DNA of 53,510 nucleotides, from positions 1 through 53,510 of the IMG/VR virus record IMGVR_UViG_3300031578_000047; one strand, given 5' to 3'. The translations under genes were made by a program, and so were the position numbers. This document shows positions 1 to 53,510 of this stretch, piece by piece (position 1 is the stretch's first letter; each line of letters opens with the position of its first letter). Under the pieces are notes generated by a model. It saw only the letters and a program-made list of their open reading frames with translations. It did not search any database and had not been told where the DNA came from. The stretch is from a virus.

Positions 1-2
1 GC

Positions 3-221
3 ATGAGCAGATACATGGCAGTTATCAGGGCAGCCGGCGAGCGCCGCGAGCTGGAGGCAGTCCGCTCCGACTACATCGGGGAGGCTCGCACCATGGCAGA
101 AAAGACGGCAGAGCGGCTAATGCTGCGCGGCGATATTACCGCCGGCGCGGACATAGCCATTGTCGAGAACGCCACAGGCATCAGGGCCGAGGAATACCAC
201 TGGCCACAATTACCGGCTTGA
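3..221 (+). CDS. small hypothetical protein (72 aa)
   Basis: I do not recognise this protein. It is charged and mostly helical in appearance, with no cysteines, signal peptide or membrane segment. The ATG lies two bases from the window edge, so no ribosome binding site can be judged and the gene could begin upstream of the window. The TGA stop is followed at once by a terminator-like hairpin. It is the first of a short plus-strand block leading to the methyltransferase. Confidence 0.5.
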   Translation: MSRYMAVIRAAGERRELEAVRSDYIGEARTMAEKTAERLMLRGDITAGADIAIVENATGIRAEEYHWPQLPA

Positions 222-267
222 GGCGCCAGCTACAGGGGCCCGCGGGCTCCTGACTGGTGGCGCTTTT
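222..267 (+). terminator. candidate rho-independent terminator
   Basis: Outer arms GGCGCCAG (222-229) and CTGGTGGCGC (254-263) pair with a two-base bulge. They enclose a GC-rich inner palindrome around GCCCGCGGGC and are followed by TTTT at 264-267. The hairpin begins right after the stop of the first gene. The T run is short, so termination may be partial. Confidence 0.4.
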
Positions 268-293
268 GCCATCATCAACGCGAGGATAAGACT

Positions 294-536
294 ATGCCAT
301 TCGTAAGCCAGAAATTTATCGACACAAGGACCGGCGAGATCGTGACGCAAGTTCCGCTCTCCCAGATCGCCCACTTCGAGGAGTACAACGGGCCGCTGCA
401 GGCTGGTGACTTTGACACCACCAAGACCAAGGCGCCGGCGCCACGCTGCAACTGCAATGATCCTGAGATCGCCCAGTATGGGCCGACCATGCCGGGTCAC
501 TGGTTTGGCTGTCCTGCGCGCGGAGGTGCTAAATGA
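294..536 (+). CDS. small hypothetical protein with Cys/His-rich C-terminus (80 aa)
   Basis: Not recognised. The N-terminal half has a motif-like stretch (FIDTRTGEIVTQVPL) resembling a short beta hairpin. The C-terminal half has cysteines and a histidine spaced as in a small zinc knuckle (C52, C54, then HWFGC). The ATG is preceded by GAGG in the leader ACGCGAGGATAA, a 12-mer shared with the leader of the gene at 9580. The stop overlaps the methyltransferase start by four bases (ATGA), so the two genes are probably translationally coupled. Confidence 0.6.
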   Translation: MPFVSQKFIDTRTGEIVTQVPLSQIAHFEEYNGPLQAGDFDTTKTKAPAPRCNCNDPEIAQYGPTMPGHWFGCPARGGAK

Positions 537-1606
537 TTGCCGAGCAATTCTCACTATTCGACACGCCAGAGGTCGAGATGCCCGAATGGCAGCGCCGGCT
601 GACTCAGTTCAAGAAGCAGCCGGCGCCGGCGCCTGCTCCAGCATTAAAGCGGGGGCCCGTTGGGCTCCTGCGAATTGGAGCGACGGCAAGCAAGCTGGAA
701 ACCCTGGCAACAGCAATGCAGGCCAGCATTGACGCCTGTTTCGCTGACCGCCAGACCAACACGCCGAAACGACTGGGCCAAGCGATGAGCAAGCGGGCAG
801 AAGGCGAGCGCCTGAAGCGGACACAGTCCGCCATGCGGGCGCTTGCTGCTCTGCATCGGGGCGATGGATGCCCTGCCAGTCTGGCCGGCCTGACAAGCAA
901 GAAGGCAATCCACGATCTGATGGCCGCCAAGATGGAGCAGGTGCCAAACGGCTATCACTCGTACTATGTGGATAGTGGCAAACCTCGGGACGAGGCCAGC
1001 CCTGAAGCATTGCAATTGTGGGCGCTGCTGTCCGAGAAGTCAGAGGAGGAACAAAGAGCAGATGAGCTGCGCCAAGCTATAGAGGGCCTGCAGTTCAGCA
1101 AGATTCCGGGCTACTTTCCGACGCCTCCGGCAGTCGTCGATCTGATGCTGGACTATGCCCAGATCGAGCTCACGCATAAGGTACTGGAACCGAGTGCCGG
1201 CCATGGTGCTATCGTGGACAAGATCCCAGAATGCGCGGCGGTCGTGGTGTGCGAGGTCAATCATACGCTCTGCGACATCCTGCGCATGAAGGGCTTTGAT
1301 GCGAGGCCTACGGATTTCTTCGAGATGTACGAGCTGGCCAAGTTCGACCGCATCCTAATGAATCCGCCATTCGAGAAGCAGGCCGACATCGCGCACGTAT
1401 TCCACGCCTTCGATCATCTGAAACCTGGGGGCCGGCTGGTGTCAGTGATGTCAGCCTCGCCATTCTTCAGGACAGATAAGCGGTCGACCGAGTTTCAGCG
1501 ATTCGTTGAGGAGCGCGGCGGCGAGGTCGTGGATCTGCCAGAGGGAGCATTCAAAGAATCCGGCACTGGTGTCAACACCAAGCTGGTCATCATCGACAAG
1601 GAGTAA
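533..1606 (+). CDS. DNA adenine-type SAM-dependent methyltransferase
   Basis: A class I SAM-dependent methyltransferase of the N6-adenine/N4-cytosine type. The SAM-binding loop reads LEPSAGHG (residues 218-225) and the catalytic motif is NPPF (277-280), followed by a typical LKPGGRLVSVMS segment (296-307). The first ~190 residues are helical and charged with no recognised domain; they may carry target recognition or be a separate phage module. There is no adjacent restriction endonuclease, so it is probably an orphan methyltransferase. It could protect phage DNA from host restriction or mark DNA for another purpose. The target sequence cannot be read from the gene. The ATG overlaps the preceding stop. 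Confidence 0.85.
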   Translation: MIAEQFSLFDTPEVEMPEWQRRLTQFKKQPAPAPAPALKRGPVGLLRIGATASKLETLATAMQASIDACFADRQTNTPKRLGQAMSKRAEGERLKRTQSAMRALAALHRGDGCPASLAGLTSKKAIHDLMAAKMEQVPNGYHSYYVDSGKPRDEASPEALQLWALLSEKSEEEQRADELRQAIEGLQFSKIPGYFPTPPAVVDLMLDYAQIELTHKVLEPSAGHGAIVDKIPECAAVVVCEVNHTLCDILRMKGFDARPTDFFEMYELAKFDRILMNPPFEKQADIAHVFHAFDHLKPGGRLVSVMSASPFFRTDKRSTEFQRFVEERGGEVVDLPEGAFKESGTGVNTKLVIIDKE

Positions 1607-1609
1607 CCA

Positions 1610-1876
1610 ATGAGCACGTTTAACACACTACTGCACGGATCCGCGGCTGACGCTGCGGGAATACTTGGGGGCGATAATGCGCCTTCGGACAACATGAGCC
1701 TGCGAGCTGCGCTTACCAACGCGCTAGACCGCATCGATATATTAGAGCGGAGACTCAACAGCAAGGGCAGGCCGGGTATCCGGCCGCCTGCTGAGTGTCG
1801 CGATTGCGGCACGATCTACACCAAGAAGGACATCGGCCAGACCTGCGGCGAGTGTCATCGTGGGGTGATCGAGTGA
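1610..1876 (+). CDS. zinc-ribbon-like small protein (88 aa)
   Basis: The protein has a helical N-terminal half (ALTNALDRIDILERRL, a likely short coiled coil) and a C-terminal ribbon with two cysteine pairs, CRDC and CGEC, about 17 residues apart. This fits a four-cysteine zinc ribbon. It starts three bases after the methyltransferase stop, so the two are co-transcribed. No enzymatic motif is present. A nucleic-acid or protein-binding accessory role is an inference. Confidence 0.65.
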   Translation: MSTFNTLLHGSAADAAGILGGDNAPSDNMSLRAALTNALDRIDILERRLNSKGRPGIRPPAECRDCGTIYTKKDIGQTCGECHRGVIE

Positions 1877-2070
1877 AGCCTAACGCTGCTGAGTACAACC
1901 CGGATCCGGATTACTTCTCTGATCTGGTGGCGTCGACTGGATTGACGCAGAAGGACCTGGCTAAGGTCATCGGTTGCACCGACCGGGCAATCCGGCAATG
2001 GTGCTCAGGACAGCGCAAGTTCAGCTATCAGACTCAGTTCACGCTTGAGGCGCTGGTGCTTGGTGTTTAG
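1873..2070 (+). CDS. small helix-turn-helix DNA-binding protein (65 aa)
   Basis: The segment LTQKDLAKVIGCTDRAIRQW (residues 24-43) matches the Xre/Cro-type helix-turn-helix: a helix, a turn at IGC, and a recognition helix starting TDRAI. The GTG start overlaps the preceding stop as GTGA, which decides the start over an upstream ATG in the same frame that lies inside the previous gene. It is probably a small phage transcription regulator. Its operator is unknown. Its TAG stop overlaps the TAA of the convergent minus-strand gene by two bases. Confidence 0.7.
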   Translation: MKPNAAEYNPDPDYFSDLVASTGLTQKDLAKVIGCTDRAIRQWCSGQRKFSYQTQFTLEALVLGV

Positions 2071-2420
2071 TTGCGGAGGTCGGGGTCAATGTACCCGGCC
2101 TCGCCTTTCTTGAAGTCGTCAGGGTCATCGCTCTCGCGATACTTGGCAGACTCAGGGACCCGGACCACGCCAATCTTGTCGTTGTACAGAACAAGAACAT
2201 CACCGGGGCTGACTTGGATGTCGGCCCCGGTGAATGCTCCTTGAATCAAGAGCTGGTCGCCGGGTATCGGCTTGATGCGCACCATGAAGTCCTCAAGGAA
2301 CCGAGCAACTTCCTCCTGATTCTCGACGCGCCATTGGATGTGTGGACAACCTGGGGGCAAGTCCCGCGGATGTGGAATCGCAGCAGCTACGCCTCGGCCG
2401 CGTAAGTTAGTGTCTGCCAT
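2067..2420 (-). CDS. hypothetical protein, last gene of the early minus operon (117 aa)
   Basis: Not recognised. It is a soluble protein with a central beta-rich part (DQLLIQGAFTGADIQVSPGD followed by VLVLYNDKIGVVRV), which looks like a small beta-barrel or SH3-like fold, and an acidic tail. It overlaps the preceding minus gene by 34 bases. It runs head-on into the plus-strand helix-turn-helix gene with no space for a terminator. Confidence 0.6.
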   Translation of the reverse strand: MADTNLRGRGVAAAIPHPRDLPPGCPHIQWRVENQEEVARFLEDFMVRIKPIPGDQLLIQGAFTGADIQVSPGDVLVLYNDKIGVVRVPESAKYRESDDPDDFKKGEAGYIDPDLRN

Positions 2421-2572
2421 TTACCATTCTCCAGACGTTCGGGAGCCTCCAGCGGAGACCGGATTCGGAACAACTCCCCGCATACCATCTGATACTTTGG
2501 CCACTCTGGATTCAGAGCGACAATGATCGGTCGGTAGACGGTAATCGTGCGTTTGCATTCAGTCGTATCCAT
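2387..2572 (-). CDS. small hypothetical protein (61 aa)
   Basis: Not recognised. It is a beta-rich short protein (KRTITVYRPIIVALN; KYQMVCGELFRI) with no membrane segment. The start overlaps the end of the Ref-like nuclease gene by 61 bases in another frame, and its end overlaps the next gene by 34 bases. Such long overlaps lower confidence in the exact start, though the dense operon context supports a real gene. Confidence 0.5.
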   Translation of the reverse strand: MDTTECKRTITVYRPIIVALNPEWPKYQMVCGELFRIRSPLEAPERLENGKWQTLTYAAEA

Positions 2573-2979
2573 TCGTTTCTTGTGCGCCTCGCGGCTCGAC
2601 GGTTGACATTGTGCTCAGGCCATGGGCTCGCGTCAAACTCAGCGAGCAGAAAATTCTGCACTGGGATCAGTACCTTGACCTCATCTCCGAAGTGTTCCTC
2701 GAAAGGAATCCTGCCATGAGCCAATGCGGGACCCAGATCGCGACGATACTTGGAGCGCCGGCCAGAGCCATGCGTGTGGCCAAAGTGATGCCAGATGCAC
2801 AGGCCAATCGTGGCCATATGCTCGTCCTCAAGGCGCCGGCCGCGGTTGGTGACATGCTCAATGGTGGTGTGCCTGTCCAGATAGCCGCGCAGCAGGCATG
2901 GCAGGCAGCCGCAATAGATCGCAATGGTATCCATGCGCTGCCGCTCGTTCTTGCGAGCTCGCGGAGTCTTACCGACCAT
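2512..2979 (-). CDS. Ref-like RecA-dependent nuclease (HNH-type fold)
   Basis: Resembles the phage P1 Ref family, RecA-dependent endonucleases that cut DNA at displacement loops and stimulate recombination. With an ATG start at 2979 the protein is 155 residues. It has a basic N-terminus (MVGKTPRARKNERQR), a cysteine cluster CGCLPC (23-28), the segment HTTIEHVT (37-44), the conserved IGLCIWHHFG (58-67) and a later IPFEEHFG (91-98). This order matches Ref homologues: a zinc-binding site plus histidines of an HNH-like active site. The chosen start overlaps the upstream stop by 11 bases; a longer start at 3021 is possible. It sits in the early operon with helicase and DUF1064-like genes and complements ERF/YqaJ. 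Confidence 0.75.
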   Translation of the reverse strand: MVGKTPRARKNERQRMDTIAIYCGCLPCLLRGYLDRHTTIEHVTNRGRRLEDEHMATIGLCIWHHFGHTHGSGRRSKYRRDLGPALAHGRIPFEEHFGDEVKVLIPVQNFLLAEFDASPWPEHNVNRRAARRTRNEWIRLNANARLPSTDRSLSL

Positions 2980-3169
2980 CCTCAAACCGCGGATTAAGCC
3001 TACTAATCTCCGCAAGAGCATCCCGCAAATGACTGCGCGGCCGCCTTCGAACGAAAGCCTTATCTATTCCGGCACGAAGGATTTTTACTTCAGCGGTCAG
3101 GCGCTCGATTTCAGCGTCCTGCTCGACAATGATCTTTCGCGCGTGTTTGTAGTCAGTCACGATTCTCAC
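2969..3169 (-). CDS. small coiled-coil protein (66 aa)
   Basis: Not recognised by family. Residues ~8-40 (ARKIIVEQDAEIERLTAEVK onward) show heptad spacing of a short coiled coil, followed by a basic patch RRRPRSH and a second helix. It overlaps the genes on both sides (17 bases upstream, 11 downstream), as is usual for this operon. It could be a small adaptor or DNA-associated protein, but no function is evident. Confidence 0.55.
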   Translation of the reverse strand: MRIVTDYKHARKIIVEQDAEIERLTAEVKILRAGIDKAFVRRRPRSHLRDALAEISRLNPRFEDGR

Positions 3170-3419
3170 TTCCCTTCTCCTTCCAGTGCCTGTCTACGCC
3201 CGGATCGCAACTATCTTTCCACTGCTCTAGCTCAACCTCCAGCTCATCGACCCTTGCTTGCAGTCGATCAACTGCGTCTTTGTCCCATATTGACTCTGCT
3301 ACCCTCCAATGGACACACGCATCTTCCAGCTCGGCTATGCGCTTTAATGCTTCAATAAACTCAGGCGCATCATGTGTTCTTTTACAGAACGGGCAGTATG
3401 ATTGTGGGTCACTCATCAC
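3153..3419 (-). CDS. zinc-finger plus coiled-coil protein (88 aa)
   Basis: The N-terminus has CPFCKRTH (residues 9-16), a half zinc-binding site (CxxC...H). Two helical stretches rich in leucine and glutamate follow (EFIEALKRIAELEDA; AVDRLQARVDELEVELEQW), giving a likely coiled coil. It may dimerise with neighbouring small coiled-coil proteins. Not assigned to a family. Seven bases separate it from the gene upstream. Confidence 0.55.
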   Translation of the reverse strand: MMSDPQSYCPFCKRTHDAPEFIEALKRIAELEDACVHWRVAESIWDKDAVDRLQARVDELEVELEQWKDSCDPGVDRHWKEKGSENRD

Positions 3420-3425
3420 TCTCTC

Positions 3426-3608
3426 CTATCCATGATCTCTACTCCCAACGCCTACAGCCCTCGGCCGGCGCTTGTTGCCGCGTGTTTCCAGCGGCGGGTT
3501 GATCTTCCACTTCCAGTCCTTGAGGTACTGGTCAATCCTGGCAGTCGACCAGCCACGGCGCTCAAGCTGCCGGCGCTTGGCTTCAGCCTTAGTATTCAGT
3601 GATGTCAT
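3426..3608 (-). CDS. small basic protein (60 aa)
   Basis: Not recognised. It is strongly basic (many R and K; ends RPRAVGVGSRDHG) with a helical N-terminus (NTKAEAKRRQLERRGWSTARIDQYL). This suggests nucleic-acid binding, as a charge-based inference only. It lies two bases from the upstream gene's end, in the same direction. Confidence 0.5.
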   Translation of the reverse strand: MTSLNTKAEAKRRQLERRGWSTARIDQYLKDWKWKINPPLETRGNKRRPRAVGVGSRDHG

Positions 3609-3610
3609 AG

Positions 3611-3928
3611 CTATAGCTCCGGCACATCACCGACCAGTATCGTGTCGTCATCTCTACGCGACGATGCGATGGTCAGCTCAAGCCAGTCCTGATTCGTTTG
3701 GTCCCACTTCCACGCATAGCCGTGAATTGCCTCCATGTAATTGCCAAACGAGATGTAAAGCACGGGATCGCCCGATTCCGTGTCGGTCGTCCGCATTACG
3801 CCGAGGTTTTTCAGCACATCAAGCACAGCAATGGCGGCGGCCGAGCATTGTTTTTTCTTGAAGCCCTGCTCCTCCATCCAGTCGAGACAGTGTGTTTTTA
3901 TCCAATCTATTTTTTCCTGTTCGGTCAT
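3611..3928 (-). CDS. hypothetical protein (105 aa)
   Basis: Not recognised. The start is set at the ATG at 3928, which is preceded by GGAG seven bases upstream; an alternative ATG at 3949 would overlap the DUF1064-like gene. The protein begins MTEQEKIDWIKTHCLDW and contains an aromatic segment (YMEAIHGYAWKWDQTNQDW), with no membrane helix or metal motif. It is translated just after the putative nuclease gene. Confidence 0.55.
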   Translation of the reverse strand: MTEQEKIDWIKTHCLDWMEEQGFKKKQCSAAAIAVLDVLKNLGVMRTTDTESGDPVLYISFGNYMEAIHGYAWKWDQTNQDWLELTIASSRRDDDTILVGDVPEL

Positions 3929-3929
3929 C

Positions 3930-4391
3930 TCAATACTCCGTAATGTCATAGCCCATTGCCTTCATCAGTGCTCGTTTCAGTTTGTAGACGTCAGTCCGAT
4001 GACCGCTCTGCATCTTGACGTCCTCGATGACCCGATTGCCGAATGGCGCCTTGGTCAGGTAGGTAAAATCAGCCTCGTAGATGACCTGCCGATCCCATTT
4101 GTTGTGCTGGTTGGAGCTGGTCATTATCGGCACCCCGCCAATGATGATTGGAAATTCAGGATGCACTCGCAGATCCGAGATCTCGCCGGCTCGCTCCAGA
4201 ACCTTGAGATCCATGTAGCGCAGAAACTCGCGCTTGCTGTCGAACCTGATGCCGTCATGGATCGGCTTGTTCACGTTACCGTAGCGGCCCTTGCTCTTGC
4301 CATTGGTGGCCTGATGCTGCCCGGGCTTGTTACGCTTACCGACCGAGGTGCTGGCCAGATCCTCCTCGCTCCATCGCTTTTGCTTTACCAT
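3930..4391 (-). CDS. DUF1064-like PD-(D/E)xK nuclease
   Basis: Matches the phage DUF1064 family, thought to be endodeoxyribonucleases of the PD-(D/E)xK fold. Visible motifs are FDSKREFLRYMDL (residues 50-62, with E55), YEADFTYL (105-112, with D108) and VIEDVK (121-126), which supply the acidic residues and lysine of the active site. The ATG at 4391 follows GGAGG by eight bases and is preferred over an upstream TTG at 4406. The N-terminal 45 residues are basic and low in complexity. The probable role is DNA branch or end processing during replication or recombination, close to the helicase gene. Confidence 0.75.
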   Translation of the reverse strand: MVKQKRWSEEDLASTSVGKRNKPGQHQATNGKSKGRYGNVNKPIHDGIRFDSKREFLRYMDLKVLERAGEISDLRVHPEFPIIIGGVPIMTSSNQHNKWDRQVIYEADFTYLTKAPFGNRVIEDVKMQSGHRTDVYKLKRALMKAMGYDITEY

Positions 4392-4470
4392 TGGCCTGCC
4401 CTCCAAGGAAGGTACGGCGGCAAGCCTCGGTCATGCAGGGGCGGCCTAGAGCCACCGAGGAGGGCACCAT

Positions 4471-4722
4471 TCATTTCTCACGCTCCATTCGTTTGATAAA
4501 TAGCCTGACAATCTTCTTGGCTGCCTTGTAGTCTGGCCACTCTCGGATGTTCTCACCGAGCGAGTCCTCCGCATCCCAACATGCCTCACCAAACCACGGT
4601 AGCCAGTCATCGCCGTGACGCTGCTTGAGCACAACCAGGGCGATGGCCAGCCGATCGGCAAGCAGGGCAATGCGTCTATCCGATCTTGCCTTGTGCTCGC
4701 AGTTTTCTTTGCATTGCTCCAT
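4471..4722 (-). CDS. hypothetical helical protein (83 aa)
   Basis: Not recognised. It is helical, with aromatic residues in the middle (DDWLPWFGEACWDAE) and a basic C-terminus (RLFIKRMEREK). The start is either ATG 4722 or 4728; both overlap the helicase gene end by about 50 bases in a different frame. A 79-base gap without features separates it from the DUF1064-like gene downstream. Confidence 0.5.
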   Translation of the reverse strand: MEQCKENCEHKARSDRRIALLADRLAIALVVLKQRHGDDWLPWFGEACWDAEDSLGENIREWPDYKAAKKIVRLFIKRMEREK

Positions 4723-6214
4723 AAGCATATTTCCTCGACTGGATGTAATTGCGGACCCGCTTGTCTGGGATTACAGGATTGAACGTATCCCAATCCCCGG
4801 GCGGCGTGACGCCAGCCTTCTTGCGGAACTGGTTGACTGCCCAGTTTTTCGATTCATTGTTGGCCCGCTGGTGGTGTAGCAGCATGGCATAGAAGGTTTC
4901 ATGCGGCGGCCAGCCCTCCGGCAGGCGCTTGACCATGTTCTTGCCAATTGGCACAAGGTCGGCCTCCTCGACAGCGACGTCGCGCTTGGAAAACGGAATC
5001 TCCCACCCGCAGTTTGGACAGCGGCGCTGGCCCCTGAAGATGTGGCCACAGTCACCGCACTCGTAATCCTTTGACTCCTTCTGCTCGCCTGACTCCTTCA
5101 TTTTCGACCAGTTCTCGCACGCTGCCTTGCCTTCATCGAGGCGCCACCGGAACAGATCGTCAGCCTGACCAAGGCGCAGCGTGTTGCCGGCATGGTCGAG
5201 CACCATGCAGGGGCCGTACCCTGGGCGCATCCCGCGGCCGATCATCTGCAGGTGCAGCACGATTGACTTGGTCGGTCTGGCCAGCACCACGCAGGTCACG
5301 CTCGGAGCGTCAAACCCATAGCTGGCGATGGAAACATTGCAGAGCACTTGCACAAAACCTGCCTTGAAATCATCCACGATTCGATCTCTGGCGCCCTGAT
5401 CGAGTCCGGTATGCAGGGACCTTGACTGGATCCCAAGCTGCTGGAAGCGGTCGTTCAGGGCCTCACAGTGAGCAATATCGACAGCGAACACGATTGTCTG
5501 TCGGTCCTTGGCCAGCCTGAGCCAATTGTCGACGACATCACCAACCAGAGTGACAGCGACCTTCGACAGCGGCGTGCGCTGATAGTCACCCTTGACGACT
5601 TTCATGCCTGTCAGGTCAGGAGTCGCTCCACCCCAATACTCACAGGGCGCGAGGAAGCCATCCGCGATGAGCTGCCGGACTGATGTCACATGCTTGATCT
5701 CTGTAAAAAAGCGCCCGAGACCCTTGCCAGTCATTCGTGCCGGCGTTGCGGTGTAACCGTCTATGCGGGCCTTGGGCGCGTAGTGGTGCAGGATCTCGAG
5801 GATCTTCGGCGCCATGCTGAGATGGCACTCATCTACCAGCAGGCGGTCGACCTTCGGGAACCAGAAATTAGAGCGGCGGGCGCGGGCAATCAGCGTCGGC
5901 CACGATACGACATGCACAGCGTTGACAGGATTCCAGCTCTCGCCCTCGCGCTTGGCCCTGAGCACCGACACGTTTTTGTAGCCAACGAGATCCTGGCAGA
6001 CTTGTGCGGTCTGCCCGAATATCTCATTGCGCGGCGTCAGGATCGCCGTACTGTTGCCGCGAGCCATCTCACGCTGAGCTATCAGGGCTTGGATGATCGT
6101 CTTGCCTGAGCCCGTAGGTGAGCAATGGATGACCTTATCGTCGAGGCCGTGATTCATGGCGTAGTTGACGTCATCCTCCTGATACTGGCGCGGCTCAATC
6201 TGCACAGGGGGCAC
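4676..6214 (-). CDS. SF2 DEAD/DEAH-type helicase with C-terminal zinc ribbon
   Basis: A superfamily 2 ATP-dependent nucleic-acid helicase. Walker A is SPTGSGKT (residues 32-39), motif II is DECH (128-131), motif III is TATPAR (155-160), and motif VI is QMIGRGMRP (323-331). A four-cysteine zinc ribbon (CGDC at 386-389; CPNC at 399-402) follows. The last ~90 residues contain a basic segment (VRNYIQSRKYAYGAMQRKLR). The architecture is like phage helicases that open DNA for replication or recombination. No primase or polymerase is nearby, so it may load host machinery or act in recombination. Its start overlaps the upstream zinc-finger gene by 20 bases. Confidence 0.9.
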   Translation of the reverse strand: MPPVQIEPRQYQEDDVNYAMNHGLDDKVIHCSPTGSGKTIIQALIAQREMARGNSTAILTPRNEIFGQTAQVCQDLVGYKNVSVLRAKREGESWNPVNAVHVVSWPTLIARARRSNFWFPKVDRLLVDECHLSMAPKILEILHHYAPKARIDGYTATPARMTGKGLGRFFTEIKHVTSVRQLIADGFLAPCEYWGGATPDLTGMKVVKGDYQRTPLSKVAVTLVGDVVDNWLRLAKDRQTIVFAVDIAHCEALNDRFQQLGIQSRSLHTGLDQGARDRIVDDFKAGFVQVLCNVSIASYGFDAPSVTCVVLARPTKSIVLHLQMIGRGMRPGYGPCMVLDHAGNTLRLGQADDLFRWRLDEGKAACENWSKMKESGEQKESKDYECGDCGHIFRGQRRCPNCGWEIPFSKRDVAVEEADLVPIGKNMVKRLPEGWPPHETFYAMLLHHQRANNESKNWAVNQFRKKAGVTPPGDWDTFNPVIPDKRVRNYIQSRKYAYGAMQRKLRAQGKIG

Positions 6215-6413
6215 ACTCGCAAAGTATTTCCTGACAGATCGGGCAGATGGAAGAATCTGCTGAGATCAGGTTCCACTCCTGTTCTGCCAAATCCCTGATG
6301 CAGACCCGACAGGTGGCACAGAAGGCGACCGGGATGATCCCGAATTCGCCCTCCATGCCCTCCTCGTCAGCGTCGAACGATGTGCTACAGGTTGAGCAGT
6401 AGCGAGTTTTCAC
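6195..6413 (-). CDS. multi-cysteine zinc-binding small protein (72 aa)
   Basis: Ten cysteines in 72 residues form CxxC pairs: CSTC (6-9), CATC followed by VC (32-38), CPIC (57-60) and CECAPC near the end. One or two zinc sites are likely. Not assigned to a known family. It overlaps the helicase start by 20 bases and the upstream gene by four bases, so coupled translation with the helicase is likely. An accessory role to the helicase is an inference from context. Confidence 0.6.
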   Translation of the reverse strand: MKTRYCSTCSTSFDADEEGMEGEFGIIPVAFCATCRVCIRDLAEQEWNLISADSSICPICQEILCECAPCAD

Positions 6414-6940
6414 TCCTCGGTCTCCGTTTCGTCAGTCTTGACCGGCACCGACTCCATGCCCGGAGCAGCGTGGTACGACTGGATGTTGCCGTACTGATCC
6501 CGCATCTCCGGGTTGCCCGGATTGAAATGATGCTCCGTGCCGAGCGTGGACTTGCGCATTATGGAGTTGCGGAACACAAGGCCCACCATGTTCTGATGGT
6601 CCTCGACTCGCTTCTGCTCATAAGCCAGTGACATCTGCAGCACCTCGGCCTGAGACTCGCGATCCTGCAGCTCTGACTCGCGCGTGTGGTAGTGCGCTAA
6701 GTCGCTTTTGAGGTCTGCAATGGTGGTGGCCGCCGCATCATAGTTTCTCTCGATGGCCTTGAGCTCCTCCTCCAGATCTTTTTTGCCCTTGCGCAGCCAT
6801 TCGTTTGTGCTCTCGAGTGATGCGACCTCGTCCTTGAGGTGGAGAAACTGTTTCATAGCCTCGCCACTGAATGCCGCCTCTCCGCTCAGATCGAGGATGA
6901 TTTTGCTGATTTTCTCCATGTGGTTGTCGTTGTCCGCCAT
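6410..6940 (-). CDS. coiled-coil protein (176 aa)
   Basis: Residues ~30-120 are almost entirely heptad-like and charged (FLHLKDEVASLESTNEWLRK; KKDLEEELKAIERNYD; DLKSDLAHYHTRESELQDRE), giving a long coiled coil. The C-terminal 50 residues look disordered and acidic. No enzyme motif or membrane segment is present. It starts on the last base of the ParB-like gene, suggesting tight coupling with it. Confidence 0.6.
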   Translation of the reverse strand: MADNDNHMEKISKIILDLSGEAAFSGEAMKQFLHLKDEVASLESTNEWLRKGKKDLEEELKAIERNYDAAATTIADLKSDLAHYHTRESELQDRESQAEVLQMSLAYEQKRVEDHQNMVGLVFRNSIMRKSTLGTEHHFNPGNPEMRDQYGNIQSYHAAPGMESVPVKTDETETEE

Positions 6941-7653
6941 TACTTTCTCCTCATTACGAGCACAGCATGAGCCAGCCAGCTCGAGACATACTCAAAGTCA
7001 GCGACGTCATCCTTGTTTGGGTTTAGTTTCGTGACATCCCCGCCGCCGTATGGCAGCGCCTTGATTGCCGACATCGCCTGCCTGAGCTCCTCGAGCTCGG
7101 CTTCCTCCTGGGTAGGAGCCGGCCGCGTTGGGCGTACATCCTCTGGCTTCGGATCCACGGCCTTCCCGGGCTTGTTCTTGCCGCCCGGTTTGACGTCCTC
7201 GAGCATACGCTCACGCACGCGGCGAACAGTGTGGCGATTGACGCGGCACATATCGGCAATCTCCTGAACAGCCATCTGCGACACCTCCGGATCCTTGAGG
7301 GCCATCTCAACAACGTGGATCTTGTCGGCGTTGGTGCGGCGAGCTCCGTGCTCCGTGTTGGCGCCAAGGCAATACCGGAAGGCCGCGTGCAGGTCGCCGT
7401 CATGCAGCTCACACTTGACCTCTGTGATGTCGCACTCAACAAAGGCCTGCAGGCGTTGAAAACCATCGGCCAGAATATATCGCTCGCTATTCACCTCAGC
7501 GAACACCACCAGCGGCGGGAAAACCGCCCCGTTGTGTATGTCCTCGACGTACTGCGCGACGACATCAGGATCCAGTTTTTTACGCGACTGGGTAGCGGCG
7601 CTGGCGAGGATATTGTCCGCGGCCAGCGTGATGATCTTATGCTTCGACGACAT
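6940..7653 (-). CDS. ParB-like nuclease-fold DNA-binding protein
   Basis: Residues ~8-100 match the ParB/sulfiredoxin-like N-terminal domain, with ERYILADGFQRLQAF (57-71) in the place of the GxRRxxA box; the usual double arginine is reduced to one. A helix-turn-helix follows (MAVQEIADMCRVNRHTVRRV, ~127-146), then a proline/charged linker and a short C-terminal domain. No ParA partner is present, so this is unlikely to be a partition system. Phage proteins of this type are often regulators or DNA-processing factors. Its ATG lies inside the end of the upstream gene. Confidence 0.75.
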   Translation of the reverse strand: MSSKHKIITLAADNILASAATQSRKKLDPDVVAQYVEDIHNGAVFPPLVVFAEVNSERYILADGFQRLQAFVECDITEVKCELHDGDLHAAFRYCLGANTEHGARRTNADKIHVVEMALKDPEVSQMAVQEIADMCRVNRHTVRRVRERMLEDVKPGGKNKPGKAVDPKPEDVRPTRPAPTQEEAELEELRQAMSAIKALPYGGGDVTKLNPNKDDVADFEYVSSWLAHAVLVMRRK

Positions 7654-7951
7654 GGGTATCTCCCGGCATCAGGTCAAGCTGCTTGTTGTATAGCGCCTCG
7701 AGCTCGTTCTCGACCTCGTTGGCAAGCTGCGTGATGAGCTGCTCGCGCAGCGTCTTGGTCTGGCCACCGCAACAGAGCTGCATAACCACATCAGGAGGAA
7801 GGCTGGTTTTGGCAGACTTCAGTGAATCTTCAACCGCCGCCCTGACATCTGCGGCGATCACATCCAGGCGCTCCGCCGACTGCAGCCGAAGCCGCTGGCG
7901 GAAAGACAATTTCCTGATTTGTTGCTTAGCAACATTCTTCTTTTTACTCAC
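7637..7951 (-). CDS. hypothetical helical protein (104 aa)
   Basis: Not recognised. The basic N-terminus (MSKKKNVAKQQIRKLSFRQRLRLQ) could bind nucleic acid. The remainder is acidic helices with one Cys pair (LCCGG). The N-terminal codons for VAKQQ contain the 13-mer GTTGCTAAGCAAC, also found at 10252 and 53341. It overlaps the ParB-like gene by 17 bases and the upstream gene by four. Confidence 0.55.
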   Translation of the reverse strand: MSKKKNVAKQQIRKLSFRQRLRLQSAERLDVIAADVRAAVEDSLKSAKTSLPPDVVMQLCCGGQTKTLREQLITQLANEVENELEALYNKQLDLMPGDTHVVEA

Positions 7952-8187
7952 GATTCGTCCCTCTCATTAAGTTCATCCTCGGCCGCGGACAGGAAGCTAC
8001 GCATCTTCTCCTCCATCTCCTTGACCTCCTCAACCGTCATTCGAGTACCGTCCTCATGGACTCGGTACTTCGGAAGCGGGACAGGATCAATGTTTTTGAC
8101 CGCCCACTTCAGATAGCCGGACGGAATCTCCGCCAGCAGTTCGCCCTCATGCTTGCCAAAATGGCATCGCAACCCCTCGTCACTCAT
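7948..8187 (-). CDS. DUF3820-like small protein (79 aa)
   Basis: The N-terminal half (CHFGKHEGELLAEIPSGYLK, residues 8-27) resembles the DUF3820 pattern, where a FGKYxGxxLxxxPxxYLxWL motif is shared by small phage and bacterial proteins. A helical acidic C-terminus follows (EEVKEMEEKMRSFL). DUF3820 has no firmly known function, though it sometimes accompanies exonuclease domains. It overlaps both neighbours by four bases (ATGA junctions). Confidence 0.55.
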   Translation of the reverse strand: MSDEGLRCHFGKHEGELLAEIPSGYLKWAVKNIDPVPLPKYRVHEDGTRMTVEEVKEMEEKMRSFLSAAEDELNERDES

Positions 8188-8339
8188 TTTTCTCTCCCAA
8201 TTTCCTCGCCATCGTTAAATTTGATCCACTTCAGGGCGGCATTCGGAAACACCTGCCTGACCAGATCCATGAATTCACGGTCGGAATCGGACAGCTTCGC
8301 CCGGATCCGCTCTCTTTCGCTCTGCTGCGTTTTCTCCAC
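8184..8339 (-). CDS. very small protein, 51 aa, GTG start
   Basis: A short gene supported by a strong GGAGG five bases before a GTG at 8339, an ATGA overlap with the next gene, and a sensible composition: a charged helix (QQSERERIRAKLSDSDREFM) then DLVRQVFPNAALKWIKF. It probably folds as two helices. Function is not recognised. It is the first gene after the 8340-8589 gap, so it probably heads a transcription sub-unit. Confidence 0.6.
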   Translation of the reverse strand: MEKTQQSERERIRAKLSDSDREFMDLVRQVFPNAALKWIKFNDGEEIGREK

Positions 8340-8589
8340 ACATACCTCCGGGCCTTTGGCCTGATCGGAAGGATCGGTTACTCGGCTCGCCTTTGTCCTG
8401 TCGGATGCGCCTAATGGCCACGCAGATCAAAGGACAGCCCGTTGGTCCTCCCTGCGATTTTTGCCTGCTACGAGTTTCGGTCGAGTGTGGGGGTAGCACC
8501 GCTGGTTGCGGTTGAGGGTTGCGAGAGACACAAGATCTTGTGTTAAGATGCTCGCGTCTGGTTTTCGCCCGTCAAAGCCAACCAGATTC
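8340..8589. other. early-operon intergenic region with 16-bp perfect palindrome
   Basis: No convincing gene in this ~250 bases. A possible short minus-strand reading frame near 8499-8340 has no good start. The notable feature is a perfect 16-bp palindrome, ACACAAGATCTTGTGT, at 8528-8543, flanked by GCGAG (8521-8525) and CTCGC (8551-8555). It could be an operator for a dimeric regulator. On the minus strand a TTGACG lies upstream near 8570, but no good -10 follows at 16-18 bases. Confidence 0.5.
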
Positions 8590-8622
8590 GAGGCCCCTTT
8601 TCCGTGTCGGAGTAGGGGCCTC
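8590..8622 (-). terminator. stem-loop after the zinc-ribbon gene, possible terminator
   Basis: Perfect arms GAGGCCCC (8590-8597) and GGGGCCTC (8615-8622) enclose a 17-base loop. It lies 22 bases past the stop of the minus-strand gene at 8645. There is no clear T run on either side, so it may be an attenuator or an RNA-stabilising hairpin rather than a strong terminator. Confidence 0.4.
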
Positions 8623-8644
8623 ACTTCGTTTGAATGTAGCGGAG

Positions 8645-8881
8645 TCATCCGTGCTCCGCAATCAAATCTTTCATCTTGACTACCATGCGGTAGTAGATCG
8701 AGTCGGGCACAGTGCAACAAAACTCGCACTGGACCTGCTCGCCGTTGTGTTCGTACCAGCCTACATTCGTACAGCTCGGGCAACTCAACCCCTTGGAGAT
8801 GTCCACCATCTTGCGCAATTTCAGAAGCGCCTCGTACTCGGCCTTCTTTTCCATGTTGAGAACCTCAAAATCTCCAGTCAT
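8645..8881 (-). CDS. zinc-ribbon protein (78 aa)
   Basis: Four cysteines in two pairs, CPSC (34-37) and CEFC (53-56, with an adjacent C57), form a compact zinc ribbon. A basic helix (YYRMVVKMKDLIAEHG) ends the protein. The ATG at 8881 overlaps the upstream stop (ATGA) and has GGAGGA ten bases upstream inside the previous gene. A TTG at 8887 is the alternative start. Not assigned to a family. Confidence 0.6.
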   Translation of the reverse strand: MTGDFEVLNMEKKAEYEALLKLRKMVDISKGLSCPSCTNVGWYEHNGEQVQCEFCCTVPDSIYYRMVVKMKDLIAEHG

Positions 8882-9027
8882 TCCCAAAACATCCTCCAGT
8901 AACGATCCCGGTCCTGACGAGCTTCCCGGCGACCGATCGAGCGGCCAATGATGATGGCAAATATCGCAGAAAATATGCCTGCGCCATAAAAGGTCAGGGC
9001 CAGCAGGAAAACATCGAAGTCAGTCAT
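8878..9027 (-). CDS. small single-pass membrane protein (49 aa)
   Basis: A short gene joined to both neighbours by ATGA overlaps. After MTDFDV comes a hydrophobic span (FLLALTFYGAGIFSAIFAIII, residues 7-27 or so), then a basic segment (GRSIGRREARQDRDRYWR), predicting one membrane helix with a cytoplasmic C-terminus by the positive-inside rule. Function is unknown; small early phage membrane proteins often affect host physiology or superinfection, but nothing here proves this. Confidence 0.6.
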   Translation of the reverse strand: MTDFDVFLLALTFYGAGIFSAIFAIIIGRSIGRREARQDRDRYWRMFWE

Positions 9028-9347
9028 ACCTTGATAACATGGCTTTCCAAGCCATCCCCAACTCTGGCCATCTCTTTGGTTTCCTTGTTGTGCAGGCAGA
9101 GCTCATGCTTGCCATCACTGGCGTCGTCGATCATGGCTGCAGCAACCTGCATCATCAGGATTGTGGCCCTCAACCTGCCCTCGGCCTCGCTCATGGTGTT
9201 GGATCCGCTGGCGCACTGAGCGATGCCGTTTGTCTCAATGATTGTGACGCCAATGTCTGCGCAAGTGGCGGACATGATGTGCCTCTGAAACTCAGTAAGC
9301 TGCATCTGGATAATTTGATCGTAGCCCTCCGGCTTTTTCTCTTTCAC
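9024..9347 (-). CDS. hypothetical protein (107 aa)
   Basis: Not recognised. The start is a GTG at 9347, preceded by GAGGAG six bases upstream within AACGCGAGGAGAG, which resembles the leaders at 278 and 9563. The protein has a polar N-terminus, a helical methionine-rich core (LRATILMMQVAAAMIDD, too short and polar to be a membrane span) and a mixed C-terminus. It follows the ribbon-helix-helix gene by 19 bases and is probably co-transcribed with it. Confidence 0.55.
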   Translation of the reverse strand: MKEKKPEGYDQIIQMQLTEFQRHIMSATCADIGVTIIETNGIAQCASGSNTMSEAEGRLRATILMMQVAAAMIDDASDGKHELCLHNKETKEMARVGDGLESHVIKV

Positions 9348-9366
9348 GTTACTCTCCTCGCGTTGG

Positions 9367-9519
9367 TTAAATCGGGATCTTCGCCTTCTTGGCCTGCTCA
9401 TGTAGATAGCGCCTAAACCACTCGGACTTGCTCAGTCCCTTGCGCTTGGCGAGCTGACTTAATGCCACCGACTCTTGTGGCGTAAGACGAACATCTATGT
9501 GCTTTGATTTTGTGTCCAT
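9367..9519 (-). CDS. ribbon-helix-helix (Arc/CopG-type) regulator, 50 aa
   Basis: A 50-residue protein with the size and pattern of Arc/MetJ/CopG repressors: a short beta strand (KHIDVRLTP, residues 6-14), helix A (ESVALSQLAKRKG) and helix B (SKSEWFRRYLHEQAKKA). Such proteins are dimers that place paired beta strands in the DNA major groove and bind tandem sites cooperatively. The ATG at 9519 has no Shine-Dalgarno; the predicted promoter places the transcript start within a few bases of the ATG, suggesting near-leaderless translation. Tandem 12-bp repeats in its promoter are the likely operator. It faces away from the recombination operon and may control both directions. Confidence 0.75.
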   Translation of the reverse strand: MDTKSKHIDVRLTPQESVALSQLAKRKGLSKSEWFRRYLHEQAKKAKIPI

Positions 9520-9521
9520 GG

Positions 9522-9556
9522 TGGTATACAGTACCGACAGTTGTACCGACAGTCAA
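9522..9556. promoter_or_regulatory. divergent promoters with tandem 12-bp operator repeats
   Basis: Minus strand: TTGACT (9556-9551), a 17-base spacer, then TACTGT (9533-9528), a fair sigma70-type promoter for the ribbon-helix-helix gene. Plus strand: TG-G-TATACA (9522-9530) is an extended -10 for the recombination operon. Two copies of GTACCGACAG (9531-9540, 9543-9552) repeat with a 12-bp period across the minus-strand spacer and the plus-strand start region. Binding there would block both promoters. This is sequence reading plus inference; no transcription start is known. Confidence 0.55.
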
Positions 9557-9579
9557 TAACCTACGCGAGGATAAAAACG

Positions 9580-10629
9580 ATGAACGAAAATTCAGATTTC
9601 ATACCTGATGACGGCGAAACCACAGAGGCCAAGCCGAAACCAATAGTGCGCTTCAACATCAATGACCAGCGCATCGCTGAGCTAAAAGAGGAGTGCAAGG
9701 ACGTCGATGCCTACAAGGACTTCGACGCCGCCAAGGAAGCCAAGTCAAAGCTCACCAAGATGCGCTCCGCTCTGACTGAGTCACACAAGACGGTCAAGGC
9801 TGATGCACTGGCGTACTGCCAGCTCGTCGACGGCGAGAAGCGCCGCCTGCTGGAGCTGATCGCAGAGATCGAGGACCCAATCACCAAGCAGCTCAAGGAG
9901 ATCAAAGAAAAAGCTGACCGTGAGGAGGCCGAGCGTGTCGCCGCTATCATGGGGCACATCGAGCAGATCCAAGCCTTCTCTCTGGATCGCCACAGCCTCA
10001 CCCTGGCTGAGCTCAACCAGCGGCTCGAGACCCTGCTGACTCTCGAGATCACCGAGGAGATCTACCAAGAGCACCTCGAGGACGCGGAGAACGCCAAGGT
10101 TGTAGCCGAATCCAAGCTGCGCATCGAGATCACCGCCGCCGAGGAGCGCGAGGCCGCCGCCAAGAGGGCCGCCGAGCAGGAGGAGGAGAACCGCGAGCTG
10201 CGCGAAAAAATGGCCGCCATGGAGGAGGAGCAGCGCAAGAAGGACGAGTTGGTTGCTAAGCAACAAGCCGAGCGCGATCGTGAGGCCGCCGAGCAGCTCC
10301 GCAAGGAGAACGAGAAGAAGCAGGCCGAGCTCGACAAACAGGCCAAGGAGCAGGCCGAAAAGCAGGCAGCCATTGACGCCGAGAACAAGCGCCTAGCTGA
10401 CGAGAAGGCCGAGGCCGACCGCAAGGCCGCCGAGGAGGAGGAAGCGGCTCTCAGGGCCATACAGGCGCCTGACAAGGACAAGATTGTCCTATTCGCTGAT
10501 GCCGTGGCACATCTCATCAAGGTCAAACCAACCCTGCAGTCGGATCTCGGCAACGAGATCATGCTAAACGCTGTAGCCAATCTAGTTGAGATCGAGCACG
10601 ACCTGCGTGCCCGGTCGGAGGAACTGTAA
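9580..10629 (+). CDS. DUF1351-like coiled-coil protein of the recombination operon
   Basis: Resembles phage DUF1351-type proteins, long helical proteins commonly encoded beside single-strand annealing proteins. Residues ~35-115 (for example DAAKEAKSKLTKMRSALTES) carry the family-like segment. Residues ~160-290 are a very regular Glu/Lys/Ala coiled coil. The C-terminus (~305-349) is a small helical domain. The ATG at 9580 follows GAGG in ACGCGAGGATAA and is chosen over an in-frame start at 9541, which lies within the operator repeats. It may act as a scaffold or partner for the ERF protein. The stop overlaps the next start (TAATG). Confidence 0.7.
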   Translation: MNENSDFIPDDGETTEAKPKPIVRFNINDQRIAELKEECKDVDAYKDFDAAKEAKSKLTKMRSALTESHKTVKADALAYCQLVDGEKRRLLELIAEIEDPITKQLKEIKEKADREEAERVAAIMGHIEQIQAFSLDRHSLTLAELNQRLETLLTLEITEEIYQEHLEDAENAKVVAESKLRIEITAAEEREAAAKRAAEQEEENRELREKMAAMEEEQRKKDELVAKQQAERDREAAEQLRKENEKKQAELDKQAKEQAEKQAAIDAENKRLADEKAEADRKAAEEEEAALRAIQAPDKDKIVLFADAVAHLIKVKPTLQSDLGNEIMLNAVANLVEIEHDLRARSEEL

Positions 10630-11381
10630 TGTCAGAAGAACAAGCAATCTACGCCGCGCGCTCCAATACGCCACTACTTGACGACCTTGTCCACAGAGTC
10701 AAGAACGTCGAGTCCCTTCTCACCAATCAGGCAGCGCCAGCTCCACAGCACGACAAGCTGTTCGCCGCGCTGGCCATAGCTCAGGGCCAGATCCAGTCCG
10801 CTATCGCTGACAAGGAGAACAAGCACTTCAACTTCAAGTACGCGGATCTCGATGCCTGTTGGGATGCCTGCCGCAAGCCGCTGTCTGAGAACGAGCTCGC
10901 GGTCGTGCAGCTCCCATCGGTCGGCCCGGACGGTGCCGTCACAGTCAAGACTATCCTCGGCCACAGCTCCGGGCAGTCGATCTCCTGCACGTACACGATG
11001 CACCCGGAGAAGTCCGGGCCCCAAGCCCTCGGCTCCTGCATCACATACCTGCGGCGCTACACGCTCTGCCCGCTGGTCGGCATTAGCCAGGAGGATGACG
11101 ATGCCAACATGGCCACCAAGGATCCAAGCGAGTACACGCGAATCACCAAGATCCAGATGAACGAGATCCTGTTGCTGGCCAACAAGCTGTTCGGTGATCG
11201 CGAGGACGAGGTTCTTGACCGGATGCTGCAAAAGCTGTTCGAGGGCTGCGCCATCAGCGACCTGCCGGCCGACAACTACGATCAAGTGGTCGGGCTGCTT
11301 AACAATCAGGCCAAGCGTGAGGCGGCACAGGCGCAGAAGAAAGCAGAGAAGGAGGCGGACGAGCCAGCCGCCAAGAAGTAA
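10629..11381 (+). CDS. ERF-family single-strand annealing recombinase
   Basis: Matches the ERF superfamily of phage annealing proteins, which pair complementary single strands in RecA-independent recombination. Key segments are FKYADLDACWDACRKPLSEN (residues ~58-77) and the later GSCITYLRRYTLCPLVGI (~136-153), the family's characteristic (S/A)xxTYxxRY(A/T)L signature. The C-terminal ~60 residues are charged and probably mediate partner binding. The YqaJ-type exonuclease gene follows immediately, giving the usual exonuclease/annealing pair. It starts on the last base of the upstream stop. Confidence 0.88.
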   Translation: MSEEQAIYAARSNTPLLDDLVHRVKNVESLLTNQAAPAPQHDKLFAALAIAQGQIQSAIADKENKHFNFKYADLDACWDACRKPLSENELAVVQLPSVGPDGAVTVKTILGHSSGQSISCTYTMHPEKSGPQALGSCITYLRRYTLCPLVGISQEDDDANMATKDPSEYTRITKIQMNEILLLANKLFGDREDEVLDRMLQKLFEGCAISDLPADNYDQVVGLLNNQAKREAAQAQKKAEKEADEPAAKK

Positions 11382-12044
11382 ATGGACTGCCGCATTATCC
11401 GAGTCGAGCAGGGATCTGACGAGTGGCTGGCACTACGCCGCTCGCGGATCACCGCCTCGAGACTGGGCGATGTCATGGCCAAGCCAGACACCAAGCGATA
11501 CCAGAAGTATCGCCGGGAGAAGGTGCTGGAGCTCCTCGGCAACGAGAACGTCGAGGAGACTCCAGAGTGGGCCAGACACGGCCGGGAGAACGAGGACAAG
11601 GCCATCGCCGGCTACGAGTACAAGTACGAGGTCGACGTCGAGCACAATGTCTTTATGATCTCAAAGAAGTACGACTGGCTGGCGGCAAGCCCAGACATGC
11701 TGCAGATTGCACCCGAGGCTGAGGAGGAGTTCGATCAGGGCGCGGAGATCAAGTGCCGCGCGCTGTACAAGAACTACAAGGCGGCCCGGGCGCTGGCGGT
11801 CGACAAGAAGGGCTCGATAGCGGCTTGTCCAGCCTGCGATCGGCACCAAGTCCAAGGCAACATATGGGTATCAGGGTGGCGCTTCTGGTGGTACGTGAAC
11901 TACTACATCGGTGACGATCTCGAGGGTGGCTTGGTGAACAAGATCCATCGCGTCGGGATCCCGCGCGATCAGAAGTTGATCGACCAGATGGAGGTCAGAT
12001 GCCTGCAGTTTATGAAAGAATGCTACGAGCTTGCTGGCATGTAG
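11382..12044 (+). CDS. YqaJ/lambda-exonuclease-type recombinase nuclease
   Basis: A YqaJ-family PD-(D/E)xK exonuclease that would resect double-stranded ends to give single strands for ERF. Motifs are seen in order: WLALRRSRITASRLGDVM near the N-terminus (residues 14-31), ARHGRENE (67-74) with the first acidic residue, AASPDM (~100-105) supplying the aspartate, AEIKCR (~121-126) with the E-x-K, and HQVQGNIWVSG (~155-165). A CxxC pair (CPAC) precedes the last motif. At 220 residues it is close to lambda exonuclease in length. The ATG follows the ERF stop codon directly. Confidence 0.88.
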   Translation: MDCRIIRVEQGSDEWLALRRSRITASRLGDVMAKPDTKRYQKYRREKVLELLGNENVEETPEWARHGRENEDKAIAGYEYKYEVDVEHNVFMISKKYDWLAASPDMLQIAPEAEEEFDQGAEIKCRALYKNYKAARALAVDKKGSIAACPACDRHQVQGNIWVSGWRFWWYVNYYIGDDLEGGLVNKIHRVGIPRDQKLIDQMEVRCLQFMKECYELAGM

Positions 12045-12063
12045 CCTAACCAAGGAGAAAATA

Positions 12064-12375
12064 GTGAGTGATCCACAAGTACCAAATGAGTTCGTCGATG
12101 GCCCAGATCAGGAGCCGTTACCGGAAACTATCGAGGCGGCAGTAAAGAACGCCATTGCTGCCAAGACGCCACAGCGCATAGAGCTGAGGCCATGTCCGTG
12201 CGGAGAGTTATCCGTCACGCTGATGATGGATGCCGCGCCAAACTCAAAGATCGGCCGCGCAACCTGCGGAACCTGCGGCACATGGGGAGTCGATTTTCTT
12301 GTGCCGCGTAGCCAGGACCAGAACCTCGTTGGCATGAAGGCAGCAGAGGCATGGAACGAGGCGCCGCGTGGGTAA
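12064..12375 (+). CDS. Lar-like restriction-alleviation zinc protein (103 aa)
   Basis: The C-terminal half resembles Lar-type proteins: RPCPCGE, then ATCGTCGTWG, then AAEAWNEAP, the spacing of a small Cys4 zinc finger ending in an AWN motif. The family founder, Rac-prophage Lar, alleviates type I restriction and raises methylation by the host enzyme. The N-terminal ~40 residues are acidic and may be disordered. The GTG at 12064 is preferred because AAGGAG lies six bases upstream; an ATG at 12031 would overlap the exonuclease gene. Function is inferred from the family. Confidence 0.6.
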   Translation: MSDPQVPNEFVDGPDQEPLPETIEAAVKNAIAAKTPQRIELRPCPCGELSVTLMMDAAPNSKIGRATCGTCGTWGVDFLVPRSQDQNLVGMKAAEAWNEAPRG

Positions 12376-12475
12376 GTGGCTGCCTTGGGTTCTGCTGGTC
12401 TTGCTGATGGCGGGATTTGGGCTGGCCCTGTTAATACTCTGGTGGTTTAGCAATGGCGGTCTAGTTATGATGTGA
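12368..12475 (+). CDS. tiny membrane peptide (35 aa)
   Basis: A GTG start preceded by GAGG six bases upstream, overlapping the previous stop by eight bases. The product is MGKWLPWV followed by a long hydrophobic run (LLVLLMAGFGLALLILWWF), so one membrane helix. It is the last gene before the terminator of the plus-strand operon. Small size makes it uncertain, but start signals and composition are coherent. Confidence 0.45.
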   Translation: MGKWLPWVLLVLLMAGFGLALLILWWFSNGGLVMM

Positions 12476-12529
12476 CTTCTTTCCTCGCGGAAGGAATGCG
12501 GAGCCCGACCGTACTCAACTCAGGGATTT

Positions 12530-12555
12530 AGGCGCCAGCAATGGCGCCTTTTTTT
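12530..12555 (+). terminator. rho-independent terminator of the recombination operon
   Basis: A perfect 8-bp stem, AGGCGCCA (12530-12537) with TGGCGCCT (12542-12549), and a GCAA tetraloop, followed by seven T residues (12549-12555). It separates the plus-strand recombination operon from the convergent end of the late minus-strand block. On the minus strand the hairpin is not followed by T residues, so it should act in one direction only. Confidence 0.85.
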
Positions 12556-12745
12556 ATTGCTGGACCTTGCCCTCGAGGCGGGCTAATGAGCGAGAGATCC
12601 CCGGGACCTGAGAGCACACAAACTCAACGTGCTCAACCTTGCCCTCGAGGCGGGTGATTCGCCGCTCTCCGCGCAGGGCGGCCCCTACTATGATGATAAC
12701 AAGCACGATCGTCTGGCCAATGATCCACATAGCAAACTCATTCAT
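12554..12745 (-). CDS. membrane-anchored coiled-coil peptide (63 aa), end of late block
   Basis: An N-terminal membrane helix (MWIIGQTIVLVIIIVGAAL, residues 6-24) is followed by a short coiled coil with two RLEGKV repeats (IxRLEGKVEH; LARLEGKVQQ). The repeats are encoded by an exact 19-bp direct repeat at 12564-12582 and 12636-12654. The topology resembles a small inner-membrane spanin or a T7 gp18-like protein, without clear identity. Its TAA stop lies in the T run of the convergent terminator, and its start overlaps the previous gene by four bases. Confidence 0.6.
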   Translation of the reverse strand: MNEFAMWIIGQTIVLVIIIVGAALRGERRITRLEGKVEHVEFVCSQVPGISRSLARLEGKVQQ

Positions 12746-13032
12746 GGCGCGGTCAGGTCTCGAAGCAGGTCCTCGAGGTCCCTGACCTCCTCCTTCAGGA
12801 GCTCTACCCGGGTCTTGGTCTCGACCAGCTCGCCATTGATCTCAGCGAGGCGGGCCTTGTAGGTCTTGCCAGAGTCAGTGACCAGAGTCTTGTTCAACAC
12901 AATGAGTATCTGATCCTCAGTGATGGCCGCGGTGCCCTTCTCGAACACGCCCATGAAGAACGCTCCAACGCCAAACACGATCGCCGTGATAACGGCGACA
13001 GCAACCTTCTCAAATATCGGCTTAGTTTCCAT
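12742..13032 (-). CDS. membrane-anchored coiled-coil protein (96 aa)
   Basis: One hydrophobic helix near the N-terminus ([20 protein letters not shown], ~10-29), then a soluble region ending in a strong heptad segment ([20 protein letters not shown], 69-88). This is the layout of an inner-membrane protein with a periplasmic coiled coil. It lies at the end of the lysis region and could be a spanin-like or host-interaction protein; no family is recognised. It overlaps the collagen-like gene's end by 11 bases. Confidence 0.6.
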
Positions 13033-13966
13033 CCTTGGACCCCTTCTCGTTCAGTCGCTTGTTGATGGCTGCGCGACGAGCTGCCTCAGCCTCCTGTTTT
13101 TTTCTCAGCTCCTCGGCCTCTGCCTTCAGTCGCGCCAGCTCAGCGTCATTGGCTTCACGCTCTGCCTTGATGGAGTCGAGCTGGTTCTGCTGCTGCGCGA
13201 AACGGCGCTCTTGCTGCTCAAGATAATCCTCGAGCTCCTCCTTCTGCACAGCCTGGGCAGTCAGCTCGTTGTACTCCTCCTCCCAAACCACGACCGCGCC
13301 GGCAGGGATAACTGGCTCCGCTGGTGGTGGCGCCGCTGCTGGCACAGGTGCGATGTGTGCCATGTCTACCTTCATCGTGCGGTTGCCACCAAACTCGAAG
13401 CCGAACGATCCCTGAATGGCCGTGTCGCCTCCAGCCCTACCAACACCAACAGTCAGCGCCGTGTTGCTGTCGTTGTCCAGCATGTAGGCAAAGCCCATGC
13501 CGAAGCCTGTCCTATTGCCGACGCGACTGGCGCCAAAGGTAAGGCGAGATGTCTGGTCTTGCGGCAAGTGAACCTGTATGGCCTGCGTTGCTGCAAGATA
13601 ATTTCTGCTCTCGTCGTACAGCTTGTTGACGTTGGTGATCCACTCTGTCGGAACCTCGCCGGCAGGACCTCGCTCTCCTTGTGGCCCGCGCTCACCCTGC
13701 TCACCCTGCGGACCTTGCGGACCTTGCGGGCCCGGAGGGCCTTGCTCACCCGGAGGGCCTTGCTCACCCGGAGGGCCCTGCTCACCAGGAGGGCCTTGCG
13801 GGCCCGGAGGGCCTTCGCCGCCGCAACCGTGCTCAATGAACCGAGGGTGCTCACAGTCGCCGTGCTCCTCACCGCCAGTCGCATTCGCTCTCTGCATGAA
13901 CATCACAAAGCAGGCAAGCACAAGCAGGCCAGCCAGCGTTAAATTGATTTTGTGGTGGGTTTTCAT
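13022..13966 (-). CDS. exported collagen-like protein with YadA-like beta domain and coiled coil
   Basis: Four parts are visible. Residues 1-29 are a signal peptide ending ANA. Residues 53-106 are 18 uninterrupted Gly-X-Y triplets, rich in GPP, GPQ, GEQ and GER, as in bacterial and phage collagen-like triple helices. Residues ~125-195 ([20 protein letters not shown] ... [10 protein letters not shown] ... SFGFEFGG) look like YadA-type outer-membrane anchor strands. Residues ~230-300 are a charged coiled coil. Two cysteines (C38, C48) precede the collagen tract. A trimeric envelope-exported protein is inferred. It lies directly after the lipobox spanin-like gene (ATGA overlap). It may alter the host surface or aid lysis; it could instead be a virion fibre, but the signal peptide argues against that. 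Confidence 0.7.
13655..13813 (-). repeat. Gly-X-Y coding tandem repeat
   Basis: The collagen-like tract is encoded by degenerate 9- and 18-base repeats. On the plus strand the unit GGAGGGCCTTGCTCACCC recurs almost exactly from about 13735 to 13790. Such repeats can expand or contract by slippage, so the number of triplets may vary between isolates. Confidence 0.75.
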
Positions 13967-14382
13967 AGTGCCGCTCCAATCAGGCCAAGCGCGATTATCC
14001 CCCGATAAAACCAGTTGTCCATCTTATGCGCGTGACGCTCGTCCTCGAGGAGGTCCTGCCTAATCTGTGCAAGCTGTTGCTCGAGCTTGCCGGCAGCGAC
14101 CAAGTGATCGTAGGCAGCATCAGATTTGCGCAGGCCATCAGCCATCAGCGCAGCTACCTCGGTGTTTGTTTCTGCGATCTCGACGTAACGTACAAAGATC
14201 TGCCAGCACTCCAGCGACCAAGCACCTGTCTCGCGATCGATGTCGCATAGCTCAGGGAGTGAGTCAGGATCCACGACCTCCTGCGTCTGGTCACGCTCGA
14301 CCGTCTGCCAGTCAGGGATCTGGTATCGCTCAGTCGCGCACCCGCTTATTAAAATTGTCAGCAAGATCAGCCAGGGTTTCAT
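13963..14382 (-). CDS. lipobox protein with C-terminal membrane segment (spanin-like)
   Basis: The N-terminus is a lipoprotein signal, [15 protein letters not shown], with cysteine 15 as the lipidation site and alanine next, favouring outer-membrane sorting. The middle is helical and acidic. The C-terminus ([17 protein letters not shown], 123-139) is hydrophobic and could span the inner membrane. Lipoprotein plus C-terminal membrane helix is the design of unimolecular spanins such as phage T1 gp11, which join the inner and outer membranes in the last step of Gram-negative lysis. The start ATG at 14382 has GGAG six bases upstream. The gene overlaps the 109-residue inner-membrane protein gene by 53 bases in another frame, as two-component spanins often do. 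Confidence 0.65.
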
Positions 14383-14659
14383 CATGGTCTCCGAGTTTCT
14401 CGAGGCGGGCCTTGGATTTCTCCTTGAGGGCTGCAGCCTTGGCCTTGTCAGCGGCAGCACCGGCCTGCAGTTTAGCTGCTTTCTCGAGATTCTTTTTGGT
14501 GTGATCCTGAACGATGACCTCGGCCTTGTGCTCTGCCTTCTTGGCGCGGCGCTCGAGGCGGGTAGATTTTGCGCCCGCGAGAACCATCAGGATAGCCGTC
14601 AGGACGGCGCCAGCGGCCGCCAGCCAGCCGATCGACTTTATCTTGGCCCAGAGGTTCAC
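14330..14659 (-). CDS. inner-membrane coiled-coil protein, i-spanin-like (109 aa)
   Basis: An N-terminal membrane helix (IGWLAAAGAVLTAILMVLAG, ~10-29) is followed by an uninterrupted Lys/Ala/Glu-rich helical periplasmic domain with heptad spacing. This is the layout of Rz-type inner-membrane spanin subunits. The GTG start overlaps the holin-like stop (GTGA). Its 3' end overlaps the lipobox gene. Because that neighbour has its own C-terminal membrane segment, the pair may be a mixed system; the assignment is from topology and position, not sequence similarity. Confidence 0.6.
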   Translation of the reverse strand: MNLWAKIKSIGWLAAAGAVLTAILMVLAGAKSTRLERRAKKAEHKAEVIVQDHTKKNLEKAAKLQAGAAADKAKAAALKEKSKARLEKLGDHDETLADLADNFNKRVRD

Positions 14660-14928
14660 CCTTGACCCTTGCCGCTGAAGCTATTGGCTGCAGCGCCCGT
14701 AACAATGGCGGTATAGAACGTCAGGCTACCATCCAAGGCCAGTCCAGCAGCGCCGCCGATCGCATAAAACATAACCATGAAGGTCTTGTAGGGATTCTCC
14801 ATCAGGTATCGCTTGAATGAGAACGTCAGGTCAGTCTCTCGCTGCTCGATCACTTTCTTGACAATGTGAGCAGCAACCCCAATGAGCAGGCCAACCGCTG
14901 TTACCCAGTACGCAGTAATTATTTCCAT
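14656..14928 (-). CDS. holin-like membrane protein (90 aa)
   Basis: Two to three hydrophobic segments: residues 4-23 (ITAYWVTAVGLLIGVAAHIV) and 49-85 (a region beginning FMVMFYAIGGAAGLAL), joined by a charged loop (EQRETDLTFSFKRYLMENPY). Length, topology and location between the endolysin gene and spanin-like genes fit a small phage holin that permeabilises the inner membrane. The start has GGAG seven bases upstream. A family name is not secure. Confidence 0.65.
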   Translation of the reverse strand: MEIITAYWVTAVGLLIGVAAHIVKKVIEQRETDLTFSFKRYLMENPYKTFMVMFYAIGGAAGLALDGSLTFYTAIVTGAAANSFSGKGQG

Positions 14929-14970
14929 CTCGGTCTCCTTACCAAAACGAGCAGCCGGATCCTCGGCGCT

Positions 14971-15372
14971 TTATATCGACGACAGGCCCGCAGGAGCCAT
15001 CGGGACACGCGGGCCTATAGTAAAATTTATGCTGTTAGACGGCCCCGACTCCGCAGCAAGCAGGGTTGTGGTAGTTAGCTGGCAGGCGTAGTCGCCGGTA
15101 GGTAGTCCTGTCAGGTCGACAACGTCAGTGTGATCGCCAATAACCATGTCGATCTGCTTGACCTCTGAGCCGTTGCAGTAAAGCGTGTAGAAGTCCAGCT
15201 CTTGCTCGAGCAGCGGAGCTCCGTCCGTGTACTGACTTGGTGGTGTCCAGCTTATTGTGAGGCTTCCTGCCTGCTGAGCATATGCTGCTCGTAGCGTGAA
15301 CCCGCGATCATAGTCAATCGTCAGGCTTGCGAGGAGGGATACAGCCACAATCCATTGCAGCAATCGCTTCAT
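14971..15372 (-). CDS. exported Fn3-like protein (133 aa)
   Basis: Begins with a signal peptide (MKRLLQWIVAVSLLASL; probable cleavage after AYA at 32). The remainder looks like one fibronectin type III or Ig-like beta sandwich: SLTISWTPPSQYTDG, DFYTLYCNGSEV, LPTGDYACQLTTTT. Two cysteines could form a disulphide in the periplasm. It overlaps the endolysin stop by one base. Exported beta-sandwich proteins in a lysis region are uncommon; a role in envelope binding or exclusion is speculative. Confidence 0.6.
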   Translation of the reverse strand: MKRLLQWIVAVSLLASLTIDYDRGFTLRAAYAQQAGSLTISWTPPSQYTDGAPLLEQELDFYTLYCNGSEVKQIDMVIGDHTDVVDLTGLPTGDYACQLTTTTLLAAESGPSNSINFTIGPRVPMAPAGLSSI

Positions 15373-15827
15373 CAGTCGAGTCTCCGTACTCCAAGAAGTC
15401 GTGATGCAGGATACCTTGAAATCTTCACCGTGTCCGACTGGTTGCCGCCGAGGATCTCGATGAGATCACCGGATCTGCCAGCATAAAAACCGACATGACC
15501 GGGTGCATCAGTAACCTCGGGCCCCGGCTGCTCACCCTTGCCTCGTTTGATGACGATGATGTCACCAGCCTCCGCGTCGTCTATCGAGATTCCAACGCCA
15601 ATGTTTAGCCAGGACCGAGCGCGCAGGTCCTTTGACCTCGGCAGGCGGGCAAGCCAACAGATGTAGTTCGCAAAGCCAGAGCACCACGGCACCTCGTCGT
15701 TGCTTGGCCATGCGTTATCGAGCTTTAGCATAGCCATGATCTGAGGGTTGTCGACGCTGCCGCCAATCTCCTTGATGCCAGTGAACCGCTGCGCCAAATC
15801 AAATGCGTGTCCGCGAGTAAATATCAT
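15372..15827 (-). CDS. endolysin, CHAP/NlpC-P60-like cysteine peptidase (TIGR02594-like)
   Basis: A 151-residue single-domain protein with the pattern of small phage cysteine peptidases: VPWCSGFANYICWLA (residues 46-60) holding catalytic C49, RSWLNIG (71-77), AGDIIVIKRG (87-96) and GHVGFYAG (110-117) holding the catalytic histidine, then GGNQSDTVKISRYP. It should cut peptide bonds in peptidoglycan. There is no signal peptide, so release through a holin is expected and a holin-like gene lies two genes downstream. The ATG overlaps the previous stop by four bases. Confidence 0.82.
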   Translation of the reverse strand: MIFTRGHAFDLAQRFTGIKEIGGSVDNPQIMAMLKLDNAWPSNDEVPWCSGFANYICWLARLPRSKDLRARSWLNIGVGISIDDAEAGDIIVIKRGKGEQPGPEVTDAPGHVGFYAGRSGDLIEILGGNQSDTVKISRYPASRLLGVRRLD

Positions 15828-15988
15828 TCCGTTGTCCTCGAGTTGCGCACCCGCATCATCTCGTCAGCCATATCCGCACACTCCTCAATGGTGGGCTTGG
15901 TGGCATTCTCTCGGTAGTAGCCGGGGTGCATTGTCCAGCCAACCAACGTGCAAAAAAAGTCATCCCAAACCTCTTGATTCTCGTTCAC
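15824..15988 (-). CDS. small hypothetical protein (54 aa)
   Basis: Not recognised. The GTG start at 15988 overlaps the upstream stop as GTGA, preferred over a longer frame starting within the previous gene. It is acidic and helical (PTIEECADMADEMMRVRN) with an aromatic N-terminal half (VWDDFFCTLVGWTMHPGYY). It lies just upstream of the endolysin gene. Confidence 0.5.
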   Translation of the reverse strand: MNENQEVWDDFFCTLVGWTMHPGYYRENATKPTIEECADMADEMMRVRNSRTTE

Positions 15989-16647
15989 GCCGTCACCCAC
16001 GTTGTCTGGTCGGTCGTCCAGCGCCAACCAACCAGACCCCACTCGTCCTGGCCGTAATCGATACGCAGCATCCCGCGGATCTGATTGGTGTTTAGCGGAT
16101 CGCCATTCTCGTCGAGCTCATCCCATGCAGGATTTTGCCCCTTGTAGTCGTCGATGACGTTTTGACGAGCCTCACCAGAGAAGTGCCGCGGGCTGACCTC
16201 GATAATGGTGTTGCCGATGCGCTCTATTTCGAGGTATCTCGAGATCCCTTGCAGCTCCACCGGAACACCGGGCAGGCCAGTCTGCCGGTCCTCCACTGTC
16301 ATGCGGCCGTTCTGGTCAGTGGTTCCGAGTGTCTGACGCAGCGGGTTGTCGTTCAGGTAGTAGGTCCACGATGCCTGACCGTCTACCCATGGAGTAGCGA
16401 AGTAGCCGGGACGGTTGCGGATCCTGCCGCCGGGATGAGAAACCTTGAAGAAGCCGCCGCCGGCCATGCCATACAGGTTCATTATCGGCCGGATGCAGTA
16501 GTCACCTGCAGGGGCAACCACTCCGCAAGGGTACGCCTCCATACCGAGCCGAACGTGCAGCTCCAGCTTGTTTAGGATCCACCGTTCCGAAGGATCTATC
16601 AGTGGCCAGAGGGCATAGTCGAGAGTGTATGGTTTTTGGATAATCAT
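15985..16647 (-). CDS. hypothetical virion-associated protein (220 aa)
   Basis: Not recognised. It is soluble and mixed alpha/beta with many glycines and aromatic residues (ATPWVDGQASWTYYLNDNP; RIDYGQDEWGLVGWRW). The position between the fibre-associated protein and the lysis genes suggests a tail or fibre accessory protein. It begins on the last base of the upstream gene. Confidence 0.55.
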   Translation of the reverse strand: MIIQKPYTLDYALWPLIDPSERWILNKLELHVRLGMEAYPCGVVAPAGDYCIRPIMNLYGMAGGGFFKVSHPGGRIRNRPGYFATPWVDGQASWTYYLNDNPLRQTLGTTDQNGRMTVEDRQTGLPGVPVELQGISRYLEIERIGNTIIEVSPRHFSGEARQNVIDDYKGQNPAWDELDENGDPLNTNQIRGMLRIDYGQDEWGLVGWRWTTDQTTWVTA

Positions 16648-17330
16648 TAGTTAATTGCCTGTAATGTGATGGTCGCGCTATCGTCGGCGCTAGACGTTCC
16701 ATTGTCGCCAAGTTCAAACGTGGCCGAACTATTCCTACTATCGGGTGCCGACTTAGCAATAATCGAATGCCCCCAAGACCTATCGGCGTCGGTTCTAATC
16801 CAAGTGTCGCCCGCCGCCGCCGGGGTAGAGTACGTTGAGCCGGTTTTGCTGGCCGATGTATAGCGTACTTCGTAGTCGGCCCCGGTCGTACTCGGTTCGT
16901 CGGTGTGCCATTCGCCCGCCGCTACATCGGTTAAGGTGCCATCGTCGTCGTGTACTAGCGTACCGTCCGATTGGAAAACGACGCGGCAAGTCACTAGGTT
17001 ACCTATATCTGTAGAACTTAAACTATGATTGGTTAGCGATACGCCGCTGGCCCCGCCCCCGCCAAGAATCGCCCGCTTGACGCCCATGCCTGAGAGCATT
17101 CCGCGCTGGTACTTTGGTCCCTTGAATGACTGCATCGCCATGGCCAGCCACTTCAGCGGATCCCCTTCTCCGTTCCACCCAAGCTGCAGGATCTCGTACA
17201 TCCATCCAGGCATCCGCCAGTCCTGCTTGAAGCGAGTCTCACGCACGCGATCGCGGAATGCCTTTGGCTGTGTGAACTTGGCAAACAGTCCGTCAGGACT
17301 GATGCCATCGATGATGACTCTTGATGCCAT
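16647..17330 (-). CDS. fibre-associated structural protein (227 aa)
   Basis: Residues 1-90 are a helical and basic part (FRDRVRETRFKQDWRMPGWM); residues ~90-227 are a beta-rich Ser/Thr/Gly region ending ADDSATITLQAIN, typical of phage surface proteins. The ATG at 17330 overlaps the fibre stop (TAATG), preferred over an upstream start inside the fibre gene. It is probably a fibre partner or receptor-binding accessory; no named family. The 3' half differs in base composition from its neighbours, with more TAC- and TCG-like codons, hinting at a swapped C-terminal part. Confidence 0.55.
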   Translation of the reverse strand: MASRVIIDGISPDGLFAKFTQPKAFRDRVRETRFKQDWRMPGWMYEILQLGWNGEGDPLKWLAMAMQSFKGPKYQRGMLSGMGVKRAILGGGGASGVSLTNHSLSSTDIGNLVTCRVVFQSDGTLVHDDDGTLTDVAAGEWHTDEPSTTGADYEVRYTSASKTGSTYSTPAAAGDTWIRTDADRSWGHSIIAKSAPDSRNSSATFELGDNGTSSADDSATITLQAIN

Positions 17331-20300
17331 TACGAGTAGTCCGCTCCTGCGCCATACCAAGTGGTTCCGCCGTCCCAAGTCTCAAACGTGAAGATTGAGA
17401 ACCCATCGAGCGTAGCATTCATTACGTGAGCCGCTCCTCCTGCCCATCTGAACGTGCCACCAGCCCATGTGATCGTGCGGGCGGTAGCTGAGTCCTGCGT
17501 TACCTTGACCGTGATCTGGCCGTAGGTGCCGGAGGCAGGCGCATTCGACAGCGTGATGGTGATATTGCCAGTGACGCTCTCGAGGTCCACCTCGAAGGCA
17601 GGGCCAACAGTGTAGTCGAGTGTCTGCGTGGTGCCGGAAGGCGTCGACGACGAGGACTGGATCGAGTAGTCGAGCAGGTTCGCACGAATAATATCGTTGT
17701 CCTGCATATTGACGTCGATGTCCGTGAACACCCAGTCGAACGAGCCAACCGCCGAAGCGATAGCGACGTTGGTGCCGTCGAACGTCATGGTGCAATCGCC
17801 AGTCGTTCCCATGATGAACGTCGCGTTGTCGTCCATCTGGAAATTCAACGTGTCGTCGAGATACAGCGTACCCAGGCCAACCTTCGAGAACACGATGTCG
17901 GTGCCATTGTTGGTCATCGAGAACGTGTCGGTGTTGGTCGAGTCGTACAGCGTAAAGGCGTTGCCTGTCCTTACCGAGGTTGGCGACGTAAATTGCACCC
18001 CGCCAGTGGCCGTGTTGATGACAAGGTTTGTGCCGTTCCAGTCGATCTGCGCATCACCGCCAGCGGCACTACCGAAGCGCATCTCAAAGTTGTCCTCGAG
18101 GCGTGTCGAGTTGTTGAGGATGATCTCACCAGTGGTATTGCCAATACGCACAAGGCCACTCGTCACATCCATATTTATCAAGGCGCGCGTGGTGGCAGCC
18201 GAGTCATCCGTTGCTTGCAGGAAGCAGAGATCGTCCTGTTTGTTGAAGCCAAAGGCGTCAGCAGCATCACCAGAGCCAACCGTGTCGAAGATCATAAACT
18301 GGTTGCCAGGACCATGAACCTCAAAGCCGTTGGTCACAGTCGGCGTTGCAATTATCTGGGTGCCGTCATAGGTGAAGCCGGCATTGCTGTCGATGTCAGT
18401 CGCGGTCGTGAACACCGCAATCTGATTGTCGAGCGGGCTGCCCGATGATGTAACTGTTCCGGATCCACCGGCAGGAGCGGCCCATGTTCCATCTGCTCTC
18501 AGGAAGTTGGTTGTGCCGCCGCCTGACAGAGGAACCGATCCATTCAGCGTCGAAGTAAAGACAGGCAGGAAGGTGTTGACCTGGGTGCCAGTCAGCTCAG
18601 TGACGATGCCGCCAGCAGAGAGACTACCGAGCAACGTGTTTGCCGAGACAACATTCTGGATCTTGGCATAACTGATCGCGTCATTTGCGATCGTGGCTGC
18701 GACAGAGCCGGGTCCTGTGGCTGTTACATCTCCCGTTAGTGCGGTGATTGCGACATTTGAGACCTGATGATCGACACCATCGTCGGCTGTGAAGTACAGC
18801 TCATCGTCGGCGCTGTTGACCCAGATCTGTCCGTAGCCAACAGAGTCGGCCTGCGCCGCCGCTCGCTGCTGAAGGAATATCGACGAGCTTGCGAGAACCA
18901 AGGTTCCCGTTACATCAAGAACCGAGCCGTCCCATGTGAAGTTGGGATCACCCTCAATGGTGGTTGCGCCAGTCCATACAGCAATCTCGTTGTTAGCCGG
19001 AGTTCCTGAGTTGCTGACGTTGCCGGTGCCACCCGCAGCGGCAGATGTCTTTTGCAACTCGAACTGAACATGATCGACGTTACTGAATATCGTCGTGCCG
19101 TTGTCGATAATGGATACGCCAATCGTCCACCAGCCAGTATTGTCGGTGACGCTTGTCACCTCAAAGACGAAATACTTTTGTCGGCCAGCAGTCGTGCGGA
19201 GTGTCAGGACATCGCCAACCTCAATGGTGTCAAGGAACCATGCGGCATCATCGTCAGCGTAGTCGTTGTCGTCCAGATAGATTTCTGTGACGGATGCAGG
19301 TGTCGCGCTATTCAGTCGGAACAGACTTGTCGCTGGGTCTGCTGCCCCTGTTGGGGTGTTGAACCGCCATGTGCAGACTTGCAAGTTATTCAGCGGCGAG
19401 GATATGAACTCGCCGCGGTCGTAGAGGGCCGGGGCCGCATCGTCGCAACACCAGATCAGCGAGTGGCCTGCTATCGCTACCGGATCTCCTGCCGCTATCG
19501 TCTGACCAAGGAACCCAAGGTCAAGCGATTGAAATATCAAGTGGTTCTTTGAGCTCCCTGTAAGCGTTACCCTTCCTGCCGTGGTGTTGGCATCGAATGT
19601 GATGTTCTCGCCCCATGCCAAGTTGCCGACACTGAATGTGCCGCCACTCACGCGCACTGGCAGGTTAATCAGGTCCGTCACTGTGTTCATGCTCAGACCA
19701 ATCGTGCCCGACTGATTCACCAATTGCAGGGCGGTTGTAGTTGCACGAACAGAGCCTTCCAGCGTGAGACCAGAAGCACTGTAGAAGCTAAGCGTAGGAA
19801 TAGATGACGGTTCCGAGTACCGCATATTGAGAGTCGGCTCGTACCTTGTGTCTGTAGTCTCATCCCAATACAACATCTGCCCATCGACAGTGCCGTCTAC
19901 TAGAGCGGAGGCAGGAGCCTTCCAGCTCGCAGTTGTTGCAGTATCCGCAGATAACACCCAGCCAGCCGTCAGGCCAGACAGGTCGAGCAGGTTAAGCTCC
20001 GTTGCAGACGCCGTGACATCAGTCGCGCCCGCGGCGAGCAGGTGAGTGTGCGATGCTGCCGCGAAGTTGCTGTCAGCGTAATTGACCCAGGCGGTGCCGC
20101 TCCAGCGCAGCAGGTCGCCGGTGGTGATAGTTGTCTCGGTTACGTCACTGATATCGTCAAGGACAAAAGCGCCGGCAACAGCAGCAGCGTGCTGCGTAAC
20201 ACTAGATTCGGTGATGTTTGCATCAGGTACGTTGGCCCATGTTACTGCGGCGGTAAGGTCGTTAGTCTCTGTGGTCAGGTACGTTCCGAGGTCCGAGATA

Positions 20301-21805
20301 TCAGCTTCAACAAGGGCGCGTCCAACGTAACCAGTCGTGCCGTTTGCCACCAGTGCAAAACGGTTCGTGTTCGTCGCGCTTACAACATCGGATAGCTCAT
20401 CCAACTGACCTACACCAACTACACCCAAATCCCAATCGGTGCCGGTATCGTCAGTGAACACAAGGACGTTGGGCGTATCGTTTCTTACCCAAAGCTGGCC
20501 GTGGCCGGTTTGATCTGCCTGTGCTGCGGCAATCTCCTGGAACATGAGGGTGGCGCCGTTCTGCACAAAAACCTTCTCGACACCACTGACGCTGCTGATC
20601 TCGACCGGGCTGCCGGCAAACGGCAGGAACCGGATAACGCCGTCAGCCTCCAACTGCAGGAGATCTCCAGACAGGTCAGATTTGATGATTAGGCGATGGT
20701 TGCCGGACGAGAGGGTGTGATCCATCTCTATCTCGAAGCCGTTGCCGCCAGTCTGGTCGCTGACGCGGATGAAGTTGTACGGGTTATTCGCGGTCGTCAG
20801 GAAATTGATGCCGTTTACCGCGGTGCTGCTGCCCATGTCGAGTTCGAGTATGTAAGCACCAGCGACCGAGCCAGCGTCGAGCCTGAGCTGGCGAGTGGTT
20901 TCGTTCCATGAGATGTTGCTGCTCGGCTGATACGTCGAGCCGTCCCAGTACACCATGTCACCAGCGACGGCGCCATCGACCACGTTGCTCAACCCGATGA
21001 CCGTGTCAGTGCCGGTATCGTCAGTGAATACGAGCACGTTGGGAGTATCGTTTCTTACCCAAAGCTGGCCAACACCAGCCGACGAAGCTGCAGCGGTCGC
21101 GGCCTCGTTGATCTTTATGTTGCTGGCGCCAAGCCTGATCGATGTGTTTTCTACCCAGTTCGGATCTATCCAGACCAGCGGCGAATCATTGACTGTGCCA
21201 ACCGGCAGCGCCCCCGCAATGCTCGAGAGCTCAACATCGTTGCCGAGATCATCCGTGAACATCAGGACGTTAGGTGCGGAGTTCCTGACCCAGATCTGTC
21301 CAAAGGTTGCAGCACTGGACTCGGGCGGAGTGGCCTGCTCGAACATGACGATCGAGCCACCGTTTAAGGTGATCGAGTTGGTTGTTGTTGAGCCTACGTC
21401 AGTCGTGTCCTGCAGGCTGGTGGCTGTTGCTACTTCAGGGTTAAAGAGCTCAGTGATCGAGACAGAGGTCACACCTGGCTGAATGACTCCAGTCGTCTGG
21501 ACCTGCCACAACCTGTCATCGCCGGTCTGCTGTCCAGCCCAAACGGTCGTGCCCTTGACAAGGTCGCTGCTGCCATCCCAGTCTGGCGCGCGTGACCAAG
21601 CACCAACCGAGTCAGCCTCCCAGATACCATTCTCGGTTGCATCGCTCTGCGCTGTCAGTAGGACGCGGTCTCCATTTGCAATGAACACGCCCCCGTAAGG
21701 GTTGCTGATGCCGCTGAGCACAGGGACGTTGCTCTCAACCGCCACCACACATCGAACCTTGATCGCCAGTGATGCGATCACCCCGTTGAATCTATCGATA
21801 GCCAT
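17330..21805 (-). CDS. large modular tail fibre (1491 aa)
   Basis: Residues ~1-122 form an adaptor module (GDRVLLTAQSDATENGIW at 45-62) shared with the 386-residue protein encoded at 39330. Residues ~160-1010 contain four spaced copies of a GQ(L/I)WVRNxxPNVLxFTDDxGxD module (about 169-190, 246-267, 435-457, 986-1006). A collar-like segment (GDVTATGPGSVAATIAND) follows, and the C-terminus (~1390-1491) is a beta-rich, Gly/Trp-rich domain suitable for receptor binding. Length and repeats indicate a trimeric fibre. There is no DGR-type variable repeat. It is coupled by TAATG overlap to the giant polyvalent gene upstream. Confidence 0.8.
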   Translation of the reverse strand: MAIDRFNGVIASLAIKVRCVVAVESNVPVLSGISNPYGGVFIANGDRVLLTAQSDATENGIWEADSVGAWSRAPDWDGSSDLVKGTTVWAGQQTGDDRLWQVQTTGVIQPGVTSVSITELFNPEVATATSLQDTTDVGSTTTNSITLNGGSIVMFEQATPPESSAATFGQIWVRNSAPNVLMFTDDLGNDVELSSIAGALPVGTVNDSPLVWIDPNWVENTSIRLGASNIKINEAATAAASSAGVGQLWVRNDTPNVLVFTDDTGTDTVIGLSNVVDGAVAGDMVYWDGSTYQPSSNISWNETTRQLRLDAGSVAGAYILELDMGSSTAVNGINFLTTANNPYNFIRVSDQTGGNGFEIEMDHTLSSGNHRLIIKSDLSGDLLQLEADGVIRFLPFAGSPVEISSVSGVEKVFVQNGATLMFQEIAAAQADQTGHGQLWVRNDTPNVLVFTDDTGTDWDLGVVGVGQLDELSDVVSATNTNRFALVANGTTGYVGRALVEADISDLGTYLTTETNDLTAAVTWANVPDANITESSVTQHAAAVAGAFVLDDISDVTETTITTGDLLRWSGTAWVNYADSNFAAASHTHLLAAGATDVTASATELNLLDLSGLTAGWVLSADTATTASWKAPASALVDGTVDGQMLYWDETTDTRYEPTLNMRYSEPSSIPTLSFYSASGLTLEGSVRATTTALQLVNQSGTIGLSMNTVTDLINLPVRVSGGTFSVGNLAWGENITFDANTTAGRVTLTGSSKNHLIFQSLDLGFLGQTIAAGDPVAIAGHSLIWCCDDAAPALYDRGEFISSPLNNLQVCTWRFNTPTGAADPATSLFRLNSATPASVTEIYLDDNDYADDDAAWFLDTIEVGDVLTLRTTAGRQKYFVFEVTSVTDNTGWWTIGVSIIDNGTTIFSNVDHVQFELQKTSAAAGGTGNVSNSGTPANNEIAVWTGATTIEGDPNFTWDGSVLDVTGTLVLASSSIFLQQRAAAQADSVGYGQIWVNSADDELYFTADDGVDHQVSNVAITALTGDVTATGPGSVAATIANDAISYAKIQNVVSANTLLGSLSAGGIVTELTGTQVNTFLPVFTSTLNGSVPLSGGGTTNFLRADGTWAAPAGGSGTVTSSGSPLDNQIAVFTTATDIDSNAGFTYDGTQIIATPTVTNGFEVHGPGNQFMIFDTVGSGDAADAFGFNKQDDLCFLQATDDSAATTRALINMDVTSGLVRIGNTTGEIILNNSTRLEDNFEMRFGSAAGGDAQIDWNGTNLVINTATGGVQFTSPTSVRTGNAFTLYDSTNTDTFSMTNNGTDIVFSKVGLGTLYLDDTLNFQMDDNATFIMGTTGDCTMTFDGTNVAIASAVGSFDWVFTDIDVNMQDNDIIRANLLDYSIQSSSSTPSGTTQTLDYTVGPAFEVDLESVTGNITITLSNAPASGTYGQITVKVTQDSATARTITWAGGTFRWAGGAAHVMNATLDGFSIFTFETWDGGTTWYGAGADYS
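20438..21070 (-). repeat. near-identical 63-bp repeats within the fibre gene
   Basis: The segments at 20438-20500 and 21008-21070 are almost identical (about five differences over 63 bases). They encode the second and third GQLWVRNDTPNVLVFTDDTG modules. The close DNA identity suggests recent duplication or gene conversion. Confidence 0.75.
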
Positions 21806-24800
21806 TAGTCTCTCGTCCCTGTGAAGTATTCGAGGAGCTCAGGGTCATCCTCGTCGATCAGTGCCTCCAACATCCTGTTGGTCTGACTGGCTGGCACATG
21901 GAATAGCGTACCAAACGATTTGACAAAAGCCTCGCGCGCCGCCTTGTCGTTCTCACCCTGCAATGCCTGTATGTAAAGATCTGACAGGTCACTGGCTAGA
22001 CCTCCTACTGGAGTGTTGCCGCCGCCATAGACGGCCGTTGTAATCTCCCGGGCAAATGGTACGCCTGAAAGCACCGACAGAGCAGTCTGCTCAGCGGTGA
22101 ACTTGAGATAGTCCTCTGGCTCCTCGGCATCATCAGGCCAGTTTCCGTAGATCAGCGCACTGGTCAGCCCCTCGAGGGTAAACAACAGAATCAGATCCGA
22201 GGCGTACTGAGCAGCGGAGATGAAACCTATGTCCTTCTTGAACTCCTGAGTTTTCATGTACGCGATGTTGCCCTTGCGCAGCATGTAGGAGATCAGCGTC
22301 GTCCACAGCCTGATGAACTGCTGCTGTCGGGTACTGGTACTCAGTGTGCCGCGCTCGATGTTGGATCTGTCAGAGAAAAATCCGGACGTCTGCGCGAGCT
22401 CTACCTGCGCATCTGCGTAGAAAATTGCATCGGCATCAGACAGGCCCTCCTCGTTGCGCCCCTTCCAGTAACCGCCATACCAGGTTGTCACATCGACGAG
22501 CGACTGCATCTTGGCGATCGGCCAGAAGAACGTGCGGCTGATCTTGTCCATGGCCATCTTCGCCGTAGTCGGGATGCCGCCGCCAAAGTTCTGCTGCAGG
22601 AAGTTCGACGTATCCTGTACATCCTTGTCGAACGCATTGGCCTGCCCGTAGCGCACCTTGAGGAAGGCAGACATCTCGAATGCCTCCTTCCATGCCTTGA
22701 CTGGATTAGCCATGACGCGACCGAGGCCCATCGCCATGGACTTGGATCCGATAACAGCCATCGACTGAAAGGCACCAGTGAGCTGCAGCGCAGTTGTGTA
22801 GATGTTGTAGGCCAGCTTCGACTTGGTGAAGCCAACACGGATGTAGGCGATGCGCCGCTCAACCACTGAGTTGGCCGGCAGCTCTCCGACAGCAGCGTCA
22901 GTCAGCCACAGGTTCAAGGTATTGAGCGCCTGTAGGTTGCCTGTTTTGCGGAAGGCAGCACGGACGTCTTTGTCGTTGATTAGATTCTTGACAAAGTTGA
23001 CCTCATTGCCGATAGCGATGTCGCGAGTGATCTCCTTCAGGTGCTTGTCGATCTGGAACACACCCAGGGCCACCACGTTTTTGTGGTTCTTGACGCGATT
23101 GTAAGTTGCACCCGCTCTGGTCGTGGCGCTGACGAACACACCGTTGCCCATGTTGGTGTAATGGTCATCGAAGATCTGGGCCTTCACGCGATCGCTGAAC
23201 TCTGGGTTGTAAGCCAGTGGGTAGTAGCCGCCACTTAGGTTTACCTCGACACCATCAGATCCAACCATGGTGAAGCTGGTCGGCTCTACCTTCTCGGCAG
23301 ATACTCCGCGGCGCTCCTTCATGGCCTGCGATAACTGCGGCCAATAGCTGCCGATGTAGTCCCAGATGTCCTGCACGAACATCCAGTCCTTTGACTCCAG
23401 CTTTGCGACCGCCGCCCTGACGTCAGCCTCGGGATAAGCGAGCTGGCCATTCTCGTCCACGCCATTAAGCAACGCGGTGAGGTTGCCATCGTTACCCATG
23501 TTCAGGGCCAGAGAGATGACATCATTGCGTGACATCTGCTCTCGCCCAACGACAGCGAAGTCCTTGCGGTCCATGCGCCGGCGCTCTGCATTGGTGTAAC
23601 GCTTTGTCCAGATTTTCGTGACGTCCTCGAGGGCCTTCTGCTGCATCGGTAGCAGGCGCTCCGTGTACGCGCGCCTGATGTTGTTAATCATCAAGCGATT
23701 GATGGCACCCCATCCCTCGCCGTCGACCAGTCTGGCCAAGACACTAGGGCCAAGCCAATGCGAGATGGCGCTGTTGAGCTCTCTGCTGCGCTGCTGCTTG
23801 GGCGTCTTGGTGCCTTTCTGCAGCGTGACATTCTGGTTGTTGTCGAGGATCTGGCTGATGATTTCCTCTTTGGCCTCCTCGAGGACAATCATCTCTCCGT
23901 TGACTGGCATCTTCAGTTGGAGGTCGGCCTCCTTCTCGAGCTGCTTGACAATGTCGCGCAGGCCAACCAGGTCATCAGCGGTCAGCTCCTTCCAGTTCAC
24001 ATTGCCGGAGAAGATCTTTTCTGCAGTCTCGGGCATGACCACCATGCGGCCAGACTCGACAGCCTCTCTGAGATCCCTGAGTGCTGCGTCGAGCTCCACC
24101 TCCTTCAGTGTCTTGTTGGCAAAGTCTACGTTCTCGATCACGGCAAGGATGCGGTCCAACACACCGAGCTTTCCGAGCCGCTGCTGAACTCTCGGCTTGG
24201 AAAATTTAGTCATGTAGTTGCGGATCTTCTCGCTCTGCTCTTTGGCCCTGACTGCCGCGCGATACATCTCGTAGTTCACGATCTGCTTGCGCTTCTCGAC
24301 GTAGGCCTCCTCAAAGTTATTCTGTCCAGCCAGCTCGAACGCTCGCCGGCCAGCCTTACGCTCTGCGTTGAGGTAGATCCGTGGATTGATGTCCTTCACC
24401 TGCTTGGCGCCGATGGTTGCTCTGGCAGCCTGCTTGATGATGGCCAGCTCCTCGCGCTTCGGCAGGCTTGCCTTGTTGGCATCCCGGGAGGCAGTACGGT
24501 TTTTCTGGATGTCCTTCTTGGTGGCGCTCACGATTGCTCTGTCGCGGCGCTGGAGCTCGCGTAGCTGACGCATCTCTGCAGCCAGCACCGATGCCCTGCG
24601 GTCGTTGTGAACGATCCTGACGGCGTCCTCAGCGATTGAGCCGTCGATCAGTGGGTCGGGAAAGAGCTGCTGCATCCGAGCTTCAGTCTCAGCCTTGATC
24701 CAGTTATTCATGGAAGGGACCTTAATCAGGTCCTCTATCATCTCGTTGGCTGACTTGTATCCCAGTGCTGTAGCGGCAACGTCAGTGTCTACGCCACCCT

Positions 24801-27800
24801 CCACGCTATACACCCAAGGCTTTGGCAGCCTGCCAACAAACTCCTTGCCGTAACGATCAATCAGATCTGCCTTATCGAGCTTGAATGGCGCCCGAGTGAG
24901 TGCAGACCCATCAGGCCGTGTACCGCGCTGCAGGAATGCAAGCGCCTTGTAGACCCGGGCAGCGTGCGCCTCGGCCTCTACCTCAGCCTGAACCTTTTTC
25001 TTTTCGTCCTTCCACCACGTTAATTGATCGCGCTTCAGTGCTGCCATGGCCTTGACGGTGAGCCGCTCGAGCTCCTCGTTATTGGCGTTGACAATGCTGG
25101 TGCGATAGACCTCGAACACCTCCTGCGACACGCCCATGGCTTCGGCCGTCAGCCAGGTCTGCTGGAGCTGCTCCACGGCTCTGGCTGCTTTGATCTCGTC
25201 GTCAGTCGCGAGCATCCGGTCCATGACTCCGCGGATCTCGTCGGTCAGTTGAATGGCGTCCGGGCTCTGCCGCATCCGGCGCCAGATGTCAGTCAGCCAT
25301 CGACGGAAGGAGTTGAATGCGTCCTGCAGGGCCATGCTTGGAGCCTTGCCCTCGTACAGATACTTCTCGAATGACTCTGCCCAGAGCTCATGGTGCTCGC
25401 GCGTAATCTGTCCGCGGTTTTCAACACCGAGGTACTCGAGGATCTTCGCGTAGTCAGCCTTGATCTTGTCGGTTGCTTCCGGGCGCTCTGCCAAGCTGCC
25501 AATGACCTCGAGATACAGGTGGCCAGACTCATGCAGGAATGTAGACAGGTCGCGAGACTGGAACAGCCTGATTGTGGCTCGGCCGACCTCGTCGAATGTA
25601 ATTGATCCCTTCTTTTTCTGGAATAGCGTTTGACCCTCGAGGGCGGCCTCCTTCATCTGCTCAGTGATGTCGAGCGAATGCACTCGGATCTGCTGATGGT
25701 TTTTCTTATTGGCGATACCTCGAGCTACTTCCTCCAGCTCATACGGGCCGCTGGCAATTCTGTTGGTGGCATCCATGACATACCAGCCAAGGGTCTCCCG
25801 GGCTTGACCGTATAGCCTTGGATTTCTCCTGAGCTCCACCCTGAAGGGTGCTCCGGTCGACGTCTGTACTCGCTGGCCATTGCGTACTACGTTGGCATTC
25901 TTGTCCAGTTTGCGCGCAGCTTTGTTGGTCAGGTTGACGAGCTCGTTGTCATAGAAGTTGACATGAGCTGAGTCATCAGCCTCCCTGCCGGCACGCTTGT
26001 TTTGTACGTGCCCGGGAGTCCAAGCGACCTGATCGTAACCCTCCTCTGCAGCCAGCCGGATGATCCGCTTCATCGCCAGCGACGGCCATCCTCGTCCCTT
26101 GAACGGTGCATTAGGAACAGCGTCAACGACTTTTCTGAGAGCTTCACGCTTTAATGCCTTGGCCTGCCTGTGCGATTCAACCGCCATTGCGTATCGGTCG
26201 CCGGCCTCTATGGCAACCGGATCTGTTACGTCCCATCGCTCCGCCCAGTCTCTATTGAAGCGAACCGCACGCCTCGCCTCTCCCTTGGTGTCAAAGCCAA
26301 GGAGATCGCTGCTATCGAGCACCTCATCGAGAGCAATAGTTGCCAGAACGCGCTCATGTTCGGCAGCCTTGATGCCATCGTCGAGGACCTTGATTGCCTC
26401 TGGGCTCAGGCCCTCCTCGTCACCCCGGTATCCGTAGCGGCTGCCACGCTGATGCCAGTCGCTCTGCACTTCCTCAACGAACAGGATCCTCTCGCCGCTC
26501 GGGCCGTACCGCTCAGTTGTGCGCATCCAGGCAAGGATATTTTTCTCGTTGAAGTGACTGAAGCCGAAGTTCTCTTGCAGGCCCTTCTCACCAGCAGGAG
26601 GAGCTTCGATCCTGAAGTCGGTCGTTGTCTCCTTCGCAATGTTCAGGCTGAGCGCGTTCATCTCCTCAACGAGCAGATCGTACTGTTGCTCAGTAACATT
26701 GCTGACGGTCAGCTTGAGGTCTGGTTGTCCTGAGTTCTCGCGCTCGAGGACAGCACCAGCCATACGCGGTTCAGATTCGATGAATGTGAACAGATCATCG
26801 GCCTGATCGTCGTCGATTGGATAACCCTCGCCTATGTGCTCGAGGTCGAGCGTGAATACCAGCGTGTCCTCAGCGATCTCTGGCAGCTTCAGGAAGATGT
26901 CGCGCGGCTTGTTGCCGTTCGGCATTGACTGGCCCTTATAGGCCGCGTCACCGAGGGCCTGAGTCTCGACAACCTCGATGCCGTTATTCTCAACAAACTT
27001 GATGATCTGGTCGCGAGTAACAGTATTGTTTAGCTCGGCCTCGGCCTCGAGCCACTCATCTACTCCGAGCCACTCCATCTCCGCCTTGGTAACACCTGGC
27101 TGCTTCTTGAGCAGGGCGAGCATTTCGTTAGCCTTGCCCTTGCCATTGGGCATGGTGCGGGCAGCAGTCAGAAGTCCAGATGTGAAGCCGATCGATGACT
27201 GATAGAACGTCTGGGTAGCCGAAAGTGTGCCCTCCGAAGCCATGCTCTTGGTCTGGCCGTTTTCCAAGTACAGCGCATCGAGCATTCTCCAGTCAGCGAG
27301 GTTGCCAAAGCTGGCCATATTGTTCGCGGCCGTGGTGTTCTTTTCCTTAGTTGATACGATGAAGGCGGCAGCATTCATGTCAGCAAGAGCGCGGATCAGG
27401 CGGTTCGACTGGCCAGTATGTTTGAGCTTTGACATCTCCTGTGGAGTCATCGACAGGAAGCCGAGAACGTGATGCCTGTTGTTCAGCATGAGCACCCCTT
27501 CAGGGTTGCCCATATCCTTCAGGACTTGCTGGGTATCTGCCGGCGAGCTGATCTTCCTGCCGTTCTGTTTACCGCGAATTTTGCGGGTGTAGACAGGCAC
27601 CTTCTTGTTGCGAGCCGCTGGCGTGATAGGTCCACGACTCAGCACGCCATGCTCACCAAACTCTGTGAACTGGCTGTTACCGCCGCCAACCAAAACGTGA
27701 CCCTGAACTTTTACGCCTGAGCCTTCCATGAGCTGATCGATACGCCGCGTGATGCGCTCGTCTGCCTGCGACGGCTCGAGGACACCGCTCGGGTGGTTGT

Positions 27801-28824
27801 GCATCAGCCAAACTTTTGCAGCGCCAGGTATCGTAATTACAGCCCCCGCGTATGTAGATGGATACACGGCCGTTCCATCAAATGTCCCGCGAGCGTGCTC
27901 GACGATGCCGACGACATTGTTATCCTTGTCCAGCACGACTGCCCACATGCCCTCGCTGGCATTGCGACGAATCTCCGCAAGAACGTGCGCCGCATCTGCA
28001 GGGCCATTGACCCTTGTGATGCCGACAGATATTTCTTTCTCGACCTCAACCTTGACGATCGCATCGTAGTTAGCCTTGGCTTCGATGATGCGCTTGTCGA
28101 CAGGTACGTCAGGGCTGGAGAACAGATCGCCCTGCTTTGGGCCCTTGGTCTTTGGCTCGTTCAGAGATGGATACGGCTCGGTCATCTCGCGCACACCGTT
28201 ATCCCTGAGCTTCATATCCAGCAGGCGATTGGTGATCTCTTGGCCTTCTACCAGCAGATCGAGCAGCTCCGTGCGGATCTCCTCACGCTTGTCCTGCAGA
28301 TCTCGGAAGTTATTGAAGATCTGGAGTTGAGTCTTTCCTTTCAGCATACCCATGACCAGCTTGCCGTTACGCAACAGGTCTCCGGTAGCCGGATGGAAGA
28401 ACATCTCGTTGATGCGTGTCATCAGTGCCGTGTCGTCATAGACATCGATGTCAGGACCACCGGGCTCCCAGTGCCGAAAAATGGACTCGATAAAGTTGAT
28501 GTCGTCAGACACCTGAGCCAGCGCACCGCCAGCATCAGTGAGCTTCTGGATCTCAGCAAGCCGTGTGCGGAGCTTCTTTTCCTCAGCCTGCGCAAACGAT
28601 CGAACCTCACCCAGGACGTCCTTGCGCTCCTGTACCTGCGCACCCTTGCTCGCCGCATAGCTGGCGATGTCGACGATCTTCTTGTCGAGCTCAACAGTCA
28701 GGGCGCGCACGGCCTGCTCATCGGTCATGCCCTGCTCGATGAAGGCTTCCAGTTTCTCGATGTCGGCGGAGCTGATCGGCACGCCGGCCTTCTGAAACTT
28801 CTTGATGCAATCCTTGAGCGCCAT
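21805..28824 (-). CDS. giant polyvalent protein with JAMM and HExxH motifs (2339 aa)
   Basis: The largest gene. Residues ~270-385 are a RadC/JAB-like MPN domain with the full metal motif HNHPSGVLEPSQAD (342-355). Residues ~750-940 hold segments typical of large polyvalent-associated domains (EEVQSDWHQRGSRYGY; FKGRGWPSLAMKRII). HESGHLYLEV (1098-1107) is a zincin-type metallopeptidase motif. Long helical and basic regions follow, and the C-terminal ~450 residues are hydrophobic-rich (SDLILLFTLEGLTSALIYGN). Polyvalent proteins of this kind are thought to be injected with phage DNA and to process or protect it in the host. Its place among internal and fibre genes suggests it is the largest ejection protein. 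Whether it is cleaved is unknown. Confidence 0.8.
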   Translation of the reverse strand: MALKDCIKKFQKAGVPISSADIEKLEAFIEQGMTDEQAVRALTVELDKKIVDIASYAASKGAQVQERKDVLGEVRSFAQAEEKKLRTRLAEIQKLTDAGGALAQVSDDINFIESIFRHWEPGGPDIDVYDDTALMTRINEMFFHPATGDLLRNGKLVMGMLKGKTQLQIFNNFRDLQDKREEIRTELLDLLVEGQEITNRLLDMKLRDNGVREMTEPYPSLNEPKTKGPKQGDLFSSPDVPVDKRIIEAKANYDAIVKVEVEKEISVGITRVNGPADAAHVLAEIRRNASEGMWAVVLDKDNNVVGIVEHARGTFDGTAVYPSTYAGAVITIPGAAKVWLMHNHPSGVLEPSQADERITRRIDQLMEGSGVKVQGHVLVGGGNSQFTEFGEHGVLSRGPITPAARNKKVPVYTRKIRGKQNGRKISSPADTQQVLKDMGNPEGVLMLNNRHHVLGFLSMTPQEMSKLKHTGQSNRLIRALADMNAAAFIVSTKEKNTTAANNMASFGNLADWRMLDALYLENGQTKSMASEGTLSATQTFYQSSIGFTSGLLTAARTMPNGKGKANEMLALLKKQPGVTKAEMEWLGVDEWLEAEAELNNTVTRDQIIKFVENNGIEVVETQALGDAAYKGQSMPNGNKPRDIFLKLPEIAEDTLVFTLDLEHIGEGYPIDDDQADDLFTFIESEPRMAGAVLERENSGQPDLKLTVSNVTEQQYDLLVEEMNALSLNIAKETTTDFRIEAPPAGEKGLQENFGFSHFNEKNILAWMRTTERYGPSGERILFVEEVQSDWHQRGSRYGYRGDEEGLSPEAIKVLDDGIKAAEHERVLATIALDEVLDSSDLLGFDTKGEARRAVRFNRDWAERWDVTDPVAIEAGDRYAMAVESHRQAKALKREALRKVVDAVPNAPFKGRGWPSLAMKRIIRLAAEEGYDQVAWTPGHVQNKRAGREADDSAHVNFYDNELVNLTNKAARKLDKNANVVRNGQRVQTSTGAPFRVELRRNPRLYGQARETLGWYVMDATNRIASGPYELEEVARGIANKKNHQQIRVHSLDITEQMKEAALEGQTLFQKKKGSITFDEVGRATIRLFQSRDLSTFLHESGHLYLEVIGSLAERPEATDKIKADYAKILEYLGVENRGQITREHHELWAESFEKYLYEGKAPSMALQDAFNSFRRWLTDIWRRMRQSPDAIQLTDEIRGVMDRMLATDDEIKAARAVEQLQQTWLTAEAMGVSQEVFEVYRTSIVNANNEELERLTVKAMAALKRDQLTWWKDEKKKVQAEVEAEAHAARVYKALAFLQRGTRPDGSALTRAPFKLDKADLIDRYGKEFVGRLPKPWVYSVEGGVDTDVAATALGYKSANEMIEDLIKVPSMNNWIKAETEARMQQLFPDPLIDGSIAEDAVRIVHNDRRASVLAAEMRQLRELQRRDRAIVSATKKDIQKNRTASRDANKASLPKREELAIIKQAARATIGAKQVKDINPRIYLNAERKAGRRAFELAGQNNFEEAYVEKRKQIVNYEMYRAAVRAKEQSEKIRNYMTKFSKPRVQQRLGKLGVLDRILAVIENVDFANKTLKEVELDAALRDLREAVESGRMVVMPETAEKIFSGNVNWKELTADDLVGLRDIVKQLEKEADLQLKMPVNGEMIVLEEAKEEIISQILDNNQNVTLQKGTKTPKQQRSRELNSAISHWLGPSVLARLVDGEGWGAINRLMINNIRRAYTERLLPMQQKALEDVTKIWTKRYTNAERRRMDRKDFAVVGREQMSRNDVISLALNMGNDGNLTALLNGVDENGQLAYPEADVRAAVAKLESKDWMFVQDIWDYIGSYWPQLSQAMKERRGVSAEKVEPTSFTMVGSDGVEVNLSGGYYPLAYNPEFSDRVKAQIFDDHYTNMGNGVFVSATTRAGATYNRVKNHKNVVALGVFQIDKHLKEITRDIAIGNEVNFVKNLINDKDVRAAFRKTGNLQALNTLNLWLTDAAVGELPANSVVERRIAYIRVGFTKSKLAYNIYTTALQLTGAFQSMAVIGSKSMAMGLGRVMANPVKAWKEAFEMSAFLKVRYGQANAFDKDVQDTSNFLQQNFGGGIPTTAKMAMDKISRTFFWPIAKMQSLVDVTTWYGGYWKGRNEEGLSDADAIFYADAQVELAQTSGFFSDRSNIERGTLSTSTRQQQFIRLWTTLISYMLRKGNIAYMKTQEFKKDIGFISAAQYASDLILLFTLEGLTSALIYGNWPDDAEEPEDYLKFTAEQTALSVLSGVPFAREITTAVYGGGNTPVGGLASDLSDLYIQALQGENDKAAREAFVKSFGTLFHVPASQTNRMLEALIDEDDPELLEYFTGTRD

Positions 28825-29024
28825 CAGTCCTTAGTCTCCAAAAATGCCATGACGAGCGCCATTAAGAGCTCGTCGTCATCGCGGAGTATCCTCTTTCGCC
28901 GCGCGAGATCCGAGCCCATTGGGTGAACTTCCTCGATGGGCGGCACGAACGGAGCCGTCCTGCCGTAGTGCGACGACAGGTTGTGAGAGCTCGCGTATTG
29001 AGATCCTCCATAGTGGCTGCTCAT
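28824..29024 (-). CDS. small hypothetical protein (66 aa)
   Basis: Not recognised. The N-terminus repeats SSHYG (MSSHYGGSQYASSHNLSSHYG), a low-complexity tyrosine/histidine-rich tract; the C-terminus is a helix (DDELLMALVMAFLETKD). It sits exactly between the 195-residue protein and the giant gene with one- and four-base overlaps, suggesting a small virion or assembly component. Confidence 0.55.
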   Translation of the reverse strand: MSSHYGGSQYASSHNLSSHYGRTAPFVPPIEEVHPMGSDLARRKRILRDDDELLMALVMAFLETKD

Positions 29025-29608
29025 GTTCCATCCGTGCTCGAAATGTCTCTGCCGCCATTGGCGGAGTCGTCACCAACGATGCGGTCCTTGCTGTCTGCAG
29101 CGTCACGTATTGAGTAGCTTCCATCGACAGCCTGCACGATCTTGCCGGCCGCGTTGGCACGCAGCAGTCGCAGAATCTCGGAGAAGGTCTCGCCGTTCTC
29201 AATCAGGTTGTCAAAGAACAGATCGATGTCAGCCTGCTGGATCTTGCCGGCGATCAGGCCGGCACTGTTCTGCGACAGGATCCGCACCTGGTTGGTCGTG
29301 GCGACGTCTAGGATGTTGTTGTTGGTGTTCTTGAGCGACACCGTGTACTGGCCATCCTCGAAGGTCACGAAGTATGGAGCAATGATCGTGAAGGCCTGCG
29401 CGTAGACGAACCCGGAGATGATATAGCTCGGGTTGTTGCGCTGCGTGTCAGTCCATGGCGCACCTTCCTCGGTTGCCTCGAGGTCCTTGAGGTCGACCCA
29501 AAACTGAGCGGTATCAAGCTCGCGAACCTCTGGCGATACCTGAATGATTGGCATGTCAGCACGCGGCACGAAGATCTCGCCAGTCACCCAGTCGATTGAG
29601 ACAGCCAT
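29021..29608 (-). CDS. virion-associated hypothetical protein (195 aa)
   Basis: Not recognised at family level. It has a beta-rich first half (SIDWVTGEIFVPRADMPIIQ; APYFVTFEDGQYTVSLKN) and a helical second half that ends in a disordered Asp/Gly tail. The segment FFDNLIENGETFSEILRLLR followed by ANAAGKIV resembles a recurring element of small phage head-tail or fibre-attachment proteins, but no firm assignment is possible. It starts one base before the end of the upstream fibre-like gene. Confidence 0.55.
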   Translation of the reverse strand: MAVSIDWVTGEIFVPRADMPIIQVSPEVRELDTAQFWVDLKDLEATEEGAPWTDTQRNNPSYIISGFVYAQAFTIIAPYFVTFEDGQYTVSLKNTNNNILDVATTNQVRILSQNSAGLIAGKIQQADIDLFFDNLIENGETFSEILRLLRANAAGKIVQAVDGSYSIRDAADSKDRIVGDDSANGGRDISSTDGT

Positions 29609-31251
29609 TATTCGTCACTCACCATGGTAATCGTCGCGCTGAGACCTGATGCGCCGATCGTGTCGTTGATGTTCACGCGCTTATAGACCGGGCTGTTGGT
29701 GCCCTTGGCCACGTAGCCAACAACAGACTGTGGCGTTGAGCCGGCGTAACTGGTGGTGACAATTCCACTGACATTAGTGATGTCGAAAGAGATGATGTCA
29801 GTGCCGCCAGACTCCTCGAGGAACACCTTGGCCCCTTCAATCGGGTTGCCGTCCGTGTCCTGCACGGTGATCGTTACGGTGACGGTCTGGTTGACTGTGA
29901 CTGTTCCGGTGTAGCCTGCCGCGCGCTCGTAGCTAAAGGTGCCAGTGCCGTTAGATACGTTGATTGTGACGTCACCGTCTGCTGCATTGTCGACAAGGAA
30001 CACAGTGTTCCCCGTAGAACCGTTACTCGTAGTCTCGTAGCCGCTGACCTCATAGCCGTCAATATTGAAGGTCGTCAGCGAAGCCGTGTTCAGCGAGATC
30101 TCGATGGCGTGGCCAGTGCCGTCAGAGTTGAACGTCAGGTTATCCTGGGCCTCCTCGTCGGAGCTCGCATCCCAGAGAATCGCACCGAGCGGATCATTCG
30201 AGCCGTTGAACACCAATCCATCGCACGGCAGCGTGGACAGGTAAACCTGATCGCAGTTGTTGAAGATGCAATCATTCGCAAGGCGACTGGTGCCACCAGT
30301 GACCGGGAAGGTGATCGCACCGATATTGGTCATCGTTACTGCAGTCAGCGAAAGGGTGTCGATGTTTGTATCCGACATATCGAAGATCGCTCGAGTGCCG
30401 GTGTTGACAATGACCACGTTATTGAGCACGAAACTGATGGTGTCGGTCGCGTTAGCCACTACGCGGAACAGGAAGTTGCCGGTGCCGATGGCTCGACCAC
30501 CAGCGTTGTCACCGATCCAGAACCACTGTTCGCCGGTCGCCGTGAAATACGCATCGGCGTTGGCGGCAGGCTCGCCCCACTCGGTAGACCCAAAAAATCC
30601 GTACTGCTCACCAAGCGGGTTATTGGTGAGACCCCAACCGTTCGTGACGTCATCGCCCTGCACATCGGCCATGGTCTCTGGAGTGCCTGACGTACCGCCA
30701 TTGATGCGCAGCGCATAGGCGCCGTTCGTGTGGAAGCTCATGCGGTCAAGGAAGATGTTGGCTACGTTACCAACCGCCTTGGCAAGGTGAAGGGTGCCAA
30801 TGCCGACCGATGTTATTGCTGTCTGGTCGAGGTTTGCCTCGGTTCCTGCATAGGCATTGAACGATCCCGGTGTCGCCACGACCACGGAGACATCCAGCTT
30901 GTAGGCGTTATAGAACGGGACTAGCGGCAGGCCGACCGCATTGTTGCCGGCCATGTCGTAACCGATACGATCTGTGCCGTCGCCAATTACTCCCTGGGTG
31001 CCGCCGTTCGCATAGGTGTCGACGAGGTTATCTTTCAGCAACCAGTAGACAGTTGAGTCCGACAGGTCTCGAGTGCCGCCGATCGATGTCGTGTACATAT
31101 GCTCGTCGGCATTGGTGTGCTGCGACTGGATCGAGCCGGAGCCCTCATACCGCTGGCCGGTCGTCGTGTTGACGGTTGGCGTTGGACCGTCACCGAGAAA
31201 TCCGGTTGCCGAGTCACAAGCGTTGAGAGTTGTGCGGAGGTCTGTGCTCAT
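29608..31251 (-). CDS. beta-helix-like fibre protein with C-terminal Ig-like domain (547 aa)
   Basis: The central ~350 residues are rich in Thr, Asn, Gly and short hydrophobic strands in regular succession (IFDMSDTNIDTLSLTAVTMT; TNIGAITFPVTGGTSRLAND), suggesting a parallel beta-helix. Residues ~455-547 (VTITVQDTDGNPIEGAKVFL) look like an Ig-like or carboxypeptidase-regulatory-type domain. It is probably a virion surface protein or decoration. The stop and start codons of neighbours overlap its ends. Confidence 0.65.
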   Translation of the reverse strand: MSTDLRTTLNACDSATGFLGDGPTPTVNTTTGQRYEGSGSIQSQHTNADEHMYTTSIGGTRDLSDSTVYWLLKDNLVDTYANGGTQGVIGDGTDRIGYDMAGNNAVGLPLVPFYNAYKLDVSVVVATPGSFNAYAGTEANLDQTAITSVGIGTLHLAKAVGNVANIFLDRMSFHTNGAYALRINGGTSGTPETMADVQGDDVTNGWGLTNNPLGEQYGFFGSTEWGEPAANADAYFTATGEQWFWIGDNAGGRAIGTGNFLFRVVANATDTISFVLNNVVIVNTGTRAIFDMSDTNIDTLSLTAVTMTNIGAITFPVTGGTSRLANDCIFNNCDQVYLSTLPCDGLVFNGSNDPLGAILWDASSDEEAQDNLTFNSDGTGHAIEISLNTASLTTFNIDGYEVSGYETTSNGSTGNTVFLVDNAADGDVTINVSNGTGTFSYERAAGYTGTVTVNQTVTVTITVQDTDGNPIEGAKVFLEESGGTDIISFDITNVSGIVTTSYAGSTPQSVVGYVAKGTNSPVYKRVNINDTIGASGLSATITMVSDE

Positions 31252-31646
31252 TGTCCGTGCAAGTAGTGCAGGACAATAGCAGCAGCGTTGACGCCATATA
31301 GATCAGTTGGATTCAGGCTCGGAATCTTCACGCAAATATCTTCCGGGCGAGACAGATGACCGTTGCCCTGATTGGTGTTACCGAAAACGAGAACCTTGTC
31401 TCCGGATGGAATATCTGACAGTGCGCAATCCCCATCTGGCTCAAAGAAAATACGGATGCCAGTGCTGGCATCGAGGCACTCCTCCATGGTGGAGAAGTGC
31501 CCGATGCTTACACCAGACATGACAGGGACGATTGGCGTGACGTTGAACACATCAATACCGTAGGCGCCGCGCAACTGGCGCCACATGCGCCACTCAGTAT
31601 CAGGCGGTAATTGTGCCTCGTCCCATCTTGTGCAGATTGTCCTCAT
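31248..31646 (-). CDS. SPOUT-methyltransferase-like protein (132 aa)
   Basis: The C-terminal half resembles the SPOUT (TrmH/TrmL-type) SAM-binding knot: KVLVFGNTNQGN (residues 84-95) in the place of the VxGNExxG motif, and IPSLNPTDLYGVNAAAIVL (108-126) in the place of the IPM...SLNVSVAxxI motif. The catalytic asparagine and arginine motif of active enzymes is less clear: the N-terminus has WRQLRGAYGIDVF. The protein may therefore be a degenerate or repurposed fold. It lies between two fibre-like genes, an odd place for an RNA methyltransferase. The assignment rests on pattern only. Confidence 0.4.
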   Translation of the reverse strand: MRTICTRWDEAQLPPDTEWRMWRQLRGAYGIDVFNVTPIVPVMSGVSIGHFSTMEECLDASTGIRIFFEPDGDCALSDIPSGDKVLVFGNTNQGNGHLSRPEDICVKIPSLNPTDLYGVNAAAIVLHYLHGQ

Positions 31647-31648
31647 GT

Positions 31649-34033
31649 TTACGCATCCGGAGTCCGAATCGTCGAGATGCTGAAGGCGCCAAATGATGCA
31701 GTCGTCTTAAACGTCTTGATTGGATCCGGTGATCCACCGCGGCGTACCGTCACAGCCACCGAGTTTGGAGTCGTATAGGTTGCCGTGTACGACTCACTGG
31801 TCGTAAAGGTCTGCTCATCGATGAACGCTCGGAACAGATTGTTGCCAGAGGTTGCAGCGTTCGGAACCGTACCGACGAGAGTGAATACGCCTGTGCCGGC
31901 TACATACGAGCTGTATTCCAGCAGATCGTAGTTGCCGTCAGAGTCGCGCTCAAGTCGCAGGAAGCCTGCTGCAGGAGTGTTCGCCGGGATGTTGCCGCCG
32001 CCAACAGTAACGATACCTTCGCCGCCAGCGAGCGTGACGGTTATTGTCATCTCGTCGAAGTCTGGCTCTGCATCGCCGTTGATGTCGAGTGTCGATCCGT
32101 CCCATGGGTACACGGTGACGTAGTCGCCAGAGACAAGGTTTGTAACCGTACCGGAGCGATTGTCTGGCGGAGCAATCGTGACTTCCAGCAGGTTCGGGAA
32201 GCTGTCGCCGGCAATCGCGTCTGTAGGATCGATTGCAATGCCAAAGTTCGTCTGGAAGTTGGTGCCAGTAAACAGACCGACAAACTGGTTGTTGATCGTT
32301 CGAGTCGAAATTGCACCAGCAACATCGATTGTCTGCAGCGAGGTAGCACCGTAAAGCGTCTGATTGTCAGCCGGAACAACACCAGTGAGCTGCTGGCCGT
32401 AGATGTTGCCATCTGTGCCGTTATCAAAGATCGCGTAAGCGAAGATCTGACCGGATGCTGAGTTATTGACTACCGTGCCAGAGGTTGCAGTCGTTTCTGC
32501 AGCGCCGCGCAGCGTGGTCAATGCCTCGGTGTTGTTGAACGTGCCAGTGACGTCAGCCAGGATCAGCGTGCCAGTCGTTCCTTGGTCATCAAGATAGATG
32601 ACTCGACCGCGACCGCCGCCTGCGCCCTCAATGGTGTCACCAATGACAAACGGACCAGATGTTTCGCCGGTGTATGGGACCTCAGTACCGTAGGCCAGAA
32701 CCTCTGGCTCAGTCAGGTTGCCACTCTCCGCGTCGTAGGCAAAGTTACGATTAAAGCCAGTGAACAACTGAGCGTTGCGACCAAACAGGGTCTCGGCCGT
32801 GCCGCGCCTCTGGATGTACTTGGTGTACTCGTAAGTCTCGAGCGCATTCTCTGTGTCGAAATCAATCGACAGGCCGAATGGCGTGGTGCCAGATCCCTCG
32901 TTGTAATCGAGCACCTGGTAGCCCTCAGTAAGGACTGGCGAGTAAGCAGCAACCGTGCCGGAAGCCGTGTTGTTGTTCGCGTCACCAGATGAGAACAATG
33001 CGAGCGAGGTTTCGGCAGTACCGAGTGTCGTGAAGCCCTCAAAGTAGTTCTCGCCATACTCGAGCAGCTTGCCTTTGACTCGCTGGCCGTCGATGCGGAC
33101 ACCAGCCTCAATCGTCTTGACCAAGATCCGGACCTTGCCTCGTACCGAATCAGGCATGTAGGCGTTGTTCCAGTAATCCGTGATGATCCCATCTTCCTGA
33201 ATCAGGATCGGGCGAGTCGTAGCAAGAGGCGTCGTTACCTGCACACCAAGGCCAGAGTACAGCTCGCGCGTATTGCCTGAGCCCTGATCGATGGACCCGC
33301 CGTACATATGCTGCGCGACGGTATCGTTGATATTCACAGCGCCAAGCAGTCGGATAATTTCGTCCGTTGATCGATCTGATGCGGTCGGATCAATGATCGA
33401 CAGATCATCGTCGCCGGCGATCGTTTCGTCATCGTTGAGATCAGACAGGAGCCTGTGCAGCTCAAGCGGACTGTAAGCGCGAGGATGTACCTCGCCATTC
33501 AGTGTGCCGTCGCCGGCGATGTCGCCAGTGAAAGTATCGTTGTTGACAGGAATGCTGGCATCGAGGTCAGTTATGAAGCGGACTGACAGTTCACCAGTAG
33601 CGCCGGCATCAGATTCGACGGTAATGACTTCACACTGTTCGCCGCCAGAGAAAGTCAGGATCTCTCCAGCCACCACGTTGGATGTCTGACCATCGAAGAA
33701 GAAGCTGTGCGTTGCACCCAATGCAGGGCCGGTCCATGTAACTGCGCCGCTCGCAGCCACCGCTACGTCATCGCGAGCGTAGGCCGGATACAACAGCAAG
33801 TTCGAGGTGTCCACATCAGCCGTGACGCCACCCTGGGTCAAGGTGTCCGCTGCATCAGGGACGATTGATCCGTCAATGATCGCGATAGCCATTTTTCCAG
33901 TATTACCACCGAGGTCGATGTCCCAAACAATAAAGCCTGAGTCAGCGGCAGCGTTCCATGTGACAAAAGCGCCTTCCTCGGCAAAGCTACCGCCTGCGCG
34001 GCCGCTGTATTCGAGTGTGTAGTAAGTGGTCAT
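31649..34033 (-). CDS. large beta-rich virion protein (794 aa)
   Basis: The entire sequence is Gly/Thr/Asp-rich with short strands and few lysines, typical of fibre, spike or whisker proteins. There is an internal pattern of segments such as FVIGDTIEGAGGGRGRVIYL and FSGGEQCEVITVESDAGATG, which look like repeated small beta domains. No enzymatic motif is evident. Two bases separate it from the SPOUT-like gene. The role as a structural protein is an inference from composition and location. Confidence 0.65.
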   Translation of the reverse strand: MTTYYTLEYSGRAGGSFAEEGAFVTWNAAADSGFIVWDIDLGGNTGKMAIAIIDGSIVPDAADTLTQGGVTADVDTSNLLLYPAYARDDVAVAASGAVTWTGPALGATHSFFFDGQTSNVVAGEILTFSGGEQCEVITVESDAGATGELSVRFITDLDASIPVNNDTFTGDIAGDGTLNGEVHPRAYSPLELHRLLSDLNDDETIAGDDDLSIIDPTASDRSTDEIIRLLGAVNINDTVAQHMYGGSIDQGSGNTRELYSGLGVQVTTPLATTRPILIQEDGIITDYWNNAYMPDSVRGKVRILVKTIEAGVRIDGQRVKGKLLEYGENYFEGFTTLGTAETSLALFSSGDANNNTASGTVAAYSPVLTEGYQVLDYNEGSGTTPFGLSIDFDTENALETYEYTKYIQRRGTAETLFGRNAQLFTGFNRNFAYDAESGNLTEPEVLAYGTEVPYTGETSGPFVIGDTIEGAGGGRGRVIYLDDQGTTGTLILADVTGTFNNTEALTTLRGAAETTATSGTVVNNSASGQIFAYAIFDNGTDGNIYGQQLTGVVPADNQTLYGATSLQTIDVAGAISTRTINNQFVGLFTGTNFQTNFGIAIDPTDAIAGDSFPNLLEVTIAPPDNRSGTVTNLVSGDYVTVYPWDGSTLDINGDAEPDFDEMTITVTLAGGEGIVTVGGGNIPANTPAAGFLRLERDSDGNYDLLEYSSYVAGTGVFTLVGTVPNAATSGNNLFRAFIDEQTFTTSESYTATYTTPNSVAVTVRRGGSPDPIKTFKTTASFGAFSISTIRTPDA

Positions 34034-34042
34034 TCCTAGCTC

Positions 34043-34444
34043 CTAGTTAATAGTGCGTCCCTGCGGCGTTGCCACAATTTTTGAGATATATCCCTGATTT
34101 GATCGCTGAACATCGAACTCATAGGTGATCCGGCCACGCTCTGCGTTGGCGGTCTGGATCTCTGTGAGGACGGTTTGCAATGGGGCCAAGTCAACTGGCG
34201 ACCCCTTGGGTCCTGCGTTCTGTTGACGAATAAGTGCCTGCAGGGTAGCGAGCACTTCAAGTTGGCTTTGGCTGCGGGCGAGGTCTGCTTCAGCTCGCTC
34301 CTGGCTGGCTTGTACGAGGGCGTCCATCTTCTCAAGCAGCTCACCGAATCGCTCAATGGTCATAGGCTCCGCTTCAGACTCAATGAGATCACCGCCCTCG
34401 ATCATCTCGAGGTACTCGGAGTCGCTGACTTTCCGTTTAGCCAT
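34043..34444 (-). CDS. coiled-coil hypothetical protein (133 aa)
   Basis: Residues ~28-75 form a helical coiled coil (ERFGELLEKMDALVQASQER), followed by a C-terminal beta segment (GRITYEFDVQRSNQGYISKI). It overlaps the end of the 868-residue protein by eight bases. It may be an adaptor joining an internal protein or a fibre to the virion; not recognised as a family. Confidence 0.6.
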   Translation of the reverse strand: MAKRKVSDSEYLEMIEGGDLIESEAEPMTIERFGELLEKMDALVQASQERAEADLARSQSQLEVLATLQALIRQQNAGPKGSPVDLAPLQTVLTEIQTANAERGRITYEFDVQRSNQGYISKIVATPQGRTIN

Positions 34445-37043
34445 TCAAACAATCCATTAGTTTTTTCAGCAGGTTACGGCGCTTGACGGTGCGATCGTAC
34501 TCAACATTTGCTTTAACAGTCCGTGTTTTCACCTTCCCCCGGTGAGTGAATGTATCAGTAATCGTGACGTCGCCAAAATCTTGTTGCTTTGCCAGCGCGT
34601 CCTGCTTCTGCGCGAGCAGGACCTCAGCCCTGGCCAGAGTTGTGTCGATATTCTCTCGGTAATGCGAGAAGTCCCGCCCCTGCTCGGTGTGCTCGGTAAC
34701 AACTAGGTTGAATACCAAGTCACCGAGGGCGTTCAGCTCGTCGGTATCGATCTGGTTGAAGGTCCTGCCAATCTTGAGCTTTGCGCGAATTTCCGCATTG
34801 CTCATCGTATCAATGTCAATGCCCTCCTCATCGAGAGCATTGCTCAGATCCTCCAGCATTCCGGCGAGGTTCTGCTTGCTCTCGTCGGTATCCAGAGTGC
34901 TATAGACGGAATTACCACCGAGCTCGCGGTCAATCGCATCGAGCAGCAGGTTCGGGTCCCGCTCCGCAATAAAGCCAGCTTCTTGCGCAGCCTCCGCCAT
35001 GCCATCGAGTGTGTCGCCATCGTTGCGAATGGCCCCCAGACGTCCGCTGGCGACCGCCTGAGCGCGAAAGTCCCGGGCATCTAGCTCTGGGTCGGGTACA
35101 AGTCCGCCGCGCAGAGAGATGAAATCAAGCAGCGATGGGCCAAAGATGTCCCGCTGCGTCGGTATGTCACCAGCTCGGATCATGTCAAGGTAAGGGTCGA
35201 CCTGCGCATCAATGTCCTGCGGCTTCAGGTTCTCGTTGCGCGGGCCCTTCACCCCACCGAATACCTGATTGAACAGCACCAGCGGCTCTATGCCTTCCTG
35301 CCTTGCCAGGTTCGGAATGCCACGCAGTATCTCGGCAGACTTCGAGGCAGCATCGCCTGAGTAGTTCAGTGCTCGAAGCTGGCCAATGACGTCAGTCATT
35401 ATCTGCTCGTCCTGAGCAAAGTCTCCGGCAATACTCTCGGCCATTCCCTCGACCGTTTTCATTGCCTCCTTCTCGTTGGCGTAGAAGGCCTCAGCCTCCC
35501 GGGCTGTGAACTGCTCGGAGTCTGTACGCAAATCCTTTATCAGGGCGTTGTGGTGCTCGGTCGGGGCAATGGTCTGCAGGTACTCCTTGATCGGCACATC
35601 GATGAATCCAGTGACCTCGGTGCCTTCTTTCAAGGCCTCCGGACTAACACCGAGAGTTTTGGCTGTCTCCTCCACATCCATTCCCTGCGACTGGAAATAC
35701 TCCCTAAACTTTGTCGCCTCGATCTGGATGGTCTTGTTCTGGCCAGCGTCACTGAGGCGGCTGACGAAGTCTGTCCACTTGGTTGGCGTTTCCTTGCGGG
35801 TCGTAGACTCCTTGGATGTTTCCCCAAGCGTCTGGTAGGCCTGCAACATCTGGTTGGCGCTGCGGGCCTTCTTGGCGTCACCGTAGAACTGGGTAGCAGG
35901 ACCCATGCCACCGATCAGCGCGGTGCCGTAGAAGGTATGCTCTATGGTGCTTAGCAACATCTCCTTCCAGTCCTCGCCGGTCATGGCTTCGGTTTCAGGA
36001 CGGATGTCGCCGCGCTCTCTGGCGTCTGCCTTGAGGATCTCGCCTGCCCAGGCTGTTGTGGCCTCCTGAGCTGACTCGGTCAGCATCTCTGTCGCCTGCA
36101 CTTCGCCATAGTTAATGGCAAGCCTTGTAAAGGCGTTTTTCACGGTTGGTTTGGTAAGTAGCTGATCGACAATCTCGCCAGTAGCGTCACGCTGTACTGC
36201 TCTGAATCCCGGCAGCTTCTTGGTAATCGCGCCGATACCGACTGACTCAAGGGCACCATTGACCACACCAACGACATTAGCAGCCAGCATGGCGTCCTTC
36301 TGATCGAGGCCTGCCTCGCGGTACTGATCGAAGGCCAGAGCTCGCTCGAGCTGACCTGCCGCCATTGTCCTGCCGGCCCATGCGCCAGCACCGATACCAC
36401 CGAAAAAACCCGGCACAGCGCCAATGCCGAAGCCTCCAGTTAATCCGATGCTGCCACCTATCATGCCGCCCATCATGGCCTCGTCCGCTGACTGGGCAAG
36501 AATAGTTCCCTGAATCGGGAGCTGGTTTGCCATGCCGGTCAGAAACTTGGTGAAGCCCTTGCTGGTGTCGTCGCCCTCCATGAGCTGCCTGAGCTCTTTA
36601 AGGCGGGCCATGTCCGCCTCAGACTGTGGCTCGTCAGGTGTCTCCATCTGCCGGCCAACGATCTCGGCCATCTCTGTCGTAGCCCAACCCTTGTCCCACC
36701 CCTGAAAGACTGGCGCCAGTGATCGCTCAAGGCGTGTCAGGTTGCGGCGGTCGCGCTCTAGGACGGCAAGATTGTAGGGATGCTCAGCAGCGAATTTGTT
36801 GAACACCGGGGCACCATTGACGGCGTCGGTGTAGTTCTCGTAGTTGAACTCGTTGCGCTTGACCTGCTTCTCGATATTATCGAGATCCGCGTCGACAACG
36901 TACTCTGGCAGTTTTGTCTTGGCGGAGACTGCGAATACGCGGGAAGCGCGATCCGGGTCAACCTCCATATCGTTGGCGACATTCAGGGCAAACCCGCGCT
37001 CACGCTCCTGCTTCTGTCTAAGGTATTCCTCAGTGACGCTCAT
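34437..37043 (-). CDS. internal virion/ejection protein with glycine-rich membrane-like segment (868 aa)
   Basis: By position and character this is an ejection protein: it follows the 614-residue internal protein in the place of T7 gp15/gp16 genes. It is mostly helical. Residues ~190-230 are a glycine- and alanine-rich hydrophobic stretch (MIGGSIGLTGGFGIGAVPGF, then FGGIGAGAWAG) that could insert in membranes to form a DNA channel. No transglycosylase motif is seen. The ATG at 37043 overlaps the upstream stop (TGATG) and is favoured over a GTG one codon earlier. Confidence 0.7.
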   Translation of the reverse strand: MSVTEEYLRQKQERERGFALNVANDMEVDPDRASRVFAVSAKTKLPEYVVDADLDNIEKQVKRNEFNYENYTDAVNGAPVFNKFAAEHPYNLAVLERDRRNLTRLERSLAPVFQGWDKGWATTEMAEIVGRQMETPDEPQSEADMARLKELRQLMEGDDTSKGFTKFLTGMANQLPIQGTILAQSADEAMMGGMIGGSIGLTGGFGIGAVPGFFGGIGAGAWAGRTMAAGQLERALAFDQYREAGLDQKDAMLAANVVGVVNGALESVGIGAITKKLPGFRAVQRDATGEIVDQLLTKPTVKNAFTRLAINYGEVQATEMLTESAQEATTAWAGEILKADARERGDIRPETEAMTGEDWKEMLLSTIEHTFYGTALIGGMGPATQFYGDAKKARSANQMLQAYQTLGETSKESTTRKETPTKWTDFVSRLSDAGQNKTIQIEATKFREYFQSQGMDVEETAKTLGVSPEALKEGTEVTGFIDVPIKEYLQTIAPTEHHNALIKDLRTDSEQFTAREAEAFYANEKEAMKTVEGMAESIAGDFAQDEQIMTDVIGQLRALNYSGDAASKSAEILRGIPNLARQEGIEPLVLFNQVFGGVKGPRNENLKPQDIDAQVDPYLDMIRAGDIPTQRDIFGPSLLDFISLRGGLVPDPELDARDFRAQAVASGRLGAIRNDGDTLDGMAEAAQEAGFIAERDPNLLLDAIDRELGGNSVYSTLDTDESKQNLAGMLEDLSNALDEEGIDIDTMSNAEIRAKLKIGRTFNQIDTDELNALGDLVFNLVVTEHTEQGRDFSHYRENIDTTLARAEVLLAQKQDALAKQQDFGDVTITDTFTHRGKVKTRTVKANVEYDRTVKRRNLLKKLMDCLNG

Positions 37044-38887
37044 CACTCACCCTTGAGTCTGCGGATAACCTCGTCATCCCCGAGCCCATTGTCGAGAGCA
37101 AAGAAGGCCCTCTCGAGATTGTTATTGCTCGGCTTAGCGACCCCATTCTCGCGTGCCATCTGGCGCAGAACTTCCTCAACCGTGAGCTCGGTGCCGTTAA
37201 TCACCATCTCCTGCACGGCAGCCCTGGCCAACGGTAGGTAAGCCTTGTCCAGCTCGTCTTGCGTCATAATGGCGACCGGCTTGGCCTCGTCCAGATCGTA
37301 GTCCGATGTGAAGAAGTCTCGGTCAATGAATGCAATCGGGACCATGGTACGGGCTAACTCAATGCGGCGCTCGTCATTGCTTAGCGGGCGACCGAGCTCC
37401 GTTTGCTTTGCCTGCACGGCAGCATCAAAGTTGAATAGCGCCTGCTGGTATCGCTGCGCCTCTGCATCGGTGCGTCCGGTCTGCGGAATAAAATCTTTAC
37501 TAACGAGCAGCGCATTGACCATCTGCTGATTGGTCAGCCCGCCGGGTAGTGTCGTTTGCTTACCGCTCTTGATAAGGTCCTGCTCGTCCTTCAACGACTG
37601 CCACTCTCGGCGGGTAAATACAGACTTCCACGCGGCATCATCGAGCATCGTCCTCGACTTCTGCTCTTGTGTCAGGTTGCGCCATGCTGCATAGGAGTTG
37701 CCACCATCCGGGTCAAGCGTCCACCGTACCTCTGTTGGCCGAGCGAATCCCTCGCGGCCCTCTGAGTAGCTGATAGCAAAAGTCTCAAGCGCAGCTCGTT
37801 GGTGCGGCTCCAGCTTCGATAGCTCGACTCCAGAGATGTCCTCGTATCGAGAACCATTGGCAATCCGATCCGTGTTCTCGGTGATTATCCGCTCCTGCAG
37901 AGCGTTCTTATTGCGCGTGACCTCATTGCTGGCGCCGGTAAGCATGGACTCGAGGCGCTCGCGGGTGCTGCCATCGAGCTTCTGATCCTTGGCCATCTGT
38001 CTGGCCAGGATATTAGCAGCCTCGAAATTGTCAGGGTGCTGCTCATAGGCAATGTCGACGATCGACCGAGCGGCTGCATTCTCATCGTCGATCTCATTCT
38101 CAGTCTGGGTTTCGCGCAGCATCTTGACCGCGGTCTCAAAGTGCAGGAAGTCTGCAACCGAGTCTGTGCCCTTGCCGGCACGGATGTCCTCTGGCGTGAC
38201 CGGGCCGCCCATCTCTCGACCATTGATCGATCGCTCGAGCATCTGCGCACGCATTTTAGGATCCATGTCAATCAGGCGATCGTAGGCCCATGCCTGCACG
38301 ACGCGCTGTTTCTCTGCCTGACCATCAGTTTCATCAAAAAAGCCAGCGGCAACCATGGCATCGACGCGATCGGACTGCGTCATCATCATGTCGTTCACGA
38401 CTGTTGGCGACTGCTCTACCAGCATCGCCTGTTTGTTGATCTCGGTGTCGGCGTAATACTTGCCAACCTCGTAGTCGACCCGCTTCTTGCGGCCGAGCTC
38501 ACTAACCTCGACAACACCGCGCTCGTTCATCAGGCGAGCTTCGGCATCAAATACAAGGCGGTCACGCTTGCCAGTGACGGTCGGGAAGATGCGGGCATAG
38601 TGGCCCTTCATCGCCTCCCTGTATCTGGCGTCAAACGTAGAGTAATCCTTGTCCTCTTTGAGTTTTGCGCGCTCCTGAATGTCGGCAATCAGGTATTCAT
38701 TCTTGGCGTTGGAGTAGCTGAGTGCGTCATCCTTCTGCTTATTCTCGACAGAGATTCTCGCGAAATTGCTGGCAGCATTCTCCAGAGCACTGGCGATCTC
38801 CATGTTTCCGCTGCCGGGAACGTCAACGCGGCTGCTACGCAGGCTAGGTCTAGCGCCGTAGTCCAATACTGATGGAAGTGTTGCCAT
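37043..38887 (-). CDS. internal virion protein, gp15-like (614 aa)
   Basis: A long, helical, charged protein with an Ala/Asn-rich N-terminal helix (EIASALENAASNFARISVEN) and repeated helical segments. Length, composition and order (after the gp14-like and fibre-adaptor genes, before the larger ejection protein) fit an internal core or ejection protein of podoviruses. It has no membrane span and no enzymatic motif. It starts eight bases after the preceding gene's stop. Confidence 0.65.
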   Translation of the reverse strand: MATLPSVLDYGARPSLRSSRVDVPGSGNMEIASALENAASNFARISVENKQKDDALSYSNAKNEYLIADIQERAKLKEDKDYSTFDARYREAMKGHYARIFPTVTGKRDRLVFDAEARLMNERGVVEVSELGRKKRVDYEVGKYYADTEINKQAMLVEQSPTVVNDMMMTQSDRVDAMVAAGFFDETDGQAEKQRVVQAWAYDRLIDMDPKMRAQMLERSINGREMGGPVTPEDIRAGKGTDSVADFLHFETAVKMLRETQTENEIDDENAAARSIVDIAYEQHPDNFEAANILARQMAKDQKLDGSTRERLESMLTGASNEVTRNKNALQERIITENTDRIANGSRYEDISGVELSKLEPHQRAALETFAISYSEGREGFARPTEVRWTLDPDGGNSYAAWRNLTQEQKSRTMLDDAAWKSVFTRREWQSLKDEQDLIKSGKQTTLPGGLTNQQMVNALLVSKDFIPQTGRTDAEAQRYQQALFNFDAAVQAKQTELGRPLSNDERRIELARTMVPIAFIDRDFFTSDYDLDEAKPVAIMTQDELDKAYLPLARAAVQEMVINGTELTVEEVLRQMARENGVAKPSNNNLERAFFALDNGLGDDEVIRRLKGE

Positions 38888-38895
38888 ATTTGTTC

Positions 38896-39333
38896 CTAAG
38901 TCAGGTCAGCTTCGATCGTAACGGTGGCGATATCAATGGTGTCACCGCCCCCAGTTGGGCGAATCTTGATGGTCCCTGTGTAGATCTGCAGGCCAGAGCC
39001 AACGACATTCAAAAGCCAGAAAATTGTGTTGACGCCAGGATGCCAAACTCCTTCTGGGTACTCGATCGGGTCTGGGGTTCCCGGCCCACCGTCAATGCGA
39101 AAATCATAATCAGCCATATTCAGCGTGCCGCAGCCGCCATCCCACCGGCCAATCAGGATGTTGTTGGTCGTACTGGTAAATCGCGTGATGGTGCCATCTG
39201 TCTCGATCTCTATGCCCGGGCGAGCTGGAGATGGATAACTGTCGAATGCTTCATACGGATCACCAATGAACTGCGGCGTGCAGATACCAGCCTCTCCAGC
39301 TACCGCACGATACATCAGTGCAAGGGCGCTCAT
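38896..39333 (-). CDS. beta-rich virion-associated protein (145 aa)
   Basis: The ATG at 39333 overlaps the stop of the fibre-like gene (ATGA), which decides against a longer start at 39360. It has a helical N-terminus (SALALMYRAVAGEAG) and a beta-rich remainder with Gly/Thr (TRFTSTTNNILIGRWDGGCG; GGGDTIDIATVTIEADLT). Probably a small structural partner of the 386-residue fibre-like protein; no named family. Confidence 0.55.
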   Translation of the reverse strand: MSALALMYRAVAGEAGICTPQFIGDPYEAFDSYPSPARPGIEIETDGTITRFTSTTNNILIGRWDGGCGTLNMADYDFRIDGGPGTPDPIEYPEGVWHPGVNTIFWLLNVVGSGLQIYTGTIKIRPTGGGDTIDIATVTIEADLT

Positions 39334-40490
39334 GTGAGCTGCTTCCCTGCGATCTTCCATTGGCCAGCGGCGTTCTTGAAGGCTACCGCGTAGCCGCCAT
39401 TAGCCAGCGTCCGAGATCCGGTCGAGCCGTCATCGGCAAAAATCAGCGTATCAGTGCCGCCAATCGCGATTGTCAGGGTGCCACCACCGTCATTGTCAAA
39501 AGCGATGAAGGTGCCGATCTTGTACGGGACTGAAGCCTCTGCAGCGATCGTGTATGTCTCGCCGGCGCCACCGGCGTCCTTACGGATTGTCTTGCCTTTG
39601 TCAGCCAGGACAGTCGTGTAGTTGCCGTTCTGCAGGTTGACGTCAGAGCGTGATGGATCAAGAAGCTGATCGGTGCCGGCGTCACTGGTAAACATCGGTA
39701 CGTTGTCGCCCTCTGACTGCACCCAGAACTGGCCAAGGGCTGCAAAATCAGTGTCGGCGGAGGCTGCCTCGCCAATATAGATCGAGCCGAGGTTCCGCCA
39801 TGGTTTTGTTTGCTCAACGTGCGTGATGCCGACCGTGCCAATCAGATTGGCAACACCGGCATTGACTGAGAGCGTGTACTGGTTAGTGCCATCTGTGACG
39901 CCAAGCGTCGACTCTGTCATCAGCGCACCTGACGCTGAGTTGATCGTTATGTCGGTTGCAATAACCCAGTTATTGCCTGCACCGTCGCCGGCAAGAACCG
40001 AGCTAACTGCTGGAGAAGGCAAGGATCCAGCGGACTCAGCAACCCACCCGGCATTGTTGCGCACGTAGCTCGAGCCATCGATCGGAGCCTCGGTAATACC
40101 AGCCAGGGTCGGATCGAAAAACAGGATAATGTCGATGTCGTCCTGACCGATGATGATAGGACTCGGCACTCCGTCGACCTGATACAGCACGATGTCAGTC
40201 ATCGACTGACGCCAGACCGGGATAATCGTGCCACCAACAATGTCGCGGTTGCCATCGAAGTCGCCGGCGCGTTGCCATGCCGAGCTCTCGACGGTGTAAA
40301 TGCCGTTGTCGATCGGGTCGGCCTGAGCTGCCAGCAAAACCCTATCGCCCTCGGAAACGATGTAGCCACCAACCAATCCGCCAGTTCCAGAAGGCGACGG
40401 AATGTTGGCAAGCGATACCGTCTTGACTGGCGCCTTAATGGCCAGCCCTCCGACAAACGAATCAACCCGATAGTTTTGCTGCGTTGCCAT
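39330..40490 (-). CDS. short fibre-like protein sharing modules with the 1491-aa fibre (386 aa)
   Basis: Residues ~1-125 match the N-terminal module of the large fibre: GGLAIKAPVKTV, GDRVLLAAQADPIDNGIY and the following W-x-R-A-x-D-F/W-D-G pattern. Residues ~250-272 match the GQxWVxxxxxNVxMFTxDxGxD repeat. The C-terminal ~100 residues form a beta-rich knob (FIAFDNDGGGTLTIAIGGTD). It is therefore a paralogue or a separate chain built from the same modules, probably attached to the same virion site. Confidence 0.7.
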   Translation of the reverse strand: MATQQNYRVDSFVGGLAIKAPVKTVSLANIPSPSGTGGLVGGYIVSEGDRVLLAAQADPIDNGIYTVESSAWQRAGDFDGNRDIVGGTIIPVWRQSMTDIVLYQVDGVPSPIIIGQDDIDIILFFDPTLAGITEAPIDGSSYVRNNAGWVAESAGSLPSPAVSSVLAGDGAGNNWVIATDITINSASGALMTESTLGVTDGTNQYTLSVNAGVANLIGTVGITHVEQTKPWRNLGSIYIGEAASADTDFAALGQFWVQSEGDNVPMFTSDAGTDQLLDPSRSDVNLQNGNYTTVLADKGKTIRKDAGGAGETYTIAAEASVPYKIGTFIAFDNDGGGTLTIAIGGTDTLIFADDGSTGSRTLANGGYAVAFKNAAGQWKIAGKQLT

Positions 40491-40493
40491 CTA

Positions 40494-41036
40494 CTACTCC
40501 CAGAGCTTTGTTTGTACGCTGCCTGCAGGGACAGGTGACATCGGATAGCCCTGAGCTGAAACCGCTCCTGATGCGGATGCTCCAGCGGACGCAGCAGATG
40601 GAGGACCACCGCCCCAACCACCCATGGACGCGCCGTAAGATACAACTGAGGTGACGGCATTGATGTAGGAGGCCTTCACGGCGGCATCGCCCTCTCTGCG
40701 AGCTTGTTCGGCACGGAACTGCAGGCCCTCTGCCTCATCCTTTCCGACCCATAACCTCGACATCATTCGATACATGCCCTCTGCGTTCAGGTCTGCCAGT
40801 AACTTTGTTACACCATGACCAGTGCCACCACCTGACGCGGCTGATGATGCCAGCGCCCGTGAGTACATGAATTCCTTGTTGCGCTCCTCCTCGGAGACAT
40901 CTCGGGACGCTGCTGCTAGACGACGATACGACGCATCCGTGTAACCCTGTGCCTCCTGATCCTTGAGCTTCTTGGCTTCAGCTCCCTTGTACAGGGCGCC
41001 GACTGCAAGTACGGCTGCGACTGCTATCTGAGCCAT
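40494..41036 (-). CDS. internal virion protein, T7 gp14-like (180 aa)
   Basis: An N-terminal hydrophobic helix (IAVAAVLAVGALYKGAEA) precedes a long helical coiled-coil body (LRK-like spacing from residue 21 to ~150) and an Ala/Gly/Ser-rich C-terminus. This layout and the position after the GNAT-like gene fit T7 gp14-type proteins, which form the outer-membrane part of the ejection channel. It overlaps the upstream gene by 13 bases. Confidence 0.65.
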   Translation of the reverse strand: MAQIAVAAVLAVGALYKGAEAKKLKDQEAQGYTDASYRRLAAASRDVSEEERNKEFMYSRALASSAASGGGTGHGVTKLLADLNAEGMYRMMSRLWVGKDEAEGLQFRAEQARREGDAAVKASYINAVTSVVSYGASMGGWGGGPPSAASAGASASGAVSAQGYPMSPVPAGSVQTKLWE

Positions 41037-41455
41037 GCGTAATACTCCCCTTCAAGGTGTGTGAATCCGAGTCGAAACAGTATCCTGCAGCCCTCGGCGT
41101 GTTCCGCGATGGAGATTACCGGCCCGCGGTAGGCATCGCAAAATCTCATTGACTTCTTGACGATCCGCATGACTGCAGGGCCGGACAGATATGGTTCCAG
41201 CTTCTCGTTGAAGTCCGCAAAGAACTTGCCGATGTCACCTTCTCGCGCAACACCGACTACACCGCAAACTTCATCGTCAACAAGAGCGACATAGGCGCGC
41301 ATCGTCACCCTTGGAGGTTCACCAAAATACGCTTCGATGTCAGCCGAACTGGCTAACCTCGTCGTGATCTTGGACTTGACCGCTTCTCGATCGACTCGAA
41401 CTCTGCTGTTGCAGCCAGGATTGTCGCCGGTCTTGGCGATTGAAATTGCAGGCAT
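41024..41455 (-). CDS. GNAT-like protein, T7 gp13-like position (143 aa)
   Basis: The core (AYVALVDDEVCGVVGVAREG, then ... ISIAEHAEGCRILFRLGFTH) follows the GNAT acetyltransferase pattern, with a central strand, an acetyl-CoA-loop-like area and an RLGF...YYAW ending. In T7-like phages gp13 is an assembly-related protein at this position with a GNAT-like fold. The start is uncertain: ATG 41455 and TTG 41476 both overlap the nozzle gene by over 100 bases. Catalytic activity is not assured. Confidence 0.6.
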   Translation of the reverse strand: MPAISIAKTGDNPGCNSRVRVDREAVKSKITTRLASSADIEAYFGEPPRVTMRAYVALVDDEVCGVVGVAREGDIGKFFADFNEKLEPYLSGPAVMRIVKKSMRFCDAYRGPVISIAEHAEGCRILFRLGFTHLEGEYYAWLR

Positions 41456-44151
41456 ATGCGTGAATCCAGCTTCCAATCTCCCCCGAAAGAGAAATTGTCC
41501 TCATGGTAGTCCTCCCAGATAAAGTCATCGGCTGTAACCTGACCTTGCTCAACCAATGGCATGTCGTAGAGGGTGTTGAAATCGGGGCCGTACTGGATCC
41601 CCTGATAGTGAAGGTTCTCGGCAATGAATCCCAAGCGGCTGATCTTCTTGCGCTCCATCAGGCCAATGCCTTGAATCTCTCCGAGCTTGGCGCTCTTGAA
41701 CTGGCCAGTGTACGGCAGCCCATAAATGATGTTTGTGTAAGGTGCACCATCGAGTCCAGACAGATCGAGCTCGCCAGGTGTGCCGAACTGAGTAACCTGA
41801 GCTGTGCCACGGTCAGCGCCATCAGCCCAGATCGACACTGTCAGGCCAGACAGTCTCTCCAGCCCTGTCAGGAAGTCAGTTGCAACTCCGGTGTACTGGC
41901 CCCATGCGTCTGCCATGTAGTTATTCAGACCACCGATCGCCTCACTCTCCTTGGACCACTTCAGCAGGAATCGCTCCTCGCCTTGTGCGCTGTTGAAGCC
42001 CTTAACCGTGTAATAGACCTGATCCTCGACTACCCCGGGAAGAACCGCGACATCCTCAACGCACCAGTTGCCGGGTCCACCGAGCTCGACCTCACACCAG
42101 CAGATGACGTTCTCGGCGCGGTCATAGACCAACATCCCGACAGTGCCGTCATTACGCACGCAATGCACTCGAACGTCTGGCTTCATCTGCACAGCAATCT
42201 GCCGGATGCCAGCCACGTTGTAGTCAGGCGCGAAGATGCTGAGATCAGCAGACTGGTACTCCTGATCCGTGCCAATGGCCAGCTCATAGAGTCGCTGCTC
42301 AGTGCGATCAACGAATACGCCCTTCGAGTTGATTTTTCGGATGTTGAAGTTGGTTGGCGTGATTGCCTCATCGAACGAGCTCGAGCGTACGCTCAATGGA
42401 CTGTTTCCATCCATGCTGGCTGCATCTAGGTTCGCTGAGTTATCTGAGGTTCCGAGCAACAGCTTGCCAAATGATTTCAGCCAAGCAATTGTGCGGATCG
42501 GTCCAGAGCCTATGTTTCGATTGATCGGTCCAGCATCGCCAACCTGGTTGTCGTCATAAGACTCGTAGCCATCAGATACAGATGCCCAGATGCGATCCCT
42601 ACCGGCCCACCAGAGCCGGCCCTCATGCAGCTCTACTGTGTCTGGCCAGCCGTTTGCCATGCCACCATTCCACTGGCCAAGGCTCCAGTCTTTACTTGGA
42701 GTGATTGATCCTAAGTCGCTGAGCACCACGGCGTCGATAACCGTTGGCGAGGTATAACCTGTCATGCGGGCGATGCCCTGAATGGTTCCACCGGGATAGG
42801 TGAGCGTGCAGTTGACTGGGCCAGATGTGAAATCGCCGGCCTTAATGCCAAGCCGGTAATAAATTACAACATCGTCCTGACCATCGGAGATCGTGAGACT
42901 CTGGTTCGTTGTCCACACAGGCGACCAGTCAGTCCAAGGTCCAGAGTCGGTGCCAATAGAGAACTGCAGCGTTACCGTTGCTGATCCTGGCGGGATATTC
43001 TCGATAATTACCAAGAAGTCTCTGGCCGCGCCCTTGCCTGTTACGCGAATCGGTTTTGTGAACGTGTCGTCTGCGTTGATGCCATTCGTGACAGTCTGGC
43101 CAACAGAGTCAATACGGATAAGAGCTCCTGCACCAAAGATACTGCCGCCCATGGTCTGCTCGAAGATTGGCTCTGATGCTGTCAGCGTGATGTCGCCAGC
43201 AATCGCGGATGGCGTGATCGTCGTCTGAGATACATTCAGGACATTGAACGGGCCGTCCTCCGGGCCATAGTCAACCACCGACCATGATCGCGGATAAGAC
43301 ACACTGAGGTCGACGTATTCGCGGCGCTCGATCTTCTTTTGCTGCAGGCCATCAGCAGCGCAATAGATGACATCTCCTGACTGAGCCCACCGCACTGATG
43401 CGACCTGAGACTCGGTTGACCACCCAGTCGAGAACTGCAGCACTCCAGCGGCGGTGATGCCACAACCGCCTACCGTCACGGTGTACTCGCGATCGGTAGC
43501 AAGCTCAATGAAAAAATGATCCTGCTGAGGTATGAAAGCGATACTGTGAGCGCCCTTCTCCAGGAGTGTCTCAGACACCAGCTCGTCACCGTTCAATGTC
43601 TGGCCGACGCGCAATCGCACCGGACCTATGCGCGGCGAGATAGAGAGCGAGTGCTCGACCAGTTGCTCACCAACTCCAACCTCGACACGCTGCGTCACCT
43701 TGGCGTAAGTCTCTCCTGATCCTGACAGCAATAGGTCGCCTGTGCCTGAGCTCGCAGTTGAGCCTGACTCTGAATCGTCCTGCCAGTCATTGACGCCAAC
43801 ACCCAGGGCAGCGTTGAAACCGCCATCGGTAACAGCGGCCGAAACAGCTACGCGCGACACCAGCTCATCATCGACACGGATCCGCATGTAGCTGCCCTGC
43901 CCAAACTCAATCAGCGCCGTATCCTCGGATCCAAAGATGAACGGCATCTGCCTGACAAGGTTGAGGTCCTCGAACATGCTGTCGATGTATTTCAAGCCCG
44001 GACGGAACATCGCGGACCCGAGGACCCGCGGTATGAGGTTTTTCTGGATCTCGGCCGACATGGCCATGCGATCTAGGTCTATTCGAGCCAGACCGCGCTT
44101 TGATACAACTCCCCGGTTAAAGGCGAGGAGGACCTTTTCACCCATCGTCAT
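41353..44151 (-). CDS. tail nozzle/tubular protein, gp12-like (932 aa)
   Basis: The N-terminus (LLAFNRGVVSKRGLARID, then EIQKNLIPRVLGSAMFRPGLKYI) carries the conserved start of podovirus tail tubular B or stabilisation proteins, which form the nozzle below the adaptor. The rest is beta-rich with many tryptophans. The length of 932 is in the upper range of the family. It follows the gp11-like adaptor by four bases. Its 3' end overlaps the GNAT-like gene. Confidence 0.8.
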   Translation of the reverse strand: MTMGEKVLLAFNRGVVSKRGLARIDLDRMAMSAEIQKNLIPRVLGSAMFRPGLKYIDSMFEDLNLVRQMPFIFGSEDTALIEFGQGSYMRIRVDDELVSRVAVSAAVTDGGFNAALGVGVNDWQDDSESGSTASSGTGDLLLSGSGETYAKVTQRVEVGVGEQLVEHSLSISPRIGPVRLRVGQTLNGDELVSETLLEKGAHSIAFIPQQDHFFIELATDREYTVTVGGCGITAAGVLQFSTGWSTESQVASVRWAQSGDVIYCAADGLQQKKIERREYVDLSVSYPRSWSVVDYGPEDGPFNVLNVSQTTITPSAIAGDITLTASEPIFEQTMGGSIFGAGALIRIDSVGQTVTNGINADDTFTKPIRVTGKGAARDFLVIIENIPPGSATVTLQFSIGTDSGPWTDWSPVWTTNQSLTISDGQDDVVIYYRLGIKAGDFTSGPVNCTLTYPGGTIQGIARMTGYTSPTVIDAVVLSDLGSITPSKDWSLGQWNGGMANGWPDTVELHEGRLWWAGRDRIWASVSDGYESYDDNQVGDAGPINRNIGSGPIRTIAWLKSFGKLLLGTSDNSANLDAASMDGNSPLSVRSSSFDEAITPTNFNIRKINSKGVFVDRTEQRLYELAIGTDQEYQSADLSIFAPDYNVAGIRQIAVQMKPDVRVHCVRNDGTVGMLVYDRAENVICWCEVELGGPGNWCVEDVAVLPGVVEDQVYYTVKGFNSAQGEERFLLKWSKESEAIGGLNNYMADAWGQYTGVATDFLTGLERLSGLTVSIWADGADRGTAQVTQFGTPGELDLSGLDGAPYTNIIYGLPYTGQFKSAKLGEIQGIGLMERKKISRLGFIAENLHYQGIQYGPDFNTLYDMPLVEQGQVTADDFIWEDYHEDNFSFGGDWKLDSRICLQFQSPRPATILAATAEFESIEKRSSPRSRRG

Positions 44152-44155
44152 CAGG

Positions 44156-44797
44156 CTACCCGATCAACTGGTTGCGCTTGCCTCGATCACCTGACGAGCT
44201 ATTGCCTCGCCTCGAGCTTGCCCAACCACCCTTGGGAGCGAATTTTGCTGGCTCCTCCATGGCATCTGTTGCCTTGGACTCAGACAGCCACATTTTGTAT
44301 TTTGCCAATAGCGACTGATCGGATATGTCTATGCCAGTAAGCCGAGGCGCCACCTTCATGGCCATGTAGTGCTCGACCATCTCGGTGAAGTTCGGCGGCC
44401 AGAGTGAGAAATCACCGCCAAACTGTACGTCATTCGACACGTACTTGATGTAAAGCAGCTCAGCGTCAGAGAACCACCACGCGCCCTCTCGAGAGTAGCG
44501 TGTGCATGGAAGGTTGAAATACTCGTCGTAACAGACGGCCATCGTCCGCATCCAGTCAGTTGGAGCGTCAAAGCCATATTGATAGCCGAAGGCTGGCGTG
44601 ATTGATGGATTTGCCGACAGCTCTACGGTGCGTTGCGCGAAATACCACTGGCCCATCTGCAGAACTCGATCTATCAAATCGTTATCCCAGATGTCATCCA
44701 GCTTGTAGCGAGGCTCACGATTCTCAGTCAGGGAGGCCAGTTTGCGCTCTCCGAGTACGTTCAGAGCGCCGTTGTAAAGAGCTAATTTGGATGTCAT
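44156..44797 (-). CDS. tail tubular adaptor, gp11-like (213 aa)
   Basis: The segment LALYNGALNVLGERKLASLTEN ... RYKLDDIWDNDLIDRVLQMG is the typical N-terminal helical domain of tail tubular protein A; the family's conserved YNxAL and LGER patterns are visible. The body contains WYFAQRTVELSAN and PTDWMR, also seen in relatives. The C-terminal ~25 residues are basic and Ser/Gly-rich. It forms the ring between portal and nozzle. Confidence 0.82.
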   Translation of the reverse strand: MTSKLALYNGALNVLGERKLASLTENREPRYKLDDIWDNDLIDRVLQMGQWYFAQRTVELSANPSITPAFGYQYGFDAPTDWMRTMAVCYDEYFNLPCTRYSREGAWWFSDAELLYIKYVSNDVQFGGDFSLWPPNFTEMVEHYMAMKVAPRLTGIDISDQSLLAKYKMWLSESKATDAMEEPAKFAPKGGWASSRRGNSSSGDRGKRNQLIG

Positions 44798-44848
44798 TTA
44801 CTACTCCTCGCCAGCGCATCCCTGCGCTAATGTTCAGTCCTTGATCGG

Positions 44849-45322
44849 CTATCTGCCTGCGGCTGACTCATGGTTTGCCGCGTACCGCCGAGCAAGTGAC
44901 TCAGTCTCGAACCCATCCTTCAATGGAACATCTCCGCGCACTACTGCCCACTTGTGATGTGATCCTTTGAACTCGACCTTATAGATCGAAGGCAAGGATA
45001 CCGCCTGCTCCAGAGGCGTGAGCTCGAACTGCTGAATTCTGACAACGTGGGCGTACAGGCGGCCTGCGCCGCATACGTGGAATACATCCTTCCACGCCAT
45101 ATTGTCAGGCATAGCAACGATCTCATCTCCAGGGCGGAGCGATGTGGCAATGTGCTGCCAGTAGTTTTCGTTGAGAAGGTCGTCGCGATCAACCGACATC
45201 GGCACGTTTACACGCCATCGATTTGCTGCTTCAACCTCGAGGCCGAATCTAGCTTGTGTGATAGGGATGAGCTCCCCTTTTACTTCCTCGACTGGCTGTT
45301 CTTTTACCGCTGCTTCTGCCAT
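44849..45322 (-). CDS. hypothetical virion-region protein (157 aa)
   Basis: The start at ATG 45322 has GGAG seven bases upstream; a longer frame starting at 45376 would include the terminator hairpin. It has an acidic N-terminus (MAEAAVKEQPVEEVKGELIP), then a mixed domain with RPGDEIVAMPDNMAWKDVFH and GRLYAHVVRIQQFELTP. Not recognised. The position between coat and adaptor genes suggests a head-completion or head-tail joining factor. Confidence 0.6.
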   Translation of the reverse strand: MAEAAVKEQPVEEVKGELIPITQARFGLEVEAANRWRVNVPMSVDRDDLLNENYWQHIATSLRPGDEIVAMPDNMAWKDVFHVCGAGRLYAHVVRIQQFELTPLEQAVSLPSIYKVEFKGSHHKWAVVRGDVPLKDGFETESLARRYAANHESAAGR

Positions 45323-45344
45323 TACTGGTCTCCGTAACAAGAAA

Positions 45345-45370
45345 GGGGCAGACCCGGATGAGCCTGCCCC
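45345..45370 (-). terminator. rho-independent terminator after the coat operon
   Basis: On the minus strand the stem GGGGCAG (45370-45364) and CTGCCCC (45351-45345) is followed by TTTCTTGTTA (45344-45335). It lies 40 bases past the stop of the 98-residue protein. It would end or reduce transcripts that start at the coat promoter while some read on into the tail genes. Confidence 0.75.
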
Positions 45371-45410
45371 TCGCATTGTCGCGCCTAAGCCTTTGTTACG
45401 TCAATTAGGC

Positions 45411-45707
45411 TTATGGGTTGCTGACGATGATGGTTGTCACCAAGCCAGCGGCGTCGATGGCAGACACCAGGCCCCACGATGCGTCGACCGTGTCCTCAAC
45501 AAAGAGGATTACGTCACCGACCCGAAGGCCTTTGTCGTGTCCATCAGTGATGAAGGACGCGGCCTGCATGTTGCCAAGCGTGTTGTCAGCGGTGAGAGCT
45601 CGATACGACCACTGAGCTACGGCGTAACCACCGTCATCAGCGGCCGCATTGTCGCCAGTACCCATGCGGGGAAACATTTGCTGCAGATTGTCAGACTTGT
45701 AAGCCAT
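45411..45707 (-). CDS. small head protein after the coat gene (98 aa)
   Basis: A beta-rich protein (AVAQWSYRALTADN; GLRVGDVILFVEDTVDAS) encoded immediately after the coat gene and before the terminator, so it is expressed with the coat. Small proteins at this place often decorate or stabilise heads. No family match is certain. A good Shine-Dalgarno (AAGGAG) lies upstream. Confidence 0.6.
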   Translation of the reverse strand: MAYKSDNLQQMFPRMGTGDNAAADDGGYAVAQWSYRALTADNTLGNMQAASFITDGHDKGLRVGDVILFVEDTVDASWGLVSAIDAAGLVTTIIVSNP

Positions 45708-45717
45708 GCGAATCTCC

Positions 45718-46566
45718 TTACGCGGTTAGAGTCGTTCCGACAGCGTGTACGAGTACAACACCACTGTTCTGGAGCAACTGTGAGCCCATGTAGATCGAGC
45801 AACGAGACCACGAATAGTCCTGCTCCTCGTCATACCCCGCCCGCGCCTCAATGTTGTCGGCATTGTAAGCGTGACCGATCGCGTTCTTGTGGTACGCGAA
45901 GCAGGTCTCGTCTGCGGTGCCTTTGCCAGGGAGGTCCGGGTGAACGACAAAGTTCATGCCGAGCCAGCGGTAAGACTGCTGGCGATCGCGCCATGCCTCG
46001 GGCGTATTGTCGATCGGCCCATTGGCTGTGAAGTCGCGACTGGTGAACGATGCCAGCGTCAGCAACATGCCCTCGAAGTGAGGCGTGACGAGCATATTGA
46101 TGTTTCCATCGAACGGCACATCGGCCTGACCCAGTCGGGTCTTGGCTTCGAGACACAGGTTGAGCGTAACGACAGCGGCGGCGCCGGTGTTGATGGTGCC
46201 GGTGTTCAGCTCGGTGATGATGTCAGAGTCAATCTTGCGATTGATGACGGCCATGCAGGTCATCTGCATGATCGCGCGCTGATTGCCTTGGCTGGCGAAG
46301 ATGTTGAAATCGGTCTTGCGAACGAGATCATGCCACTCGACCAGCGTGCAGGCAGGCTGCGCGAGGTTGTCGCCGCGTGCCGGAATCAATCCGTTCACAC
46401 CGCGGGTTTTAGCGGTTGCACCGCCTGAATCAGCTACCAGAAACGTCGCTACGTTTCCCTTGATTACGGAGTCGGTCGTGACCGAATCGCGCAATAGGGA
46501 CTGGTGCTGCTCGAATCCGGCAATGAATTCCTGCCGGTATTGTGTTTGAAAAGCAGTTTCGGCCAT
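45718..46566 (-). CDS. major capsid (coat) protein (282 aa)
   Basis: Resembles coat proteins of many podoviruses with BPP-1-like virions: the N-terminus FQTQYRQEFIAGFEQHQSLL, then TTDSVIKGNVATFLVADSGG and LVEWHDLVRKTDFNIFASQG, and the long helix QRAIMQMTCMAVINRK. It lacks an obvious cleaved N-terminal delta domain, which agrees with a separate scaffold gene. The start has GGGAG eight bases upstream. A dedicated promoter, leader hairpin and downstream terminator bracket the gene, fitting its need for high expression. Confidence 0.85.
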   Translation of the reverse strand: MAETAFQTQYRQEFIAGFEQHQSLLRDSVTTDSVIKGNVATFLVADSGGATAKTRGVNGLIPARGDNLAQPACTLVEWHDLVRKTDFNIFASQGNQRAIMQMTCMAVINRKIDSDIITELNTGTINTGAAAVVTLNLCLEAKTRLGQADVPFDGNINMLVTPHFEGMLLTLASFTSRDFTANGPIDNTPEAWRDRQQSYRWLGMNFVVHPDLPGKGTADETCFAYHKNAIGHAYNADNIEARAGYDEEQDYSWSRCSIYMGSQLLQNSGVVLVHAVGTTLTA

Positions 46567-46627
46567 GTCGGCTCTCCCAAAAAAAGTGAATTTCCATTTC
46601 CACTGGTCGGGTTGGCCTGATCTTGGC

Positions 46628-46660
46628 TGTGTGAGGGTTAGCCTTGCGGGGCCTCACACA
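46628..46660 (-). promoter_or_regulatory. hairpin in the coat-gene leader
   Basis: Arms TGTGTGAGG (46628-46636) and CCTCACACA (46652-46660) form a perfect 9-bp stem with a 15-base loop in the ~150-base leader of the coat transcript. There is no following T run, so it is not a simple terminator. It may stabilise the mRNA or control translation. Confidence 0.5.
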
Positions 46661-46728
46661 TTGCCGGCTCAGGGGCCGGGGGGCGCCGGGGCTCGAATGA
46701 GGTTGGCCGGCTTGATGTGGTGACTGCG

Positions 46729-46758
46729 AATTTAGCCCTGCATCAGCCAGGTTGTCAA
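46729..46758 (-). promoter_or_regulatory. sigma70-type promoter for the coat gene
   Basis: On the minus strand, a perfect -35 TTGACA (46758-46753), an 18-base spacer, and TAAATT (46734-46729, four of six matches to TATAAT). The -35 abuts the stop codon of the preceding gene, and the next gene downstream is the coat. This is the best promoter I see inside the late block. Confidence 0.65.
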
Positions 46759-46956
46759 CTACGTGTAGCTATTCGCTGAACCGATCACCGTGTTGGCCTT
46801 GGCCAGCTCTCGCTGACGGAGTGCCTTCACGGTTTTCGAGTCATATACGACGCCATCGAACTCAGCCTTCTCTTTGCCACGATCGAAGTAGCCCATTGAC
46901 CATGCTGTCGGAGGCTTTGACCACCTGAATGCCTTAGAATTTAGCAACTTCCCCAT
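46759..46956 (-). CDS. small hypothetical protein (65 aa)
   Basis: Not recognised. A basic N-terminus (MGKLLNSKAFRWSKPPTAWS) and a helix (YDSKTVKALRQRELAKANTV). Its ATG overlaps the upstream stop (TGATG). It ends directly at the -35 of the coat promoter. Like the three small genes before it, it sits between scaffold and coat and may assist head assembly. Confidence 0.55.
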   Translation of the reverse strand: MGKLLNSKAFRWSKPPTAWSMGYFDRGKEKAEFDGVVYDSKTVKALRQRELAKANTVIGSANSYT

Positions 46957-47078
46957 CAGTAGCTCTTTGCTTTTTTCTTGGCCTTCTTGGTCTTGCCGCT
47001 GAACGGGGTTTTCGGCTTAGCCGGCTTTGAGCTGGATAGCCTGCCAACATATTTCGTCTGCGGTGCCGATTCGCTCAT
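46956..47078 (-). CDS. tiny lysine-rich protein (40 aa)
   Basis: Start ATG overlaps the previous stop (ATGA). Very basic, with a C-terminal KTKKAKKKAKS stretch, and probably disordered. It could bind DNA or RNA, or an acidic protein partner. No homology is evident; supported mainly by tight gene spacing and overlaps on both sides. Confidence 0.5.
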   Translation of the reverse strand: MSESAPQTKYVGRLSSSKPAKPKTPFSGKTKKAKKKAKSY

Positions 47079-47245
47079 AGCTGATCCGTTTCTCCACCAA
47101 GGGGAGTTTTTGCGCGACGACCTCGAGCACGGCCGGGAATCGGTGAGGCGACGTTCGAGGTGCCACGACCCGGCTCAATGCCGGTATAGGTGACACTCTG
47201 CTTGCGCTTCCTCATGTCAAAGACCTTCCTGAATAGCTTTGCCAT
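47075..47245 (-). CDS. small basic protein (56 aa)
   Basis: An ATG with a strong GGAGG seven to eight bases upstream. The sequence starts MAKLFRKVFDMRKRKQSVTY and stays basic and Gly/Arg-rich (GRARGRRAK). Not recognised. It belongs to a run of four tiny genes between scaffold and coat. Confidence 0.5.
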   Translation of the reverse strand: MAKLFRKVFDMRKRKQSVTYTGIEPGRGTSNVASPIPGRARGRRAKTPLGGETDQL

Positions 47246-47257
47246 GACCCCTCCTTA

Positions 47258-47374
47258 CTAGGCTGTGAAGTCGATTGAATCACCCGGTTGAACAGGGCCA
47301 GTGTCAATCGCCGCTTCCGGCTGATTGTCGTTATTGGTCTCGATGTGCTCTGTGGGCTGCAACGGTGCTGCCAT
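47258..47374 (-). CDS. tiny acidic protein (38 aa)
   Basis: An ATG preceded by AAGGAG eight bases upstream, directly after the scaffold-like gene. The product is acidic and Pro/Asn-rich (EHIETNNDNQPEAAID), probably disordered. Very small, so moderate confidence only. It contrasts in charge with the two basic proteins that follow. Confidence 0.45.
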   Translation of the reverse strand: MAAPLQPTEHIETNNDNQPEAAIDTGPVQPGDSIDFTA

Positions 47375-47385
47375 GATGGTTCTCC

Positions 47386-48333
47386 TTAACCAGTCTTGCG
47401 TTTGTCGTGCTCCAGTCGGATGTCGTAGAGCTCCAGAAGTCGATCCTGCATCTTCTGGTCAGCATTGTACTCCTTGCGATTGGTGCGCATAAATTTCTCG
47501 ATCTCAGCGATCTCGTTATTGAGCGTCTGAGCTGGATCGTTGTTCTGGCTGATTACCCTGGCCAGCGGATCCATCTTGCGGCTCAGGCCTGCAAGACCCT
47601 TGACGATCTCTGGGATATTCATAATTGCTCGGCCTTCACCGTCGCGAGCATTCAGTATGGCGTCTTTAGCCTGTTCGCCAAAGGTCGTTTCCAGCAGCTT
47701 GCTGACCATATTGATGTTGGTGCGGTAATCAGATCCCCACTCGTTGCGCAGCGCGTCCTCAGTTTCCTGATGGTGCGAGTGATCGATCTCCGCGAGCTGC
47801 TCCTGCTGCTGCTCAGCGAAGCCGTTGTACCAGCCAATAACTTCCTGCATGACTTCAGGAGATACGTTCTTGCTGTGCATTTTCGTTGCAAAGTCAGTGA
47901 AAATCTCCTTGTCAGCCTCACCAACAACCAGACCCTCTGGCAGATTCTCAAAGTAACCTTCAGGCTCAGCAGGGATACCGTTCGCCTCGCGAAACGCCTT
48001 GATGTCATCGTCCGTCGCGTCCGGGGCCGGGGCCTGCTTGTACATGCCACCGCGGATCGTGGCTTGCGCTTCACGGAATGACTTGCCCATGTCAGCCGGA
48101 GTCGAGAACCTGTCGAGCTGACTCTTGAACTTGGCGTCGTCGCCGGCGATGTCGACTCGCCAGTCACGGTTCTTGGTATTCTCAAAATCTTCGAGGAAGG
48201 CCTGCGGGGTGTCGTAACCCTTCAGCAGCTCAATACGCTCCGCGGGAGCATCATCGCCAACAAGCGGCTGGAACCAGGTTGGCTCTGCAGGATTGTTGAT
48301 CGGGTTATCGGTTGTCTGGTCTGTTTCCGCCAT
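47386..48333 (-). CDS. scaffold-like protein (315 aa)
   Basis: Located between portal and coat, acidic and highly helical, with an acidic disordered N-terminus (MAETDQTTDNPINNPAEP), glutamine-rich helices (GFAEQQQEQLAEIDHSHHQE) and a basic C-terminal end (LLELYDIRLEHDKRKTG). That is the usual make-up of phage scaffolding proteins, whose C-terminal helix binds coat. A protease domain is not seen. Its start overlaps the upstream gene by 29 bases. Confidence 0.75.
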   Translation of the reverse strand: MAETDQTTDNPINNPAEPTWFQPLVGDDAPAERIELLKGYDTPQAFLEDFENTKNRDWRVDIAGDDAKFKSQLDRFSTPADMGKSFREAQATIRGGMYKQAPAPDATDDDIKAFREANGIPAEPEGYFENLPEGLVVGEADKEIFTDFATKMHSKNVSPEVMQEVIGWYNGFAEQQQEQLAEIDHSHHQETEDALRNEWGSDYRTNINMVSKLLETTFGEQAKDAILNARDGEGRAIMNIPEIVKGLAGLSRKMDPLARVISQNNDPAQTLNNEIAEIEKFMRTNRKEYNADQKMQDRLLELYDIRLEHDKRKTG

Positions 48334-48649
48334 CTTCTATCTCTCTCGCTGAAATTTTATCGGGATCCGTCCTTGTCGGGGCCGACTTCAGCATCCATAC
48401 CAAAGTGGTTCCTATGAAGCGTTTGCCTTCCGCGAAGGTCGTGCCGTGCTGATCTCCTGGCCGGTAGCTCGTATCGTGAGTGCCAGCAGCGCGAATCATA
48501 TACTCGATCGCTGCAATTTGCTGCCGCTCTGAGGCCTTTCCGTTCATGCAGGCGCGCAGCGCCATGACCTCGAAGTTGGTGTAGTCCGGACGCTCCAGAG
48601 GATCCTTTTTCGGCAAGCACTCGCCAATCGTGTCGCGGATCTCTCCCAT
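48305..48649 (-). CDS. hypothetical head-region protein (114 aa)
   Basis: Not recognised by name. It lies between portal and scaffold genes, where related podoviruses commonly carry a protein of this size. Helical segments (FEVMALRACMNGKASERQQI) and a charged C-terminus are seen. The start overlaps the portal stop by one base. Confidence 0.55.
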   Translation of the reverse strand: MGEIRDTIGECLPKKDPLERPDYTNFEVMALRACMNGKASERQQIAAIEYMIRAAGTHDTSYRPGDQHGTTFAEGKRFIGTTLVWMLKSAPTRTDPDKISAREIEDGGNRPDNR

Positions 48650-50292
48650 CAGGCAGCTACATCAACGCCAGTCAACTGCGAGGCCTGAGCAACATCGCGG
48701 ATCGCGGCGCCACCCTTCTGGGCAACTTCGGCGCCTTGCTGAATCTCCATGGCTTCCTGATCGCGGTCGGCCTGTGCCTGCACTTGATCCAAAGGAACCA
48801 TGTGTCTGGCCGGCAAACCGATACCTGTCAGGGCATCTCTGAGAGAACCATTGACGTCGACGTTGTAAGCGGCAGTCGGATCCATCTGTACAGCCCTCTC
48901 GAGAAGATCTGCAGTTTCGTAGAATACCGCGGCCTGCTTGCGCTCGATGGCGTCGTGCAGCGGACTGACAAACTTGAAATGCACTTCCTGACCCTGCAGC
49001 TCTTGTGGCATGTCCTGCACGGATCCAAAAGCGCCAGCGCGCAGAAGGCTGTCGAAGGTATCTTCACAAAGTTGGCCGTTGTAGTCGTGCTCCATCGGCT
49101 CGAATAGTGGCAAGGCTGCCCTGACATACTCCTCTACGCGCTGACCTACTTCAAACGCCGTCATGTCGCCCTCTGGCGGCGGCAGCGTTAATTTATTCAG
49201 GTAGAAAGCCTGCGTGAGCATCTGCATCTGCATGTCGCGCTCGTTGTAACCCTGCGGCAATCCCCTGCGATCCTGAGCGATCGGCCTGAGCACATCACCC
49301 TTGCGCTCGTCGTACTCGACATCGGCCCATGTAATGCCACCGGCATACAGTTGCACATCACCGCGGACAGCGTCCTGGGTGGCAATCATCGGTGGACGCA
49401 CGGACATCTCGCCGGCTTCGAGAAGCGTCAGGCTCATGGCCTGTAGCAGCCGTGCGTCCGGTAGGCCGGCAACAGTGGCGGGGGAATAAGCGTATTGGGA
49501 TCCGGATACGGTCTGCCATCTTGGCACCGTGAAGCCCATGGAGTTCTGCGGCATCTCACCCATGATGTGATTGTTCAGAGTGTCGATGTAGCTCAGCACC
49601 CACGGATAGCCCTTGGCTATGTCCTGCTGGCCCTGATAGACGTCCGTCGAGGCAACCATTCTGAGGCAATCGATCTTCTGCAGATCGCCACCCATCTGCA
49701 TCGACATACGCTCGACGTTCGGGTGCAGCTTCATGCCCATCTCTTTGAGCTCTTTGATGGTCGGCTTCCATTTCACATACAGCTCGCCAATGGTGCCATC
49801 AGATTTCTCGGCCCATGCGCAATCGCGCAGATGCCATGTCCTGTATAGCAAGTGCGGTCGCTGTGAACTCCAGATTATTTCACGCGAAATTACACACTGA
49901 CCAAACGCGGCAAAGTCTGCATCAGCCTCAGCCGTGGCGCGGATGAACTGCGCCTTGCGATCGTACATCGCCATGCGCATCCGCTTGGTGGCCCAGTCGA
50001 GCCACTGGTGGCCGGCCTGCGTCAGCATGTCCTCGTCATGCACCGAGATCGAAAACCACTCTTTTGCCCGCGGGCGCAGCATCGCTGCAAACGAGGTCGA
50101 CAATTCGCGGTGCACAATAATCGGATAGGAGCTGTACAGATTGGAGGCAAACTCCTCACCGACATAGCGAGTCACGGTGAAATCTGCGCGCTGCGGGTAA
50201 AAGTTGTCGGCAATTTCCTGCCACAAGGTTGTCAGGACCTTGCGGTCAGACCAGAGCTGCATTCCGCGTGCTACAAGGTCTTGAGGTCTCAT
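48649..50292 (-). CDS. portal protein, head-to-tail connector type (547 aa)
   Basis: Matches the podovirus head-to-tail connecting protein family. The N-terminal part contains LWQEIADNFYPQRADFT, then ELSTSFAAMLRPRAKEWFSI, a hallmark segment. Residues ~255-275 (MGFTVPRWQTVSGSQYAYSP) fit the family's clip/stem area. The length of 547 is within the usual range. It forms the dodecameric ring at one head vertex through which the terminase pumps DNA. Its ATG overlaps the upstream stop by four bases. Confidence 0.85.
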   Translation of the reverse strand: MRPQDLVARGMQLWSDRKVLTTLWQEIADNFYPQRADFTVTRYVGEEFASNLYSSYPIIVHRELSTSFAAMLRPRAKEWFSISVHDEDMLTQAGHQWLDWATKRMRMAMYDRKAQFIRATAEADADFAAFGQCVISREIIWSSQRPHLLYRTWHLRDCAWAEKSDGTIGELYVKWKPTIKELKEMGMKLHPNVERMSMQMGGDLQKIDCLRMVASTDVYQGQQDIAKGYPWVLSYIDTLNNHIMGEMPQNSMGFTVPRWQTVSGSQYAYSPATVAGLPDARLLQAMSLTLLEAGEMSVRPPMIATQDAVRGDVQLYAGGITWADVEYDERKGDVLRPIAQDRRGLPQGYNERDMQMQMLTQAFYLNKLTLPPPEGDMTAFEVGQRVEEYVRAALPLFEPMEHDYNGQLCEDTFDSLLRAGAFGSVQDMPQELQGQEVHFKFVSPLHDAIERKQAAVFYETADLLERAVQMDPTAAYNVDVNGSLRDALTGIGLPARHMVPLDQVQAQADRDQEAMEIQQGAEVAQKGGAAIRDVAQASQLTGVDVAA

Positions 50293-50531
50293 CCGAGTGT
50301 GTCTCCGGAGGTCATTACCGTCGAGGCGCGTGAGCCTACTCGTTTGGCGGCCTTGCGCCGTTCGATCAGCTTGAGCATCTGCTCATCCGGCATGTTGGCA
50401 TTCTCGAATTGCTTGTTGATGGCCTTCTGTTTTTTTGCCTTTTTCTCGGCGCGAATTTCGTCGTTGGTTTTCCAGCCCTTGCCGACAGACGCATTGAATG
50501 ATCGCTTGGCTGTATTTTTGAGTCCTGACAT
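50289..50531 (-). CDS. small lysine-rich helical protein (80 aa)
   Basis: The ATG at 50531 overlaps the terminase stop (TAATG). The middle is strongly basic and helical (RAEKKAKKQKAINKQFENAN) and contains a short second helix (EQMLKLIERRKAAKRV). Located between terminase and portal; similar small proteins occur there in other podoviruses. Function unknown. Confidence 0.6.
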   Translation of the reverse strand: MSGLKNTAKRSFNASVGKGWKTNDEIRAEKKAKKQKAINKQFENANMPDEQMLKLIERRKAAKRVGSRASTVMTSGDTLG

Positions 50532-52186
50532 TAGTGTCTCCCTCCCCTCCGTGGGCCGAGATTTACGGCAGGTCGCCGCGAGGCTTTGCCAAGCATCGTA
50601 CCCGCCAATTGATCTTTGCGCCACTCATGCAAGTGTGTAACTGCCCGGGCGCCTGCACTCCATGCCTGCACCACAGCATCTCCCCTGTCAGGAGAACGAG
50701 CAAGCAAAGCGACTACGTCTTTTTTCGGTGTGATCTTGATGCCGTTTGCGGTCAGCTCCCAGGCCACAGCGGTCAGGTCTGAAACCAGCATCGGGTCATC
50801 CGGAAGCGCAATCGGTGAGCCACCATCCTGCTCAGGATCCAGCGCCTCCATGAAGCGGTAATAGACCTCTGCGCGCTTGTTGAAAAACTTGAGCTGCTTC
50901 TGTTTAGTGCGGCCAACGGACGGATCCATGCCCACATGGCGCTGACACTCAACACCATTCTCCTCGAGATGCGCAAACGCCTCAGCACCGTTCATCTCAC
51001 CACAGTCAATCACCGGAATCGCGTTATGCTTCCTGTGCTTGATAACCAATGCCGCGACATCGCGGCCGTGCGGGGTCTGATGGCCCGGGACGGCAATAAC
51101 AGGTGGATAAAAACCGTCATAGCGCGGCGCCAGCACCGTTTCGTCCTTCTGGCGAGCGGCATCGACACCGATCGCGCACATCGGCACATTTACGGGCGGC
51201 TGGCCGTTGTAATCGTCGCGCCATCTGTTTTGCGCGGCTCTGATCCAGTCGGTCGGGATGAGCTGGTCGGGCTCGTCCTGGCGGGCCGCCATGAAGTTAC
51301 CGTCACGAATGGCCGATCGTAAAGGCTCCTGTAGCGCATCGAGCTTGGCCGCATACTTACCGTCTGAGGCAAGAAACGGATTGTCGTCGAGCTTTCCGGG
51401 GATAAAGGTTCTTGATTCGGGGGTGAGGTATCTGATCGTGCCATCCGGGTTCTTCCTGCCTGAGTCAATTTTTACATCCGGGCCATCGATCCAGTGATCG
51501 AACGAATTACCACCATCGCCCTGCATCGTGACTACCCAACGCAGCTCACCAGGCTTGGCCGGATTCGGGTAACGATTATCCAGCCACGGCGCAAACATCG
51601 AAATGATCCAGTCGCCCGCTGAAGTGGTTGGCGGGTTGCTGGCCAAAACCACCCGACACCGCTGCCCATCCTCCGCCGATCGCACCCAACCCATCAAAAA
51701 GCGCACCTGCTTCTCACGATTCTGCACCACCTCGTCAATCGCGAGCAGATCGTGCGCCTGACCCTGCCAATGCTCCTCATCACCCGGCTTTGCCAAACCA
51801 CCAAAATCGATCAGGCGATCATTCACGGTGCGCAATCTTGGCGGAATCGAACCGTTGTAACCCTTGTCCGTGCCATTGATCTCCTTGGCCCGATCCGTCA
51901 GGGCCGTCAAATCAACGTAGTGCTTCCTGATAATCAGCGTGCGCTTGTGCTCAGTGAATGCGAGGCCGAGTATCAAATCGGTCTTGCCGGAACCACCGGA
52001 CCCGCCGTAAAGCAATACATCGGCCTCACAATTGACCGCGTCAAGCTGCGGCCCAACAGTCGGAAACCACATCCTCCCTGTTGAGCGATCGCCAATCGTG
52101 GCATCCAGCTCAGCACGCTGCTCAGGCGTCATCTGCTCATACTTCTTGAGCAGATCCTCCATCAGTAAACTCGACTGCACGTTCAT
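50531..52186 (-). CDS. terminase large subunit
   Basis: The ATPase/nuclease motor for DNA packaging. Walker A is GGSGGSGK(T) (about residues 61-69 in this frame) and Walker B is LLAIDEV with the catalytic glutamate (~147-153). A coupling-motif-like ASNPP follows (~200). The nuclease domain has IGVDAARQKDETV (~340) with the first acidic residue and later acidic residues (VIDCGEMNG). At 551 residues it is a usual length. The ATG at 52186 overlaps the preceding stop (ATGA); a GTG two codons earlier is possible. No clear small-subunit gene was identified next to it. Confidence 0.88.
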   Translation of the reverse strand: MNVQSSLLMEDLLKKYEQMTPEQRAELDATIGDRSTGRMWFPTVGPQLDAVNCEADVLLYGGSGGSGKTDLILGLAFTEHKRTLIIRKHYVDLTALTDRAKEINGTDKGYNGSIPPRLRTVNDRLIDFGGLAKPGDEEHWQGQAHDLLAIDEVVQNREKQVRFLMGWVRSAEDGQRCRVVLASNPPTTSAGDWIISMFAPWLDNRYPNPAKPGELRWVVTMQGDGGNSFDHWIDGPDVKIDSGRKNPDGTIRYLTPESRTFIPGKLDDNPFLASDGKYAAKLDALQEPLRSAIRDGNFMAARQDEPDQLIPTDWIRAAQNRWRDDYNGQPPVNVPMCAIGVDAARQKDETVLAPRYDGFYPPVIAVPGHQTPHGRDVAALVIKHRKHNAIPVIDCGEMNGAEAFAHLEENGVECQRHVGMDPSVGRTKQKQLKFFNKRAEVYYRFMEALDPEQDGGSPIALPDDPMLVSDLTAVAWELTANGIKITPKKDVVALLARSPDRGDAVVQAWSAGARAVTHLHEWRKDQLAGTMLGKASRRPAVNLGPRRGGRH

Positions 52187-52452
52187 TTCCACACCGGAAA
52201 TCGAAACCAGAACGGCATACTGGGTATCGCAATCGCCCGCAAATCCAAAACCACCTGCTGCACAACATCAGTCGGAACCATCAACAACTTCAACGGCCCC
52301 TCACGATCATCCAGCGGCAACGGATGCTGAAACGCCGGATTCTGAACCTCAACAACCGGCCCGGTGACACGCTTAAAATCCGTGTAGATCAAGCCATAAC
52401 CCAACGGCATCTTGGTCTTATTGATCGAGTCAATAAACTCCTCACAATTCAT
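52183..52452 (-). CDS. hypothetical protein before the terminase (89 aa)
   Basis: Not recognised. Residues 30-70 are beta-rich (GPVVEVQNPAFQHPLPLDDR; PLKLLMVPTDVVQQ), with no helix-turn-helix that would mark a small terminase. It overlaps both neighbours by four bases. The end (MPFWFRFPVWK) is hydrophobic and aromatic but short. Confidence 0.55.
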   Translation of the reverse strand: MNCEEFIDSINKTKMPLGYGLIYTDFKRVTGPVVEVQNPAFQHPLPLDDREGPLKLLMVPTDVVQQVVLDLRAIAIPSMPFWFRFPVWK

Positions 52453-53003
52453 CCACGGATCGCCTTCATCGCCTGCTTGAAATCGATCATGCCACCGTAC
52501 ATAGGCGCCGACAATCGCCTCGCCAAAGAACGCAAATACTCCACCTGACGATTCCTGTCCTTACAATTCCGACAAAACTCCGTGTACTCCGCCTTGTGCG
52601 CCGGAATCTCCTGGGTAAGCCGAAACTCCGGATCAGCAAGAAACATCTCCCACCACAAATCCACCAAATCACCCTGCTGCTGAAAATGCACCCGCTCATG
52701 CGCAATCAACTCGCGCGACAAATCACCCCTCGAGGGCGAATAGATCTTCCCACCATAAGCAAAGATATTCCGCTCAGTAACCGGCAACACCGCACGAATC
52801 GCCTCTATATTCGGCGGCCAATCCTGCACAACCTCCGTCACTTCCAATATCCCAACCTCCAAAGCGACCAAATGCCCCAAACGATCAACACCCGGCCAAA
52901 ACCCAGTCAAACGCCACCACCTCTGACGCCACCCCTCAAACCCTCGCCTGTCAAACTCAGGCGCCTTAACAGGATCCCCAAAAACCTGACCCCTTCGCGA
53001 CAC
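52449..53003 (-). CDS. zincin-like protein with HERVH motif (184 aa)
   Basis: The segment ELIAHERVHFQQQGDLV contains HERVH (residues 102-106), an HExxH zinc site, and a downstream glutamate (AHKAEY, 139) could be the third ligand. A helix WWEMFLADPEF lies between, as in compact gluzincin-type folds. The N-terminus (~1-50) is Arg/Trp-rich. The GTG start is the only option because a stop codon precedes it, and there is no clear Shine-Dalgarno. It may be a phage metallopeptidase or an inactive relative; substrate unknown. It is transcribed just ahead of the terminase. Confidence 0.55.
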   Translation of the reverse strand: MSRRGQVFGDPVKAPEFDRRGFEGWRQRWWRLTGFWPGVDRLGHLVALEVGILEVTEVVQDWPPNIEAIRAVLPVTERNIFAYGGKIYSPSRGDLSRELIAHERVHFQQQGDLVDLWWEMFLADPEFRLTQEIPAHKAEYTEFCRNCKDRNRQVEYLRSLARRLSAPMYGGMIDFKQAMKAIRG

Positions 53004-53027
53004 CTAGCGAAGCTCGAAATTTTTTTT
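52993..53027 (+). terminator. plus-strand hairpin with T8 run
   Basis: CTTCGC (52993-52998) pairs with GCGAAG (53007-53012), and a run of eight T residues lies at 53020-53027. On the plus strand this is terminator-like, although seven bases separate stem and T run. The genes here run on the minus strand, so it would act only on antisense transcripts; it could also be chance. Confidence 0.25.
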
Positions 53028-53032
53028 CACCC

Positions 53033-53206
53033 TCACTTATCCCGCTCCACACACACCGCAATAAACCCAACATCCTCGCGCTCAGTCTGCACAGAATCGC
53101 GGGCAGCAATGCAGCGGGCCTCCTGATGATACACGCCCGCCTCGACCGCAGGGGCAGGGGGATGACCAGGAACCACCAACCAAACCAGCAAAATCCACTC
53201 AATCAT
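53033..53206 (-). CDS. small exported or membrane protein (57 aa)
   Basis: An ATG with AAGGTG seven bases upstream. Residues 2-13 are hydrophobic (IEWILLVWLVVPG), followed by a proline/alanine-rich stretch and a soluble part with two cysteines (C32, C51), so it could be a signal-anchored or secreted small protein. The start codon overlaps a GTACCGACA box like those at 9531 and 9543. Not recognised. Confidence 0.5.
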   Translation of the reverse strand: MIEWILLVWLVVPGHPPAPAVEAGVYHQEARCIAARDSVQTEREDVGFIAVCVERDK

Positions 53207-53371
53207 GTCGGTACACCTTTTTGCTACGAAATTTTTTGAAATTCTGTATGGAGAGGCTCCATCCCCGCGGTCGGCCGCGCGCTCAGCGGGCCCCGGGTCG
53301 TATATAAGGCCACCCCACCTTCGGCGCCGCGAATCGTCGTGTTGCTTAGCAACAGAGCGAGGCTGAAGCCC
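53207..53371. other. intergenic control region near the right end
   Basis: About 165 bases without a supported gene. It holds an AT-rich stretch (TTTTTTGAAATTC at ~53231-53244), a short hairpin ATGGAG-AGG-CTCCAT (53248-53262), a GC-rich palindromic part (CCGCGGTCGGCCGCGCGC) and a TATATA. The inverted repeat GTTGCTTAGCAAC at 53341-53353 recurs at 7921 and 10252. A promoter for the late minus-strand block or a packaging site could lie here; neither can be proved from sequence. Confidence 0.45.
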
Positions 53372-53510
53372 TTAGTCTGCAATGGATGTGTCCGGCGATT
53401 CGGGCCATTCGGGCTCTGTCGGTACAAGGCTCGATTCGCCCTCAATGACTGCCCCGGCTGCCTGATCCTCCAGCATGAACAGGGCGAGGCGCCGCATTTT
53501 CTCCCGGTCT
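53372..53510 (-). CDS. hypothetical acidic protein, possibly cut by the window edge
   Basis: A reading frame continues to the window edge and ends at TAA (53374-53372). An internal ATG at 53497 with GGGAG upstream would give a complete 41-residue acidic protein beginning MRRLALFMLEDQ, so it may or may not be truncated. Its C-terminal half is Glu/Pro-rich. The codons for LVPTE contain the GTACCGACAG box. Function unknown. Confidence 0.45.
   Translation of the reverse strand, partial: DREKMRRLALFMLEDQAAGAVIEGESSLVPTEPEWPESPDTSIAD

Follow-up and report, generated by a model that had tools for sequence, protein, structure and literature searches.

The locus studied here lies in the complete record of an uncultured virus, 53,510 bases long, the whole of which was analysed and is referred to as the window. 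The record encodes podovirus-type proteins, namely a portal, tail tubular proteins and a terminase, and its portal is only ~25% identical to the portals of marine podoviruses in the isolate collection. Two gene runs diverge from the short region considered below. On the plus strand, the first gene (9580–10629) specifies a coiled-coil protein (PHROG 16469) whose position is kept in the nearer relatives; its Shine–Dalgarno sequence is GAGGA (9567–9571, plus; TACGCGAGGA conserved in many relatives). It is followed by genes for an Erf-type single-strand annealing protein (10629–11381, plus; Pfam ERF, 76 bits) and a YqaJ-type exonuclease (11382–12044, plus; Pfam YqaJ, 66 bits). A terminator-like hairpin after this recombination operon (12530–12549, plus) is the strongest stem in the region, where such sites number 8 against 7.3 expected by chance. 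The minus-strand run is headed by a small ribbon-helix-helix (RHH) gene and comprises early-type genes, including those of a ParB-like protein (6940–7653) and a helicase. No integrase (PF00589) was found in the window or in eight relatives, so that control of lytic early genes appears more likely than a lysogeny switch. A YqaJ profile search of bacterial genomes gave no match and hence no evidence for prophages. A DNA-level search in isolated phages and a search with the protein of the first plus-strand gene were likewise without a match.

Several other features were noticed along the record. The sequence ACGCGAGGA stands at 9563–9571 (plus), before the first plus-strand gene, as it does in nearly all relatives, and again at 9355–9363 (minus), where it precedes the window's second minus-strand gene; it is conserved beyond the needs of a plain Shine–Dalgarno sequence. 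A small helix-turn-helix gene (HTH_3) at ~1873–2070 (plus), also found in related phages, may encode a second regulator. A DNA methyltransferase-like gene (533–1606, plus) finds its best matches in segments of very large phage proteins, PHROG 15406 among them, and tandem 9- and 18-bp repeats occur at 13690–13800, within a collagen-like tail-fibre gene.

The gene at the head of the minus-strand run (9367–9519, minus) encodes a putative RHH repressor of 50 residues and adjoins a tandem repeat, as the earlier note had claimed. Both of its Pfam scores exceed the cut-offs (RHH_1, 21.1 bits for a cut-off of 20.5; NikA-like, 33.4 bits for a cut-off of 27), its PHROG match is an Arc-like repressor, and the gene is recognized in relatives as well. 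In the model of the monomer (pLDDT 86.7), helices span residues 14–27 and 31–45; the β-strand, which requires the dimer, is not called. The nearest solved fold is that of Arc (TM-score 0.83, sequence identity ~17%). The bases of the Arc operator are contacted by Gln9, Asn11 and Arg13 (PMC12645479), and these residues are predicted, from the sequence pattern, to correspond to H7, D9 and R11 here. Searching isolated phages with the RHH protein returned weak hits only. A toxin–antitoxin locus was considered and rejected: the polypeptide ends directly after the RHH core and is devoid of a toxin-binding tail, and the next genes have no toxin match in Pfam or PHROGs.

The 12-bp head-to-tail repeat beside this gene proved exact. 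The sequence GTACCGACAGT on the plus strand, which is ACTGTCGGTAC on the minus strand, occurs at 9531–9541 and 9543–9553 with a period of 12, and the minus strand from 9553 to 9531 thus reads ACTGTCGGTAC-A-ACTGTCGGTAC, two copies of 11 bp. This is the only exact period-12 repeat of at least 10 bp in the 53.5-kb window, and the 11-mer does not recur there. It also exceeds what is expected from shuffled and Markov sequences: a first-order Markov model fitted to the window yielded zero period-12 repeats of at least 11 bp in 60 simulations (0.2 per window for periods 9–20 taken together), and its level was reached in 0 of 2000 dinucleotide shuffles of the 45-bp upstream region. The repeat is better described as a pair of pseudo-palindromic half-sites that abut. 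The units TGTCGGTACA, TGTCATTACA, TGTCCTGACA and TGTCAGTACA are all TGT-N4-ACA pseudo-palindromes, so the site consists of two abutting 12-bp half-sites and is more than a direct repeat; as expected, such a unit fits a two-fold RHH dimer. The putative operator (9529–9552, minus) is accordingly made of CTGTCGGTACAA (9552–9541) and CTGTCGGTACTG (9540–9529), the second of which has a terminal ACT in place of ACA. It would lie within the 17-bp spacer of the RHH gene's own promoter and extend into the −10 element. A third unit was discarded: ACTGT recurs at 9532–9528, but at a 10-bp step and as part of the −10. The near-copy TCTGTCGGTAC at 53415 was also set aside, being single and non-tandem in a window whose near-copy total is within chance. 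Scanning viral contigs for the exact operator gave zero matches outside the window; relatives retain the layout and not the letters.

Promoter-like elements flank and overlap the repeat on both strands. The minus promoter TTGACT-N17-TACTGT of the earlier note was correctly identified, with its −35 at 9556–9551 and its −10 at 9533–9528, that is 8 nt before the ATG of the RHH gene; the TTG occupies the same place in most relatives, with spacers of 17–18, and transcription is predicted to start near 9521–9519. The plus-strand motif TGgTATACA of that note is indeed present at 9522–9530, but the conserved −10 on that strand is TACAGT, one register over. The plus −10 is therefore probably TACAGT (9527–9532, plus), paired with the −35 TTGATT (9504–9509, plus) inside the RHH gene and with a predicted start at 9539; the TATACA register is possible. 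TTGATT aligns with TTGTCT in four relatives (L010, L009, L012 and L014), where the plus hexamers are found in the same place as TTGTCT-17-TATAGT (two phages), TTGTCT-17-TACAGT and TTGTCT-18-TAGAAT. Overlapping promoters are also seen in the nearer relatives. The minus −10 and the plus −10 have the symmetric TACAGTA in common, and the predicted starts at 9521 (minus) and 9539 (plus) are 18 bp apart. Reciprocal pairing of −7T with −11A is seen in the window (T9532/A9528 for the plus promoter, T9528/A9532 for the minus promoter) and in the same four relatives, and −18T, another position of bidirectional promoters, is seen on the minus strand only. In bacteria, a separation of 18 bp between starts, together with reciprocal pairing of positions −7 and −11, is the commonest geometry of bidirectional promoters (PMC10268837, PMC12825309). 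The two promoters may thus be regarded as one symmetric bidirectional promoter. Each of them matches the consensus at 8 of 12 positions, below the scan threshold of 9, and went unlisted by the scan; their support is consequently conservation and not match quality.

The distance from the minus −10 to the ATG is 6–8 nt in the window and the nearer relatives, mostly without a Shine–Dalgarno sequence, although sequences of that kind precede the RHH gene in L021, L028 and L025. Such spacing suggests that the RHH mRNA is probably leaderless or, in the predicted reading, provided with a leader of ~1–2 nt.

The YqaJ profile gathered 24 loci whose YqaJ proteins are 51–76% identical. Fourteen RHH proteins of syntenic relatives were aligned, and 11 loci were left once near-duplicates were removed. 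Where the upstream sequence sufficed, the RHH profile found the gene divergent to the recombination operon, except in L017, L031 and L032. The order RHH gene, at least one leading gene, Erf-like gene and YqaJ gene is retained in the 12 loci examined, the leading gene of the plus operon being different in more distant loci and absent from some. On the RHH strand, the window reads TTGAC-TGTCGGTACAACTGTCGGTACTGTATACCACC-ATG, and the corresponding stretches are TTGACTTGTCATTACAAGTGTCATTACTATAGGGCCC-ATG in L010, TTGACTGTGTTTACAAACGTGTTTACTGTAGCCCGT-ATG in L012, TTGCTTGTCAGTACAAGTGTCAGTACATTATGCCT-ATG in L015 and TTGATTGTCCTGACATTTGTCAGTACAGTCAAGGGC-ATG in L018. Among these five phages the letters vary, while the 12-bp step, the position between the −35 and −10 elements and the closeness to the ATG are constant. 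The self-similarity summed at offset 12 over the 11 non-redundant loci amounts to 76, compared with a mean of 45 and a maximum of 60 over all offsets in 1000 shuffles. As controls, the segment 50–95 bp upstream gave no peak, and the RHH coding segment gave a weak one at offset 7 only. The 12-bp step is absent from some loci: it is 11 bp in L020 and 20 bp in L021 and L028, and L025 shows no clear step. In a branch formed by L021, L028 and L029, the operator is rearranged, with TGTCCATAC sites at 20-bp spacing and an inverted TATGGACA upstream of the RHH gene. In records that have the strict site, it occurs once per genome, at the RHH locus; in L020 and L033, an unrelated repeat matches at another place.

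The two copies change in concert. Had they been unrelated remnants, each would be as similar to the opposite copy of another phage as to its own partner. Within a phage they share 7.75 of 9 letters, compared with 5.8 when copies are re-paired among the eight phages, and exact permutation gives p values of 1.5e-4 (eight phages), 1.2e-3 (seven) and 2.8e-3 (six). Copies would be alike within each phage because a single DNA-binding protein selects two equal sites, and the layout kept in syntenic relatives together with this concerted change of letters points to the repeat being an operator.

The letters of the site also appear to vary with those residues of the RHH strand that are predicted to contact DNA. 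When residues 7-9-11 are H-D-R, the start-proximal site is TGTCGGTAC; P-Q-R goes with TGTCATTAC (the site of L010), Q-H-R with TGTGTATTC and CGTGTTTAC, K-Q-R with TGTCAGTAC or TGTCCATAC, and F-Q-R with TGTCAGTAC; the site of L014 and L012 is TGTGT. Site similarity correlates with this residue triple (Mantel r 0.58, p 0.007), also after removal of overall protein similarity (partial Mantel p 0.0095), and not with the remainder of the RHH protein (r 0.08, p 0.33). Without the outlier L026, residue 9 is the best single correlate among the positions tested (r 0.63) and the 7/9/11 triple ranks 103rd of 15,170. Since these relationships come from 9–10 loci, with the register set by eye and the contact residues placed by analogy with Arc, the evidence is good, though short of conclusive, that site letters track the contact residues as opposed to the remainder of the protein. 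Taken together, the conserved layout and the coordinated change of site and protein make the predicted switch much more credible.

The layout was further used as a blind search pattern, TTGAN{1,2}TGTNNNNACNNNTGTNNNNACNNTN{6,8}ATG, which was run against all viral contigs with the same pattern at a 13-bp step as control. With the 12-bp step, 25 loci matched. The ATG of the pattern starts an RHH gene of the window's family in L076, L078, L079, L082, L092 and L097, and a different protein of 48–49 residues (MVKQPMV...) in L084, L088 and L098. The latter three are phages unrelated to the one studied here, with tandem 12-bp sites and an almost leaderless start, and their protein gives weak RHH matches alone, under the curated cut-offs (E 5e-4 to 0.024). 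Except for L077, the remaining hits are chance-like, and several are copies of one coding sequence. In L077 (4714–4753, minus), the pattern precedes a helix-turn-helix gene (HTH_31), possibly by chance. The 13-bp control matched 8 loci and opened 0 RHH genes. Because RHH or RHH-like genes were found with the 12-bp pattern and none with the control, the layout points to RHH genes in unrelated phages. For the second RHH family, the gene context of its relatives in the isolated phages MrSmee and GMA1 added nothing.

Tandem operators of this type are known from the relBE system. In E. coli, relO is formed by TTGTAATGACAT and, directly after it, TTGTAATTACAA; two RelB dimers occupy these half-sites from the same face of the DNA, and repression is abolished by a 2- or 10-bp insertion between them. 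The operator lies at −10 to +17 of the promoter that RelB represses as its own, RelB being an antitoxin that has both a toxin-binding part and a co-repressor (PMC2812701). Both sites are composed of two abutting 12-bp pseudo-palindromes with TGT/ACA arms, and identity to relO is 21/24 bases in L010, 19/24 in L015 and L018 and 15/24 in the window. This resemblance is taken here to mean that both proteins arrived at the same solution by way of the same strand arginine. However, the phage site is predicted in the −35/−10 spacer, the protein is a bare 50-aa RHH module with no toxin found, and the promoter would be bidirectional, a feature that is not reported for relBE in PMC2812701.

The Arc repressor of phage P22 offers a second comparison, as a phage RHH protein of ~50 residues that has the nearest solved fold and touches its bases from strand positions equivalent to those predicted here. 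The arc operator is likewise situated within the spacer of the gene's own promoter, P-ant, with a divergent promoter beside it, and its half-sites are at 11-bp spacing. An operator inside the promoter of its own gene, as predicted here, is thus shared with the Arc-type repressor, but Arc has TAGA-type inverted half-sites, whereas TGT-N4-ACA half-sites are repeated at 12 bp in the phage studied. Arc binds its 21-bp operator as a dimer of dimers (PMC12645479). With regard to the promoter, the symmetric −10 and the 18-bp separation of predicted starts recall bacterial bidirectional promoters (Warman et al. 2021; PMC10268837, PMC12825309), with the difference that both directions serve protein operons here and that the predicted operator is built in. 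Among plasmid proteins, ArtA of pSK41 and MobC of RA3 are also small RHH repressors controlling their own and neighbouring genes (PMC4175270); unlike ArtA, with six binding sites on its plasmid, a single operator is predicted here at one locus.

From these data, the site is quite likely the operator of the adjacent RHH repressor, set within a symmetric bidirectional promoter where two dimers would bind cooperatively and shut off both directions. The sequences themselves show the repeat, the gene order and the promoter geometry, each with its conservation, as well as the concerted change of both half-sites and the covariation with recognition residues. In the course of events that we infer, repressor binding, cooperativity, start sites, repression and timing are all predicted features. 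RNA polymerase would bind a sigma-70-type promoter in either of two overlapping orientations that have TACAGTA/TACTGTA as common −10, transcribing leftward into the RHH-led operon or rightward into the Erf–YqaJ operon. The RHH mRNA would be translated without a leader or almost so and, as the protein builds up, one dimer per 12-bp half-site would set its β-ribbon into the major groove. Because the half-sites abut and lie roughly one turn of the helix from each other, neighbouring dimers are proposed to act cooperatively, a proposal for which the conserved 12-bp step offers indirect support. On the RHH promoter, the dimers would mask the −35/−10 spacer and a portion of the −10; on the recombination promoter, they would mask the −10 together with the start region. 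Both directions would thereby be switched off, and the early pulse would limit itself. The compact autoregulated switch for early and recombination operons imagined in the earlier note is thus supported, with gene, operator and divergent operon found together in 12 relatives and the 12-bp layout in most of them.

Other readings of the site were weighed. The operator could serve the RHH direction alone, as in simple autorepression, with the plus operon driven from elsewhere or unrepressed. The RHH-side promoter is indeed the better conserved (TTGNNN-17/18-TANNNT in most relatives), and the 18-bp plus partner is weak (GACTGT) in L018 and L023. Against this, the window, L010, L009, L012 and L014 retain the plus hexamers in the same register, the site sits where a plus start would be blocked, and every relative examined has the two operons in divergent order, which leaves one-sided control a rather unlikely explanation.

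The closeness of the L010, L015 and L018 operators to relO raises the idea that another regulator binds the site, for example a host RelB-like antitoxin exploited or mimicked by the phage. This seems very improbable, given that the letters of the site drift with the strand residues of the phage RHH protein, that the window site matches relO at only 15 of 24 bases and that the RHH gene always adjoins the site. Similarly, the NikA-like family being the top Pfam hit and the presence of a ParB-like gene further left could suggest a nucleoprotein machine, in which the RHH protein would be a partition or mobilisation accessory and the repeats a centromere- or oriT-like site. Only two repeat units exist, however, exactly inside a promoter and with kept spacing, the protein stops after its RHH core and no relaxase match was obtained among the genes scanned; a role of this kind is given hardly any weight. 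Repression of both directions by the adjacent RHH protein thus stays the preferred reading.

A mechanism of a known kind is well supported, namely an RHH autorepressor acting on a relO-type operator, here within a bidirectional promoter of phages that have been little studied and have no close relatives among the isolates searched. An unannotated phage protein of 50 residues would thereby be tied to a precise DNA site and two operons, in a two-way switch that packs a symmetric promoter, a built-in tandem operator and an almost leaderless repressor into ~60 bp. This layout can be searched as a DNA pattern, by which another type of small RHH-like gene has already come to light in phages unrelated to this one. 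The relatives constitute a ready series for asking which base is read by each RHH strand residue, something that is usually addressed for single proteins. More tentatively, this podovirus group may run its early expression from the bidirectional promoter, with RHH protein and two-copy operator changing together into mutually blind pairs, like immunity groups. If this conjecture is true, the locus would supply a natural series in which RHH proteins are matched to their sites, and the code of DNA reading by β-ribbon repressors could be derived from it.
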